DNA of 48,812 nucleotides from Candidatus Altarchaeota archaeon. Its GTDB lineage: Archaea > Altiarchaeota > Altiarchaeia > IMC4 > QMZM01. The stretch is taken from assembly GCA_016931955.1 (NCBI GenBank), contig JAFGDV010000031.1, positions 1-48,812 on the forward strand, in the 5' to 3' direction. The notes below the pieces were generated by a model that was given only the letters and a program-made list of their open reading frames with translations, did not search any database and was not told the DNA's origin. Position 1 is the stretch's first letter; each line of letters begins with the position of its first letter. Of this stretch, positions 1-48,812 are shown one piece after another. Made by a program: the position numbers and the translations under genes.

Positions 1-1613
1 CGGAATACTGGAACGCCGTGACAATAAAAGCCCTGAGCAAACGCACTACACCGCAAAAAATACACACAGTAATAACAAACTACTGGACAACACCCGCCGC
101 CGTCGTCCAGCCGGAAGAGAAGGCGGCGATGCCTGAGTGGGGGAAGGTCTGCCCATTCAGGGTGACTCCAATAGGGGATAAAGAGATTCCTGTAGAAGAC
201 CTCATCGCAGTCGACTTCGGACCAGAATACATGAACCTCTTTTTCATAGAAAAAAACGCCCTCGAATACATAAAGAATTCAGAGAAAGCTTATAGAATTA
301 ATACAAGCTGCGACGCACCGCCCTACATAACTTCAGTAGAACCCTCAAACCCAGACACACAACCTACTAAAACAGATTTCGCAGTCATAATCGATGAATC
401 AAGAATCTACGCAGTAAACCGGCAACAGATAGATGGAACAAAAGAGGAAAGCAAACATCCAATAATCTACGTAAGCAGGCAGCAGATGGATGGAACAAAG
501 AATGGAGGTGTCTGCGGCCCGATAATAGTCTACTTAGACGAAGAAACACAAATGCTTTCTGTCAACGGCGGCTGGGGCCGCAGCGAAAGCGGATACATAA
601 ACCCTGACAAAGGAGCCCTGCTGTTGAAGACCGCAGCATTCAGAACAGACGAATTCGCAGAAAGAGCCAGCAGATTACTGCAAGACCACTACCTCTACTA
701 TCCTAACGTATTCAATCCAAGCGTAGAGAAAGCGATAAAATCAATCCCCGAAAACGAGGACAAAGAATCGAAAATAAAAAGGATAATAGAAATCAAAGAA
801 AACCTCTTAAATAGATGGCTGACAACCGAAGAAACCAAAGCCGCCATGCCTTCTGAAGTTGGCGGTGTTGAGAGAGCCTCTTTGCTGCAGGAGATGGGTA
901 AGCCAGAAGTAATGGATGATATTATGGGAATTAAAGGACTGCCTAACACACCAGAAGAGGTCGTAGGCATACTGGAAGAACTATTTCGGGGTGAGGAAAC
1001 CACTACAACGTCCTCAAATCTTTCAAAGATTAACTCAGACATGGAACTGCTGATGGTCCTAAAAAAACACGGCATAATAGACGTAATCGAGATAGTATAC
1101 ACCTCAGATGGAGAAAAAATAGAGCTGAAGAAACTAGAAGCCCTAATAGATGAAGGAAGCAGGATAAACCCAAAGGTCGCAGTCACAGTCAAATTCAACA
1201 ACAAACTCAAAAAAACAGCCGCCATGCCCATAGAGAAGCCTGTTGATGTGGGTTTGCCGTTGGATGGTGGGGTGGATCAGGTTTCGGGGTTCACATATGC
1301 TGATGCTTACAGGTGGTTTATGAAGTCCTACAATTACAATAACATAAATCAGGTCCAGATACTAGAAGCACTAAACAAACTCGCGGCGTTAGGTCTTCTG
1401 ACCAAAGAAGACAATGGAGGGCATCAGAAGATCTACAAGCTACCAGAAGACTACATGGAACAGCTGAAGAAAGCAACAAACTACCTGATGGAGCCACTAG
1501 AAAAAGAAGTGCTCACCATCATAATCCAACAATCCAAGAAGATCATGCCGCCCGGTTTCCTGGACGGAAATGAATGGGCTGTTATGAGGGGGGTGAACGG
1601 CTGGAGAATGTGA
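1..1613 (+). CDS. hypothetical mosaic protein with C-terminal winged helix (5' end outside window)
   Basis: I do not recognise this protein. The first start-type codon is a GTG at 18, but the frame is open back to the window edge, so the gene is probably truncated here. No signal peptide or membrane segment is visible. Three places carry the string (A/T)AMP preceded by Lys or Thr (about residues 36-40, 277-280 and 402-405). Each is encoded by a near-identical GC-rich 11-mer (gcsgcsatgcc), and the codons after each switch from ATA/AAA/AAC-rich to GC/T-rich for some 20-30 codons, as if segments were joined there. Residues about 430-490 look like a winged helix-turn-helix (QILEALNKLAALGLLTKE followed by a wing and YKLPEDY). 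That suggests DNA or protein binding, but no function can be assigned. It is followed by an AT-rich gap and the SPFH operon. Confidence 0.7.
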   Translation, partial: EYWNAVTIKALSKRTTPQKIHTVITNYWTTPAAVVQPEEKAAMPEWGKVCPFRVTPIGDKEIPVEDLIAVDFGPEYMNLFFIEKNALEYIKNSEKAYRINTSCDAPPYITSVEPSNPDTQPTKTDFAVIIDESRIYAVNRQQIDGTKEESKHPIIYVSRQQMDGTKNGGVCGPIIVYLDEETQMLSVNGGWGRSESGYINPDKGALLLKTAAFRTDEFAERASRLLQDHYLYYPNVFNPSVEKAIKSIPENEDKESKIKRIIEIKENLLNRWLTTEETKAAMPSEVGGVERASLLQEMGKPEVMDDIMGIKGLPNTPEEVVGILEELFRGEETTTTSSNLSKINSDMELLMVLKKHGIIDVIEIVYTSDGEKIELKKLEALIDEGSRINPKVAVTVKFNNKLKKTAAMPIEKPVDVGLPLDGGVDQVSGFTYADAYRWFMKSYNYNNINQVQILEALNKLAALGLLTKEDNGGHQKIYKLPEDYMEQLKKATNYLMEPLEKEVLTIIIQQSKKIMPPGFLDGNEWAVMRGVNGWRM

Positions 1614-1771
1614 AATATATTCACTTTAGGGGGTATTTAATTAATAAAAGTATAATATTTAATCCAGGGATACGATATTATGTTCAATTACGTGAGATTT
1701 AATTAATAAATGCACAATAATAACATACAACAAAAGAATACTTAATAAAACAAAAGACGTAATGATTAACG
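1614..1771 (+). promoter_or_regulatory. AT-rich intergenic region, likely promoter of the SPFH operon
   Basis: This is a 158-base gap with very high AT content. It holds the 14-mer ATTTAATTAATAAA twice (about 1635-1648 and 1697-1710), 62 bases apart, each resembling an archaeal TATA region. The second copy lies about 60 bases before the SPFH start. A paired operator or two alternative promoters are both possible; this is inferred from sequence only. Confidence 0.4.
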
Positions 1772-2980
1772 ATGGCACTAATACCAGTAGAGGAAACCGG
1801 GGTGGAAAAAAGCATACTAGAAGAAGCAGAAAGACCGATCGGATTCAGATGGGTCGACCTAGGATACATAATAATATTTGGCATACTGATCATACTATTC
1901 ATATCCCCACCGCAAGACTACAAAACAATAACCATAGAAAACTACGAGATAAGCACCCGACTACTGATACTGCTGGCGATGGTCATATTGTACATACAAA
2001 GAGCCGTCGTAAAACTGGACGAATACCAGAGAGCCGTAGTCAGAAGACTAGGAAAATACAAGGGAGTGTATGGACCCGGCTGGGCCCTCGTGTTCCCGCT
2101 ACTGGAAAATGCAGACACAGTAGATTTAAGGCTGCGTGTATACGCGATAGAACCCCAAGAAGTCGTGACCAGAGACAAAGTAAGGTTTCTGGTATCACCA
2201 GAAGTGTTCATGTACGTCTCAAACCCAAAAGATGCTATACTGAACGTGCAAAACTTCAGGAGAGCCGTCCTAAAATACGTCAATTCCGCGTTAACGCACA
2301 CCTGCGGGAACTCGCCGTCAGACTACATAGTATCGCACATGGACGAGATAACCCACAAACTGGAGGAATCAATACACCACATATCCACTCTACCAGGGAA
2401 AGAATGGGGTATCACGGTGCCCAAGATCGAAATAACTTTCATCAGGTTCCCGGAAAAGGTACAGGACGCAATGCACGAGAAGGTGGCTGCAGAACAGCTG
2501 AAGCTGGCGGCCCACGAAAAAGCGGAAGCCACGAAGATAGAGATAAACGCGATAAGGGAAGCTGGTTCCAAGCTGACAGACCCCGCGATAACATACATGT
2601 ACCTGGAAGCGCTGGATAAGGTAGCCAGGGGAAGGGCGACAAAAATCGTATTACCGTTGGAGGTGTCGAAGATCGCTGAAACCATAACCAGGAGGACCGG
2701 AAAACAGATCGGGGAAATACCTGCAATAAACATACCCCCGGAATTGATCGAAAAATACACTGAATCAATAGACAACTACGAGAAGAGGATAAAAAGCATA
2801 GAAAACCGGCTCAACGTAGGAGGCGACAGAAAACAGTTAACAGAGAAGATAGAAGACTACGAGAAAGAGATAGAACAAAAACCAGAGAAGGAGTTAAGCG
2901 AGTCGGAGAAAGAAAAATACCGGCAAAGAATAAAGGAAATAAAAAATAGGCTGGGGGTTAAAAACAAACAGGGGGATTAA
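1772..2980 (+). CDS. SPFH/band 7 (stomatin-prohibitin-like) membrane protein
   Basis: This is a membrane-anchored scaffold-type protein of the SPFH/band 7 superfamily, which forms oligomeric membrane microdomains. Two hydrophobic segments are seen at about residues 31-46 and 63-76. An SPFH core follows (EYQRAVVRRLGKYKGVYGPG at about 84-103, then VDLRLRVYAIEPQEVVTRD), then an Ala/Glu-rich helical region, KVAAEQLKLAAHEKAEATKI, typical of the SPFH coiled coil. The last 80 residues are charged and coiled-coil-like. Unlike bacterial stomatins, no C-terminal peptidase partner such as NfeD is adjacent. The gene is one base from the next, which is followed by a PAP2-domain protein, so the three form an operon. 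The family call is firm; the role is unknown. Confidence 0.85.
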   Translation: MALIPVEETGVEKSILEEAERPIGFRWVDLGYIIIFGILIILFISPPQDYKTITIENYEISTRLLILLAMVILYIQRAVVKLDEYQRAVVRRLGKYKGVYGPGWALVFPLLENADTVDLRLRVYAIEPQEVVTRDKVRFLVSPEVFMYVSNPKDAILNVQNFRRAVLKYVNSALTHTCGNSPSDYIVSHMDEITHKLEESIHHISTLPGKEWGITVPKIEITFIRFPEKVQDAMHEKVAAEQLKLAAHEKAEATKIEINAIREAGSKLTDPAITYMYLEALDKVARGRATKIVLPLEVSKIAETITRRTGKQIGEIPAINIPPELIEKYTESIDNYEKRIKSIENRLNVGGDRKQLTEKIEDYEKEIEQKPEKELSESEKEKYRQRIKEIKNRLGVKNKQGD

Positions 2981-2981
2981 G

Positions 2982-3269
2982 ATGGCAGACGAAGACATAG
3001 ACACCCACAACATCTACGTGGACAAGAACGGTAGATTTGTTTGCATCCGCGTAAACCCGAAGCTCTACAGGAAAGACGTCATAATGAGAGCCGCCGACGA
3101 CCTACTGCACAGAGAAAAACCTGAGCTAGACGCGATCATCGACGGCGACCCGGAGACTGAGATATTGGCCAAGTTCATACCAAGGGGTGGGAAAACAAGC
3201 GAAGAAGAACTGCTTAAGATAGCTCACAGATTCAACAGCCTGCTCGTGGCCAGCTGCGGAAAGGGCTGA
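2982..3269 (+). CDS. small hypothetical protein, weakly HxsD-like
   Basis: This 95-residue soluble protein starts one base after the SPFH stop codon, so the two are co-transcribed. The pattern Y-x-K-x-x-I-x-x-A-A-D-x-L (about residues 30-43), an acidic middle, a block EILAKFIPRGGK, and a terminal helix ending in F-N-x-L-L recalls HxsD-type proteins of His-Xaa-Ser systems. That resemblance is from memory of the family and is weak, and no HxsA, HxsB or HxsC radical-SAM partner is in the window. The only safe statement is that it is a small conserved-looking partner of the SPFH and PAP2 genes. Confidence 0.6.
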   Translation: MADEDIDTHNIYVDKNGRFVCIRVNPKLYRKDVIMRAADDLLHREKPELDAIIDGDPETEILAKFIPRGGKTSEEELLKIAHRFNSLLVASCGKG

Positions 3270-3289
3270 ATTCTATCGACGCATAGAGG

Positions 3290-5062
3290 ATGGACGGATT
3301 CCCCAGTTTTTTTAAGAAAGACGAAGAATGGAGCAAGCTTGGGATAGAGTCTCAGGAACTAGAGAGAATAGTGTCAGAGCTTCTCAAAGAATTCAACGTC
3401 CAATTAAAGGAACTGGAGACCTCGATTGAAACAGATGACATAACAGCAGTCTGCGTCAACGCCTTAGGGGAGGAGACTAAATCACTTGTCAGGGTGAGGT
3501 CATACCGGATCGGTCTAACAGACGAGGACGTCGAAGACCTCTATGAGGATATGCTGGAGACTAAAGCAACCTCTGCGTTATTCATAACGGACTCTCACTT
3601 CACCAAAGAAGCTAAAAAGTTCGCCAAACACGTGCCCATAAGGCTGATGGACGGCGTAGAGCTAGGTAAGGTATTATCTGCGCAGGCACCAGCGAAGGCG
3701 GAATTCTCATTCCTAACAGCGTTTTCAGAAGATGAAGTCGTCAGATACTTCAAGAAATACAGGCTTAAGAAGTTCCTTAGGATAATAGGCACGCACGAAG
3801 GGATAGAGGAAATAGACAAGAGATACATGCCAGTCGGCCACTTCGCAGTCAAGAAGGTGACTAGGGACGTTGAAAAAACAAAGAACATATACGTTGACCT
3901 TTCCAGCGGGAACATCTTCAACATAAGAGGGAACCGGGTAGAGGAGAACAACTTCTTCAAGAAGATACTGGATCTGCCAGAGGAGTCACAGGAACACCTC
4001 CTCGACCTGATAAAGTATGGGAAGCTGAGGCGTAAATACATCGAAGGCAAACCAGTCAACATACTGGAGAAAGAGAATCTGGTTAACGTCGAAGAAAGAG
4101 GCAGGGTCCCAAGTACATTGGATATTATAATGGACGAGATAACGAGCACGGTAAAAATCACCACAAGCGAGGTATCGACGTTAAAACACAAAACACCGGA
4201 AGAAGAGAAAATAAATGTAGAGACGCATGGATACGTAAAGGAGATACTGAATAAGCCAGTAATAGACACATCATATGATCTGAAGCGTTTCATAGAATCT
4301 AGCATAGAAACAAACACTGAATTCGACCCAGACCCAGTGCACTACAACCCAGAGAAGGTGGCCTACGTCTTAGACAACATATACCCTGGAGAAGACATAT
4401 CCTTCGTGGAGATGGCCTATCTACCGTATTACAGATGCAAGTACGTGAGCGAATACGGCGCAGTCAGATTCAAGAAACTATTCACGCCCAGATTTAAGAG
4501 ATTCGTCCCCACATATTCTCCATCCACCTGGATCTATCAGTTCATAGACACCTTCCCGGCAATACCCTACCTGCTCATCGCATTGGCTTATCTCTTGCTG
4601 AACTTGGACAAATGGGATGAAGTGATCCATATACTAGCCGTAGCATTCATATTCATCACAGTTGCTGTGCTAGTGGGGGTCCTGTTGAAGGTCATCTTCA
4701 GGACAGAGAGGAGGATGCCCAGATACGGGAACACCATCATAAGATACGGTTTCCCGTCAATACACGCCCTCACATCCTCTGGAGCAGTGGCTTTCGCCTA
4801 CTTCGTAGACCCGCTTCTGGCGCTGCTTTTGGTACCAATAAGCCTGTTATATATCTACTCCAGACTGAAACTAGGGGTCCACAGCGAAACAGACATCATA
4901 GGGGGATTGATTGTTGGGGTCAGCCTTGGAATACTGTTCGGATTGTATGTGATAGACAAGATCCAACTACCAGACGACTTAAAGATAGTGGAAACAATAC
5001 TGGCGGCCTTATTCTTCATCGTGCCACTGATAGTGACTGTATTCGAGACACAGTACAGGTAA
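3290..5062 (+). CDS. Mrr-like nuclease-fold / PAP2 phosphatase fusion membrane protein
   Basis: This is a 590-residue fusion. Residues about 45-130 resemble the Mrr restriction-endonuclease-like domain, with ATSALFITDSHFTKEAKKFA followed by IRLMDGVELGKVL. The usual catalytic Q-x-K position reads VRVRS, so catalysis is doubtful. Residues 135-410 are an unassigned soluble domain containing YLPYYRCKYV. Five hydrophobic segments follow (about 420-438, 446-469, 498-522, 536-555 and 565-585). Within them lie the three PAP2 phosphatase motifs in order: K467-x6-R474 with P477 nearby, PSIH (489-492, in place of PSGH), and S524-R525...H531...D535. The C-terminal half is therefore a credible membrane lipid phosphatase of the PAP2 family; the N-terminal half is probably a sensor or binding module. 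It is the third gene of the SPFH operon and ends flush against aroC in convergent orientation. Confidence 0.8.
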   Translation: MDGFPSFFKKDEEWSKLGIESQELERIVSELLKEFNVQLKELETSIETDDITAVCVNALGEETKSLVRVRSYRIGLTDEDVEDLYEDMLETKATSALFITDSHFTKEAKKFAKHVPIRLMDGVELGKVLSAQAPAKAEFSFLTAFSEDEVVRYFKKYRLKKFLRIIGTHEGIEEIDKRYMPVGHFAVKKVTRDVEKTKNIYVDLSSGNIFNIRGNRVEENNFFKKILDLPEESQEHLLDLIKYGKLRRKYIEGKPVNILEKENLVNVEERGRVPSTLDIIMDEITSTVKITTSEVSTLKHKTPEEEKINVETHGYVKEILNKPVIDTSYDLKRFIESSIETNTEFDPDPVHYNPEKVAYVLDNIYPGEDISFVEMAYLPYYRCKYVSEYGAVRFKKLFTPRFKRFVPTYSPSTWIYQFIDTFPAIPYLLIALAYLLLNLDKWDEVIHILAVAFIFITVAVLVGVLLKVIFRTERRMPRYGNTIIRYGFPSIHALTSSGAVAFAYFVDPLLALLLVPISLLYIYSRLKLGVHSETDIIGGLIVGVSLGILFGLYVIDKIQLPDDLKIVETILAALFFIVPLIVTVFETQYR

Positions 5063-6148
5063 CTACAGCTTCCTTGGGATTAAGCCAGAAACCAGTGAGT
5101 GATCAGCTAACACAATAGAGAGCATTGCTTCCACTACTGGGACAGCTCGGGGAACAATGCAGGGGTCATGTCTGCCCCCCACCTCTAATACAGTTTCTTT
5201 CATCTTTTCTAGGTCGACTGAAGCCTGCTTTTTACCGATAGAAGAAGTGGGTTTGACCGCGGCTCTGACGACAAGCTGCATACCATTGGATATCCCTCCA
5301 AGAAAGCCACCGCATCTGTTCGTCTCAGTCTGAACCCTGCCGTCCCTCAGAATGAAGGCATCATTCGCCTCAGAGCCCCTCATCCTGGAAAAACCGAAGC
5401 CTGCCCCGAATTCGACGCCCTTCACAGAGGGGATAGACAGCAAGGCCTTCGCAATATCTGCATCCAGTTTATCGAAGACAGGCTCGCCTAAACCAGGAGG
5501 TACGCCGAATGCAACAGCCTCTATTATGCCGCCAACTGAGTCTTTCTCCTGCTTAGCTGCGAGAATTGCTTCCAGCATGTCCTCGCCCCTGGCGGGGGCC
5601 TTGACGGGGCTTGAATCGATCAACTTCCTTAATTTCCCAGGATTGTCTGCTTTGAAGCCTTCTGCCTTGATTCCAGCGATCTCCTTAGAGTAGGCTACTA
5701 CTTCGATCCCGTATTTACTTAAAAGCTTCTTAGCGACTGCGCCGGCTGCGACCCTGGAGGCGGTCTCTCTGCCGCTGGCTCTCCCGCCTCCTCGGAGGTC
5801 GACCCAGCCGAACTTCATCCTCCACGTGTAGTCCGCATGCCCCGGCCTTGGAGTATTCTTCAAGGCCTCATATTTGCTCGAATCCACATCCACGTTTCTG
5901 ATAAGCAGGGATATTGGTGTGCCAGTCGTCCTGCCCTCGAAGACCCCTGAGAGGACTTCCACCCTATCTTCTTCCCTTCTCTCCGAGGCTGTGGGGCTCT
6001 GACCTGGCCTCCTCTTGTCGAGTTCAACCTGTATGTCTTCCCTGGACAACGCTAAGCCCGAGGGGCAGCCGTCTACTACGCAGCCTATTCCGTAGCCGTG
6101 TGATTCCCCAAAGGATGTGACCCTGAAGAATCTACCATATGAGTTCAT
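5063..6148 (-). CDS. aroC: chorismate synthase
   Basis: This enzyme catalyses the last shikimate-pathway step, 5-enolpyruvylshikimate-3-phosphate to chorismate, using reduced FMN. All family signatures are present: the N-terminal GRFFRVTSFGESHG, the central RPGHADYTWRMKFGWVDLRG and GGRASGRETASRVAAGA, the RCGGFLGGISNGM block, and RHDPCIVPRAVPVVEAM near the C-terminus. At 361 residues it is full length. It is transcribed alone from a short AT-rich promoter shared with the divergent fumarase alpha gene. The preceding enzyme, AroA, lies about 8 kb away and the chorismate-using enzymes about 31 kb away. Confidence 0.97.
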   Translation of the reverse strand: MNSYGRFFRVTSFGESHGYGIGCVVDGCPSGLALSREDIQVELDKRRPGQSPTASERREEDRVEVLSGVFEGRTTGTPISLLIRNVDVDSSKYEALKNTPRPGHADYTWRMKFGWVDLRGGGRASGRETASRVAAGAVAKKLLSKYGIEVVAYSKEIAGIKAEGFKADNPGKLRKLIDSSPVKAPARGEDMLEAILAAKQEKDSVGGIIEAVAFGVPPGLGEPVFDKLDADIAKALLSIPSVKGVEFGAGFGFSRMRGSEANDAFILRDGRVQTETNRCGGFLGGISNGMQLVVRAAVKPTSSIGKKQASVDLEKMKETVLEVGGRHDPCIVPRAVPVVEAMLSIVLADHSLVSGLIPRKL

Positions 6149-6184
6149 TTCCTGTTAAATATTCGATTCAAATATATTAACGAC
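6149..6184. promoter_or_regulatory. divergent promoter, aroC / fumarase alpha
   Basis: A 36-base AT-rich gap separates two divergent start codons. TATA-like stretches (TTAAATATTCG and CAAATATATTAAC) are present. The spacing is so short that transcripts in both directions are probably leaderless or nearly so. Confidence 0.5.
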
Positions 6185-7051
6185 ATGATTTCAGAGGATG
6201 CTATAGTGAAAGCAGTGGTCGAACTCATTAGGAAGGCCGAGACCTCGCTTCCAGAAGACGTCGAAAGGGCATTAAAGAAGGCATATGAGAGAGAAGAGAA
6301 TGAATTGGCTAGGATACAGTTGAGGGAGATCCTCAAGAACATAGAATATGCGAGAAAGCACGCTATTACAATATGCCAGGACACCGGCTTGCTGAACTTC
6401 TACGTCAAGATTGGGAATAGGTCCGACATCAGCCAAGAGGCCGTCAGAGACGCTATAATAAAGGCCACAAAGGTCGCGACTGAAGTAATCCCGTTGAGGC
6501 CGAACGTCGTCCACCCTTTAACGAGAGAGAACTCAGGAAATAATACTGGATCAGGAATACCGGAGATAGAATTCGAGGCTATAGGAGGAAACTGCTTGGA
6601 GGTCTCTGTTCTCGTGAAGGGCGCCGGCTCCGAGAACATGTCTAAGTTGAGGATGCTGAATCCCTCGGACGGATTAAGAGGGATAAAGAGGTTCGTCTTG
6701 GAGTCTGTGGCCGAGGCCGGCGGCAATCCCTGTCCTCCAGGGGTTGTCGGCGTAGGTATTGGAGGCTCCTCTAATCTAGCAACTAAGATGGCTAAGAAGG
6801 CTTTACTGCGGAAGGTTGGGGAACGAAATAAAGATATAGTGATTGCTGAACTGGAGACTGAATTGGAGGAGAAGATCAACCGGCTCGGGATTGGAGCCAT
6901 GGGCTTAGGCGGCACGGTAAGCTGTTTAGGAGTTAACATAGAATCCGCCTACTGTCACACTGGAAGCCTCCCAGTGGCAGTGAATCTCGGATGCTGGGCG
7001 ACGAGAAGAGCAATGGTCAATATCACAGAATCAGGGTTTAAACTATCTTAA
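6185..7051 (+). CDS. class I fumarate hydratase (or related dehydratase), alpha subunit
   Basis: This is the [4Fe-4S]-containing alpha subunit of a two-subunit class I hydro-lyase, most likely fumarase (fumarate to malate); L(+)-tartrate dehydratase is the close alternative. The three expected cluster cysteines are C64 in ICQDTG, C183 in GGNPCPP, and C270 in NLGCWATRR after CHTGSLPVAV. ENSGNNTGSGIP and GVGVGIGGSSNLAT are typical of the family. Its length of 288 residues matches a separate alpha subunit. The beta subunit is at 10281-10835 on the same strand, separated by three genes on the opposite strand. The stop overlaps the convergent DUF1667 gene by 4 bases. Confidence 0.92.
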   Translation: MISEDAIVKAVVELIRKAETSLPEDVERALKKAYEREENELARIQLREILKNIEYARKHAITICQDTGLLNFYVKIGNRSDISQEAVRDAIIKATKVATEVIPLRPNVVHPLTRENSGNNTGSGIPEIEFEAIGGNCLEVSVLVKGAGSENMSKLRMLNPSDGLRGIKRFVLESVAEAGGNPCPPGVVGVGIGGSSNLATKMAKKALLRKVGERNKDIVIAELETELEEKINRLGIGAMGLGGTVSCLGVNIESAYCHTGSLPVAVNLGCWATRRAMVNITESGFKLS

Positions 7052-7413
7052 CCTCTTCGGTCGACGTTCTTTGTAGCCATAATGTCTGCTCCAGTTTTCA
7101 GTATGTTTTTCAATACAACGTCTCCTATCTTTATGGGCGCGTCGACTTCTATGTCTGCGATAGCATCCATTACATCAAAGATTCTGTCTTTTGGGATCGG
7201 CTTCGAGGTCTTGACGCTGACCAAAGGCAGGACGCCGTTCCTGACCGATATGAGGGAGGTCAAGCCTCGCTCAGGCGAAAAAAGCTCCCCGCGGACGTAT
7301 TCCATGCCTTGATCGCAGAGGTTTCCATAAATCTCTACAATCTTATCTCCTTCATATTCGACTTCTATCTCGCAGCCGTTAGGGCAGATAATGCATACGA
7401 ATTTCTTCTTCAT
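7048..7413 (-). CDS. DUF1667 protein, partner of GlpA-type dehydrogenase
   Basis: This 121-residue protein begins MKKKFVCIICPNGCEIEVEY, and the N-terminal Cys-x2-Cys-x3-Cys pattern suggests a metal or Fe-S site. It belongs to the DUF1667 family (COG3862), found next to a GlpA-like glycerol-3-phosphate dehydrogenase and a FAD/NAD oxidoreductase in bacteria and Thermococcales. The same three-gene arrangement is present here. It is the last gene of the operon. Its first 15 codons are duplicated about 127 bases upstream, where the copy forms a short leader ORF overlapping the previous gene's stop. I chose the downstream ATG because only that frame continues through the whole domain. Confidence 0.88.
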   Translation of the reverse strand: MKKKFVCIICPNGCEIEVEYEGDKIVEIYGNLCDQGMEYVRGELFSPERGLTSLISVRNGVLPLVSVKTSKPIPKDRIFDVMDAIADIEVDAPIKIGDVVLKNILKTGADIMATKNVDRRG

Positions 7414-7417
7414 TCTT

Positions 7418-7540
7418 CTACTCTGATAATGCGTTCAGAGGGGTCAGTAGACCCCTCAATACCCGTTGTGGGTGTATGAGGCCTATAGCCTCATTTTCGC
7501 AGCCATTCGGGCAAATAATGCAGATGAATTTCTTCTTCAT
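7418..7540 (-). pseudogene. 40-codon leader ORF made from a duplicated DUF1667 start
   Basis: The ATG at 7540 overlaps the stop of the upstream oxidoreductase (ATGA). The ORF reads MKKKFICIICPNGCE, identical to DUF1667 except for one Ile/Val change, then runs out of homology into the hairpin segment and stops at TAG (7418-7420), four bases before the true DUF1667 ATG. It is either a relic of an insertion or a translated leader that couples the oxidoreductase to DUF1667. The ORF is seen directly; its translation is inferred. Confidence 0.65.
7438..7493. repeat. cluster of three short hairpins
   Basis: 7438-7457 has perfect 8-base arms (GAGGGGTC / GACCCCTC) and a 4-base loop. About 7461-7473 has 4-base arms (ACCC / GGGT) and a 5-base loop. 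7477-7493 has 6-base arms (TGAGGC / GCCTCA) and a 5-base loop. They fill the gap between the two copies of the DUF1667 start. No poly-T follows, so they do not look like simple terminators. Confidence 0.75.
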
Positions 7541-8769
7541 TCTACTTCGACCCTCAATTCTTTAATGCCCCCCAAGTCCTTGCTCTTCAGGGATAAACGG
7601 ATCATCTCAGACGGCACAGCCCTCGTCTTCAGGATTTTTTTCACGACCTTGCCGCCGTCTTTCACTATGATCTTCTTGTCTCTGCCTGGACAGAATACGC
7701 GAAGAGACAAGGTAACATCTTTTTCTCCGCTGATCCTTTGAGGGAGAACATAGCGGACGCCGTCTCCGGGAATCACGCTGATTTTGCTTTCAGGAAAGCT
7801 TACGCCTTTAGCGTATTCTGCAGCAGATTTTCCGGCGAGCTCGCTCTCCAACGTAACCCAGTCCACTACGTCGTGAACGTGTAAAACGTTGCCGGAGGCG
7901 AATATTCCGGGAACAGAGGTCTGCAGGTATTCGTCCACTACTGCGCCAGCCGTCACAGGATGCAGTTCTATACCGGCTTGCCGAGAAAGCTCGTTCTCCG
8001 GTATCAAGCCAACTGAGAGCAGAAGAGTGTCGCATTCCATCCTTTTCTCGGTTCCAGGTATGGGATTCCATTGTTCGTCGACTTGAGCTATTGTAATAGA
8101 TTCAACCCTCCGCTCTCCCTTGATGTCGACGACGGTATGGCTTAAGTACAGAGGGATATTATAGTCTTCAAGGCATTGAACTATGTTCCTTGAAAGACCG
8201 CTGCTGTAAGGCAGGATTTCTATGACAGCTAGAACACTGGCGCCCTCCAGGGTCAGCCTCCTCGCCATGATCAAGCCAATGTCTCCTGAACCAAGGATTA
8301 CAACCTTTCTTCCGACCATATAGTTCCTCAGATTTATCAGGTTTTGAGCGCATCCTGCAGTGTAGATTCCAGCTGGTCTGTCGCCTGGGACACAGATGTT
8401 CCCTCTAGTGCGTTCGCGACAGCCCATTGCTAGTACGACAGACTTAGCCTTCACCCTCAAAAAGCCCTGAGGACTGCAGACGATAAGCCTTTTATCGTTC
8501 ACTGAGAGGACCATGCTGTTGAGCATGTATGGGATCTTGAGGTTTTCCACTTCATCGATGAAGCGTTGCATGTATTCTGGGCCGGTAAGAGCCTCCTTGA
8601 ATAATTCTATGCCAAAGCCTTCGTGGATGCATTGATTCAATATTCCCCCAAGGCTTTCGTTTCTCTCTATGAGGAGAACATCTACGCCATTCTTTTTCGC
8701 AGACAAGGCCGCTGAAAGCCCGGCTGGTCCACCCCCGATCACCGCTACGTCAACACTTCTCTCATTCAT
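7537..8769 (-). CDS. FAD-dependent NAD(P)/FAD oxidoreductase of the GlpA-DUF1667 operon
   Basis: This is a 410-residue flavoprotein of the pyridine nucleotide-disulfide oxidoreductase superfamily. The FAD-binding Rossmann motif VIGGGPAGLSAALSA is at about residues 10-24, and a second dinucleotide-binding motif, VILGSGDIGLIMARRL, is at about 156-171. The late FAD motif reads TSVPGIFASGNVLHVHD. The first 320 residues are the oxidoreductase core and the last 90 a family-specific tail. In this three-gene cluster it probably passes electrons between the GlpA-like dehydrogenase and NAD(P) or another carrier. Its start overlaps the glpA stop by 4 bases and its stop overlaps the leader ORF, so translation is probably coupled. 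Confidence 0.88.
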   Translation of the reverse strand: MNERSVDVAVIGGGPAGLSAALSAKKNGVDVLLIERNESLGGILNQCIHEGFGIELFKEALTGPEYMQRFIDEVENLKIPYMLNSMVLSVNDKRLIVCSPQGFLRVKAKSVVLAMGCRERTRGNICVPGDRPAGIYTAGCAQNLINLRNYMVGRKVVILGSGDIGLIMARRLTLEGASVLAVIEILPYSSGLSRNIVQCLEDYNIPLYLSHTVVDIKGERRVESITIAQVDEQWNPIPGTEKRMECDTLLLSVGLIPENELSRQAGIELHPVTAGAVVDEYLQTSVPGIFASGNVLHVHDVVDWVTLESELAGKSAAEYAKGVSFPESKISVIPGDGVRYVLPQRISGEKDVTLSLRVFCPGRDKKIIVKDGGKVVKKILKTRAVPSEMIRLSLKSKDLGGIKELRVEVE

Positions 8770-10229
8770 TTTCTCCTCAGATCCTTCGCCCTTCCAATGA
8801 AGAGCTCAGAGCCCTCACAGTTAAGCCGCAGATCCTTCTCAGTCATACTGTGATGCTCCTCCATGATCTCCACAATCTTCGGCAGACAAAAACCACTTTG
8901 ACATCTGCCCATGCCGGCGCGGCACCTTCTTTTTATTGCATCGATGTTCCTGACCTTGAAGGGATTATCTAAGGCATCCAATACCTCCCTCTCGGTGACA
9001 GACTCACACCTGCAAACGATACGGCCATATGCTGGGTCTTCTTTGATGAGTCTTGCTTTCTCTTCATCTGGGAGCTGATTGAACCCTATTTTGGGCTTCC
9101 TCCTGGGATTGAATTCTTCTTTGGACCTCAGTTCAGTTGAATCACCTACCATAGCGGCGACTTTCTCTGCGATAGCCGGCGCCGCAGTAAGCCCCGGCGA
9201 CTCTATACCTATTAGATTGATGAATCCAGGGGTTTGTGGATCTTCCTCTATGACGAAGTCTGCTGCTTTAGTTGAGCCTGCTGGGGTCAGTTTAGGGCGA
9301 ACTCCGGAGAAGCTTCTGATGAAGTCCATTCTGCTGATCTCTGGTAGAAGCTCCCTTGCTTCATTGTAGAGCTGATCCATCACCTCGCAGGTTGTGGATA
9401 CCTCTGGTTCACATATGTATTCAGCAGAGGGTCCAAGCATTATGTTTCCATGGATTGTAGGTGTTATGTGGACACCTAATCCTCCGACGTCCTTCGGAGG
9501 GACAGGGTATACAAGGTGTTTTATCAGATTCCGTCTATTTTTGTCCAGGATGTGGTATTCACCCCTGCAGGGGTATATCCTGTACTTATCGATACCTACC
9601 ATAGCAGCTATCTTATCAGAGTATAGACCAGCACTGTTAACCACAATCTTTGATCTATAGCTAACTTTGTTCGTCTTCACTGTGAAGTTGTCTTTTTTCT
9701 TTTTTATATCCTCAACCTTGGTTGACAGGATGATTCTCACACCATTGCTGAGGGCGTTTTCCGCCAGAGCAATTGTCAGATCGAAGGGGTCTAGGATCGC
9801 TGAGGATGGGGAGTATAAAGCTGCGAATGCCCGTATGTTGGGCTCTAATCCCTTCACCTCCTCCCCGTCTATTATTTCAAGCCCATGGGTCCCGTTTCGG
9901 TCTCCTGTCTCCTTCAGCTTCCTTAGGTAGGGGATTTCTTCAGCTTTTTTGGCTACAACGAGTTTGCCTACTTCTTCATAGGGAACACCCAGTTCGCTGC
10001 ATAGGGAGGGCAACATACGGTGTCCTTTCACGTTCAATTCAGCCTTCAGGGTTCCGGACTGAACGTAGAAGCCTGCGTGCGCTACGCCAGAGTTTCTGCC
10101 CGAAGTACCCATGCAGACATCGCATTCCTTTTCGAGGAGTATCGTCTTTAGCTCGTATTTTGAGAGCTCCCTTGCAATAGCGCATCCAACAACGCCTCCC
10201 CCTATTATGAGAATATCACACTCCCTCAT
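8766..10229 (-). CDS. glpA: GlpA-like FAD-dependent glycerol-3-phosphate dehydrogenase with BFD-type Fe-S domain
   Basis: This flavoenzyme probably oxidises sn-glycerol 3-phosphate to dihydroxyacetone phosphate. It has an N-terminal FAD motif, ILIIGGGVVGCAIAREL, then TSGRNSGVAHAGFY, a DAO-type fold, and PGLTAAPAIAEKVA near the end of the catalytic part. The last 90 residues form a BFD-like [2Fe-2S] domain with cysteines in RIVCRCESVTE and RRCRAGMGRCQSGFC. L-2-hydroxyglutarate oxidase (LhgO, same COG0579) is the alternative, but the BFD domain and the downstream oxidoreductase and DUF1667 genes favour glycerol-3-phosphate. It is first in its operon, with a 51-base divergent promoter shared with the fumarase beta gene. 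At 487 residues it is full length. Confidence 0.88.
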   Translation of the reverse strand: MRECDILIIGGGVVGCAIARELSKYELKTILLEKECDVCMGTSGRNSGVAHAGFYVQSGTLKAELNVKGHRMLPSLCSELGVPYEEVGKLVVAKKAEEIPYLRKLKETGDRNGTHGLEIIDGEEVKGLEPNIRAFAALYSPSSAILDPFDLTIALAENALSNGVRIILSTKVEDIKKKKDNFTVKTNKVSYRSKIVVNSAGLYSDKIAAMVGIDKYRIYPCRGEYHILDKNRRNLIKHLVYPVPPKDVGGLGVHITPTIHGNIMLGPSAEYICEPEVSTTCEVMDQLYNEARELLPEISRMDFIRSFSGVRPKLTPAGSTKAADFVIEEDPQTPGFINLIGIESPGLTAAPAIAEKVAAMVGDSTELRSKEEFNPRRKPKIGFNQLPDEEKARLIKEDPAYGRIVCRCESVTEREVLDALDNPFKVRNIDAIKRRCRAGMGRCQSGFCLPKIVEIMEEHHSMTEKDLRLNCEGSELFIGRAKDLRRK

Positions 10230-10280
10230 TTTTTGTCAAAGAAGGATAATATAATTAGGCTTTGAATGATATATTGGAAA

Positions 10281-10835
10281 ATGATCACCTTGAAGACGCC
10301 ATTATCTGAATCAGACATAGAGGGACTGAATGCTGGAGACATCATCCACGTCTCTGGTTTAATCTGCACCGCCAGGGATAAGGCGCACCAGAAAGCCCTC
10401 AAGGAAGATGTTTTCCCGGTCAAAATTGAAGGAGGCATTATATTCCATTCTGGCCCAGTGGTGGAGAGAGAAAACGATAGTTGGAGGATTATCGCGATCG
10501 GGCCTACAACGAGTTCAAGGATGAACGTCCTTGAACCAGAATTCATTGAGAGGTTCAAGGTTAGGGCGATAATCGGCAAAGGAGGCATGAACGAAGAAGT
10601 AAGAGACTCTCTGAAGAAGAACAAAGCAGTCTATCTATCAATGACTGGAGGATGCGCCGCCTCTGCAGCGGAAAAAATCAAGGAGATCACGGGGGTATAT
10701 TGGCTTGAGCTTGGGATCCCAGAGGCTGTGTGGGTCCTACGCGTGGAACACCTCGGTCCGCTGATTGTTTCCATCGACTCGAAAGGCAACAGCCTCTACG
10801 AGAAGGTTGCTGAGAGGGTTAGGAGAAACCTATGA
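10281..10835 (+). CDS. class I fumarate hydratase, beta subunit
   Basis: This is the beta subunit of the class I fumarase/tartrate dehydratase, partner of the alpha subunit at 6185-7051. Family motifs are GDIIHVSGLICTARDKAH, IIFHSGPVV, IGPTTSSRMN, IGKGGM, the GGCAASAAEKIKE block, and a WLELGIPEAVW segment close to the usual GxEAxW. An ATG at 10266 is in frame, but I prefer the ATG at 10281 because family members start with a short M-x-x-L-x-x-P-L sequence, giving 184 residues. It is separated from the alpha gene by a 3.2-kb inverted operon, so the two subunits must be expressed from different promoters. Confidence 0.9.
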   Translation: MITLKTPLSESDIEGLNAGDIIHVSGLICTARDKAHQKALKEDVFPVKIEGGIIFHSGPVVERENDSWRIIAIGPTTSSRMNVLEPEFIERFKVRAIIGKGGMNEEVRDSLKKNKAVYLSMTGGCAASAAEKIKEITGVYWLELGIPEAVWVLRVEHLGPLIVSIDSKGNSLYEKVAERVRRNL

Positions 10836-10901
10836 AGTAGCTACGTCTTCTGCAGGTATATTTTAATAGCCTACAATAATATCTTAGTCGGGTTGATTTC
10901 C

Positions 10902-12112
10902 ATGATTGATGTAATATTCTTTGCCATTGGGTTGATAATCATCCTCGGCTTCTTCAGCTATCTGTTCTTCGAGAAGACAAAGATACCTGATGTATTGATA
11001 CTCATGTTTGCAGGTATACTTTTAAACCAATCCGTAAGTGCCCTAAGACCAGAGTTATTCATCGAATTCGCGCCGTACTTCGGTGCCCTCGCCCTTCTCA
11101 TAATACTCTTCGACGGCGGGATAAACCTGAGGTTGAAGCAGGTCTTGGAGGAGTTGCCTAAGGCTACAGCTTTCACGTTGTCTGTATTCACCCTGACAGC
11201 TTTTTCTATAATGCTTGTAATAAATCTCTTTTTCGGCTGGAGTATGCTCCACGGTCTCCTCCTTGGTTCGGTAGTCGCTGGGACGAGTTCTGCTATTGTG
11301 ATATCCCTTGTATCAAAGATGCACGTGAGCGAAGATGCAAGGATAGTCCTGACGCTGGAATCGACGCTGACTGACGTATTATGCATTATCTCCACGATAG
11401 CCATAGTCGGCATACCTCCACGGGCTCTGCAGACCTGAGGACTGTAGCCAACAATCTCTTAGGCGCCTTCTCTATCGCTACTCTTGTCGCATTCGTATTT
11501 GGCATAGTATGGATAAGAATCCTTGCAAGATTCCACGATATGCCTTTCGGCTATCTGCTCACTGTAGCAATAACGTTCATGCTCTACGCTACCGTTGAGT
11601 TCACGGGCGGAAATGGTGCAATATCCTCCTTCGTCTTCGGTCTTATACTTGGAAACTTTAGGTACATTGCAAGATTCCTGAGGATAGAAAGCAGCCACAT
11701 CCCAGAAGAGAGAATCCAATCATTTAATAAAGAGGTCTCCTTCTTCGTGAGAACATTCTTCTTCTTATATCTTGGGCTTATATTCGACCCAAGCATCCTA
11801 GATGGGCCAACAATATTCATATCTTTAGCCGTTTTGACTGCGGCGGTTTGTGCACGGCTCTTATCCGTGGCATTTATATCAAGAACACAGGGCCTTGAAA
11901 ACTGCAGCATATTGCTTGTGGCAATGATGCCAAGAGGCCTTGCAGCTGCTGTTTTGGCTTCTTCACTGGAGATAACAGATAGCATAACAGACGTGGATCC
12001 TAAAGTCTTCAGTGCCATAGTCATCATGATCATATTGTTCACCAATGTCATTGCCACTGTAGGATCATTCTCATACGAGAGGAGAAGGCAGAAAAGCTGT
12101 GGTACATCCTAG
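10902..12112 (+). pseudogene. CPA-family cation:proton antiporter, interrupted by a frameshift
   Basis: This is an integral membrane monovalent cation/proton antiporter (NhaP/CPA1-like). The first part (10902 to about 11404, up to LTDVLCIISTIAIV) and the second (from about 11420, ADLRTVANNLLGAF, to 12112) are in different frames. Together they give about 400 residues, the normal length. Typical features are KIPDVLILMFAGILLN, ILFDGGINL, the LESTLTDVL motif with its conserved acid, and MMPRGLAAAVLAS near the end. The first frame closes at a TGA (11436-11438). The change of frame equals a one-base deletion; a -1 recoding event or a sequencing error would look the same. I see no canonical slippery heptamer. 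The initiation codon is the ATG at 10902 rather than the TTG at 10893. Confidence 0.85.
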
Positions 12113-12254
12113 AGGGAAGGGAAACAACAAGCTAAAAAAATCTATTCTGTGACAGTTCATCAGCAAGGATGGGAATGCTACGCAGAAATGGTATCCCCTA
12201 ACTGGCTATCCTTCGGCAGACCTCTTAGTGTTATCGTGTTCAGAAGTGGATCCA

Positions 12255-13349
12255 TTATGTTGAGAGAAGCCATGCGAGGAAACCCCCATACAGCAGGATG
12301 AGGAACAATCCTTCAAGCCTAGTTACCTGCCATCTACTTCTCACGAGAACTACGCATAGTATGGAGACGAACACCATGAAGGGAATTATGTTTTCTATGA
12401 TTAGTTTTTGTATCTCGGGTGTTTTTCCAACGCTCAGGGGGTTTATCACCGCCGCCACTCCAATTATCAGGGTCGTGTTTGTTATGCAGCTTCCTATGGC
12501 GTTCCCTATGACCATCTGGCTTAGGCGTTTCCTTGAAGCCTGCAGGGCCACGGATAGTTCCGGCATGGTCGTGCCGAAGCTGACTATGGTTATGCCTACG
12601 ATGCTCGACCCAATACCCAGGATATCTGCTATGTCGACCGCTCCTTCCACGAACCAGTTCGCGCCAAAGTAGATAAGTACGCCGCTGACCGCCATTATGG
12701 CGAATTCGTGCAATTTCGCCGCGTGTTCTCTGAGATTTCTTGCTCTTCTCAGTTCTTCGTTGACCCTGTTAAGCCGCCCTCTTGATTTCAGCACCTTCAT
12801 AGGAAAAAGGCTGACATTCCTCCCCACCTTGATGACGCCCCAGATTATTTCCGCCATTATAGCCAGGCTCCTCTGGGGGGAATCCGGGCTTACCCCCCTC
12901 GTGGATTCCATGACGAAGACGCTGTATAGGAAGGATAGTAGGAGCAGGAGAATTCCCTCAATGAGTTCTATGCTACCGTCTACTGCGAAGTAGTAGAAAA
13001 GTAGTACATAGACTATGAGGGTGAGGCCGTCTCTGTAGATGATGTCTTTCTGCGTGGGGATCGCCACAAAGAAAGAGGCTATACCCAAAAGCAGGGTCAG
13101 ATTTAGTATGTTGCTTCCGAGGACGTTTCCTACGACTATCTGCGTATTCCCTGTGTAGGAGGAGACCATGCCTGTGAACAGTTCGGGCAGCGATGTGCCT
13201 ACGGCAACCAGTGTGAGCCCGATGATAAGCTCTGAGACCCCTAGTATCCTCGCTATTTTTGCAGCAGATTCTACGAACATGTCTGAGCCCTTTACTAGTA
13301 CTACAAGGCCGATGACGAATATCACCGACGACGTAAGCAGTTCTGGCAT
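12255..13349 (-). CDS. CaCA-family sodium/calcium exchanger
   Basis: This is a membrane antiporter of the Ca2+:cation antiporter family. Two inverted alpha repeats carry the ion-binding signatures: GTSLPELFTGMVSS followed by GNVLGSNILNLTLLLG in the first half, and GTTMPELSVALQAS followed by GNAIGSCITNTTLIIG in the second. About ten hydrophobic segments are visible, with a cytoplasmic loop of about 60 residues (roughly residues 155-215) rich in Arg and Lys. At 364 residues it is slightly longer than simple YrbG-type proteins because of that loop. It is transcribed alone and convergent with the broken antiporter. The conserved Glu in both repeats indicates a functional exchanger; whether it moves Ca2+/Na+ or another pair cannot be read from sequence. 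Confidence 0.92.
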   Translation of the reverse strand: MPELLTSSVIFVIGLVVLVKGSDMFVESAAKIARILGVSELIIGLTLVAVGTSLPELFTGMVSSYTGNTQIVVGNVLGSNILNLTLLLGIASFFVAIPTQKDIIYRDGLTLIVYVLLFYYFAVDGSIELIEGILLLLLSFLYSVFVMESTRGVSPDSPQRSLAIMAEIIWGVIKVGRNVSLFPMKVLKSRGRLNRVNEELRRARNLREHAAKLHEFAIMAVSGVLIYFGANWFVEGAVDIADILGIGSSIVGITIVSFGTTMPELSVALQASRKRLSQMVIGNAIGSCITNTTLIIGVAAVINPLSVGKTPEIQKLIIENIIPFMVFVSILCVVLVRSRWQVTRLEGLFLILLYGGFLAWLLST

Positions 13350-13467
13350 GTTAAGTTATTTGGACGTGGTAAATTAAAAGAGATTCGAGGGAGAAATACT
13401 CCGAAAACTTTTCTAGAAGATATTCCTAGATTTCTTATAGATTATTTCTGAGTAATAAAAATCCTCT

Positions 13468-14748
13468 TTAGTTCCTAACAAAGCAGACATCCGCTCCAAG
13501 TCCTTCCATAACCGAAACGAAACCAGGGAAAGAAACATCCATGGACTCCGCTGAATCAATTGTTGTTTCACCCTCAGCGCGTAAGCCGGCGACGGCCAGC
13601 GACATTACTATCCTGTGATCATTCCAGCCAGAGACCTTCGCCCCCTTCAGAGAATCCACCCCATCAATCACTAAACCATCTTTTTTCTCCTGGATTCTGG
13701 CGCCCATCTTCGCAAGCTCAGAAGCTACCGCACGAAGCCTATCGGATTCCTTGAAGCGCAGGTGTGCTACATTCTGTATCAGAGTCCTGCCTTCTGCGAG
13801 CGCGCCGAGAACGGCTGTTATCGGCACAAGGTCTGGTGTGTCCCCCATGTCAAGCTCGACCCCTCTGAGCCCTGATCCAGACAAGACCTTCACCTTATCC
13901 GCTCTGAGGGATATTTCAGCCCCCATCCTCTCAAGGACGTCAATGATGGCCCTGTCTCCCTGCAATGAATCCGATGAAAGGCCTTTTACCGTGACCTCCG
14001 AGCCTGTGAGCGCCGCAGCGGCCAAGATGAATGCAGCAGACGAGTAGTCGCCTTCTATTACATGATCTCTAGCACTGTATCTTTGACCACTGGGGATAAA
14101 GAATCCATCCGCTTCTTTCTCTACAAGGACACCTGATTTCTTCATGCCGTCGACCGTCAGATCAATGTAGGGCTTCGATATGGGGGGTGTGGAAAGCTTT
14201 ACCCGGACGTCTTCTTCTGCAAGGGGTGCTACTATAAGCAGGCCCGAGATGAACTGCGAGCTAACGTCGCCTCTGATACGGCAGACGCCGCCCTTCAGGG
14301 GGCCTTCCACTGTTATAGGCGGCTTGCCTTCCGCTGAAGATGTTTTCACTCCCAGCTCACTGAGTGCGGTGAGCAGCGGCTGCATGGGTCTTTTTCGGAT
14401 GGACTCATCCCCTGTCAAGGTTACTGCGCCAGAACAGAGGGACACTACAGCAGACATGATCCTCAGAGTGGTACCTGAATTTCCAACGTCTATTGTCTTC
14501 TCCGGCAGCCGGGGTCTGCCGCCGACGCCTTCTACACTAAGTTTATTGCCTTCAACTCTAATCCTTGAACCAATGACTTTGCAGGCTTCCACGCTCGCCA
14601 AGGTGTCAGCCGCTATCAGGGCGTTGTCTATCCTAGACCGACCCCCAGCCAGAGACGCCACAATAACAGCCCTATGGGTGAGGCTCTTGCTTGGAGGAGC
14701 AGACACTACACCCCTCAGAACCCCAGCGGGTTTAACCTTCAACTTCAT
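13468..14748 (-). CDS. aroA: 3-phosphoshikimate 1-carboxyvinyltransferase (EPSP synthase)
   Basis: This enzyme transfers enolpyruvate from PEP to shikimate-3-phosphate. Motifs are PPSKSLTHRAVIVASLAGG near the N-terminus, GNSGTTLRIMSAV, TGDESIRKRPMQPL, DVSSQFISGLL, EGDYSSAAFILAAAAL, HLRFKESDRLRA and NDHRIVMSLAVAGL. The open frame extends 114 codons upstream (to 15090), but that stretch runs antisense through the neighbouring PH-SHOCT gene and has no family similarity. The true start is the ATG at 14748 (MKLKVKPAG), giving 426 residues, the usual size. It has an AT-rich promoter divergent from the PH-SHOCT gene. Confidence 0.96.
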   Translation of the reverse strand: MKLKVKPAGVLRGVVSAPPSKSLTHRAVIVASLAGGRSRIDNALIAADTLASVEACKVIGSRIRVEGNKLSVEGVGGRPRLPEKTIDVGNSGTTLRIMSAVVSLCSGAVTLTGDESIRKRPMQPLLTALSELGVKTSSAEGKPPITVEGPLKGGVCRIRGDVSSQFISGLLIVAPLAEEDVRVKLSTPPISKPYIDLTVDGMKKSGVLVEKEADGFFIPSGQRYSARDHVIEGDYSSAAFILAAAALTGSEVTVKGLSSDSLQGDRAIIDVLERMGAEISLRADKVKVLSGSGLRGVELDMGDTPDLVPITAVLGALAEGRTLIQNVAHLRFKESDRLRAVASELAKMGARIQEKKDGLVIDGVDSLKGAKVSGWNDHRIVMSLAVAGLRAEGETTIDSAESMDVSFPGFVSVMEGLGADVCFVRN

Positions 14749-14793
14749 CTTATTTATTCCCATATAATAAGTATTATATCTGTACAGGATAAG
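14749..14793. promoter_or_regulatory. divergent promoter, aroA / PH-SHOCT gene
   Basis: A 45-base AT-rich gap contains CCATATAATAAGTATTATAT, a near-palindromic TATA region that can serve both directions. Its presence supports the chosen starts of both flanking genes over the longer open frames. Confidence 0.5.
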
Positions 14794-15342
14794 ATGGGTT
14801 TGATGGAGAGTATCTTCTTCGGGAAAAAGATAGAGGTACCAGAGGACGTTAAGAGGGAGTTGATCCCAGGAGAGCAGATCCTCCACTCTGTGAGGCAGGC
14901 GAGGATAGATCAACCGATCACGCCAGACAGCATCATCATCACAACTGAGAGGGTCATGATCCGCCGACCAGACTGGTTCGGGCTTACCGCACGCAACAGA
15001 GACTATCGTTATGATGACATGGGGAATGTAACAGTCCACAGGGGTATCCTGAACGCTACAATCGACGTCAAGATGCGGTTTCTCTCTCACGACCTTGTCC
15101 TGAGTTCTATACCCAAGGAGGAGGCTCCTAAGATAGCCAGCACCATCCAGGAGGGCATAGACGGCAGATTCGAAGGCATAGGTGGGGGAAAGGTTAGGAC
15201 TCGTGAGAGCCCGGATGAAGGTGTTTCAGTGAGCGAAAAAAACGTCGACGAAAAGCTGCTGAGCATCCTCAAATATAGATATGTTAAGGGCGAGATAACC
15301 CGGGAAGAATATGATAGGATGAAGAGGGATATCACTGGGTGA
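14794..15342 (+). CDS. PH-like domain and SHOCT domain protein
   Basis: This 182-residue soluble protein starts at the ATG at 14794 (MGLMESIFFG); the longer in-frame extension would overlap aroA. Residues about 15-130 resemble a bacterial/archaeal PH-like domain (ELIPGEQILHSVRQ, IITTERVMIRR, DYRYDDMGNVTVHRG). The last 30 residues are a SHOCT motif (DEKLLSILKYRYVKGEITRE followed by EYDRMKRDI), a short oligomerisation or tethering module. Such proteins are often membrane- or stress-associated, but the function is unknown. Its 3' end overlaps the convergent TrpRS gene by 11 bases. Confidence 0.82.
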   Translation: MGLMESIFFGKKIEVPEDVKRELIPGEQILHSVRQARIDQPITPDSIIITTERVMIRRPDWFGLTARNRDYRYDDMGNVTVHRGILNATIDVKMRFLSHDLVLSSIPKEEAPKIASTIQEGIDGRFEGIGGGKVRTRESPDEGVSVSEKNVDEKLLSILKYRYVKGEITREEYDRMKRDITG

Positions 15343-16432
15343 CCTTTTTCTCCAGTATTCTTTCGACGACGGCTTTCGCTTTTTCCCTTTTCTTCTGGTG
15401 TTCTCTCAGGAAGTCAACAACGAGTTCGGCGCATTTTTTCTTGCATTCCCCGCATATCAGTGAACCGGATCTGCAGTCTCCGTACACCTTTTCCAGTTCA
15501 GAGTCATCATCTATGAGGTGGTACAGCAGGAGATCATAGACCATGCAATCTTCTGGCACGCCGCCCATCTTTTTCTGTTCTTCGGCGGTGGCTCTGCCGC
15601 CGGTCTTAGCCCTCATAACCTTCTCCTTGGCTTCCATAGGCTCGTCTGTGAGCGCGATATATGATCTTGGGTCTGAAGAGCTCATCTTCCCGCCTTGTAG
15701 ACCTCTCATGAATTTATGGTATGTTGAGGATGGAAGAACGAACTTGAATTCTGCCTGGAATCTGGAAGCCAGGTCTCTTGTCAGCCTCAGATGTGGGTCC
15801 TGGTCTGCGCCTACTGGAACAACAGTCGCCCTAGGCCCTCCAAAGGAGAGCAGTTGTGGATGCAGGATGTCTGCTGCCTGCGTTAATACCGAGAGTATTT
15901 TCCCAGTAGAGAGTTCGCCGTATATCCCCTTTAGTTCGTTGAAGGTCACCTTCGCAGAGAGCATGTCCCTCAGCTGATAGTATGGGAGGACGTAGTCTGT
16001 CTGATACCAGAAGTTCACCTCATCGGTCAGACCCAATGCAACATAGTTGGTCAGGTATTCCTCGAGCGCTATCCTCCTCGAGTCCTGGGGGCTTATGCCT
16101 CGCATAAGGTATGCTTCAAGGTCTGCGCTGCATAGGAAGATCTCGGCTCCGAGTTTTTGGTAGTAGATGATCTGTTCCGCGACCATCTTGTGACCGAAGT
16201 GGAATCTTCCGGAAGGCATGAGTCCAGTCATCATCGCAAAGCGTTTCTTTTCTTCTATGGACTGCATGATTCTGCCGAAGTCCCTGTGTCCGAATACGAT
16301 GCCCCTCCGAATGTATCTGTTGTCTGAGAGCTTCTCTCTGAATCTTTCGAATGATTCGATGCCGAATTCATCGAAGAGGTTCCTGTAGTCCTCTACCTCA
16401 TCCAATCCCCAGGGATCGATTCTCTTCTCCAT
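15332..16432 (-). CDS. trpS: tryptophanyl-tRNA synthetase
   Basis: This is a class I synthetase that charges tRNA-Trp. The archaeal/eukaryotic-type signature is clear: GLMPSGRFHFGHK carries the HIGH-like motif (about residues 70-81), and GGKMSSSDP is the KMSKS loop. Other family blocks are AEIFLCSADLEAYLMRG and ATVVPVGADQDPHLRLTRD. The C-terminal region contains cysteines (DCRSGSLICGECKKKCAEL) seen in many archaeal TrpRS. At 366 residues it is complete. A short AT-rich gap separates it from the divergent RNase HIII-like gene. Confidence 0.96.
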   Translation of the reverse strand: MEKRIDPWGLDEVEDYRNLFDEFGIESFERFREKLSDNRYIRRGIVFGHRDFGRIMQSIEEKKRFAMMTGLMPSGRFHFGHKMVAEQIIYYQKLGAEIFLCSADLEAYLMRGISPQDSRRIALEEYLTNYVALGLTDEVNFWYQTDYVLPYYQLRDMLSAKVTFNELKGIYGELSTGKILSVLTQAADILHPQLLSFGGPRATVVPVGADQDPHLRLTRDLASRFQAEFKFVLPSSTYHKFMRGLQGGKMSSSDPRSYIALTDEPMEAKEKVMRAKTGGRATAEEQKKMGGVPEDCMVYDLLLYHLIDDDSELEKVYGDCRSGSLICGECKKKCAELVVDFLREHQKKREKAKAVVERILEKKVTQ

Positions 16433-16469
16433 GGTAGAATATTACGAACGATAGGTAATATTTAATGAC

Positions 16470-17291
16470 ATGCCGGCTTCGATTACTCTGAGCGGGGAGG
16501 AGATTAGGAAACTGAGGAAGTATGTAGGAGAACACAGCCTGAAGGAGGTTCCAGTGAAGAGCGAACACGAGCTCTTCAGGGTGAAAGATAAGGGTGTGGA
16601 ATTAATACTCTACAGGTCGGGGAAGCTGGTATATGAAGACAACAAGGAGACAATAAGGGTATTGGATGAAATAATGGAGACCGAAGACTACGACTTTCTA
16701 CTGGGAACGGATGAAGCTGGAAAAGGCGAATGGTACGGTCCGCTCGTGGTGGAATGCGTTGCTTTGAAGCCGTCTGAGGTATCTGCTCTAAGGAAGCTTG
16801 GGGTGAGGGACAGCAAGAAACTGACTAAGAACAAGATACTGGAATTGGGTGAAAAAATTAAGGAACTTGGACTTACAACCAAGCCGCTGATCTTGATGCC
16901 CGAAACCTACAACCAGATCTATGAGAGATTCAAGGCTGAGGGTAAGACATTGAATGACTTGATGGCTTGGGCGCACGCCAGAGCCATAAAGGATCTGCTC
17001 TCCGCTTTGGAATACGACAGGGCTAAGGTGGTCATAGACAGGTTCGACGCCAAGAGGACTGAGTTCAGATTGGGTGGCTTGAACCAAGATAAACTGGACA
17101 TAATACAGAAGACTGGGGGTGAATCAGAGATTCCTGTGGCGGCTGCGAGCGTTTTGGCGAAGTACATCTTCGAGAGAGAGGTTGATTCATTGAACAGAAG
17201 GTTTGGAATAGACCTGCGGAAGATGGAGCCGAAAGAGATTCCAAGGGAGGTTCTGCCCAAGGTCGCAAAGCTCCACTTCAAGAACGTTTAA
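16470..17291 (+). CDS. rnhC: ribonuclease HIII-like protein
   Basis: This is a type 2 ribonuclease H, which cleaves RNA in RNA/DNA hybrids. The active-site start is GTDEAGKGEWYGPLVV (D81, E82), followed by VRDSKKLTKNKI, VVIDRFDAKR (the third acid), and IPVAAASVLAKYIFEREV near the fourth. The roughly 78 residues before the catalytic domain, including LILYRSGKLVYEDNKET, fit the TBP-like N-terminal substrate-binding domain of RNase HIII. RNase HII, the usual archaeal enzyme, lacks this domain and reads D-E-A-G-R-G. At 273 residues it is a little short for HIII. It is convergent with mazG, overlapping by 4 bases. Confidence 0.85.
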   Translation: MPASITLSGEEIRKLRKYVGEHSLKEVPVKSEHELFRVKDKGVELILYRSGKLVYEDNKETIRVLDEIMETEDYDFLLGTDEAGKGEWYGPLVVECVALKPSEVSALRKLGVRDSKKLTKNKILELGEKIKELGLTTKPLILMPETYNQIYERFKAEGKTLNDLMAWAHARAIKDLLSALEYDRAKVVIDRFDAKRTEFRLGGLNQDKLDIIQKTGGESEIPVAAASVLAKYIFEREVDSLNRRFGIDLRKMEPKEIPREVLPKVAKLHFKNV

Positions 17292-17587
17292 CGTCTGCTC
17301 GTCTTCTTCTCATAGCGACTCCACATGGAATCCCATTCCTCGTCCAAGCCTATATTGAACTTGTTCGCAAGCTTAAGTAGCAGATAGAGTAGATCCGTTA
17401 ATTCCTCAGCCAGCTCCTTCCTGTCAAAGCGTTCGTTCTTGTAGCCCTCATAGCGGAGGATTCTCCTGGATATTTCCCCAAGTTCTTCATTCATGTGCAA
17501 TGCTATGTGTGCTGTAGCATCATCAGCCCAGCCGTATTTTTCATCATAGGCGTTTACCTGCTTCTGCAGCTCAGTTAAAGGTTTCAT
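17288..17587 (-). CDS. MazG-like nucleotide pyrophosphohydrolase
   Basis: This 99-residue all-helical protein has the MazG/dUTPase-like metal-binding signature E-E-x-x-E (NEELGEISRRI, about residues 33-43) followed by E-x-x-D (EELTDLLYLLLKLAN, about 60-74). Enzymes of this type hydrolyse non-canonical or excess NTPs to NMP and pyrophosphate. The length matches single-domain MazG-like proteins. The gene is divergent from truD with only 19 bases between start codons, so both transcripts must have very short leaders. Its exact nucleotide substrate cannot be read from sequence. Confidence 0.87.
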   Translation of the reverse strand: MKPLTELQKQVNAYDEKYGWADDATAHIALHMNEELGEISRRILRYEGYKNERFDRKELAEELTDLLYLLLKLANKFNIGLDEEWDSMWSRYEKKTSRR

Positions 17588-17606
17588 AGTGGTAATTATT
17601 TAAGAA

Positions 17607-18821
17607 ATGGGTGAGATAAAACCCCCCAAGCTTGAATCCCTTATTGGGATGAACACCTACAGGTCGAAGACGCCGGGTATAGGTGGGGTAATAAAGCAGC
17701 TGCCGGAGGACTTCATCGTGGAGGAGATAACCCCTGAAGGCCGGGTTTTGGAGTTGGACAAGGACTTGGGTTTCGAGGCTGGGGAGAGAAAGGAGTACCT
17801 CCACTTCACCCTCCAGAAGTATAACTGGGATACTCTGAGGGCTGTGAAGGTGCTATCAAATAGACTGCATACCAGTCGGAAGAGGTTCGGCTTCGCCGGA
17901 ACAAAGGATAAGAGGGCATTGACTGCTCAGAGGGTCTCGGTCTGGGATACCACCGTAGAGCAGATGCGCGAGATAAACCTGAAAGACGTGACCTTGAAGG
18001 ATTACTGTTATTGTGATGAGCGCATAAACCTTGGAGGCCTACAAGGCAACCGGTTCACCATCGTGATAAGACGGCTTGGTTTAGGCGAAAAAGAAGTGGA
18101 GGACAGGATTAGATCCATCACAGAAGAACTCAATCAGAGAATACCGAACTACTTTGGAGTGCAGAGGTTCGGCACCGTGAGGCCTATAACCCACCGCGTA
18201 GGTGAGATGATCTTGAGAAGAAACTTCAAAAAAGCGGTGATGGTCTACCTCTCAGAGGTCTATGAGGGGGAAAGCCCGGAAAGCAGTAAAGCCCGGGATT
18301 TTCTGGCGAAGACTGATGATTTCAAGGAAGCCTTGAAGGTGTTCCCCAAACACCTGGGCTACGAGAATTCCATGCTGAATCACCTCGCCAGGACTCCGAC
18401 GGACTATATTGGAGCATTGAGGAGGCTCCCCAAGAAACTCAGATGGATGTTCATTCACGCCTATCAAGCGTACATATTCAATCTAGCACTAAGTGAATAC
18501 ATCAGAGAAGGGACTGAGGTGGAAAGTCTGCCGCTTCCAGGTTACGGGATAGTGTTAGACCAGACCACTGCAGACATCCTCAAGGGAAAAAACATCTCAC
18601 AGGAGGACTTCAATATAAAGGAGATGCCAGAGCTGAGCTCCGAGGGTCTACTAAGGGAGTCGTTCATGGAGGTAAGGGATCTAGAGATACTCTACGCTGG
18701 AGACGACGAACTGAACGATGGATTGAAGAAAGCAGCCATCAGGCTCTCGCTCTCGAAGGGAAGCTACGCTACCTCCGTCTTAAGGGAGATTATGAAGAAC
18801 GAGTACTGGAAAACCAGATGA
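17607..18821 (+). CDS. truD: tRNA pseudouridine(13) synthase TruD
   Basis: This enzyme isomerises U13 of tRNA to pseudouridine; in archaea TruD-family members may also modify other sites. Seen are the N-terminal PGIGGVIKQLPEDFIVEEI, the LHFTLQKYNWDTLRAV segment, the catalytic-region motif RFGFAGTKDKRALTAQRVS (with the essential Asp), LGGLQGNRFTIVIR, and PNYFGVQRFGTVRPITHRVG. The TRUD insertion domain follows. At 404 residues it is full length. The start ATG is 19 bases from the divergent mazG start. Confidence 0.95.
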   Translation: MGEIKPPKLESLIGMNTYRSKTPGIGGVIKQLPEDFIVEEITPEGRVLELDKDLGFEAGERKEYLHFTLQKYNWDTLRAVKVLSNRLHTSRKRFGFAGTKDKRALTAQRVSVWDTTVEQMREINLKDVTLKDYCYCDERINLGGLQGNRFTIVIRRLGLGEKEVEDRIRSITEELNQRIPNYFGVQRFGTVRPITHRVGEMILRRNFKKAVMVYLSEVYEGESPESSKARDFLAKTDDFKEALKVFPKHLGYENSMLNHLARTPTDYIGALRRLPKKLRWMFIHAYQAYIFNLALSEYIREGTEVESLPLPGYGIVLDQTTADILKGKNISQEDFNIKEMPELSSEGLLRESFMEVRDLEILYAGDDELNDGLKKAAIRLSLSKGSYATSVLREIMKNEYWKTR

Positions 18822-18865
18822 TGAAATTTATTTAATGCCTTCCCAATTCTATACATAGAAAAAAA
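18822..18865 (+). promoter_or_regulatory. promoter of cdc48
   Basis: The gap between truD and cdc48 contains AAATTTATTTAATGCC about 27-40 bases before the ATG, a good archaeal TATA position for a short or absent leader, followed by a run of eight A just before the start. Confidence 0.5.
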
Positions 18866-21040
18866 ATGACTGATAAAAAAGGGCTTGAACTGAAGGTCGC
18901 TGAGGCGCTCCAGAATGACGTTGGTAGGGGCATTGTTAGAATAGACGAGTATTCTATGAGGGCTCTTGAGATCACCTCAGGCGACATCATAGAGATAGAG
19001 GGTGAAAAGAAGACCGCTGCAATAGTCTGGCCCTCGCACATACAGGATAGCAGATTGGGCATCATCAGGATGGACGGGATCCTGAGGCAGAATTCCAGTT
19101 CTTCTCTCGGAGACCGGGTCATGGTGAGAAAGGCCGAGGTCCAAGGCGCTAAGAGGATAATAATGGCGCCTACCAGGCACGAGATAAAATTCGGGGGCGA
19201 CTTCGGAACCCACCTAAGGCAGAGGCTCCTCGGCAGACCGCTGGTTGTGGGGGACACCCTGTCCATAGGCGTCTTGGGCGAAGCCATCCCATTCATGGTG
19301 ATTAAGACCGACCCGAAGGGCGTCGTACAGGTAAGGGATTTCACCGACTTCGAGATAAAGGAGAAGCCGACCATCGTCACAGAGGCCCCAGCTATTAGGT
19401 ACGAAGACATCGGAGGCCTGCGGGAGGAGATTGCGAGGGTAAGGGAGATGGTGGAACTCCCCATGAAGCACCCTGAATTGTTCGAGAAACTGGGCATCAA
19501 GCCCCCTAAGGGCGTTCTGCTCTACGGCCCCCCTGGAACAGGTAAGACGCTTCTGGCTAGGGCTGTAGCAAGCGAGAGCAACGCCTACTTTATTCCGTTG
19601 AACGGTCCAGAGATAATGGATAAATACTACGGCGAATCAGAGAGGAAGCTCAGGGAGATATTCAAGGAGGGGGAAGAGAACGCCCCATCTATCATATTCA
19701 TAGACGAGATAGATTCAATCGCCCCTAAGAGGGAGGACGTCCGAGGCGAGGTTGAGAGGCGTGTTGTAGCACAACTGCTAGCGTTGATGGACGGCCTCGT
19801 CGGCAGAGGCAATGTTATCGTCATCGGCGCAACGAACCGGGAAGACTCCATAGACCCGGCACTCAGACGCCCTGGAAGATTCGACAGAGAGATAGAGATA
19901 GGCGTCCCGGACAGGGAGGGGAGGAAGGAAATCCTCCAGATACACACACGCGGCATGCCCCTCGCAAAAGACGTTAAACTGGATGAGATCTCGAATATCA
20001 CCCACGGCTTCGTGGGCGCGGACCTGGAGGCTTTGACTAGAGAGGCTGCTATGAACGCATTAAAACGTATCCTGCCAAAAATCGACCTGGAGAAGGAAGA
20101 AATACCAGTAGAGATCCTCGAAAGCCTGCGAGTGGAGCGGAGTGACTTCATGAATGCCTTGAAGAGCATCAGCCCGTCGGCGCTTCGCGAGGTCATGGTT
20201 GAGGTCCCAGACGTCAAATGGGGGGACATAGGCGGCTTAGAGAGAATGAAGCAAGAGCTCAGAGAGGCTGTTGAATGGCCTCTGAAGTATCCTGAAGCAT
20301 TCCAGAGGATGGGCATAAGGCCGTCGAAGGCCGTCCTGCTCTACGGGCCTTCAGGATGCGGTAAGACGCTTCTTGCTAAGGCAGCCGCAACGGAATCGGA
20401 AGCAAATCTGATCGCGGTTAAAGGGCCTGAGCTGCTCTCCATGTGGGTCGGTGAATCGGAGAAGGGCGTCAGGGAGATATTCAAGAAGGCCAAACAGACC
20501 GCGCCAACCATCATATTGTTCGATGAAATCGACGCCCTAGCGCCTAGAAGGAGGGGTGACGTGTCTGCAGGATCGCATGTAACCGAGACTGTTGTAAACC
20601 AGATACTTACGGAGATGGACGGCTTAGAAGTCCTGGAAAACGTGATAATCATCGGGGCGACGAACAGGCCCGACATACTCGATCCTTCGCTCCTGAGGCC
20701 GGGCAGATTCGACAGCAAGGTCTTGGTCACCGCCCCAGATAGGGCAGCACGACTGGAGATATTTAGGATACACACTAAGAATATGCCCCTTAAGGGTGTC
20801 GACTTGGAGAATCTTGCAGACAAGTCAGAGGGCTACAGCGGGGCAGACATCGAAGCAGTGTGCAGGGAAGCGGCGCTCATCGCGTTAAGGGATGACATAA
20901 AAGCCGACGAGGTCACTGAAGAACACTTCAGAAACGCCATCAAAAAGATCAAGCCTTCTGTTTCTAAGGAAGACATCAAGAGATATGATGAAGGGATCAT
21001 CACTGAAAAAGAGATGGTTATGTCTCCAGCATACGGCTGA
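18866..21040 (+). CDS. cdc48: Cdc48/VCP-type AAA ATPase
   Basis: This is a hexameric ATP-driven unfoldase of the Cdc48/VAT family. Residues 1-180 are the double-psi-barrel N domain ([20 protein letters not shown]), followed by two AAA modules. D1 has Walker A GPPGTGKT at about 219-226 and Walker [14 protein letters not shown]2 has a slightly unusual Walker A, GPSGCGKT, at about 493-500 and Walker [13 protein letters not shown]. Arginine fingers are in the [11 protein letters not shown] and [11 protein letters not shown] blocks. The C-terminus ends A-Y-G, matching the HbYX pattern used to dock on the 20S proteasome, although Ala is a weak hydrophobic. At 724 residues it is complete. It is followed after 5 bases by nnr. 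Confidence 0.96.
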
Positions 21041-21045
21041 AAAAA

Positions 21046-22428
21046 ATGGACCCCACCGAGCTGAGCAAAGCCGTTGACATGAACTCCTCCTATCTAGGGG
21101 TTGATCGTCTGATGTTGATGGAGAACGCCGGCCGGGAGGTGGCAATACACGGCAGAGAATTCAATTCTATCGCAGTATTCGCTGGCTTGGGGAATAATGG
21201 CGGCGACGGTCTGGTCGCTGCCAGACACCTATCCGGGTTGGGGAAGAGGGTTAAGATCTACACCCTTTCCGGTAACCGGAGCAGGGAATGCCAGAAGAAC
21301 TTCGACATAGTAAAGCGAATAGATTCCATCGAAGTCGAGGTTGTAAGGGACTCCCAAGACTGCGGAAAGATCAGCTTGAGTGGATTCGACCTCGTCGTTG
21401 ATTCATTGCTCGGTGTCGGCGTAAGAGGCGAACTCCGGGAACCCATAAAAAGCCTTGTCGACATTATCAACAAAACCAAGGCTCACAAGATCGCAGTAGA
21501 CTGCCCCACCCCCGGAGTGAAAGCAGACCTGACGCTTTCCTTCCATGTCGCGAAAACACCTAACTCCAAGGTAGTCGACATAGGCATCCCCCAGGAGGCG
21601 GAATATTGCTGCGGCCCAGGGGATGTTTTCCTCGCATTGCCTGAAAGACATGGAAGCGAACATAAGGGCGACTTCGGTCGTTTACTGGTTGTGGGGGGCA
21701 GCAAAGACTTTGTGGGAACGCCCACGTTGGTTGGAGAAGCCGCCTTAAGAACTGGGGCTGACCTCGCAGTAATATGCTGTCCCTCCTATGTCGCAGCCAG
21801 GATGCCCTTCAACCCTGACCTGATCATTCATCCACTTGATTCCGAATTATATCTGCAGAAACATGACGTAGACCGTATTCTGGGATTAGACTTCGACTGC
21901 CTTGTTGTTGGAAACGGCCTTGGAACGGAGGAAGAGACCTATTATGCCCTAAAGAAGCTGCTTAAGGGAGTCGATAAACCCATTGTCTTGGATGCTGACG
22001 CATTGAAGCTGATGAAGACTAAACACTTGAAAGAGAACTTTATCCTCACACCCCATGCCAGAGAATTCGAGTTACTCTTCGGCGTGTATCCGGAGGATAG
22101 GAAAGCCGTTGTTGAGGAGTGTGCGAAAAAAACCGGATGCGTGATCCTGCTTAAGGGAGCCGTGGACGTTATATCGGATGGTAGGGAAACGAAACTTAAC
22201 CGTACCGGTAACGCCGGGATGACCGTCGGCGGTACAGGGGACGTGTTAGCCGGCATAGTCGGCGCCTTGGCCTGTAAGGCGGAATCTTTCAGGGCTGCTT
22301 GCGCTGGAGCTTTCCTTTCCGGGCTCTCCGGTGACCTGGCCTATAGGAAACTGGATTACTCATTCACTGCCACGGACTGCATTGAGAGGATTCCTTATGC
22401 GATAAAATTCTGCAGGAGATTCATGTGA
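21046..22428 (+). CDS. nnr: bifunctional NAD(P)H-hydrate epimerase / ADP-dependent NAD(P)HX dehydratase
   Basis: This metabolite-repair enzyme restores hydrated NADH and NADPH. The N-terminal YjeF_N epimerase half (residues 1-210) shows VDRLMLMENAGREVA, VFAGLGNNGGDGLVAAR and VDSLLGVGVRG. The C-terminal ribokinase-like dehydratase half shows HKGDFGRLLVVGGSKDFVG, VVGNGLGTEE, VLDADALKLM, LTPHAREFELLFG and NAGMTVGGTGDVLAGIVGAL. At 460 residues it has the usual fused architecture. It is 5 bases after cdc48 and overlaps the next gene by 4 bases, so it sits mid-operon. Confidence 0.95.
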   Translation: MDPTELSKAVDMNSSYLGVDRLMLMENAGREVAIHGREFNSIAVFAGLGNNGGDGLVAARHLSGLGKRVKIYTLSGNRSRECQKNFDIVKRIDSIEVEVVRDSQDCGKISLSGFDLVVDSLLGVGVRGELREPIKSLVDIINKTKAHKIAVDCPTPGVKADLTLSFHVAKTPNSKVVDIGIPQEAEYCCGPGDVFLALPERHGSEHKGDFGRLLVVGGSKDFVGTPTLVGEAALRTGADLAVICCPSYVAARMPFNPDLIIHPLDSELYLQKHDVDRILGLDFDCLVVGNGLGTEEETYYALKKLLKGVDKPIVLDADALKLMKTKHLKENFILTPHAREFELLFGVYPEDRKAVVEECAKKTGCVILLKGAVDVISDGRETKLNRTGNAGMTVGGTGDVLAGIVGALACKAESFRAACAGAFLSGLSGDLAYRKLDYSFTATDCIERIPYAIKFCRRFM

Positions 22429-22838
22429 GAGACAATATCGCGGACTTTGAGGGATTGGCGGAGCACGTGGAGAAGTCTGGGTTGAATTACAGGGAGGCTA
22501 TTTTGGACTTCTATAAGAATCTGGGGGAGAAGAGCGGCTTCACTGTGAGAAGGGATTCTTCCATAATCAGGTATGGCTTGAATCTGGGTAGGATGGATTT
22601 GATCTGGATCGAGCCTAACATAACATTCACGATAGAGTTCGGCAGCCTTGACGAGATACTGAAGCATCTTTGGCGTATCCTGGAGTTCTCTCCTTCCCTG
22701 GCTGTCCTGTTGTTGAGCTCGAAGTCCGGCTGCAAAGCAACTGATGTGCTGAAATTGATAAACAGCTCCCCACTCCTAGAACCGATGAAGAAAAAATTCC
22801 TCATACTCGACCTAACAGAAGAAGAAATAGTGGAATAG
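22425..22838 (+). CDS. hypothetical protein, possible PD-(D/E)XK-fold
   Basis: I do not recognise this 137-residue soluble protein. After an N-terminal helix, the region GFTVRRDSSIIRYGLNLGRMDLIWIEPNITFTIEFG (written here only as a landmark, about residues 39-74) has an Asp in one strand followed about 12 residues later by E-F-G. This is the spacing of a PD-(D/E)XK-like nuclease fold, but the expected Lys is replaced by Gly. It could equally be a binding-only version. It overlaps nnr by 4 bases (ATGA), so it is translationally coupled to it. Nothing else suggests a function. Confidence 0.6.
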   Translation: MRDNIADFEGLAEHVEKSGLNYREAILDFYKNLGEKSGFTVRRDSSIIRYGLNLGRMDLIWIEPNITFTIEFGSLDEILKHLWRILEFSPSLAVLLLSSKSGCKATDVLKLINSSPLLEPMKKKFLILDLTEEEIVE

Positions 22839-22868
22839 ATTTATAGCCAAAGAGGGGAATAATGTAAC

Positions 22869-23588
22869 ATGAAACAAACATGTTTCTCTTCTCTATTGTT
22901 TCTGGTCTTGATTCTATGCACTACTGTAGTCGCCCAGGAGACTGTTACCAGCAGCTGCAATTGCCTTATAACTCAGTTACTTGAAGTTTTAACTGGTGCC
23001 GTTATCCTGCTTTCGTCGGCGTTTGTTGTATGGCATCTGCTCTCTTTTTATGTTAACCGTAAAAAAGGAGTTGCTGGTGGGACTTCCTTACTAAAGAAAC
23101 TCTTCCTGTATCTGTTGATTACTTTTTTCGTCACCTTAATTGTTTTCGGCATAGTTGGGATTTATATTGGAATAGGCATTGTTCTTCTTGTTGTGGTGAT
23201 TCATCTGGTGCTAATGTTTATATCGGCCCTTATCCCCCTCATATTGCCAATAATATTTGTTTTCATTATTTCCCTGTTGGTTCACAGGTTTATGGGTGAA
23301 AAAGCTTCCAAGATCATGTCTCCATTCCTGATGACGGCTTTTTTACCCCAGCTTATGTTTACATACATCCTCTTACTCTCCTGGGCAGTAACGGGAGAGC
23401 CTTCTCCTTCATTGATCGGGCTTTCGCTAACGCCTGCTTTAATTCAATTCCTGATCCTGAGGATTATGTTGAAGCGAAATACAGAGAACAAACCTGTAAG
23501 TCATCTGATGGCAGTGGCAAGCCTGATTCCAGTCATCACCGGCCTGATATTGATAAACTCAGGAATCTTCGAATGCGTCTGCTTATAG
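22869..23588 (+). CDS. hypothetical multi-pass membrane protein
   Basis: I do not recognise this 239-residue protein. It begins with a hydrophobic segment that could be a signal peptide ending near VVAQ (about residues 4-22), then a short Cys-containing stretch (SSCNCLITQ), then about six further hydrophobic segments with short loops. The start ATG is preceded by AGAGGGGAATAA about 10 bases upstream, a fair ribosome-binding region. It is transcribed in the same direction as nnr but is probably a separate unit, ending in a 63-base gap before the convergent eS1 gene. No catalytic motif was found. Confidence 0.6.
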   Translation: MKQTCFSSLLFLVLILCTTVVAQETVTSSCNCLITQLLEVLTGAVILLSSAFVVWHLLSFYVNRKKGVAGGTSLLKKLFLYLLITFFVTLIVFGIVGIYIGIGIVLLVVVIHLVLMFISALIPLILPIIFVFIISLLVHRFMGEKASKIMSPFLMTAFLPQLMFTYILLLSWAVTGEPSPSLIGLSLTPALIQFLILRIMLKRNTENKPVSHLMAVASLIPVITGLILINSGIFECVCL

Positions 23589-23651
23589 GGATACATCTAG
23601 GGATGAGAATGTGTTAGAATGAAGTGGAATCTATAAGACTGATTTAATAGC

Positions 23652-24209
23652 TCAGATTACCCTGACTTGTTCTATTTCTACTCTTCGTATGGGTGCTATT
23701 TTCTTGATTTCTCGGTATATTTCTGTTCCGAGTTTGCCGAAGAGTGTTGACTGCACGAATTCGTCGAGTTTCGTGTTCTTGTATCTGTCCAGGATCTCTG
23801 TTATCTTAGCCCTCATGTCTTTATCCCGTGAGGTCTGCACTGTCTCATGTGTTACTGCCACGACCTTAATCTGGATCCTCTTGTTTGGTTCGATTTCCAT
23901 CCTCTTCACGTAGTCGATTTTGGTGGAGCCCTTACGGACCTTGGATCTCAGATAGCCAGGATTCACGTTGAATTCCTTGAATCCTGTGTGGGCTTTGTTT
24001 CCTTTAACCTCCTTTATCTCGAATACCAGTTTGAGGTGTTGTTTCGTCTTGTCACCTGTAAGATCCTTCAACGAAACATCTATTGTTCTGCCAATAAGGC
24101 TTTCAGAATCCTTGGAGAAGGTTTCGCCAAGCTCATGGAGGTCGAAGTTCTCCGGTGCGACGATCATGTACTTCTGTTTCTGCTTCCATGCGCTTATTTT
24201 TTTCGCCAT
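23652..24209 (-). CDS. rps3ae: 30S ribosomal protein eS1 (S3Ae)
   Basis: This small-subunit ribosomal protein is shared by archaea and eukaryotes. Typical blocks are KKISAWKQKQKYMIVAPENF at the N-terminus, IGRTIDVSLKDLTGD, TGFKEFNVNPGYLRSKVRKG, and the C-terminal IYREIKKIAPIRRVEIEQVRV. At 185 residues it is close to the family norm. It lies three bases after pcc1, at the end of the RecJ-uS15-Pcc1-eS1 unit, an arrangement conserved in many archaea. Confidence 0.95.
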   Translation of the reverse strand: MAKKISAWKQKQKYMIVAPENFDLHELGETFSKDSESLIGRTIDVSLKDLTGDKTKQHLKLVFEIKEVKGNKAHTGFKEFNVNPGYLRSKVRKGSTKIDYVKRMEIEPNKRIQIKVVAVTHETVQTSRDKDMRAKITEILDRYKNTKLDEFVQSTLFGKLGTEIYREIKKIAPIRRVEIEQVRVI

Positions 24210-24212
24210 CTT

Positions 24213-24437
24213 TTATCTTACGATCTTCTCTGCCATCATCTGGCAGCATATTAAGTCATCGAGTGTATTGATTAACGTGTTAATGCTGTTTGATTCTACT
24301 CTTGTGAGTACCTTGTCTTTCTCTTTTTCTGTCCTGATTCTAAGCTCTGGCAGGCTGACGTTGTCGGCGTCGAGTGCTGCTGCAACATTTCCAGCATCCT
24401 TTGATTCGGTCTTCAATACCGCTGTTATCTTCATCAC
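24213..24437 (-). CDS. pcc1: KEOPS complex subunit Pcc1-like protein
   Basis: This is the smallest subunit of the KEOPS complex, which makes the universal t6A modification at position 37 of ANN-decoding tRNAs. The 74-residue sequence matches the Pcc1/CTAG pattern: an amphipathic start, then [18 protein letters not shown], a [17 protein letters not shown] segment and a C-terminal helix ending AEKI. It lies between uS15 (4-base overlap) and eS1 (3-base gap), its usual archaeal position. It forms the dimerisation platform of KEOPS; the other subunits are not in the window. Confidence 0.85.
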
Positions 24438-24886
24438 ACCATCAACCTCGCCTTCCCCGGCTCATAGCGCCAGTCTTGAGGCAGTCTGCCTTCCACCTTA
24501 TAGTATTTCACAAGCCTTTTGATCTTTGACTCGATTAATTGTAGACCCCTCCTGTTGTGTTTGTCTTTTTTGTGTTGCTCTAGGTGTTTTTGCAGTTTAA
24601 CCGCCTTCTTGATAAGGTTCTGCACGTCTTCCGGTATGTCTGATGCTAGCTTATTTTTGTGCAGAAAATAGGCCACCTTCTTTCCAGTCACATCCTTCAC
24701 ACTGGGTATGCCGTATTGGTCCCTGAGGATTAAACCTACTTTGCTCTGAGAGTTCCCGTCCTTGAAGAGCTTTATTATCAACTCCTCTATCTCTTTTGTG
24801 TCGTAGGTTACCCAGTCAGGCTTCGCCGTTCTATGGGGGTGGGTTGGACCTGATTTACCCTTCCTGCGAGTATGCATTCGAGCCAT
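24434..24886 (-). CDS. rps15: 30S ribosomal protein uS15
   Basis: This is the primary 16S rRNA-binding small-subunit protein. It is the archaeal/eukaryotic long form (150 residues) with the N-terminal extension [19 protein letters not shown], the family segment [20 protein letters not shown], and the core [20 protein letters not shown] and [21 protein letters not shown]. It overlaps pcc1 by 4 bases. The 97 bases upstream contain a TATA-like stretch and a compact hairpin that could serve as a leader element. Confidence 0.96.
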
Positions 24887-24913
24887 TTTATATTACGACA
24901 GTTGTATCTTGGC

Positions 24914-24939
24914 ATGGAGGAGACCTGAGTCCGCTCCAT
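24914..24939 (-). promoter_or_regulatory. hairpin in the uS15 leader
   Basis: Outer arms ATGGAG (24914-24919) and CTCCAT (24934-24939) enclose a second short stem, GAC / GTC, around a CTGA loop. It lies 28 bases before the uS15 start codon and just downstream of the TATA-like ATTATACTATAC. Bacterial S15 genes are often autoregulated by S15 binding their own leader, so a comparable archaeal device is possible; this is inference. Confidence 0.45.
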
Positions 24940-24983
24940 CCAGAACGAGTATAGTATAATCTATGCGAATTCGTAAATAAAAG

Positions 24984-26369
24984 TCAGTTCTTCAGCTGCT
25001 TTTCAAAGATCTCGTCCACACACCTTAGAAATTCGTCTCTCCGGTCTCTTGGGACGCGAGCTCCTGCGGCTATGTCGTGACCTCCCCCGTCTCCGCCGAA
25101 GGGCTTGCTGCATTCCCTCATCGCGTTTCCTAGGTGTATTCCTCTCCTCACAAGGGACCAGTTCGCCCTAGCAGAAACCTTCAGAAAGCTCGGATCATCC
25201 CGGTCTTCTGCGAACGCCAGCACTGGCTTCCTGGGATCCAGAATCCTTGCACCGTATGCCATACCAGCCACCACCCCTATGATGTTCTCCGTTATAGCCC
25301 CCCTCGAATCGAAGTAGTCGAAATTCCGCATTCTTTCCGTACCCATCCCCTTCAGGTACTCTATGCCCTCCCTGAGCATCCTCCTGTGGTCTTGGAGTAT
25401 GCCTCTCGCCGTCCTCCAGTATTCGTCTCTATCACCCAAGCAGACTTCTACGCCTATCTCCGGCTGCTCCTGTCTGCCGCAGGCATTCAATACCGTTGCG
25501 AACTCTTTGCCGTCCCTCAACTCGGTGCCCTTTTCTTCTTTTAGCAAGGTGTAGACTTCACCTACCATGTCTTGTATAACGAACTCGGGGACATTAGCAT
25601 CCAATAGGAGTATGTATAGGGCCGTTGCAAGCTTCTTCCTCTCCTTGAATGTCAGGTCCACATAGGATTTAAGGTCTCCTTTTTCCCTCGTTAATTCCAT
25701 GCCAAGGTTCTGTAAAAAGGCTATGCAGTTTTCTGGGTTCCCCGTCAGCCCCGGTAGGAATGGGTCTGAGGCGTAAGCCAACATATGGTTTAGCGGCCTG
25801 GATTGTCTCCCGAACAGCCGGAGATCGTGTTTCACCTTCAATGTTCCCTGAGTTACTCCGTCGTCTAGTATAATCCTGTTCAGTGAGTGAAGTCTCCCTT
25901 CAGAGTCCTGCATGTCGCCTACGGCCCCAACTAAGGCGATGTGTGCGTTTTCTTCGTGGCCTAAGGCTTTTGCGACAAAGTACGTCATTCCTGCGCCGCT
26001 CACATCCCGTCCGCCGTCGTATCCATAAAAGTGGGGATTAATCTGTCGTTCGTGTTTTTCCTCTGGTGGATGGTGGTCTATCACATAGAAATCCTCTATC
26101 TCGTTCTCCTTCAGGAGGGTGAGCTGCCCGGAACCCATGTCAGTGAACACTATGGTCTTGTCTGCGTCCACGATTTTTCCTATCGTGGTGGAATCCAATT
26201 GTTTCAGAACGAGGAAGTCGACCTCCTTCCCAAGCTTATGGAATAGGTCCACCATTATCGCGCACGCAGTTATGCCGTCTGCGTCATGGTGGCTGACTAC
26301 GAGGAGATCATCCTCCCTGGAAAGATCCCCTGAAAATCTCTTTATCCGATCCCAAAACGCCTTCTTCAT
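24984..26369 (-). CDS. DHH/DHHA1 phosphoesterase, archaeal RecJ-like (GAN family)
   Basis: This is a metal-dependent phosphoesterase or exonuclease related to RecJ and to the archaeal GINS-associated nuclease. Motifs are LVVSHHDADGITACAI (about residues 23-38), TIVFTDMGSGQLTLL, the DHH motif VIDHHPPEEK, GAVGDMQDS, and the DHHA1-type glycine-rich GGDGGGHDIAAGARVP near the C-terminus. All metal-binding Asp and His positions are present. At 461 residues it matches archaeal RecJ homologues. Its place immediately upstream of uS15 is the conserved archaeal location. It could act in replication, repair or RNA turnover. Confidence 0.88.
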   Translation of the reverse strand: MKKAFWDRIKRFSGDLSREDDLLVVSHHDADGITACAIMVDLFHKLGKEVDFLVLKQLDSTTIGKIVDADKTIVFTDMGSGQLTLLKENEIEDFYVIDHHPPEEKHERQINPHFYGYDGGRDVSGAGMTYFVAKALGHEENAHIALVGAVGDMQDSEGRLHSLNRIILDDGVTQGTLKVKHDLRLFGRQSRPLNHMLAYASDPFLPGLTGNPENCIAFLQNLGMELTREKGDLKSYVDLTFKERKKLATALYILLLDANVPEFVIQDMVGEVYTLLKEEKGTELRDGKEFATVLNACGRQEQPEIGVEVCLGDRDEYWRTARGILQDHRRMLREGIEYLKGMGTERMRNFDYFDSRGAITENIIGVVAGMAYGARILDPRKPVLAFAEDRDDPSFLKVSARANWSLVRRGIHLGNAMRECSKPFGGDGGGHDIAAGARVPRDRRDEFLRCVDEIFEKQLKN

Positions 26370-26471
26370 CCTGAAACATTAGATATTGTAATATGTGCTT
26401 ATAACTTGCCTCGGCTAGAATCAGTATTTTATTCTAATCTGCTTTATAGTAGTATAAATATATATGTGTAT
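26370..26471. promoter_or_regulatory. divergent promoter region, RecJ-like gene / pilin operon
   Basis: A 102-base AT-rich gap. TTTATAGTAGTATAAATATA lies just upstream of the pilin ATG and contains a good TATA box; GATATTGTAATATG near the left end can serve the RecJ-like gene. The presence of the TATA box downstream of the ATG at 26406 supports the later pilin start. Confidence 0.45.
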
Positions 26472-26915
26472 ATGAAGGGTCAGTCCGCTTCATTCGACAT
26501 GGTGCTCGTGCTTCTAACAATCTCTTTAGCACTGGCTTTTATCTCAGGATTCCTCAACAACTCAGCAGAAGAAACACAAACGCTGAGGGTAAGAGATGAT
26601 TACACTCACAGCCTGCTTGTGAGCATGCTCCGTTGCACAATAAACTCGTCACAGAAGACCTTCTCCGATCTTACGGTAGAGTTCTTCCAGAACGCGTCCC
26701 TGAACCAGACCCTCGGCGGGGAGATAACACAACACATGAACCTTTACGCAGAGGACAGGAAACTTGACTGGGTTGTCTACGCTAATGGAACAAGCCTGCT
26801 CTGGGTCCCTTGGGAGAAGACACTCTCTGGGAAGAAGATCACTTCATCCAGCACTGAATTGCTTTTACCAGACAACGATACTGTAAGGCTTTATTTGTTC
26901 ATCAAATGGGGTTGA
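26472..26915 (+). CDS. type IV pilin-like protein with class III signal peptide
   Basis: This 147-residue secreted filament-type subunit starts MKGQSASFDMVLVLLTISLA, which fits an archaeal class III prepilin signal: a short charged segment, predicted cleavage at K-G|Q, then a hydrophobic helix with an acidic residue near its start. The rest is a soluble domain with several N-glycosylation-type sequons (NNS, NSS, NAS, NQT, NGT). I preferred the ATG at 26472 over 26406 because the longer form would bury the signal and run through the promoter. The gene for an A24 peptidase follows after one base. The individual role (adhesin, pilin or pseudopilin) is unknown. Confidence 0.78.
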   Translation: MKGQSASFDMVLVLLTISLALAFISGFLNNSAEETQTLRVRDDYTHSLLVSMLRCTINSSQKTFSDLTVEFFQNASLNQTLGGEITQHMNLYAEDRKLDWVVYANGTSLLWVPWEKTLSGKKITSSSTELLLPDNDTVRLYLFIKWG

Positions 26916-26916
26916 A

Positions 26917-27774
26917 ATGCTAGGGGTGACGGCTGCAATTACGGGAACACTTACAGCAGTATGCTTTGACCTGAGATACCAGAGGATCCCGAACATGCTT
27001 CTCGGACTCATGTTCTTCTTCTCGTTGCCTGTCGCATTACTTGGGGGTAATATGGTTCCATGGGCTTTAAACGTTACCCTCGCATTCATCCTCTTCTATG
27101 CATTCTGGGCTCTTAGGGTGTGGGCTGCAGGGGACTCAAAGCTATTGATCGCGTTAGCGGCTTTGATACCACAGTACCCGGAAACGGCTTTTCTCCCAAA
27201 ACCCCAATACAGTGGATTCTTCTTCTTGACGGTGGTTATGAATCTCCTCGTAGTCTATCTTGCATACGCATCCGTCTTACTCATAGTGAGGTCTCCGGGA
27301 AAGGCGGCTAGAAACATCACGGTGCCGCTTGCCTTGTCTGCTGTGATCCTATGCCCGGTTCCCAGCATATCAAGGTACTCGTCTTTCTTATTCATAGTCC
27401 TCTCCCTCTACGTCTACCATGAGGCGTCCAGGCTGAGGCTCACGAAGAGGGTAAGAATCACTGAGCTAAAGATAGGAGACAACCTTGCAGAGCGTGTAAT
27501 AGAAAAAGGGGGAATAATTATGAGGGAAAGAGAGGAGCGGGCTTCTTTAACATCACTTCTGAAAGAACTTTTCAGGGGGGAAACAGAGGCTGTGGTGAAA
27601 CCCTCCGCCGCGGGAATTACTGAAGAGGAGAGGGGAAGACTTGTTGGGCTCGTAATAGCTGGGGGTATAGGAGATGAGATAGAGATCTACTCTGGAACAA
27701 TGATGAGTCCCTTGATTCTAATCGCGCTGCTTTTTTCGGTCTTTGCCGGGGACCTGTTTTCTGTCATCCTCTGA
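26917..27774 (+). CDS. A24-family prepilin peptidase (EppA/FlaK-like)
   Basis: This is a membrane aspartic peptidase that removes class III signal peptides. The two catalytic aspartates are D18 in CFDLRYQRIPN and D73 in WAAGDSK, the latter matching the G-x-G-D-type motif with Ala in place of the first Gly. Six or more hydrophobic segments cover residues 1-160. Residues about 165-265 form a charged cytoplasmic extension that is absent from minimal EppA, and a final hydrophobic segment closes the protein. It is immediately downstream of the pilin-like gene, its likely substrate. Confidence 0.85.
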   Translation: MLGVTAAITGTLTAVCFDLRYQRIPNMLLGLMFFFSLPVALLGGNMVPWALNVTLAFILFYAFWALRVWAAGDSKLLIALAALIPQYPETAFLPKPQYSGFFFLTVVMNLLVVYLAYASVLLIVRSPGKAARNITVPLALSAVILCPVPSISRYSSFLFIVLSLYVYHEASRLRLTKRVRITELKIGDNLAERVIEKGGIIMREREERASLTSLLKELFRGETEAVVKPSAAGITEEERGRLVGLVIAGGIGDEIEIYSGTMMSPLILIALLFSVFAGDLFSVIL

Positions 27775-28090
27775 AGTCACTGCGTGTTAATGGCTTTATA
27801 TTCCGCTCTTTTCCTATGGGGCTGAGTTTGTCTTTCTCCAGTTTTCTTCCGACTGAAGCCTGAAGCTGTTTAATTCCCTCCCTTCTCTTCTCTATTTCCG
27901 CATCCAGCGAATCTATCTCCCCTTTCATCCTCTGCAGCTCATCATCTAAGAGGATCCTTACCTCCTCTCTTATCTTGTTGTCTATGTATCTGAGCAGGGA
28001 ATCCCAGAACATGGGCAGCACTGTGAGTGAGTAGGAGACTATAAGTGCTATGAATACTATACCACCCGTGAGTAGAAGGACTTCTATCAT
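27764..28090 (-). CDS. small membrane-anchored coiled-coil protein
   Basis: I do not recognise this 108-residue protein. One hydrophobic segment (about residues 4-28, LLLTGGIVFIALIVSYSLTV) is followed by a charged heptad-rich helix (DDELQRMKGEIDSLDAEIEKRREG) and a short basic tail. Its start is preceded by an AT-rich promoter region (28091-28179). It overlaps the convergent peptidase gene by 11 bases. A role in pilus assembly is only suggested by position. Confidence 0.6.
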   Translation of the reverse strand: MIEVLLLTGGIVFIALIVSYSLTVLPMFWDSLLRYIDNKIREEVRILLDDELQRMKGEIDSLDAEIEKRREGIKQLQASVGRKLEKDKLSPIGKERNIKPLTRSDFRG

Positions 28091-28179
28091 TCCTATGGGG
28101 TTCTAAAAATCCCACCCAGTTATATATTACTATAAAGAAATATATAAATCACTATAAATAGTTGTTAAAGAAAGAAGGA

Positions 28180-28896
28180 TTAACCCAAGGCTAACGCCTC
28201 CCTTAAATCAATCCCACCAACATAGAGGGCCTTACCCAAGACAACACCCCATGCACCTGTTTCCTTGATTTTTTCAAGGTCTGCGATGCTTGAGATTCCA
28301 CCAGATACGATGACTGGCATCGCCGTCGATTCCACAACGCACCTTATCCGCTCAAGATTGATACCTTGCATTCTACCCTCTACATCCACATCAGTATAGA
28401 GGAAACCCCACACAAGACCCTCAAGCCTTTCCACAAACTCAGTGGCCTTCAATTCAGTCAACTTCTGCCAGCCGTCTACGACGATCCTGCCCCCCCTAGA
28501 ATCCAACGCCACAATCAACCCATGGGTACCGAATTCCTCACCCAGCCTCCGGATGTTGAAGAAATCCGCCCTATAGTCGTCGAATGCCATCGTCCCCAGA
28601 ATGATCCGATCAATCCCGGAGTCCAGGAGATACTGAGCCCTTTCATAGTCTCGGATGCCCCCACCAAAGTGGACAGGCAGCTTCGTCGTCCTGCAGATCC
28701 TCAAAACAGTATCCAGGTTATCGCCTGTGCCGAGGGCAGCATCCAGGTCGATGACGTGAAGCATCTCGGCTCCAGCCTGCACCCACTCCATCGCTATCTC
28801 CACCGGGTCGCCGAAGAATTCCTCAGTTCCAGGCTCCCCACCAATCAACTGAACACAGTGGTCGTCCATTATATCTATAGCAGGTATGACCTTCAT
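28180..28896 (-). CDS. hisA: HisA-like phosphoribosylformimino-AICAR ribotide isomerase
   Basis: This is a TIM-barrel isomerase of histidine synthesis. Seen are the N-terminal MKVIPAIDIMDDHCVQL (with the first catalytic Asp), VIDLDAALGTGDN, VHFGGGIRD, IILGTMAFDD, IVALDSRGGRIVVDGW, a Thr-Asp in FLYTDVDVEGRM (second catalytic Asp), VIVSGGISSIADL and GVVLGKALYVGGI. At 238 residues it is full length. No other his gene is in the window, so it is isolated from its pathway here. Its start codon overlaps the stop of a leader ORF formed by a duplicated copy of its own start. Confidence 0.9.
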   Translation of the reverse strand: MKVIPAIDIMDDHCVQLIGGEPGTEEFFGDPVEIAMEWVQAGAEMLHVIDLDAALGTGDNLDTVLRICRTTKLPVHFGGGIRDYERAQYLLDSGIDRIILGTMAFDDYRADFFNIRRLGEEFGTHGLIVALDSRGGRIVVDGWQKLTELKATEFVERLEGLVWGFLYTDVDVEGRMQGINLERIRCVVESTAMPVIVSGGISSIADLEKIKETGAWGVVLGKALYVGGIDLREALALG

Positions 28897-28989
28897 CTCA
28901 TCCTCCCTCCTTTGATGAGCAAGACGCTTAGCGTCTTTTTGATCAACCTTTTACGAAAAGGTTGCGCGGATATGACCTTCATCTTATCC
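28885..28989. repeat. 19-base direct repeat of the hisA start
   Basis: TATGACCTTCATCTYATCC occurs at 28885-28903 (the real hisA start and ribosome-binding region, read on the minus strand) and at 28971-28989, offset by 86 bases, with one mismatch. Between the copies are two perfect hairpins. The arrangement mirrors the DUF1667 locus at 7371-7543. Confidence 0.85.
28893..28982 (-). other. 29-codon leader ORF created by the duplicated hisA start
   Basis: The duplicated ATG at 28982 starts a frame reading MKVI, identical to HisA, then continues through both hairpins into a very basic stretch (about ten Lys/Arg in 29 residues). It ends at a TGA that overlaps the real hisA ATG in an ATGA. A purine-rich ribosome-binding region (GGGATAAG) precedes it. 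If translated, it would couple hisA expression to passage through the hairpins. The ORF is seen; its expression is inferred. Confidence 0.55.
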
Positions 28990-29063
28990 CTGTTGAATTT
29001 GCCTTAAGGCGAATTCCTCTTTCTTTTCCGTCAACGCTTTTCTTTCGGTAAAGAAAAGGGTTG
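28921..29063. repeat. cluster of four short hairpins upstream of hisA
   Basis: 28921-28937: 7-base arms AAGACGC / GCGTCTT, loop TTA. 28944-28964: 9-base arms CAACCTTTT / AAAAGGTTG, loop ACG. 28995-29016: 11-base arms starting GAATT, one G-T mismatch, no separate loop. 29032-29063: arms CAAC-G-CTTTTCTTT and AAAGAAAAG-G-GTTG with one mismatch and loop CGGT. The cluster also holds the 14-mer ACGGAAAAGAAAGA (minus strand, 29018-29031) and CGCTTAGCGTC (28925-28935), both of which recur in the array at the right edge of the window. The last hairpin begins four bases past the stop of the upstream FAH gene and may double as its terminator. Confidence 0.8.
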
Positions 29064-29066
29064 CTG

Positions 29067-29819
29067 TTACTCTAATTTAACATAATTCCTTAAAACGCTG
29101 ATGTCTTCGATTTCTATCTCAACAACATCCCCTTCCACAAGAGGGCCGACGCCGGGAACGGTTCCAGTAGCTATGAGGTCTCCTCTTTCAAGCCTCATGA
29201 ATTGGCTGACGAAGCTCACCAGTTTTTCTGGTTTATAGATCATCAACGAGGTCTTGGCGTTCTGCCTGAGTTCGCCGTTGACCTTGCACGTTATCTGCAG
29301 ATCGGATGGGTCAACGTCTGTTTCAATGCATGGGCCGACTGGGCAGAAGGTTGGGAAGCTCTTCGACGCACTCCATTGGATCATCTCTTTTTCTATGTCG
29401 CGAGCTGTTACGTCGTTGACTATGGTGTATCCGAGGATATGTTCCTCTGGCTTTATTATTCTATAGCCTTCTTTCTTGATAACGATTCCGAGTTCGGCTT
29501 CGTGTTCTACCTGGTTTGAATTTTTCGGCAGGATTATGGCCTGTTCGTGAGCCAGTATGGAGTTCCGAGCCTTCAATGTGATAGTGGGTTTCTTGGTGGC
29601 GATCTCCTTCAGTTCGCCCATGTGTGCCCTGTAGTTGAAGCCGACGCAGACTATTTTCTCAGGGTAAACCGGTGGATGAAAGATTATCTCTTCCATGTTG
29701 TAGATTCCTCCAGTCTCTCTCCCAGGATTGAATATGTCTCCTGTGATCTCTTTCACTCCCGCATCATCCAGGATCCCCAGTTTCTCCCCCCCATAAGATT
29801 CAAATCTCACCAATTTCAT
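29067..29819 (-). CDS. fumarylacetoacetate hydrolase (FAH) family protein
   Basis: This metal-dependent enzyme belongs to the FAH/FAHD1 superfamily, which hydrolyses, decarboxylates or hydrates oxo-acids. Typical blocks are IVCVGFNYRAHMGEL, the metal ligands in HEAELGIVI, GYTIVNDVTARDIE, the PVGPCIETDVDPSDLQI segment, and LERGDLIATGTVPGVGPLVEGD. At 250 residues it is the single-domain form. Similar archaeal proteins are often annotated as ureidoglycolate lyase or 2-hydroxyhepta-2,4-diene-1,7-dioate isomerase without support. The substrate cannot be read from sequence. It overlaps the upstream RaSEA-ArcS gene by 20 bases, so the two are co-transcribed. Confidence 0.88.
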   Translation of the reverse strand: MKLVRFESYGGEKLGILDDAGVKEITGDIFNPGRETGGIYNMEEIIFHPPVYPEKIVCVGFNYRAHMGELKEIATKKPTITLKARNSILAHEQAIILPKNSNQVEHEAELGIVIKKEGYRIIKPEEHILGYTIVNDVTARDIEKEMIQWSASKSFPTFCPVGPCIETDVDPSDLQITCKVNGELRQNAKTSLMIYKPEKLVSFVSQFMRLERGDLIATGTVPGVGPLVEGDVVEIEIEDISVLRNYVKLE

Positions 29820-31107
29820 CCTTCAACGCCTCAGATAGACTAGACAAAGCCTCCTCGCCCTGGAGGGGCTTCTTTTGTTTTTTGATTTTCTCGTATATTT
29901 CCATCCTCAGGAGGTTTCTGAACTCCAGATCGAGTTCATGGCATGCCTTATTCAATGCCTTATATGATTCTGAGTCGTATTTCAGGAAACACAGGATTCC
30001 ATCATAGCTGTGAGCCTTCACGTATTCCCTGATCCTCTCCGCCGTCACCTCAATGTATCTTTTTTTTATCTCCTCCGTCTCAAGGCCCTCATCCCAGTCA
30101 TAGGCGTTGAAGGGATACATGTCTTCGAACTCCCTCGGAACAACTCCGGCATTGCTGAGCATGACCTCGTGGATTCTATCCCTGACCTTCAACCTGTTCA
30201 GTTTCTCTATTATCTTTTTATGCGTTTCCGACTCAGAGTACGGCTTCCTATGAGAGCATGGGAGAAACAATATTATCTCCTTGCCCTTCGGGACCTCATA
30301 CCATCTGACAAGATAGTCCTGCCAGACATCAAAATGCGGATGCGTCAAATACTCTTCACCCACACCAGACAATTTCTCCCTTAACTCGGACGGGAACTTG
30401 GGGACAAACCTGAAGGTTTCCACATCAACCCCTATCCTCGGGTCATTCATCCACTTCCCCACTATGTCATAGAACTCGTCCTTGGAGAGGAAACTCCATT
30501 CACCCCTCACCCACATCTTCATAAGCCTGGACATATAGTGAGGTAAGAGGTTTATCAAAACAATGGAATCAGAATACTTTAGTGTGTATTTAACTGAGCT
30601 GTCAAGGCTCTCCTGTACGTCGTCGACGAAAGGGAGATTCACCAGGAGATAGGTTCTAGGCTTCACATCCTTCGACCGCAGCACTTCAACAGCTCGTTCA
30701 AAATCCCTCAGATGAAACCCTTTATTGATTTTATCCAGAATACGGTCGTCGGCAACCTCCAAGCCAATGGCGACCTCAAGCTGCATATCAGAGAACTCCC
30801 CCAATACCCCTGGTGTGATGAATTCCGGGCGCGACTCTACCATCAGCTTCCTTATCCCGGCTTGCCTGCACCTCTCTATGAAGTATCTCCTACCCTCAGC
30901 AGGCATCTGTTGTTCGTCAAAGAAGCTCCCCGAGCCGAAAACCTTTATATGATCAATTTCAGGTTCCAATGTATCGAAAAACAGGTCAAAATAGCGTTTC
31001 ATGTTTTCGGATTCCGGTTTCCTACCCTCTGAGGCACCGTAGCCACAGAATAGACACTTAGACCACTTGCAGCGGCCGAACTTCAGCAGGAATATCTTTT
31101 CCGGCAT
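29800..31107 (-). CDS. fused archaeosine synthase: RaSEA radical-SAM domain plus ArcS core (DUF5591)
   Basis: This 435-residue protein combines two enzymes of tRNA archaeosine (G+15) synthesis. Residues 1-240 match RaSEA: a compact Fe-S motif C13-x4-C18-x2-C21 followed by GYG, HIKVFGSGSFFDEQQMP (52-68), VESRPEFI (90-97), LEVAIGLEVADDRILDKINKGF (110-131) and YLLVNLPFV. Residues about 265-405 match the ArcS DUF5591 domain, with a perfect PC-X3-KPY-X2-S-X2-H signature (P283, C284, K288-Y290, S293, H296) and VPREFEDMYPFNAYDW. Known systems use separate ArcS (adds lysine to preQ0-tRNA) and RaSEA (cleaves the lysine adduct) proteins. The ArcS TGT-like and PUA domains are absent, so tRNA binding must come from elsewhere. 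It overlaps the FAH gene. Confidence 0.88.
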   Translation of the reverse strand: MPEKIFLLKFGRCKWSKCLFCGYGASEGRKPESENMKRYFDLFFDTLEPEIDHIKVFGSGSFFDEQQMPAEGRRYFIERCRQAGIRKLMVESRPEFITPGVLGEFSDMQLEVAIGLEVADDRILDKINKGFHLRDFERAVEVLRSKDVKPRTYLLVNLPFVDDVQESLDSSVKYTLKYSDSIVLINLLPHYMSRLMKMWVRGEWSFLSKDEFYDIVGKWMNDPRIGVDVETFRFVPKFPSELREKLSGVGEEYLTHPHFDVWQDYLVRWYEVPKGKEIILFLPCSHRKPYSESETHKKIIEKLNRLKVRDRIHEVMLSNAGVVPREFEDMYPFNAYDWDEGLETEEIKKRYIEVTAERIREYVKAHSYDGILCFLKYDSESYKALNKACHELDLEFRNLLRMEIYEKIKKQKKPLQGEEALSSLSEALKDEIGEI

Positions 31108-31129
31108 TTTATAAAAAAAAGGGTCAAGC

Positions 31130-33145
31130 CTACTCCCTCACCAGCTTATCTTCTTCTCTAAGGCGCTTAAGTTCTCTCCTAAGAAGCTCTGCCTTCTCCA
31201 TCTCATCAAAATCCTTCATCTTCTTTAAGGCGTCACTCGTCAACGAAAGCTCGACACCGCCCAGAAATTTTGAGTTTACCTTGATGATGCCCTCCTTTTC
31301 CAGCTTCTTAGACCACTGCTTCAGGGTTTCTAGGTCAACGCCCAACTTCTCAGACGCCTTGGCTGCATTGATTTTTTTAACCTTAGTTATCAACGTCTTC
31401 AAATCCTCGGCAGATGGTTTCTTCACTGCAGAAGATTTTTGGGTTATAGGTTCTTCAACAACAGGCTCCTCCTCAACAGGCTCAACAACAGGCTCCTCCT
31501 CAACAGGCTCAACAACAGGCTCCTCCTCAACAGGCTCAACAACAGGCTCCTCGATCTTGGGGAACTTGGGGGTTTCCATTGGAGGCGTTAAACGGGTATC
31601 TTCCCTTTTCTCAAGCTCTTCACTATCCAGTCTCTCCCTTATCTTCCTCAAGTCGGCTTCTTTACGCTCCCTCTCCACTAACTCCCGTTCTCTTCTGGCT
31701 AATTCCTGCTCTCTTTCCGCAAGCTGCAGAGCCATTTCCTTTAACCTCTCCTCACCTTCAACCTCCTTGCCCCACTTAGAGAGTAATTCCTCAACCCTTG
31801 CAGCCTTCTTATCCGCTATCTCCTTCTGCTTAGTAAGATGTTCTTCTCTGCTAGCAAGCGCTTCCTTCTCTGTTTTTATCCGCTGGTCGAGCATTGAAAG
31901 CTCCTTTTCCCGCTCATTAAATATCCTCTCCTTTTCCATCACAGCCTCAACTTCCTTTTGTATATTTCCGCCCCTACTCTGTAGTTCCTCCTTGATCCTG
32001 TTTATCCTCTCCTCTCTGCTATCCAATTCTGGTCTTCTCTGCTCTAGCTCCTCCTTCTCCTTCAAGACCCTTTCTTCCATCTCATAGACTTTTTCTTCCC
32101 TACTCTTAAACTCATCATACTTTTTCTCTATTTTCTTTTCTCTCTCATTCATCTCGCTCTCCCTTTCTGTCAGGATAATGTCACGGCTCTTGATGTCATC
32201 CATCTTCTTTCTCAGAGTTGCTTCCATGCTCCTCAGACGATCCTCGATGGCCTTAAAACTGTTATTTTTTTCCTTCAATTCTCTGGCGCCACTTAAGATT
32301 GTTTCTTGTTTTACGGAAAGTTCTTCCTGTAATGATTTGATTTTTTCCTCCTCAGATAGGAGATTAGATTCCCTCCCCCAGATCTTCTTCTCCATGCTTT
32401 CGAGTTCGAGAATCTTTTGCTCCGAATCCCTTATCTTCTTGCTCCTTTCCTTGAGTTCGGTCTCGGCTGCCTTCAATCTCTTTTCTATATTCATCAACTC
32501 AGATTCTCTGCTGTCAAGCGCCTCCTTTTTAGCCATCAATTTCCCGCTTTCTTCCCTGAGCGCTGCAATATCCTTCTCGGCTTGCTGAATCTTCACCTCT
32601 CTTGCAACCAAACTCTGATGCGCATTTTTCAGGCGCTCCTCAGTCTTCTCCAATTCCTGTTTTTTCTTGATGAACTCATCCTGCCTTCTCTTCAAATCAG
32701 AACTCATAGACTGCAGTTCTGTGTTGAAATTCCGCAGTTCATTCTCCTTTTCGTTGAGCTTTTTTTCTCTAGCATCAAGTTCCAGAACCCTTTTCTCTGA
32801 GTTCTCTATCCTCCTTTTTCTCTCAACTAATTCAGCCTCGGCTGCCTTCAGTTTCTCCTCGAAGTCTTTAAATTCCGCTTCTTTAGTTTCTAGTCTTTTA
32901 TTTCTTTCAAGAAAATTCTTTTCTTTTTCCACCAGTTTGGCTTCCATTTCCTTCAGTATTTCCTTTATCTTCTCTAGTTTCTCTTCTTTCACCCTCAGTT
33001 TGCTCTCAACATCCTTTAAACCGATTTCCTCGCTAAAGAAAAACTGAAGGTCTTCTTCCTTGTCCTTTAACTCTTTCTCCCACTGCTCTAATTCGCTCTG
33101 CCTTCTCTTCAATTCCTCCTGGGTCAGGATTGGTCCACTAGCCAT
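31130..33145 (-). CDS. long coiled-coil protein with C-terminal winged helix
   Basis: This 671-residue protein is almost entirely charged heptad repeat from about residue 5 to 525, without an ATPase head, signal peptide or membrane segment. A Pro/Val/Glu linker of tandem EEPVVEPVE units (about 532-565) follows. A winged-helix-like domain is at about 575-640 (AEDLKTLITKVKKINAAKAS, then GVDLETLKQWSKKLEKEGII with a following wing), and a short charged helix ends the protein. The architecture suggests an elongated scaffold or DNA-organising protein, with the winged helix as DNA-binding or kleisin-like end. I cannot name a family. It lies between the RaSEA-ArcS gene (23 bases) and hef. Confidence 0.7.
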   Translation of the reverse strand: MASGPILTQEELKRRQSELEQWEKELKDKEEDLQFFFSEEIGLKDVESKLRVKEEKLEKIKEILKEMEAKLVEKEKNFLERNKRLETKEAEFKDFEEKLKAAEAELVERKRRIENSEKRVLELDAREKKLNEKENELRNFNTELQSMSSDLKRRQDEFIKKKQELEKTEERLKNAHQSLVAREVKIQQAEKDIAALREESGKLMAKKEALDSRESELMNIEKRLKAAETELKERSKKIRDSEQKILELESMEKKIWGRESNLLSEEEKIKSLQEELSVKQETILSGARELKEKNNSFKAIEDRLRSMEATLRKKMDDIKSRDIILTERESEMNEREKKIEKKYDEFKSREEKVYEMEERVLKEKEELEQRRPELDSREERINRIKEELQSRGGNIQKEVEAVMEKERIFNEREKELSMLDQRIKTEKEALASREEHLTKQKEIADKKAARVEELLSKWGKEVEGEERLKEMALQLAEREQELARRERELVERERKEADLRKIRERLDSEELEKREDTRLTPPMETPKFPKIEEPVVEPVEEEPVVEPVEEEPVVEPVEEEPVVEEPITQKSSAVKKPSAEDLKTLITKVKKINAAKASEKLGVDLETLKQWSKKLEKEGIIKVNSKFLGGVELSLTSDALKKMKDFDEMEKAELLRRELKRLREEDKLVRE
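31456..31551 (-). repeat. 27-base in-frame tandem repeat in the coiled-coil gene
   Basis: Three full and one partial copy of a 27-base unit begin at 31456, 31483, 31510 and 31537. Each encodes nine residues of the EEPVVEPVE linker. The copies are nearly identical at the nucleotide level, so copy number has probably changed recently by slippage, altering the linker length. Confidence 0.9.
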
Positions 33146-33207
33146 CTTTTATAAGTATAAGGTATCTATTTTTCTGCTTTGGTTATATATTACTTCTAGG
33201 CAATTAA

Positions 33208-35406
33208 TTATTTCTTGTATTTGCTTTTAATGGTCTCCCTTATATTGGCTGCCTTTTTCTCGCCTATGCCCTCAACGTTCATCAGATCCTTCTTCGGTGC
33301 GTTGATGACGTCGACTACGCTGCCGAATTCCTCAAGCAATCTTTTTGCGAGAACTGCGGAAACGTTCGGCAGAGACTCTATGACGTATCTCTGCCTCTCC
33401 TGCAGGGTTATGGGTTTCTTTTCGCCCCTCAATGGTATCTCCTTTTCCTCGGGCAGCTGCTCCCTCTTCGCGATCAAATACAATATGTGAACTGTGTCGT
33501 ATTCGTCTCTGGAGCGCAGCACATGGATTCCGAAGCTTAATGGCAGCGTTATCAGTGCCCCGCGTATGGCGTTCGCGTGTATGTCTCTCAGGTAATAGAG
33601 GTTTTCCACACCCTCAATTATCATTATGGGTATCTCGAAATTTCTGGCCAGCTCGTTTGCCTGCGACAGCAGACGCTTGTCTATGATCGACTGCAGGAAG
33701 TCCTCTGTTGTCTTCCTTTCAACACACACCCTGTTGCTTAATATGAAGTCTCCGACAGGCAGCTGCCTTATCTCTATTTTTGCCTTCTCCCTGAGGGCCT
33801 TCAGCAGATTGGTACTTCTCTCCCTAGCATCCACGTATATCTTTATTTCCTTCTCTTCGTGGCTGACTGGGGGGCTGTATTTTATGAGGCTCTGCTGTCC
33901 GACGTCTCCCTCAAAGTTGTCCCCCATCTTCTTCACCATGGTCTTCATCTTCCTCTCCTTATGCACGGAGGCCCAATAGTATGCCTCATCCCTGGTCTCC
34001 TTCGCCATGAGCACAATAACCTTGCCCGCGGTGCTTCTCCCGGTTCTGCCTCTCCGCTGTATCGACCTTATCTCTGACGGAATCGGCTCATAGAATACAA
34101 CGACGTCGACCTTTGGTATGTCTATGCCCTCCTCTGCCACGGAAGTGGCGACCAAGGCGGTATATTTTCCGGCCTTGAAGTTTTCCAGGACGCTTATCTG
34201 CTCCTTTTGAGTCATCCCTTTTCTACCGTCCTTGGACGCCTGCCCAATGAATTCCCTGGCAAGGATGTCGCTTTGATTCAGTTTGTTGATTATTTCCTCG
34301 ACGGTATCCCTGTACTGAGTGAACACTATCACCTTCTCCCCCCGGTGTTCTTCCACTATTTCAGCTAGCTTATCCAGTTTTGGGTGTTCAACGCCCTTCA
34401 GATTCAGTTCATGAACACTCTGTGTCAGATAATTCATCCTCGAATCAGAGAAAAGCCGGTCTATGGCCTTAGACTTCTGTTTTCTAAGGCGCTGCAGATA
34501 GTTGTCCAATGACCCTATTCCTTGGGTTTCCAGCAGCTCGAGGGCGTGGCTTATCTTCAGGGCTGACGCAACCAGTGAAGCATTGTTGAATGATTTCTCG
34601 CCTTCAGCTATTTCTTTCCTGATCTCGGACTGCATCTGTAGGAGTGTTTTCTTATTCACTTTCTCTATGCTCGCGCTCTTTAAGTAGCCATTCTTCTTCA
34701 GCTGCCTTAGATCGTCCCTTAGTACAGATTCAATGACCTTCTTCACCTTCTTGAATTCCTCTGGAAGCTCGACCTTCACCCACTCGGTCCTGACCTTCTG
34801 GATGTATGGTCTGACGTCGGCGTCCTCCTCTGTTTTTGCTTCAACCCTCTGTATGAAGAGGCTCTTACATATCTCTTTTACTGTTTCACTGTCCGAGCTC
34901 GGCGAAGCCGTTAAACCCAGTATTAGGGGGTTCTCTGCGGTCTTCATGTATTCTTCAGCGATGTTCACGTATGAGTAGTTCCCAACTGAGCGATGGCATT
35001 CATCCACTATCAGGAGGGAGACGTTCTTCAGTTCCAATCCGCGGAAGATGTCGTTTTCTATCGTCTGCGGGGTCGCGAATATCATCTGACTTTTATTCCA
35101 TAGATCTTTTCTATCCTTGACGGGGTCCATGCCGGTAAGCACTACCGTGTCTTCCACTTTTAGTATTTCGCTGAACTTGCGGTGGTGTTGCACCGCCAGA
35201 GGCCTTGTCGGCGCCAGAAACAGTATCTTCGATTTCTGGAATTCATTCAGGCGGTGTGCTGCTATCATGGCCGCGATGATGGTCTTCCCTAAGCCCGTGG
35301 GTAAGACGATGAGGGTGTTCACATCCAATGCCCTTGAAACAACAGCCTCCTGGTACTTCCTAAGGCTCACGGTCTGCGGTTTAATCAGGGGATGGCTTAC
35401 ATACAT
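33208..35406 (-). CDS. hef: Hef: XPF/Mus81-family helicase-nuclease
   Basis: This is an archaeal fork-processing enzyme with both helicase and nuclease parts. The SF2 helicase half contains LIVLPTGLGKT (Walker A, about residues 32-42), DECH in LLIVDECHRSVGN, TASPSS, VATSVAEEGIDIPKVD and QRRGRTGR (motif VI). The XPF nuclease domain carries VGDFILSNRVCVERKTTEDF with the ERKxxxD active site. Two helix-hairpin-helix motifs close the protein (LPNVSAVLAKRLLEEFG and VEGIGEKKAANI). At 732 residues it is the full-length euryarchaeal form rather than the short crenarchaeal XPF. It is divergent from a small membrane protein gene. Confidence 0.95.
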   Translation of the reverse strand: MYVSHPLIKPQTVSLRKYQEAVVSRALDVNTLIVLPTGLGKTIIAAMIAAHRLNEFQKSKILFLAPTRPLAVQHHRKFSEILKVEDTVVLTGMDPVKDRKDLWNKSQMIFATPQTIENDIFRGLELKNVSLLIVDECHRSVGNYSYVNIAEEYMKTAENPLILGLTASPSSDSETVKEICKSLFIQRVEAKTEEDADVRPYIQKVRTEWVKVELPEEFKKVKKVIESVLRDDLRQLKKNGYLKSASIEKVNKKTLLQMQSEIRKEIAEGEKSFNNASLVASALKISHALELLETQGIGSLDNYLQRLRKQKSKAIDRLFSDSRMNYLTQSVHELNLKGVEHPKLDKLAEIVEEHRGEKVIVFTQYRDTVEEIINKLNQSDILAREFIGQASKDGRKGMTQKEQISVLENFKAGKYTALVATSVAEEGIDIPKVDVVVFYEPIPSEIRSIQRRGRTGRSTAGKVIVLMAKETRDEAYYWASVHKERKMKTMVKKMGDNFEGDVGQQSLIKYSPPVSHEEKEIKIYVDARERSTNLLKALREKAKIEIRQLPVGDFILSNRVCVERKTTEDFLQSIIDKRLLSQANELARNFEIPIMIIEGVENLYYLRDIHANAIRGALITLPLSFGIHVLRSRDEYDTVHILYLIAKREQLPEEKEIPLRGEKKPITLQERQRYVIESLPNVSAVLAKRLLEEFGSVVDVINAPKKDLMNVEGIGEKKAANIRETIKSKYKK

Positions 35407-35451
35407 CTTATATATTTATATATGGAGACAACAATAGATTAATTGCAGAAG

Positions 35452-35964
35452 ATGAAGCTTGCGGAGAAAAACCTGGGCTACTACGCAAGTAACATAAAGC
35501 TGCCCCTGCTCTACTATATTATAGCAGTTATATTAGCCTTCATCGTGGCTTATATCCTCCCCCTCGATTTGGCGTGGCTTTTAGTCCTAGCAGTTTTATT
35601 GTTTGGGCCGATTCTTCTTCCAACATATATCGGATGGTCTACTGTCAGGAAGAGAGGAGGTGCCCTCACCCATGCTGCATTATCTGGTGCATTGCTGGGA
35701 GTGGTCCTATGCTCTATTTTCCTTATACTGATCATCTTATTTGCAGGGATTAGTTTCACTCTTTTTTCTGGGCAATCTGACACGACTGGATTGAGTCCGG
35801 AAACTGCTGAAGTCGTATTCTTGATCGATCAACTGATATACAGGGTCAGCATGGTTATGTTGGGTATCGCTGTTATTGGATTCCCGTTCTATGCTGGAGC
35901 GTACACTGCAATCTCTGTGACATGCGCAGCTCTTGGGGGTTTGATAGCAAAGAAAACGATGTAG
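35452..35964 (+). CDS. hypothetical four-pass membrane protein
   Basis: I do not recognise this 170-residue protein. It has four to five hydrophobic segments: about residues 20-35, 40-60, 75-105 and 130-165 of the ATG-started form. The last is Gly/Ala-rich and ends in a basic KK. I prefer the ATG at 35452 to the TTG at 35443. A TATA-like stretch (TATATATTTATATATGG) lies about 30-45 bases upstream and is shared with hef. It ends three bases before the convergent pheA stop. Nothing suggests a function. Confidence 0.6.
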   Translation: MKLAEKNLGYYASNIKLPLLYYIIAVILAFIVAYILPLDLAWLLVLAVLLFGPILLPTYIGWSTVRKRGGALTHAALSGALLGVVLCSIFLILIILFAGISFTLFSGQSDTTGLSPETAEVVFLIDQLIYRVSMVMLGIAVIGFPFYAGAYTAISVTCAALGGLIAKKTM

Positions 35965-35967
35965 TCT

Positions 35968-36759
35968 TCAGTAGCTTCCTAGTATCTTGAGGTAGGTTGT
36001 TTTTTCTTTCACTGCGTTCATTACCTTCCCTACTTTTTCGTCTTTGAGCGAGCCTTCGAAGTCAACAAAGAACAGGTATTCTCCGAGTTTTTTCTTTGAG
36101 GGCCTTGATTCTATCTTCGTCAGATTTATTCCGTCGTCTGCGAACTCCTTCAGTGTCTTATATAAGGCTCCGGGCTCGTCCCTTAAGGCGAATATTATCG
36201 AGGTCTTATTCCCTGAACCCTCCCCCTTTGAGATCACGATGAAACGGGTCTGGCTCCTTGCGTCTTCGATGTTCTCTCTCAGGAGCCTTAAGCTGTAGAT
36301 TTCCGCGGCCTCCTTGGGACCGATTGCCGCAGAGTTCCTGAGATTCCTTACCTCCGCCATGGCGGCTGCGGTGCTCTCATGCCTCTGCAGTCTAGCCTCC
36401 GGGAAATTTTCGGATAGAAAACGCTTGCACTGAGCCAGGGCATGTGGGTGCGATATTATCGTCTTAACATCCTTAAAATTCGTGCCCGCTGGGCCTACCA
36501 GACACAATCTTATGTCCATTATCAGTTCCTTCACTATCTTCAAGTCGTATTCTATGAGGGAGTCCATGGTCGTGTTGACGCTTCCCTCAAGGGAGTTCTC
36601 AATCGCCACAACGCCGTATTCTGTTCCAGAATCCACTAGATCGAAGACCTCGTCCACGGTACTGCAGTAGGTGAATTCAGCCTCCTTGAATACCTTTCTT
36701 GCGGCGATCTCGGTGAAGGTCCCCATCGGACCTAAGACACAAACCCTAGTTTTGTTCAT
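35968..36759 (-). CDS. pheA: prephenate dehydratase with ACT domain
   Basis: This enzyme converts prephenate to phenylpyruvate in phenylalanine synthesis. The catalytic part shows LGPMGTFTEIAARKVF at the start, VVAIENSLEGSVNTTMDSL, ISHPHALAQCKRFL, ESTAAAMAEV and SQTRFIVI, which contains the essential Thr-Arg-Phe. The C-terminal ACT domain, the phenylalanine sensor, shows FALRDEPGALYKTLKEFAD and LTKIESRPSKKKLGEYLFFVD. The sensor is intact, so feedback inhibition by phenylalanine is expected. At 263 residues it is the monofunctional form; chorismate mutase is the separate gene overlapping it by 14 bases. Confidence 0.96.
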   Translation of the reverse strand: MNKTRVCVLGPMGTFTEIAARKVFKEAEFTYCSTVDEVFDLVDSGTEYGVVAIENSLEGSVNTTMDSLIEYDLKIVKELIMDIRLCLVGPAGTNFKDVKTIISHPHALAQCKRFLSENFPEARLQRHESTAAAMAEVRNLRNSAAIGPKEAAEIYSLRLLRENIEDARSQTRFIVISKGEGSGNKTSIIFALRDEPGALYKTLKEFADDGINLTKIESRPSKKKLGEYLFFVDFEGSLKDEKVGKVMNAVKEKTTYLKILGSY

Positions 36760-37009
36760 TTCTACAGTATCTGATTACCTGCTCGAATATGCTCCTGATG
36801 AATCCTCTGTTGAGTTCAGTCGATTCCGTGATCTTGTCCAAGACCTGTTTTTCCCTTCCTAGGTCAGGTATGTCTTTACCCAGTTTCTTCTTTTCTTTCC
36901 CTATCTTCTTCGCTATGTTGACCCGTTCCTCGATAAGCCTCAATATTTCGTTGTCTATTTCATCTATTCTCCTCCTGTGTTCTTCTAGTCCGGGCATTTT
37001 CTGCTCCAT
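36746..37009 (-). CDS. chorismate mutase, AroQ class
   Basis: This enzyme rearranges chorismate to prephenate, feeding the overlapping pheA product. The 87-residue all-helical protein has the AroQ pattern: RRRIDEIDNEILRLIEERVNIAKKIGKEK, with the catalytic Arg near the N-terminus and Arg-x6-Lys in helix 1, then DLGREKQVLDKI and a C-terminal helix FIRSIFEQVIRYCR. The ATG at 37009 and an in-frame ATG at 36997 both lie inside the 3' end of herA, so the start is translationally coupled to herA in either case. Confidence 0.9.
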   Translation of the reverse strand: MEQKMPGLEEHRRRIDEIDNEILRLIEERVNIAKKIGKEKKKLGKDIPDLGREKQVLDKITESTELNRGFIRSIFEQVIRYCRNEQN

Positions 37010-38505
37010 TGCTCTACGACGTCGATGTCTTCCCCTCCAACGGCGGTGACTCTCTCCCTGATCTTGACCGTCACTGGCAGCTTTGTTGCTGCCCCCGCAA
37101 TAATGGCTTCTCCGCGGGAGAGGCTTGGCAGGTCCCTCACAATATCCTCTGTGACGCTCTCAACTGACTGGCGGATGTATTCCTGGTCTGCAGGATTCAC
37201 TATCTTCAGTATTATTTGAGTGTTGCACTGGGATAAGACGTCTGCGTCAAGTCTGCTCGGCCGCTGGCTTACGATACATAAGCCGACGCCGAATTTCCTG
37301 CCCTCTCTGGCGATCTTCTTCAGGATGGACCTTGATAGGATCTTTCTGTCCTCTGAGGTCCGGGGGGCGAAGTTGTGCGCTTCCTCCACTATGAGGAAGG
37401 CCGGCACATCGAATCTGCCTTCGCCGTCTTTCACGTAAGCCTTCCTTGCTTCAAAGATCCTCCTGGTGATCGCTGCTATTATCGTCTCCGACAGTCTTTC
37501 ATCAGCATCTGATAGATCTATCACCGTGAGCTGGTTTCCTGCGACAATGTCTTCTATGGGCGTCCCCTTGAGCTCGAATATCGCCAACCTGTTAAGTCTC
37601 TCGATCTTCCTTATCGTGGAACCTATCGTGGTTAAACCAACCCTCTTGGATAGCTCCTTTATGTCGCCTTCGGATATGTTTTCAGCGAGGATGTCTCTGC
37701 CCTCTTTCGCGTCATAGATCAGTCCCATAACATCCTTTATTATGTTGAGATCGTATCTGTCGTAGAATTTTCTTGCAAGCGTTATCACAGCATCTATGAG
37801 GTCCCTCTGCGCCTCCGTCAGGTCCGGTACAAGGTTTATGAAGTCTATCGACCTGAGGGAGGAGGTCTCTATCTTGATCTTGCTGTCCCCTTTCACTCCG
37901 TAGACCTTCGTCTTCGCGTTGCCCATGCTTATGCCCTTGTATTCCCCATGGGGGTCGAATACGACTACTGCGCCCTTCTTCTTCAATAGTTCCTCTATAA
38001 CGACCCCAACGGTATAGCTTTTCCCGGACCCTGTCATCGCAAGAATCGCGCAATGCCTCGAAATCAGGTCATTAACTGAGATGTATACTGGAACGCTCTC
38101 TCTGGTGGATAGTGTTCCTACACAAGCGGCCTTCTTCTCTTCCTGGCGGAGGATTCTCTTCACTATGTCGTCATCCGCGAGGTACACGCTGGAGCCGGGT
38201 TTTATCCCATACCGGGGCATCTCCAAACCGTTGCTGCCCTCGTATCCAAGGACCTTGACTGTTGGGACTGGGTACTCGCCCTCATTCAACAGTATGTCCC
38301 CTAAACGTAGGTCTCGGCCGAATTCGTCCGGAAGCAGTTCATTGGAGATTATGATGTCTTTTATGATCCCCAGGATCTTGTTGCCTGTGACGGATTCATT
38401 GACGACGACGAACTCATCCCTCTTCACGTTTTTTTCCATGCCGTTCTTTATGACGAACCTGAAGCCTCTGAGCGTTGTCGAACCGATAACCTGCCCTATC
38501 TCCAT
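36985..38505 (-). CDS. herA: HerA-type DNA translocase/helicase
   Basis: This is a hexameric bidirectional translocase that resects DNA ends with NurA and Mre11-Rad50. The N-terminal HAS barrel covers about residues 1-110. The ATPase has LAMTGSGKSYTVGVVIEELL (Walker A), VVVFDPHGEY (Walker B), AFLIVEEAHNFAPR and IVSQRPSRLDADVLSQCNTQ. I chose the ATG at 38505 (MEIGQVIGST), which matches family N-termini; an in-frame ATG at 38541 would leave only three bases before the divergent nadM start. NurA is not adjacent; instead the gene leads an operon with chorismate mutase and pheA. Confidence 0.93.
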   Translation of the reverse strand: MEIGQVIGSTTLRGFRFVIKNGMEKNVKRDEFVVVNESVTGNKILGIIKDIIISNELLPDEFGRDLRLGDILLNEGEYPVPTVKVLGYEGSNGLEMPRYGIKPGSSVYLADDDIVKRILRQEEKKAACVGTLSTRESVPVYISVNDLISRHCAILAMTGSGKSYTVGVVIEELLKKKGAVVVFDPHGEYKGISMGNAKTKVYGVKGDSKIKIETSSLRSIDFINLVPDLTEAQRDLIDAVITLARKFYDRYDLNIIKDVMGLIYDAKEGRDILAENISEGDIKELSKRVGLTTIGSTIRKIERLNRLAIFELKGTPIEDIVAGNQLTVIDLSDADERLSETIIAAITRRIFEARKAYVKDGEGRFDVPAFLIVEEAHNFAPRTSEDRKILSRSILKKIAREGRKFGVGLCIVSQRPSRLDADVLSQCNTQIILKIVNPADQEYIRQSVESVTEDIVRDLPSLSRGEAIIAGAATKLPVTVKIRERVTAVGGEDIDVVEQWSRKCPD

Positions 38506-38544
38506 GATCTTATAGATATAAGGCTTTGTTTCATAAATCATATT

Positions 38545-39054
38545 ATGCCAGAGGTCACCGCTCTCTTAGTGGGTAGGTTTCAGCCCTTCCACAATGGACA
38601 TATGAAGCTCATAGAGCATGTCGCGAATGAGGTCGACTATTTGTTGATAGCCATAGGCAGCTCCCAGGAAAGCCATACCTGGGAGAACCCGTTCTCTGCC
38701 GAAGAGAGGAAGATGATGGTCCAGAAATCGCTCAGGGTATTCAAACGCTATGAGATCTATGAGATACCGGACGTCAACAACGACAGGATCTGGGTTTCTC
38801 ACGTGAAGAGGATTCTTCCGGAATTCGATGTAGTTTATGCTAACAGCGACCGCGAAATCCGCCTGTTCGGGGAAGCCGGCTTCGAGGTCAAATCCACTCC
38901 GTTGTTCAGCAGAGACCTCTACTCTGGGACAGAGATCAGGAGGAGGATCGCCATGGACGAGAAATGGGAGCGACTCGTCCCTCAGGGAACCATAGACGTG
39001 ATTAGGAGCGTGGACGGCATCAGGAGGATCAAGGAGCTGAGCCTTATTTTATAA
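38545..39054 (+). CDS. nadM: nicotinamide-nucleotide adenylyltransferase, archaeal type
   Basis: This enzyme joins NMN and ATP to give NAD+. The archaeal NadM signature is clear: LLVGRFQPFHNGHMKLIEH (residues 8-26, with the HxGH nucleotidylyl-transferase motif), AIGSSQESHTWENPFSAEER, DVNNDRIWVSHVKRILP, and YSGTEIRRRIAM near the C-terminus (the ISSTxxR-like motif). At 169 residues it is the usual length. It leads a three-gene unit with an EF-Tu domain II-like protein and an HtrA-like protease (gaps of 18 and 10 bases). Confidence 0.95.
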   Translation: MPEVTALLVGRFQPFHNGHMKLIEHVANEVDYLLIAIGSSQESHTWENPFSAEERKMMVQKSLRVFKRYEIYEIPDVNNDRIWVSHVKRILPEFDVVYANSDREIRLFGEAGFEVKSTPLFSRDLYSGTEIRRRIAMDEKWERLVPQGTIDVIRSVDGIRRIKELSLIL

Positions 39055-39072
39055 TCCATATCATAATATAAC

Positions 39073-39327
39073 ATGGCCGAAAAACAAAAAGTCGGTGAGG
39101 TCTTCACCTACTTCGCAAAGGCCGGTGTCGCAGGTATAACGTTGACCGACGGCTCTCTTAGTGTTGGAGACAACATACTTTTTTTGGGTAATACCACGAA
39201 TTTTCAGCAGACCGTTGAATCCATGCAGATAGAACACAACTCTGTTCATAAGGCGGACCCCGGTCAGTCCATAGGAATGAAGGTGAGGGACAGAGTTAGG
39301 CCTCACGACGCAGTCTACACGGTCTGA
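39073..39327 (+). CDS. EF-Tu domain II-like small protein
   Basis: This 84-residue protein resembles the beta-barrel domain II of translational GTPases without the GTPase: KVGEVFTYFAKAGVAGITLT, DGSLSVGDNILFLG, then a central strand pair and ADPGQSIGMKVRDRVRPHDAVY. Such stand-alone domains are usually annotated as translation elongation factor-like proteins, but no function has been shown that I know of. It lies between nadM and the protease gene with small gaps, suggesting co-transcription. Confidence 0.8.
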   Translation: MAEKQKVGEVFTYFAKAGVAGITLTDGSLSVGDNILFLGNTTNFQQTVESMQIEHNSVHKADPGQSIGMKVRDRVRPHDAVYTV

Positions 39328-39337
39328 ACTCCGAGAA

Positions 39338-40297
39338 ATGGAAGACAACAGAAGGCTTTGGGTGTGCATAGCATTGCTGGCAGTCCTTAACGTATCCACC
39401 CTCGTCTATCTCCTTCAGTCGCATAGTGCAACAAACAGCGTGCTGGATTCCATCAAGGCTAACATATCCTCACAGGATGACGCCTTTAAATCCTACCGGA
39501 GTCAGCAGAGCGCCGAGATGGACTCACTTGAAGCCAGCATAAGTAATGCCTCCAAGTCCTTAGACGCCAGGGTTTCTGCCTTGGATAGTAGATTTAATCT
39601 CTTCGTGAACGACTTGGATTCTCGAGTGGAGGGTCTTTCTTCGAGGGTTGATTCCTTGGGTGAGGAATCTGAGGAAAAATACGAGTCCTTGACGGGTAAG
39701 ATATCTGGGTTGGAGGATTTGACGAAGGGCGTCGACGTCGAGCAGTTGAAGTATTCCGTCGTCATCGTTATGGTAAACAACGACGTCGTCGCAAGCGGCA
39801 CGATCGTTGACCCTGACGGCTTCGTCGTCACAAACAAGCATGTTGTGGAGGCCATCGGCAGCGAAGACATTATCCGCGTTGAACTCTACAATGGCCGAAA
39901 GTATAGGGCCTCTGTTGTGGCTGAGAGCTCTACGAAGATTGATCTAGCGCTTCTCCGAATCCAGGGCAGCGACCTTGGTCTCTCCTTCCTCGAATTCGAA
40001 GACGTCAGCAACATCAAGACAGGCGATAAGGTCTACGCTATAGGTAACCCATTGGGGCAGGACTTGACGAAGTTCACTGTAACCAATGGCATCATCAGCG
40101 GCTTCCGGGAGGAGAAGAGCGTCTACTATATTCAAACTGATGCAGCCCTTAATCCTGGGAACTCCGGCGGACCCCTAATCAACAACAACGGCAAAGTTGT
40201 AGGCATAGTCAACATGGGCTACATCTATGCTGAAGGATTGAGCTTCGCTATCAGATCAGACATCGTACAACAATTCCTACTAGAAGAAATGCACTAG
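39338..40297 (+). CDS. membrane-anchored HtrA/DegP-like serine protease without PDZ domain
   Basis: This trypsin-fold protease probably acts outside the membrane. One N-terminal membrane segment (about residues 8-26) is followed by a helical, coiled-coil-like region with several heptads (30-130) and then the protease domain. The catalytic triad is visible: H168 in VTNKHVVEA, D202 in TKIDLALLRI and S276 in LNPGNSGGPLINN. At 319 residues it ends right after the protease domain, so the usual HtrA PDZ domain is missing; the coiled coil may provide oligomerisation or regulation instead. It is the last gene of the nadM unit. Confidence 0.9.
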   Translation: MEDNRRLWVCIALLAVLNVSTLVYLLQSHSATNSVLDSIKANISSQDDAFKSYRSQQSAEMDSLEASISNASKSLDARVSALDSRFNLFVNDLDSRVEGLSSRVDSLGEESEEKYESLTGKISGLEDLTKGVDVEQLKYSVVIVMVNNDVVASGTIVDPDGFVVTNKHVVEAIGSEDIIRVELYNGRKYRASVVAESSTKIDLALLRIQGSDLGLSFLEFEDVSNIKTGDKVYAIGNPLGQDLTKFTVTNGIISGFREEKSVYYIQTDAALNPGNSGGPLINNNGKVVGIVNMGYIYAEGLSFAIRSDIVQQFLLEEMH

Positions 40298-40303
40298 AAG
40301 TAT

Positions 40304-40860
40304 TCTCTGAGTCTTTTTTTAGGCCCCCAGGTAGACTATTTTTCTGCCAACCATTCTGGCTTCGGGTGTCATCTTGTGCGGTTGGCTGCGTCCGGGTCCC
40401 AAGATGTGTTCCACATCTATTTTACGCGCAGTTAATGCATCTGATATCAGGGAGCGGTGACAGCGCCAGGGAATGGCTTCGGCGCACATCAGAGCAAGTT
40501 TTTTCTTTTTCGCAAGCTCCGGCAGCGTATTCAAGCTTTCTTCGAATTCCTTTGACTGCATGTGGTCTGCGTAGCCGCGAAAAGACGCATTCGTCAAACC
40601 CACATTCACGGAGTCCTTCCTCGCCTTCCGCAACCCACCCAAACCGGCCATATGGAGGTAGTCTACGCCTTTTTCTTTCAGAGCCCTGGGTAATGTTTCC
40701 CTGTTGAACTGGGGATTGTGGCGCGACCACGGGATGCTGCGTACATCAATCACTTCGTCTATTCCGTATTCTTTAAGCAGGCCGATGAAATCTTCTAATG
40801 ACCTGGTCGAATGCCCTATGGTGAATAGTTTCATCTTATAAAAAGTCTCTGAGTCTTTTT
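40304..40860. repeat. 15-base perfect direct repeat flanking the DUF488 gene
   Basis: TCTCTGAGTCTTTTT occurs at 40304-40318, just after the protease gene, and again at 40846-40860, where it encodes the last residues of DUF763. The two copies bracket the DUF488 gene (40319-40834) almost exactly. This could be the scar of an insertion or duplication, or of a T-rich terminator copied with the gene. Confidence 0.7.
40319..40834 (-). CDS. DUF488 family protein
   Basis: This 171-residue protein has clear DUF488 signatures: MKLFTIGHSTRSLEDFIGLL, IDEVIDVRSIPWSRHNPQFN, YLHMAGLGGLRK, and the Cys-containing LALMCAEAIPWRCHRSLISDAL. The biochemical role of the family is not established; the conserved Cys and His suggest an enzyme or metal site. 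It lies one base after the DUF763 stop, probably co-transcribed with it, and is bracketed by a 15-base direct repeat. Confidence 0.88.
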   Translation of the reverse strand: MKLFTIGHSTRSLEDFIGLLKEYGIDEVIDVRSIPWSRHNPQFNRETLPRALKEKGVDYLHMAGLGGLRKARKDSVNVGLTNASFRGYADHMQSKEFEESLNTLPELAKKKKLALMCAEAIPWRCHRSLISDALTARKIDVEHILGPGRSQPHKMTPEARMVGRKIVYLGA

Positions 40861-41906
40861 ATTGCGTATAGTTTTTCTTTCTGGTCTATTCTGGCGGCGT
40901 CTACTGCCTCCTGCAGCGTATTTATCGTGTGGTCGTATGTTTTCCTGTCCACTGGGTAGGGGAAGCCGTCTTTTCCGCCGTGGGCGAAGCTGAACCTTGC
41001 CGGATCCTTCCAGCTTGGTTCGGCTCCGTAGACTATCTCGGATACGAGGGCTAATGCCCTCACCCTCTTGGGGCCTATGCCCTTCAACGCTATGAGTTCC
41101 TCGTAGTTTTGGGGCTGTATCTCGTACGCCTTCCGCAGGACTTCGAAGCCGCCTCTGCCGACGTCTACTTCCAGCACCGGGTGATGGGAGGGCATTATGA
41201 GGGTCTTCTGTTTGCCTTCCCTTAGGTACTGGAGCAGATGCCCTGGGTTATCATTAACTAAGTCGACGCTTGTCTTCCGGGCTTCCTCGCTCTTCCTTGA
41301 GGTCATGTCCAGTGTTTTTTTCTCCAGTCTATCAGAGCATATCCCGGAGTGGGGTTCCTCTACGAAGGATTCCACGTTGTCTGAAAGCCAGTGGTATCTT
41401 CTAGCATAATTCTCATTCATCCCCTGCTGTACTACCGCCCACTCGCCTTCCTCAGTCAGGAAGAAGCTGTGGTGGTACAGTTGGTAGGAGTCCTGGATGC
41501 ATGTATTGTCTACCTTCGCCGAAATCCTGCTCGCATACTTCAGCTCTTCTATCTCCTTTGTAGACAAAGGAAAGACTTCGGCGGCTTTTTCTATCTCTGC
41601 CGGGGTCTTACGAGAAGCAGCTCCTTTGCCGCCTGCTACAATGATCCCTGTTTCTGGGGTGATTGCCATCTTCAGGGCGCCGCAGGCTGTCGTCGTTGTC
41701 CCGGAAGAATGCCAGTCGAAGCCTATCACGCACGTGAAGGCCTGGAACCAATGGGGGTCAGCTATCCTCAGAAGAAATTCCTTTTGACCGTATTCTTGGA
41801 CGATTACTTCAGTGATCGCGGAGGAAAGCCTCACCATCCTGTTGAACAGCCATCTGGGAGCGCGTCCTCCATGCAGTGGCAGATCAGCTGTCCCGGTCTT
41901 CTTCAT
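40836..41906 (-). CDS. DUF763 family protein
   Basis: This 356-residue soluble protein belongs to the DUF763 family (COG1415), common in archaea and some thermophilic bacteria. Signatures are KKTGTADLPLHGGRAPRWLF at the N-terminus, FDWHSSGTTTTACGALKMA, HHSFFLTEEGEWAVVQQGMN and NPGHLLQYLREGKQ. A helix-hairpin-helix-like segment, ALKGIGPKRVRALALVSEI, is at about residues 275-293, suggesting DNA or RNA contact. Function is unknown. It overlaps the upstream HAD gene by 4 bases (ATGA). Confidence 0.88.
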   Translation of the reverse strand: MKKTGTADLPLHGGRAPRWLFNRMVRLSSAITEVIVQEYGQKEFLLRIADPHWFQAFTCVIGFDWHSSGTTTTACGALKMAITPETGIIVAGGKGAASRKTPAEIEKAAEVFPLSTKEIEELKYASRISAKVDNTCIQDSYQLYHHSFFLTEEGEWAVVQQGMNENYARRYHWLSDNVESFVEEPHSGICSDRLEKKTLDMTSRKSEEARKTSVDLVNDNPGHLLQYLREGKQKTLIMPSHHPVLEVDVGRGGFEVLRKAYEIQPQNYEELIALKGIGPKRVRALALVSEIVYGAEPSWKDPARFSFAHGGKDGFPYPVDRKTYDHTINTLQEAVDAARIDQKEKLYAIKRLRDFL

Positions 41907-42574
41907 CTTACAATGTCGAACAGTTCATTTATATCATCTATTTCATGGTCTGCGTTTGATTTTATTGATCTGCCATTGTAACCGTATCTTGCGAAGCAGG
42001 TCTTCATCCCGATCTTTTTAGCGCCTTCGATGTCCCTCTCCAGGTGGTCTCCTATGAAGAGGCATTCCTCCGCCTTCATATCCAGTTCCTCCAGTGCCTT
42101 CTTGAATGGCTCAAGGTTGGGTTTCTTCTTTCCAGTGTCGCTGGATGTTATCACCACGTCAAGTAGGTGGCCTATTTCTAGGGCGGAGATTCTCAACCAG
42201 GCCTGCATCTTCTCGGCGTCTGTCACTATGGCAAGCTTTATCCCCTTCTTGGCGAGTTCTGTTAGCGTCGAGACCACGTGGGGGTAGGGTTTCAGGTAGG
42301 ATATCTTGGTCTTACGGTAGGAGTTTATCCCCGCAGCCATGATGCGGTAGTCCTCTCTACCTAGAACCCTTCTGCTGAATTCCTGGAAGACCTCCTGGTA
42401 TTCTATTCCCTGATCAGAGTATATGTTGAATAATGTCTTTATGGCTTCCTCTTTTTTCATCTCTAAGCCAGAATCGATCATGGCGTCAACTGCATTCTCC
42501 ACGCACATCCGCTTCAACTTCATGAAGTCGATCAAGGTGTTGTCTAAGTCGAAGAGGACTGCTTTGATTGGCAT
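41903..42574 (-). CDS. HAD-superfamily hydrolase
   Basis: This is a 223-residue phosphatase-type HAD protein. Motif I is FDLDNTLIDF (residues 8-17, nucleophile Asp and acid/base Asp). Motif II is VTD in LAIVTDAEKMQ. Motif III is the Lys in TGKKKPNLEPF. Motif IV is FIGDHLERDIEGAK. A helical C1 cap lies between motifs I and II. It resembles the archaeal phosphoglycolate-phosphatase-like group, but the substrate is unknown. It is one base after the aIF6 stop and coupled to DUF763. Confidence 0.9.
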   Translation of the reverse strand: MPIKAVLFDLDNTLIDFMKLKRMCVENAVDAMIDSGLEMKKEEAIKTLFNIYSDQGIEYQEVFQEFSRRVLGREDYRIMAAGINSYRKTKISYLKPYPHVVSTLTELAKKGIKLAIVTDAEKMQAWLRISALEIGHLLDVVITSSDTGKKKPNLEPFKKALEELDMKAEECLFIGDHLERDIEGAKKIGMKTCFARYGYNGRSIKSNADHEIDDINELFDIVR

Positions 42575-42575
42575 T

Positions 42576-43235
42576 TTAGTCCATGAAACCCAGTGCTTCG
42601 TCTATTCTTCCGAGTTCTATTCCCGTTGTGCGTGAGCCTGTCACATATCCGTTAGAGTTCGCTATGAGCCCGGATTTCACGAACGGGAAGCCGAAGTTAA
42701 CTGAGCCGGTCAGGCCTTCTACCCTGAATATGCTCGCCAATTCCATCAGTTCGCTTCCGGCGTCCGGGTGAACCAGGAAGCCCTTGTTTGTTGCAACACA
42801 GCAGGCTCCGACTTCTTCATGGCCTGCTATTCCTCCCTGGACGACCTCGACCCCTAAGATATCCCTCACACCCTTTATGTCTGATATCATGGGGCTCACT
42901 AAGGCTGCTTTGTCGTTGCACGCTATGAGGTTCCCAAGGGCTGTGCTCTTGTCCTTGAGCCTGCCTATTGTAGTATCTACATCATTTTCCTTTAGCTTCT
43001 TCTCCAGGAGGGTGGCTTCTTCGTCGGAGATGAAATAGGGTAGGAGGAGACTATTTGAGTTCCCGGCACAGAATAAGCCTATGAGGTTTGTGCCGTAGAG
43101 TGTCGTCTTTATTACTGGAGTGTCTAAGGCCTCGATCTTCGGGAACTTTTTGGATAGTATGGCGTATCTGTCGGAGCACATCCCAAGGAGGCCTATGAAG
43201 TCCTCTCCCTGAACAGAAGTCTGCTGCACATGCAT
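42576..43235 (-). CDS. eif6: translation initiation factor aIF6
   Basis: This is the ribosome anti-association factor that binds the large subunit. It has the five-fold pseudosymmetric pentein fold. Blocks seen include IGLLGMCSDRYAILSKKFP, ALDTPVIKTTLYGTNLIGLFC, AGNSNSLLLPYFISDEE, LGNLIACNDKAALVSP, VQGGIAGHEEVGACCVATNK and HPDAGSELMELASIF. At 219 residues it is complete. It lies three bases after eL31, the classic archaeal eL31-aIF6 pairing. Confidence 0.95.
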   Translation of the reverse strand: MHVQQTSVQGEDFIGLLGMCSDRYAILSKKFPKIEALDTPVIKTTLYGTNLIGLFCAGNSNSLLLPYFISDEEATLLEKKLKENDVDTTIGRLKDKSTALGNLIACNDKAALVSPMISDIKGVRDILGVEVVQGGIAGHEEVGACCVATNKGFLVHPDAGSELMELASIFRVEGLTGSVNFGFPFVKSGLIANSNGYVTGSRTTGIELGRIDEALGFMD

Positions 43236-43238
43236 TTG

Positions 43239-43481
43239 CTACTCAACCAAGGATGCGATCACCTTATCCTCTTCTTTTATTATCTTGATCCTTATCCTGC
43301 GGGGTGGTTTTTTCACGCCCTTCACCCACAGGGCCTCGTTGATGGAGGGATCAACTCTGACATTGGACAGCTTCAGCTTCCCTGTCAGATACTCCTTGAT
43401 GGTTTTTGTCGCACTGCTGGCTCTCTTCGTCTTCGAGACCCTGAACGCCTCCCTTAGGGGTATGGTGTAGACTTCTTCCAT
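43239..43481 (-). CDS. rpl31e: 50S ribosomal protein eL31
   Basis: This 80-residue large-subunit protein matches eL31: EEVYTIPLREAFRVSKTKRA, a helix SATKTIKEYLTGKLKLSNV, then VRVDPSINEALWVKGVKKPP and RRIRIKIIKEEDKVI. It precedes aIF6 with a three-base gap, as in many archaea. The eL39 gene that often sits just upstream is absent; instead an unassigned gene ends one base before its start. Confidence 0.93.
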   Translation of the reverse strand: MEEVYTIPLREAFRVSKTKRASSATKTIKEYLTGKLKLSNVRVDPSINEALWVKGVKKPPRRIRIKIIKEEDKVIASLVE

Positions 43482-43482
43482 T

Positions 43483-43914
43483 TTATCTTATGTAGTTTCC
43501 AGTGTCTTCTTTCTCCTTGTTTTTGTCCTTCATCGCCACCTTAGGCATCGGTATGGGAGACGGCAGCTGTATCTCCCTCGCCAGTATTACTGTCTCAGTG
43601 ACGCAGTTGAATATTATGAAGTTGTGGATTTCCTCCGCCATATCCAGGGGCAGGTTTTTTTGGCCGCTTTTATCCCATTCTTTGACGGCCTTCTCCATTT
43701 TTTCCTCTGAGTCCTCGACGATCGTTTTCCCTGTGATTTTGACCTCGCCTATGTCTGGCTCGTATTTGCTCTTGAACGTGAATCCTATGGAGAGCCTGCC
43801 TTCAACCCGCTCTACGTCCGTTATGGTGCTGTTGTTGTTGACGGTTATGTAGCCTTGGGGTTCATTGAACTTGTTCGCCTCTATGCTATCGTACCTTACG
43901 CTGATTTTAATCAT
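43483..43914 (-). CDS. conserved archaeal hypothetical protein
   Basis: This is a 143-residue soluble protein. The pattern GFTFKSKYEPDIGEVKITGKT, a helix EEKMEKAVKEWDKSGQKNLP, then EEIHNFIIFNCVTETVILAREIQLPSPIPMP (about residues 94-124) resembles a widespread uncharacterised archaeal family with a possible SecB-like fold. I hold the fold suggestion with low confidence. It leads the eL31-aIF6-HAD-DUF763-DUF488 operon, with a one-base gap to eL31, so it is probably ribosome- or chaperone-associated. Confidence 0.72.
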   Translation of the reverse strand: MIKISVRYDSIEANKFNEPQGYITVNNNSTITDVERVEGRLSIGFTFKSKYEPDIGEVKITGKTIVEDSEEKMEKAVKEWDKSGQKNLPLDMAEEIHNFIIFNCVTETVILAREIQLPSPIPMPKVAMKDKNKEKEDTGNYIR

Positions 43915-43967
43915 GTTTTTACCCCAGACTCAATTATAATAGATAGATTTAGACTTAATAACTAAAG
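43915..43967. promoter_or_regulatory. divergent promoter, eL31 operon / ribL
   Basis: A 53-base AT-rich gap between divergent starts contains TATAATAGATAGATTTAGAC and TTAATAACTAAAG. It can serve as TATA region in both directions, with short leaders. Confidence 0.45.
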
Positions 43968-44402
43968 ATGACGACTGTGGTCGCAACCGGGGTCTTCACA
44001 ATACTCCATCCAGGGCATGTACTCTACCTGGAGGAGGCCAGGAAGCTTGGCGATAAACTTATCGTGATAGTGGCTAGAGACAGCATGGTTGAGAAGAAGA
44101 AAAACCAGCGGTTTGTCTCGGAGAAGCAGAGGCTCGCCGTCGTTAAAGCGCTGAAGACAGTCGACTCCGCTGTTCTTGGAGACGAGGAAGACATTTTCAA
44201 GCCCATAGAGGAGATCAAACCGGACATCATCGCCCTGGGAAAAGACCAGGACTTCGATGTAGAAGCCCTAGAGAAGGGGCTGCGGGATAGGGGCCTCAAA
44301 GCCAAGATTGTCAGGATCGAGAAATACTGGGATGAGGGCTTGCACAGCTCAAGGCACATAATAGCCAAGATCAAGGAACAGGAGAATGCATCTCAGGGTT
44401 AG
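43968..44402 (+). CDS. ribL: archaeal FAD synthase (RibL-like cytidylyltransferase family)
   Basis: This nucleotidyltransferase probably makes FAD from FMN and an NTP, as Methanocaldococcus RibL does. Seen are VVATGVFTILHPGHVLYLEEA (HxGH motif, about residues 4-24), VEKKKNQRFVSEKQRLAVVKAL, IKPDIIALGKDQDFD, and the late SSRHIIAKIK (the ISSS/TxR-like site). At 144 residues it has the normal length. The alternative is another glycerol-phosphate-cytidylyltransferase-like activity. It overlaps trm5 by 17 bases. Confidence 0.85.
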   Translation: MTTVVATGVFTILHPGHVLYLEEARKLGDKLIVIVARDSMVEKKKNQRFVSEKQRLAVVKALKTVDSAVLGDEEDIFKPIEEIKPDIIALGKDQDFDVEALEKGLRDRGLKAKIVRIEKYWDEGLHSSRHIIAKIKEQENASQG

Positions 44403-45384
44403 GAGGGAACAAGGTGAGGAAATCCGGAGAAAACTTATTGAGTTGGATTTTTTCGACTACAACAGGCGGATTCTGTCTGAGGGTGGCTTTTTGTTGATCC
44501 CTGTCACCGGAGTTGTTGAGTTAGAGGATTCTGAGTTAGTAGATGTTGTAGGTGAGAAGGTAGCTAGGAGGACCAGATCTCTGAGGGAATCCCTGGAGGG
44601 TAGACTAAACCCTGATGGACTAGGTCTGCTGCCCAGGGCCTTCGACGTTATAGGAGACATAGCAGTCCTGGAACTGCCTGATGAGTTACTGGATAAGAAG
44701 GATGTTGTTTGTGAGGCATTGCTTGAAACGTTCAAGAACATCAAAGTGGTTGCCGTAAAGAAGACCAGGGTTGGAACCGAGTTCCGTACCAGAAGCCTTG
44801 AGATCGCAGCCGGCGAAAACAGGTTGGAGACAATCCATAAGGAACATGGATGCCTTTATAGGTTGAACATTGAATCCGCCTATTTTTCTCCTCGCCTCGG
44901 CTCTGAGAGGCTGAGGGTCGCTTCCCAGGTAAAGGACGGTGAGCGTGTCCTTGTCATGTTCGCAGGAGTCGGGCCTTACCCGATCCTGATAGCTAAGAGA
45001 TCAAATCCTAGGGAAGTGGTTGCTGTAGAGTTGAATCCCAGCGCTTTTGATTATATGAGGGAAAACATCGCCTTGAATAACGTCGACGTCACCCCTATTT
45101 TAGGGGACGCTCGAAATGAAACACAGAAGCTGGGTAAATTCGACAGGATCGTTATGCCTTTACCTAAGGACGCAGGCAGTTTTCTGGATACGGCGCTGCC
45201 TGCGTTAAATAGGAATGGCGTGATACACTTCTACGACTTCTCCTCTGGGGAGCAGGAATCCTCTAGGGGGGTAGAGGAGATTTGCGGAAACCTTGGCTAC
45301 AGGATCAGGGTACTGGATGCCGTGAAATGCGGCTCATACTCTCCTGAACTCTACAGGGTCTGCATCGACTTCCGTGTTGTCTGA
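44386..45384 (+). CDS. trm5: tRNA (guanine(37)-N1)-methyltransferase Trm5
   Basis: This enzyme methylates G37 next to the anticodon, preventing frameshifting, in archaea and eukaryotes. The N-terminal D1/D2 domains include LPRAFDVIGDIAVLELPDEL. The AdoMet-binding Rossmann fold includes RVLVMFAGVGPYPILIAKRS, EVVAVELNPSAFDYMRENI and ILGDAR. The catalytic loop reads IVMPLPKDAGSF, where family members usually have N-x-P-K; here Met-Pro-Leu-Pro-Lys replaces it. At 332 residues it is the usual size. It starts inside the 3' end of ribL. Confidence 0.93.
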   Translation: MHLRVRREQGEEIRRKLIELDFFDYNRRILSEGGFLLIPVTGVVELEDSELVDVVGEKVARRTRSLRESLEGRLNPDGLGLLPRAFDVIGDIAVLELPDELLDKKDVVCEALLETFKNIKVVAVKKTRVGTEFRTRSLEIAAGENRLETIHKEHGCLYRLNIESAYFSPRLGSERLRVASQVKDGERVLVMFAGVGPYPILIAKRSNPREVVAVELNPSAFDYMRENIALNNVDVTPILGDARNETQKLGKFDRIVMPLPKDAGSFLDTALPALNRNGVIHFYDFSSGEQESSRGVEEICGNLGYRIRVLDAVKCGSYSPELYRVCIDFRVV

Positions 45385-45417
45385 CATTTATATATACATT
45401 GTTATAATAATATTATA
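45385..45417 (+). promoter_or_regulatory. promoter of the toxin-antitoxin-like pair
   Basis: The 33-base gap is almost pure AT, with TTTATATATACATTG about 20-30 bases before the ATG and TAATAATATTATA immediately before it. The transcript is likely leaderless. Confidence 0.45.
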
Positions 45418-45708
45418 ATGATCAAAAACCTCTCAGGGAGGAGAATAGTCTGGACAAAACACGCTGCCAAAGAGGTTCTGGAGGATAACTTCAATCCGGC
45501 TCTGATAGAAAAATGCTTGGATAGGATTGCTAAATTCCCAGAATTCAACGAAAACAAAAACAGGGGAGTCACCAAACTGGATGGCAGATATTGCACTCTC
45601 ATCTATGTCAAGATGAAGCTTGGTTTGAAGGTTGTAACTTGCTGGGAAAGCAGCCAAAACGAAATAAAGGAGTACAGAAGGGCTGTTAGAGGATACAAGA
45701 ATAAATGA
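45418..45708 (+). CDS. DUF4258-like protein, putative toxin of a TA pair
   Basis: This 96-residue basic protein has a DUF4258-like pattern: an early WTKHAAKEVLEDNF helix with the conserved His-Ala, a middle strand RYCTLIYVKM, and VVTCWESSQNEIKEYRR at the end. Small proteins of this group are thought to have a RelE/BrnT-like nuclease fold. The next gene begins after one base and encodes a zinc-finger plus AbrB-like protein, an MqsA-type antitoxin architecture. Toxicity is inferred from context only. Confidence 0.7.
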   Translation: MIKNLSGRRIVWTKHAAKEVLEDNFNPALIEKCLDRIAKFPEFNENKNRGVTKLDGRYCTLIYVKMKLGLKVVTCWESSQNEIKEYRRAVRGYKNK

Positions 45709-45709
45709 G

Positions 45710-46063
45710 ATGAAAAAAATGGAAAAACTAAAGTGTGTTTGCGGGGCGAAAGCAGAGAAACTAAAGACTGATTTGGAGTTATTCGATGGAACCATATTGT
45801 TGAAGGATGTGGACGCTTATTACTGCCCAGAATGTAAGGAAGAGATATTAACTACGGATCAGCTGTCTTCGGTCAGGGAGAAATTACGTGGAATTTTGCC
45901 AAATTTTGAAGCCTTCAGCCTCAGGAAGAAGGTAACCCAGCTTGGGAACTCCCTGTCGATCCCCCTCTCCAAAGAGATAACAGAATTCATGCATCTACAA
46001 AAAGGTGGGGAAGTAAAAATCACGGTCAAAAACAGACAACGGCTGATAATCGACGTCTGCTGA
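45710..46063 (+). CDS. YgiT-type zinc finger / AbrB-like protein, putative antitoxin
   Basis: This is a 117-residue two-domain protein. The N-terminal 55 residues form a YgiT/MqsA-type zinc ribbon, with cysteines in CVCGAKAEK and YYCPECKEEI. The C-terminal 50 residues form a SpoVT/AbrB-like swapped-hairpin DNA-binding domain (KKVTQLGNSLSIPLSKEITE then GGEVKITVKNRQRLIID). Such proteins bind their own promoter and neutralise the partner toxin. An in-frame ATG at 45719 is an alternative start. It is one base from the DUF4258-like gene. Confidence 0.75.
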   Translation: MKKMEKLKCVCGAKAEKLKTDLELFDGTILLKDVDAYYCPECKEEILTTDQLSSVREKLRGILPNFEAFSLRKKVTQLGNSLSIPLSKEITEFMHLQKGGEVKITVKNRQRLIIDVC

Positions 46064-46072
46064 TTGAGGATA

Positions 46073-46088
46073 AAGTCTGCGTAGACTT
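46073..46088. terminator. hairpin between convergent genes
   Basis: Perfect 6-base arms AAGTCT / AGACTT with loop GCGT lie between the antitoxin-like gene and the convergent ABCE1 gene. No long T-run follows, so it may act as a bidirectional stabiliser rather than a classic terminator. Its form is similar to single units of the hairpin clusters elsewhere in the window. Confidence 0.45.
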
Positions 46089-46097
46089 CCAGCTTCT

Positions 46098-47819
46098 CTA
46101 GCCGATGTAGTAGTATTCTCCGCTCTTCTTTTGTTCTCTATCCTTAACTGAGCCTTCCTTGTTGGCTCTTGGTCTGCCCGTTTCCGGATCGCGTCTGAAT
46201 GTGACGTTCATCTTTTTCAGGAATTGGTTCATCCCTGCCCTCGGGCTAAGGGGCTCTGAAGCCTTTCCGTTAACGCCGGAAACGCCTTCGAAGACCATCA
46301 ATTCATCTGATAGGTAGTCAATCAATAGGATGTCGTGTTCCACTATGAGGACTGAGACCTCGTTGTCTATTGCGAACTTCTTCAGGTATTTACCGAGGGC
46401 CAGCCTCTCTTCGACGTCCAAGTAGGCTGAAGGCTCATCCAGGAGGTATAGGTCTGCTTCCCTTGAAAGACAGTCAACGATAGCCACCTTCTGGAGTTCG
46501 CCGCCGCTTAGCTCATCAACTTTCCTATCAATCATGTGCGTCAGATTGAATCTCTGAACCAGCTCAGGCTTCAGTTTCAACGAGTTCACGGTTACGGGCT
46601 GAGGTCTAATGTACTGCGGCTTATAGGATATCTTCGCCTTCAACCCTACGTCCAAGTTATCCGCTTCTATGTCGCCTGCCAGCATCCTGACGAAGGTCGT
46701 CTTACCTGTGGCGTTAGGCCCCAGTATTCCGAGGATTTCAGGAGCATATAACACACCTGAGTTAATGGACAGCCTGAATCCGTCGTATTCCTTCACCAAA
46801 TCGGGGTAGGATAGTATCTCGTTTAGTTCCTTTTTCTCACTCGGCGGCCTTACCTCAAACCGGATTTCGTCCCTGAATCTGGTGTTCTCCGATCTAAGAA
46901 ATCCGTCAAGGTACTCGTTTATGCCGACTCGGACGCTTTTTATGTTCGATATTATCCCATATGCGCCGGGTTTCCCGTAGATTACGTGCACGTAGTCTGA
47001 CAGGTAATCTAAGACTATCAGGTCATGTTCTACCACGAAAACGTATCTGTCCTTTATTCCTCTGACGGCTTTTGCAACATTCAACCTCTCCCTGACGTCT
47101 AGGTAGCTCGAAGGCTCATCTAGGAGATAGATGCTAGCATCCTTTGTAAGGCATGCTGCTATCGCAAACCTCTGCAGTTCGCCGCCGCTTAACTCGTTAA
47201 CTTCCTTGCCTAAGGCGTTCCTCAGGTTCAGTGTTTCTATGATCTCCTCTAAGTTGCCTAATTCATCACCCTTTTCTAATACACCCCGAACAACGCCTCC
47301 AACGTGTTTAGGAATCGAGTCAACATATTGTGGCTTGTAGACTGCCCTGACCTCCTTGTTCCTCAGCTTCTCCACATAGGATTGTACCTCTTTCCCGCGG
47401 AAGCGCTCGATTATTTCCTCCCAGCCTGCCTCAGCCCCCAGATTCGGCTTCAGTTCGCCTGAGAGGATCTTCATGACTGTGGTCTTACCTATGCCGTTGG
47501 CTCCGACGATGCCAACGACGCCCTCCCGCGGAGTCGGCAGATTATAGAGCCTGAAACCGTTCACACCATACTGGTGTACTGGTCGACCGACTTCTTCTGG
47601 GAGATTGATTATGGTTATAGCACCGAATGGGCATTTTTTCACGCATATGCCGCATCCAGAACACAAGTCCTCAGCGATTACAGGCTTATTCGTTTCCTCG
47701 TCCACTACTATGGTCTCATCGCCGGTCTTAACCCTCGGACATATCCTCACACAGAGGAAGTTGCATTCCTTCGGCTTACAGCGGTCCTTGTTTAAGACTG
47801 CGATCCTCATCTCATCCAA
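46098..47819 (-). CDS. abce1: ribosome recycling ATPase ABCE1 (Rli1)
   Basis: This ATPase splits ribosomes after termination with aPelota or aRF1. The N-terminal Fe-S domain carries two cysteine clusters (CKPKECNFLCVRICPRVK and LCSGCGICVKKCPFGA). ABC domain 1 has Walker A GANGIGKTT, signature LSGGELQRF and Walker B IYLLDEPSSYLD. Domain 2 has Walker A GPNATGKTT, signature LSGGELQKV and LYLLDEPSAYLD. Hinge and helix-loop-helix segments are present. At 573 residues it is slightly short of the ~590 usual. It overlaps the upstream MBL gene by 8 bases. Confidence 0.96.
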   Translation of the reverse strand: MDEMRIAVLNKDRCKPKECNFLCVRICPRVKTGDETIVVDEETNKPVIAEDLCSGCGICVKKCPFGAITIINLPEEVGRPVHQYGVNGFRLYNLPTPREGVVGIVGANGIGKTTVMKILSGELKPNLGAEAGWEEIIERFRGKEVQSYVEKLRNKEVRAVYKPQYVDSIPKHVGGVVRGVLEKGDELGNLEEIIETLNLRNALGKEVNELSGGELQRFAIAACLTKDASIYLLDEPSSYLDVRERLNVAKAVRGIKDRYVFVVEHDLIVLDYLSDYVHVIYGKPGAYGIISNIKSVRVGINEYLDGFLRSENTRFRDEIRFEVRPPSEKKELNEILSYPDLVKEYDGFRLSINSGVLYAPEILGILGPNATGKTTFVRMLAGDIEADNLDVGLKAKISYKPQYIRPQPVTVNSLKLKPELVQRFNLTHMIDRKVDELSGGELQKVAIVDCLSREADLYLLDEPSAYLDVEERLALGKYLKKFAIDNEVSVLIVEHDILLIDYLSDELMVFEGVSGVNGKASEPLSPRAGMNQFLKKMNVTFRRDPETGRPRANKEGSVKDREQKKSGEYYYIG

Positions 47820-48441
47820 AGAACATATTATATGCTTTCTCTATATCGTCCCCCGAACCTATGGAGCCATGACCAGGATAAAGCACATCTATCCCCTCCC
47901 TCCTATGCAAGTCCAAGATCCTTAGAAGCGACTTCTCCAATTCACTCATACTCCCGCCGGAGAGATCGACCCTCCCTATTCCGTCGGCGAAGACCGTATC
48001 CCCAGAAAACAGTGACTTGGATTCTGGCTCATACAGGCAGATGCCTTCTATTGTATGCCCAGGGGTATGCATAATCTCCAACGTCGTTTTTCCCAGATCC
48101 ATCCTCTGTCCGTCAACAAGCCTCACATCTACCTTCATCTTAGGGGCCTCAGCAGAAAACCAATGAGCGAGAAGCCTTTCCTTGTCTCCCTTCTCCAGGA
48201 ATTCAACGCCGAGTTCGTGAACACACAACCTTGCTTTGGTTCTCTCCAAGATCCTCTTATTCCCGCCGACGTGGTCGAAGTGACAGTGCGTGTTTATCAG
48301 AAAATCGACTCCAACACCCAGTTCATCAATCCTCTGTAGGACTGGCCCCGGATTAATGCCTGAATCAATAACCGCTGTTTTCTCCCCAACAACGATATAG
48401 CAGTTGGAGTCGAAGGACTCGCTCAATACGGGATAAATCAT
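47812..48441 (-). CDS. MBL-fold (glyoxalase II-like) hydrolase
   Basis: This 209-residue metallo-beta-lactamase-fold protein has the binuclear zinc motif THCHFDHVGG (about residues 51-60), further ligands in HTPGHTIEGI and LFSGDTVF, and YPGHGSIG at the end. It resembles the small hydroxyacylglutathione hydrolase-like group, but archaea generally lack glutathione, so the real thioester or other substrate is unknown. It overlaps abce1, so the two are co-transcribed from upstream of 48441. Confidence 0.88.
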   Translation of the reverse strand: MIYPVLSESFDSNCYIVVGEKTAVIDSGINPGPVLQRIDELGVGVDFLINTHCHFDHVGGNKRILERTKARLCVHELGVEFLEKGDKERLLAHWFSAEAPKMKVDVRLVDGQRMDLGKTTLEIMHTPGHTIEGICLYEPESKSLFSGDTVFADGIGRVDLSGGSMSELEKSLLRILDLHRREGIDVLYPGHGSIGSGDDIEKAYNMFFG

Positions 48442-48812
48442 GTTAAGGATTAAGGATTCAGGCGATTTAACTTAGCTGAATCACATAGTACTTACAGCAG
48501 CTCTTTCAGTCATAACACCATTACATCACGCCGAGGTTGAAGCGACATTCGTCGCTAGCCCTCGCCTTAAACCAAATACCCAACATGCCGAGGTGGCAGA
48601 GCCGTGGGCACCCTTTTCTTAGCAAGAAAAGCGTGCATCAGCAAGACAGCGTTGCTGTCTTGTCTGACTCGAGACCGAAGGTCTCGCTCACGGAAAAGAA
48701 AGATCGCCGCTTAGCGTCGACAGATAAATCAACAACCACACCCTAAAGGGTGTGGTATGAACTTACAAAGTCGGCAAGTATGAGGCATTCATCTGCGACT
48801 TCAAAGTCGCAG
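48442..48812. repeat. gene-free region with an array of short hairpins (continues past window)
   Basis: No convincing gene is present. Near-perfect hairpins are at 48541-48556 (arms AGCGAC, loop ATTC), 48608-48636 (arms GCAC-C-CTTTTCTT with one mismatch, loop AGC), 48642-48662 (arms CAAGACAGC, loop GTT), 48670-48686 (arms CGAGACC, loop GAA), 48736-48755 (arms CCACACCC, loop TAAA) and 48793-48812 (arms CTGCGACTT, loop CA). ACGGAAAAGAAAGA (48690-48703) and CGCTTAGCGTC (48708-48718) also occur in the hisA hairpin cluster. The octamer GCCGAGGT occurs twice (about 48530 and 48587). The left 90 bases probably contain the promoter of the MBL-abce1 unit. Confidence 0.75.

Follow-up and report, generated by a model that had tools for sequence, protein, structure and literature searches.

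A single-chain fusion of RaSEA and ArcS catalytic domains, a candidate compact archaeosine synthase in Altiarchaeota and other archaea

Archaeosine is a tRNA-stabilising base. In Thermococcus kodakarensis, the products of two genes, ArcS and RaSEA, form a complex that carries out both the lysine transfer and the cleavage of the resulting adduct (PMC11298593). ArcS, the archaeosine synthase alpha (NCBIfam NF040592 and NF053620; AF0587, PDB code: 2q07), contains a TGT-like N-terminal part, a DUF5591 domain with the signature PC-X3-KPY-X2-S-X2-H and a C-terminal PUA domain, whereas stand-alone RaSEA (TIGR01210) is built on a radical-SAM barrel. In Crenarchaeota, the same last step is carried out by the GAT-QueC and QueF-like archaeosine synthases (PMC5485725), which are unrelated to the protein described here. 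A further relevant enzyme is the queuine lyase QueL (PDB code: 6p78), a salvage enzyme that acts on a related 7-deazaguanine and does not contain DUF5591.

We analyzed a stretch of 48,812 nucleotides from an Altiarchaeota genome (hereafter, the window), in which a single open reading frame had been predicted to join RaSEA to the lysine-transfer domain of ArcS. This protein agrees with the Thermococcus ArcS-RaSEA system in its catalytic domains (by profile), its signatures and the pathway genes arcTGT and QueC that accompany it. However, it is one chain instead of two, with RaSEA followed by ArcS, and it contains neither the TGT-like domain, nor PUA, nor the C-terminal four-cysteine motif of RaSEA. 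With 435 residues, it is much smaller than the two separate proteins, which add up to roughly 900-1050 residues in the unfused loci that we scanned. The original prediction knew of no described example, and we found no published description of the fusion in the open full text either, where only the two-protein system is described (the 2019 paper that defined RaSEA lies outside this scope); a survey of DPANN archaea mentions queuosine genes only and not the fusion. Far from being an isolated oddity, the protein represents a conserved family present in many lineages, which belong to a large and little-studied portion of the archaea. The architecture is new and its distribution broad; the chemistry, which we infer for this protein, is already known.

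Domain architecture and predicted structure of the fused protein

The coordinates of the gene and of its parts are collected in Table 1. A Pfam search with the 435-residue protein detected Radical_SAM at residues 13-163 (E 1e-9, over the curated cut-off) and DUF5591 (PF17884) at residues 262-394 (E 8e-22, 78 bits versus a cut-off of 26). Among the NCBIfam families, the RaSEA model TIGR01210 was by far the best for the radical-SAM half, matching residues 8-183 with an E-value of 3e-38. The match ended at about profile position 206-207 of 313, leaving the C-terminal third of the RaSEA profile unmatched, and its score of 131.7 bits did not reach the whole-protein cut-off of 212. Similarly, the ArcS models NF040592 and NF053620 matched the DUF5591 segment only, with 79 and 86 bits versus cut-offs of 440 and 600. 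These scores below the whole-protein cut-offs count against reading the protein as an archaeosine synthase.

Table 1. Position of the fused gene and its parts in the window
Feature	Coordinates	Strand	Residues and basis
Fused archaeosine synthase, candidate (RaSEA-DUF5591)	29800..31107	-	435 aa, ATG start; ORF, domains, homologues
RaSEA-type radical-SAM half	30403..31107	-	Residues about 1-235; TIGR01210; 6p78 fold match
ArcS DUF5591 (lysine-transfer) half	29803..30390	-	Residues about 240-435; PF17884; AF0587 2q07 fold match
ArcS signature PCSHRKPYSESETH	30220..30261	-	Residues 283-296; sequence; PC-X3-KPY-X2-S-X2-H

The catalytic motifs are intact in both halves. The cluster motif of the radical-SAM half is CX4CX2C, formed by C13, C18 and C21, whereas stand-alone RaSEA proteins usually have a longer first loop; the motifs SGSFxD, ESR, GLE and KG are common to this half and canonical RaSEA. 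In the ArcS half, the signature is formed by P283-C284, K288-P289-Y290, S293 and H296. Both the three cysteines and the signature, present as originally claimed, are invariant in 25 aligned full-length homologues from several lineages, with identity down to about 45%. Of 48 unique fused proteins, 46 contain the signature in its exact form. Both Pfam domains were found in all of the 25 fused homologues and PUA and TGT domains in none of them (Pfam profile search), in agreement with the prediction that the fusion is devoid of the TGT-like and PUA parts of ArcS and keeps DUF5591 only. With a pI of about 5.8, the protein is acidic, and this, together with the missing RNA-binding PUA and TGT-like parts, is another point against the synthase reading.

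AlphaFold, run with the 25-row alignment as input, returned one confident model for the whole chain (pLDDT 91.4, pTM 0.86). In a search with VIA-align, the best structural match of residues 1-233 was queuine lyase 6p78 (Z 19.1, rmsd 2.9, 211 aligned residues), which also has a CX4CX2C motif and is the nearest solved structure of this half, although the similarity of the sequences is weak (E 1e-6). Residues 260-435 of the same model matched AF0587 (2q07; Z 15.2, 139 aligned residues), and the DUF5591 half modelled alone (pLDDT 93.6) matched 2q07 with Z 15.5. The profile and fold matches together leave no room for the objection that the C-terminal half might not be DUF5591. Next after 2q07 came uracil-DNA glycosylases of the SMUG1/UdgX type, with Z of 7-8, a level that may mean a common arrangement only, hinting that the ArcS catalytic domain has a UDG-like fold. 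Such a fold would suit the gripping of one flipped-out nucleotide and its 5'-phosphate, which would fit the use of the preQ0 nucleotide by Thermococcus ArcS, aided by the 5'-phosphate (PMC11298593). arcTGT was not among the listed fold matches of the DUF5591 half alone, although the two may still be related.

The C-terminus of stand-alone RaSEA proteins (e.g. L076:5966-7063) carries a conserved HNCxxC...CxC motif, which is a possible metal site. Its strict form is present in 30 out of 42 separate RaSEA proteins, and most of the others either have the spacer lengthened by one residue or show part of the motif; it is absent from all 55 fused loci. We know of no described role for this motif. The tail may serve the contact with ArcS or with tRNA and may have become dispensable in the fusion. 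Its absence could also mean that one of the halves is dead or altered, for instance that the radical-SAM half acts like a queuine lyase, with which it shares the CX4CX2C spacing and the best structural match, so that the protein would perform one step only or make a different product. We regard this as very unlikely, given the clear preference for TIGR01210 over any other NCBIfam family, the motifs common with canonical RaSEA, the strict conservation of the catalytic motifs in both halves and the fact that no separate enzyme for the other step was found in the source genome.

Distribution, split forms and phylogeny

Using the alignment of the 25 fusions as the query, we searched 394 archaeal genomes and counted the hits that carried both domains in one frame. 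The full-span fusion was found as a single ORF in 54 genomes, comprising most relatives in the class of the window organism and about 20 other families. The named fused loci are from Altiarchaeota, Diapherotrites, Micrarchaeota, Aenigmatarchaeota, Nanohaloarchaeota and Parvarchaeota; the closest are those of Altiarchaeota (51-69% identity over the fusion), and three Culexarchaeia/Thermoproteota bins carry the fusion with 37-40% identity. Plasmids gave only half-matches, and a scan of viral contigs revealed no relative of the fusion.

RaSEA is always the first domain in the fused loci, and the linker between the halves has a near-constant length of ~35 residues. DUF5591 is single-copy in 53 of the 54 genomes, the exception being G122 with two, and no second match to TIGR01210 above about 45 bits was detected in the 53 fusion genomes searched, in which the fusion itself scores 88-153 bits. 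No convincing separate ArcS or RaSEA was observed in the 54 genomes. Weak DUF5591 matches in several archaea that have no ArcS (e.g. in G038, G060 and G133) were not accepted as ArcS; they probably lie within arcTGT genes, as the matches in G050 and G133 overlap arcTGT ORFs.

In the loci of Asgard archaea, Methanosarcinales and other Euryarchaeota examined in the same scan, arcS and RaSEA are separate. Most of these unfused pairs are adjacent, with arcS (560-700 aa) followed by RaSEA (320-400 aa), an order opposite to that of the fusion; simple read-through of such an operon is therefore not how the fusion came about. The adjacency of the separate genes could suggest that the fused frame is an artefact of assembly or a frameshift, but we give this explanation practically no chance, as the comparative data already refute it: the same single ORF, with its near-constant linker and inverted domain order, occurs in 54 genomes. 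About 50 separate assemblies contain the fused frame, among them a single-contig genome (G015), which rules out chance and misassembly. Together with the Pfam and NCBIfam matches, the comparison bears out the prediction that RaSEA and ArcS are joined in one ORF.

Two genomes, G050 and G338, carry the halves as overlapping genes, with RaSEA first as in the fusion. In G050 (C48; L118:2267-3986), a gene for a 361-residue RaSEA overlaps one for a 216-residue stand-alone DUF5591 protein, and a gene for a transporter of the Vut_1 family, which is the YhhQ preQ0-transporter family, lies just upstream. The arrangement appears to be an unfused equivalent of the fusion, accompanied by a possible preQ0 uptake gene. 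In G338 (C5; L119:3570-4999), a gene for a 253-residue RaSEA-like protein overlaps one for a 235-residue DUF5591 protein, and a Vut_1 gene lies close by. This RaSEA-like protein contains CX4CX2C, yet annotation would miss it, since it has no Pfam match and scores only 45 bits to TIGR01210. The signature PC-X3-KPY-X2-S-X2-H is kept in both split DUF5591 proteins; the HNCxxC...CxC tail is present in the G050 RaSEA, beside a mini-ArcS, and absent in G338.

In the RaSEA tree, the fused halves occupy one side of one branch with SH-aLRT 100 in the analysis without the very long L119 row; with this row included, the same branch, where long branches meet, has SH-aLRT 47. In the DUF5591 tree, the fused proteins and the two split mini-ArcS are set apart from full-length ArcS (SH-aLRT 100), with the split forms inside the fused group on long branches. 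The trees are unrooted and compatible with a scenario in which the fusion arose once and then spread, also by transfer into Culexarchaeia. The split forms may be fission products or precursors of the fusion, and neither is favoured owing to the long branches and because a tree with all fused forms in one clade is not rejected (p-AU 0.41).

Pathway genes and the proposed reaction

The source genome (1.55 Mb in 46 contigs) is 92% complete, with 8% missing. Profile searches detected one DUF5591 and one RaSEA match in it, both within the fused ORF; a second arcS or RaSEA, which would have spoken against the prediction, was searched for and not found in this 92%-complete genome, and the same pattern is repeated in relatives. 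The only TGT-family gene encodes a separate arcTGT of 572 residues with TGT, TGT_C2 and PUA domains (TIGR00432, 504 bits versus an equivalog cut-off of 350). QueC is a stand-alone protein of 229 residues, unlike that of the GAT-QueC synthases, and profile searches of the genome revealed neither QueF or QueF-like proteins (PF14489) nor a Vut_1/YhhQ transporter. The source genome therefore contains QueC, arcTGT and the fusion, and no other known last-step enzyme was found in it. The window contains no tRNA gene, and hence no position 15 to be read there.

The neighbourhood of the fusion is an ordinary chromosomal setting; parts of the arrangement Hef, coiled-coil protein, fusion, (FAH hydrolase), HisA are seen repeatedly across Altiarchaeota. 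The 671-residue coiled-coil protein, encoded on the minus strand at 31130-33145 between the fusion and the Hef-like helicase gene, has no Pfam match over the cut-off; its gene contains a perfect 27-bp repeat (31455-31552, 3.6 copies) that encodes VVEPVEEEP units.

From the combined analysis, we propose, with a probability of roughly 0.87, that the fused protein is a compact archaeosine synthase in a single chain, which takes preQ0-tRNA as its substrate once arcTGT has acted. QueC would make preQ0, which arcTGT would put at G15 of the tRNA. The C-terminal DUF5591 domain would then add lysine to the nitrile of preQ0-tRNA, and the adduct would be handed over within the chain to the N-terminal radical-SAM domain, which would cleave it via a 5'-deoxyadenosyl radical to give the formamidine of archaeosine. 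In this scheme, the tight ArcS-RaSEA complex of euryarchaea would be replaced by the covalent link, and the tRNA might be delivered by arcTGT, which has a PUA domain. A minimal ArcS domain is plausible, since ArcS can use the preQ0 nucleotide without a folded tRNA (PMC11298593).

The original prediction left it open whether the fusion acts in free lysine-adduct chemistry or relies on TGT for tRNA. Lysine transfer before incorporation, on the free preQ0 base or a mononucleotide, with arcTGT inserting the finished or the lysine-bearing base, would agree with the lack of dedicated RNA-binding domains in the fused proteins and with the activity of Thermococcus ArcS on preQ0 nucleoside 5'-monophosphate (PMC11298593). 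However, the Km for this mononucleotide is high (433 uM) and Thermococcus ArcS is inactive on the preQ0 base (PMC11298593), canonical arcTGT does not use the archaeosine base (PMC5485725), and the arcTGT of the source genome scores well over the archaeal equivalog cut-off. We therefore consider this order of events highly improbable, the inactivity on the free base in particular favouring preQ0-tRNA made by arcTGT as the substrate of the single-chain synthase.

The supply of preQ0 differs among the 54 fusion genomes. Strong QueC was found in 18 of them (17 of the same class and one Diapherotrites-type) and the Vut_1 transporter in eight. Neither QueC nor Vut_1/YhhQ was detected in 29, mostly small DPANN genomes, nearly all of which keep arcTGT. 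An arcTGT match is present in 51 of the 54, the three without it being incomplete bins. Both the 29 genomes and the three bins count against the synthase reading. Since arcTGT is kept in most genomes without QueC or Vut_1, most of these organisms must obtain preQ0 otherwise, unless the missing genes are hidden by incomplete bins.

Implications

A broader proposal, which we put forward tentatively and hold to be rather doubtful, is that a large part of the archaeal tree relies on the fusion as its ordinary archaeosine synthase. The adduct would then be handed directly between two active sites at a fixed distance, and only the catalytic domains or arcTGT would hold the tRNA. If so, the minimal ArcS domain would be a nucleotide-gripping lysine transferase with a UDG fold, needing no TGT-like or PUA parts.

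The fusion is natural evidence of the Rosetta-stone kind that the reactions of ArcS and RaSEA belong to one functional unit, and this evidence does not depend on the published biochemistry. It would also tell which parts the two-protein enzyme can do without. The route via the lysine adduct, which has been described in Euryarchaeota, would be extended to Altiarchaeota, to several phyla of DPANN and to a few Thermoproteota relatives, lineages in which annotations relying on whole-protein cut-offs would overlook it. A protein of 435 residues suits structural work, and a tRNA complex of the archaeosine step has been named as still needed (PMC11298593). The minimal machinery for archaeosine modification can now be tested.
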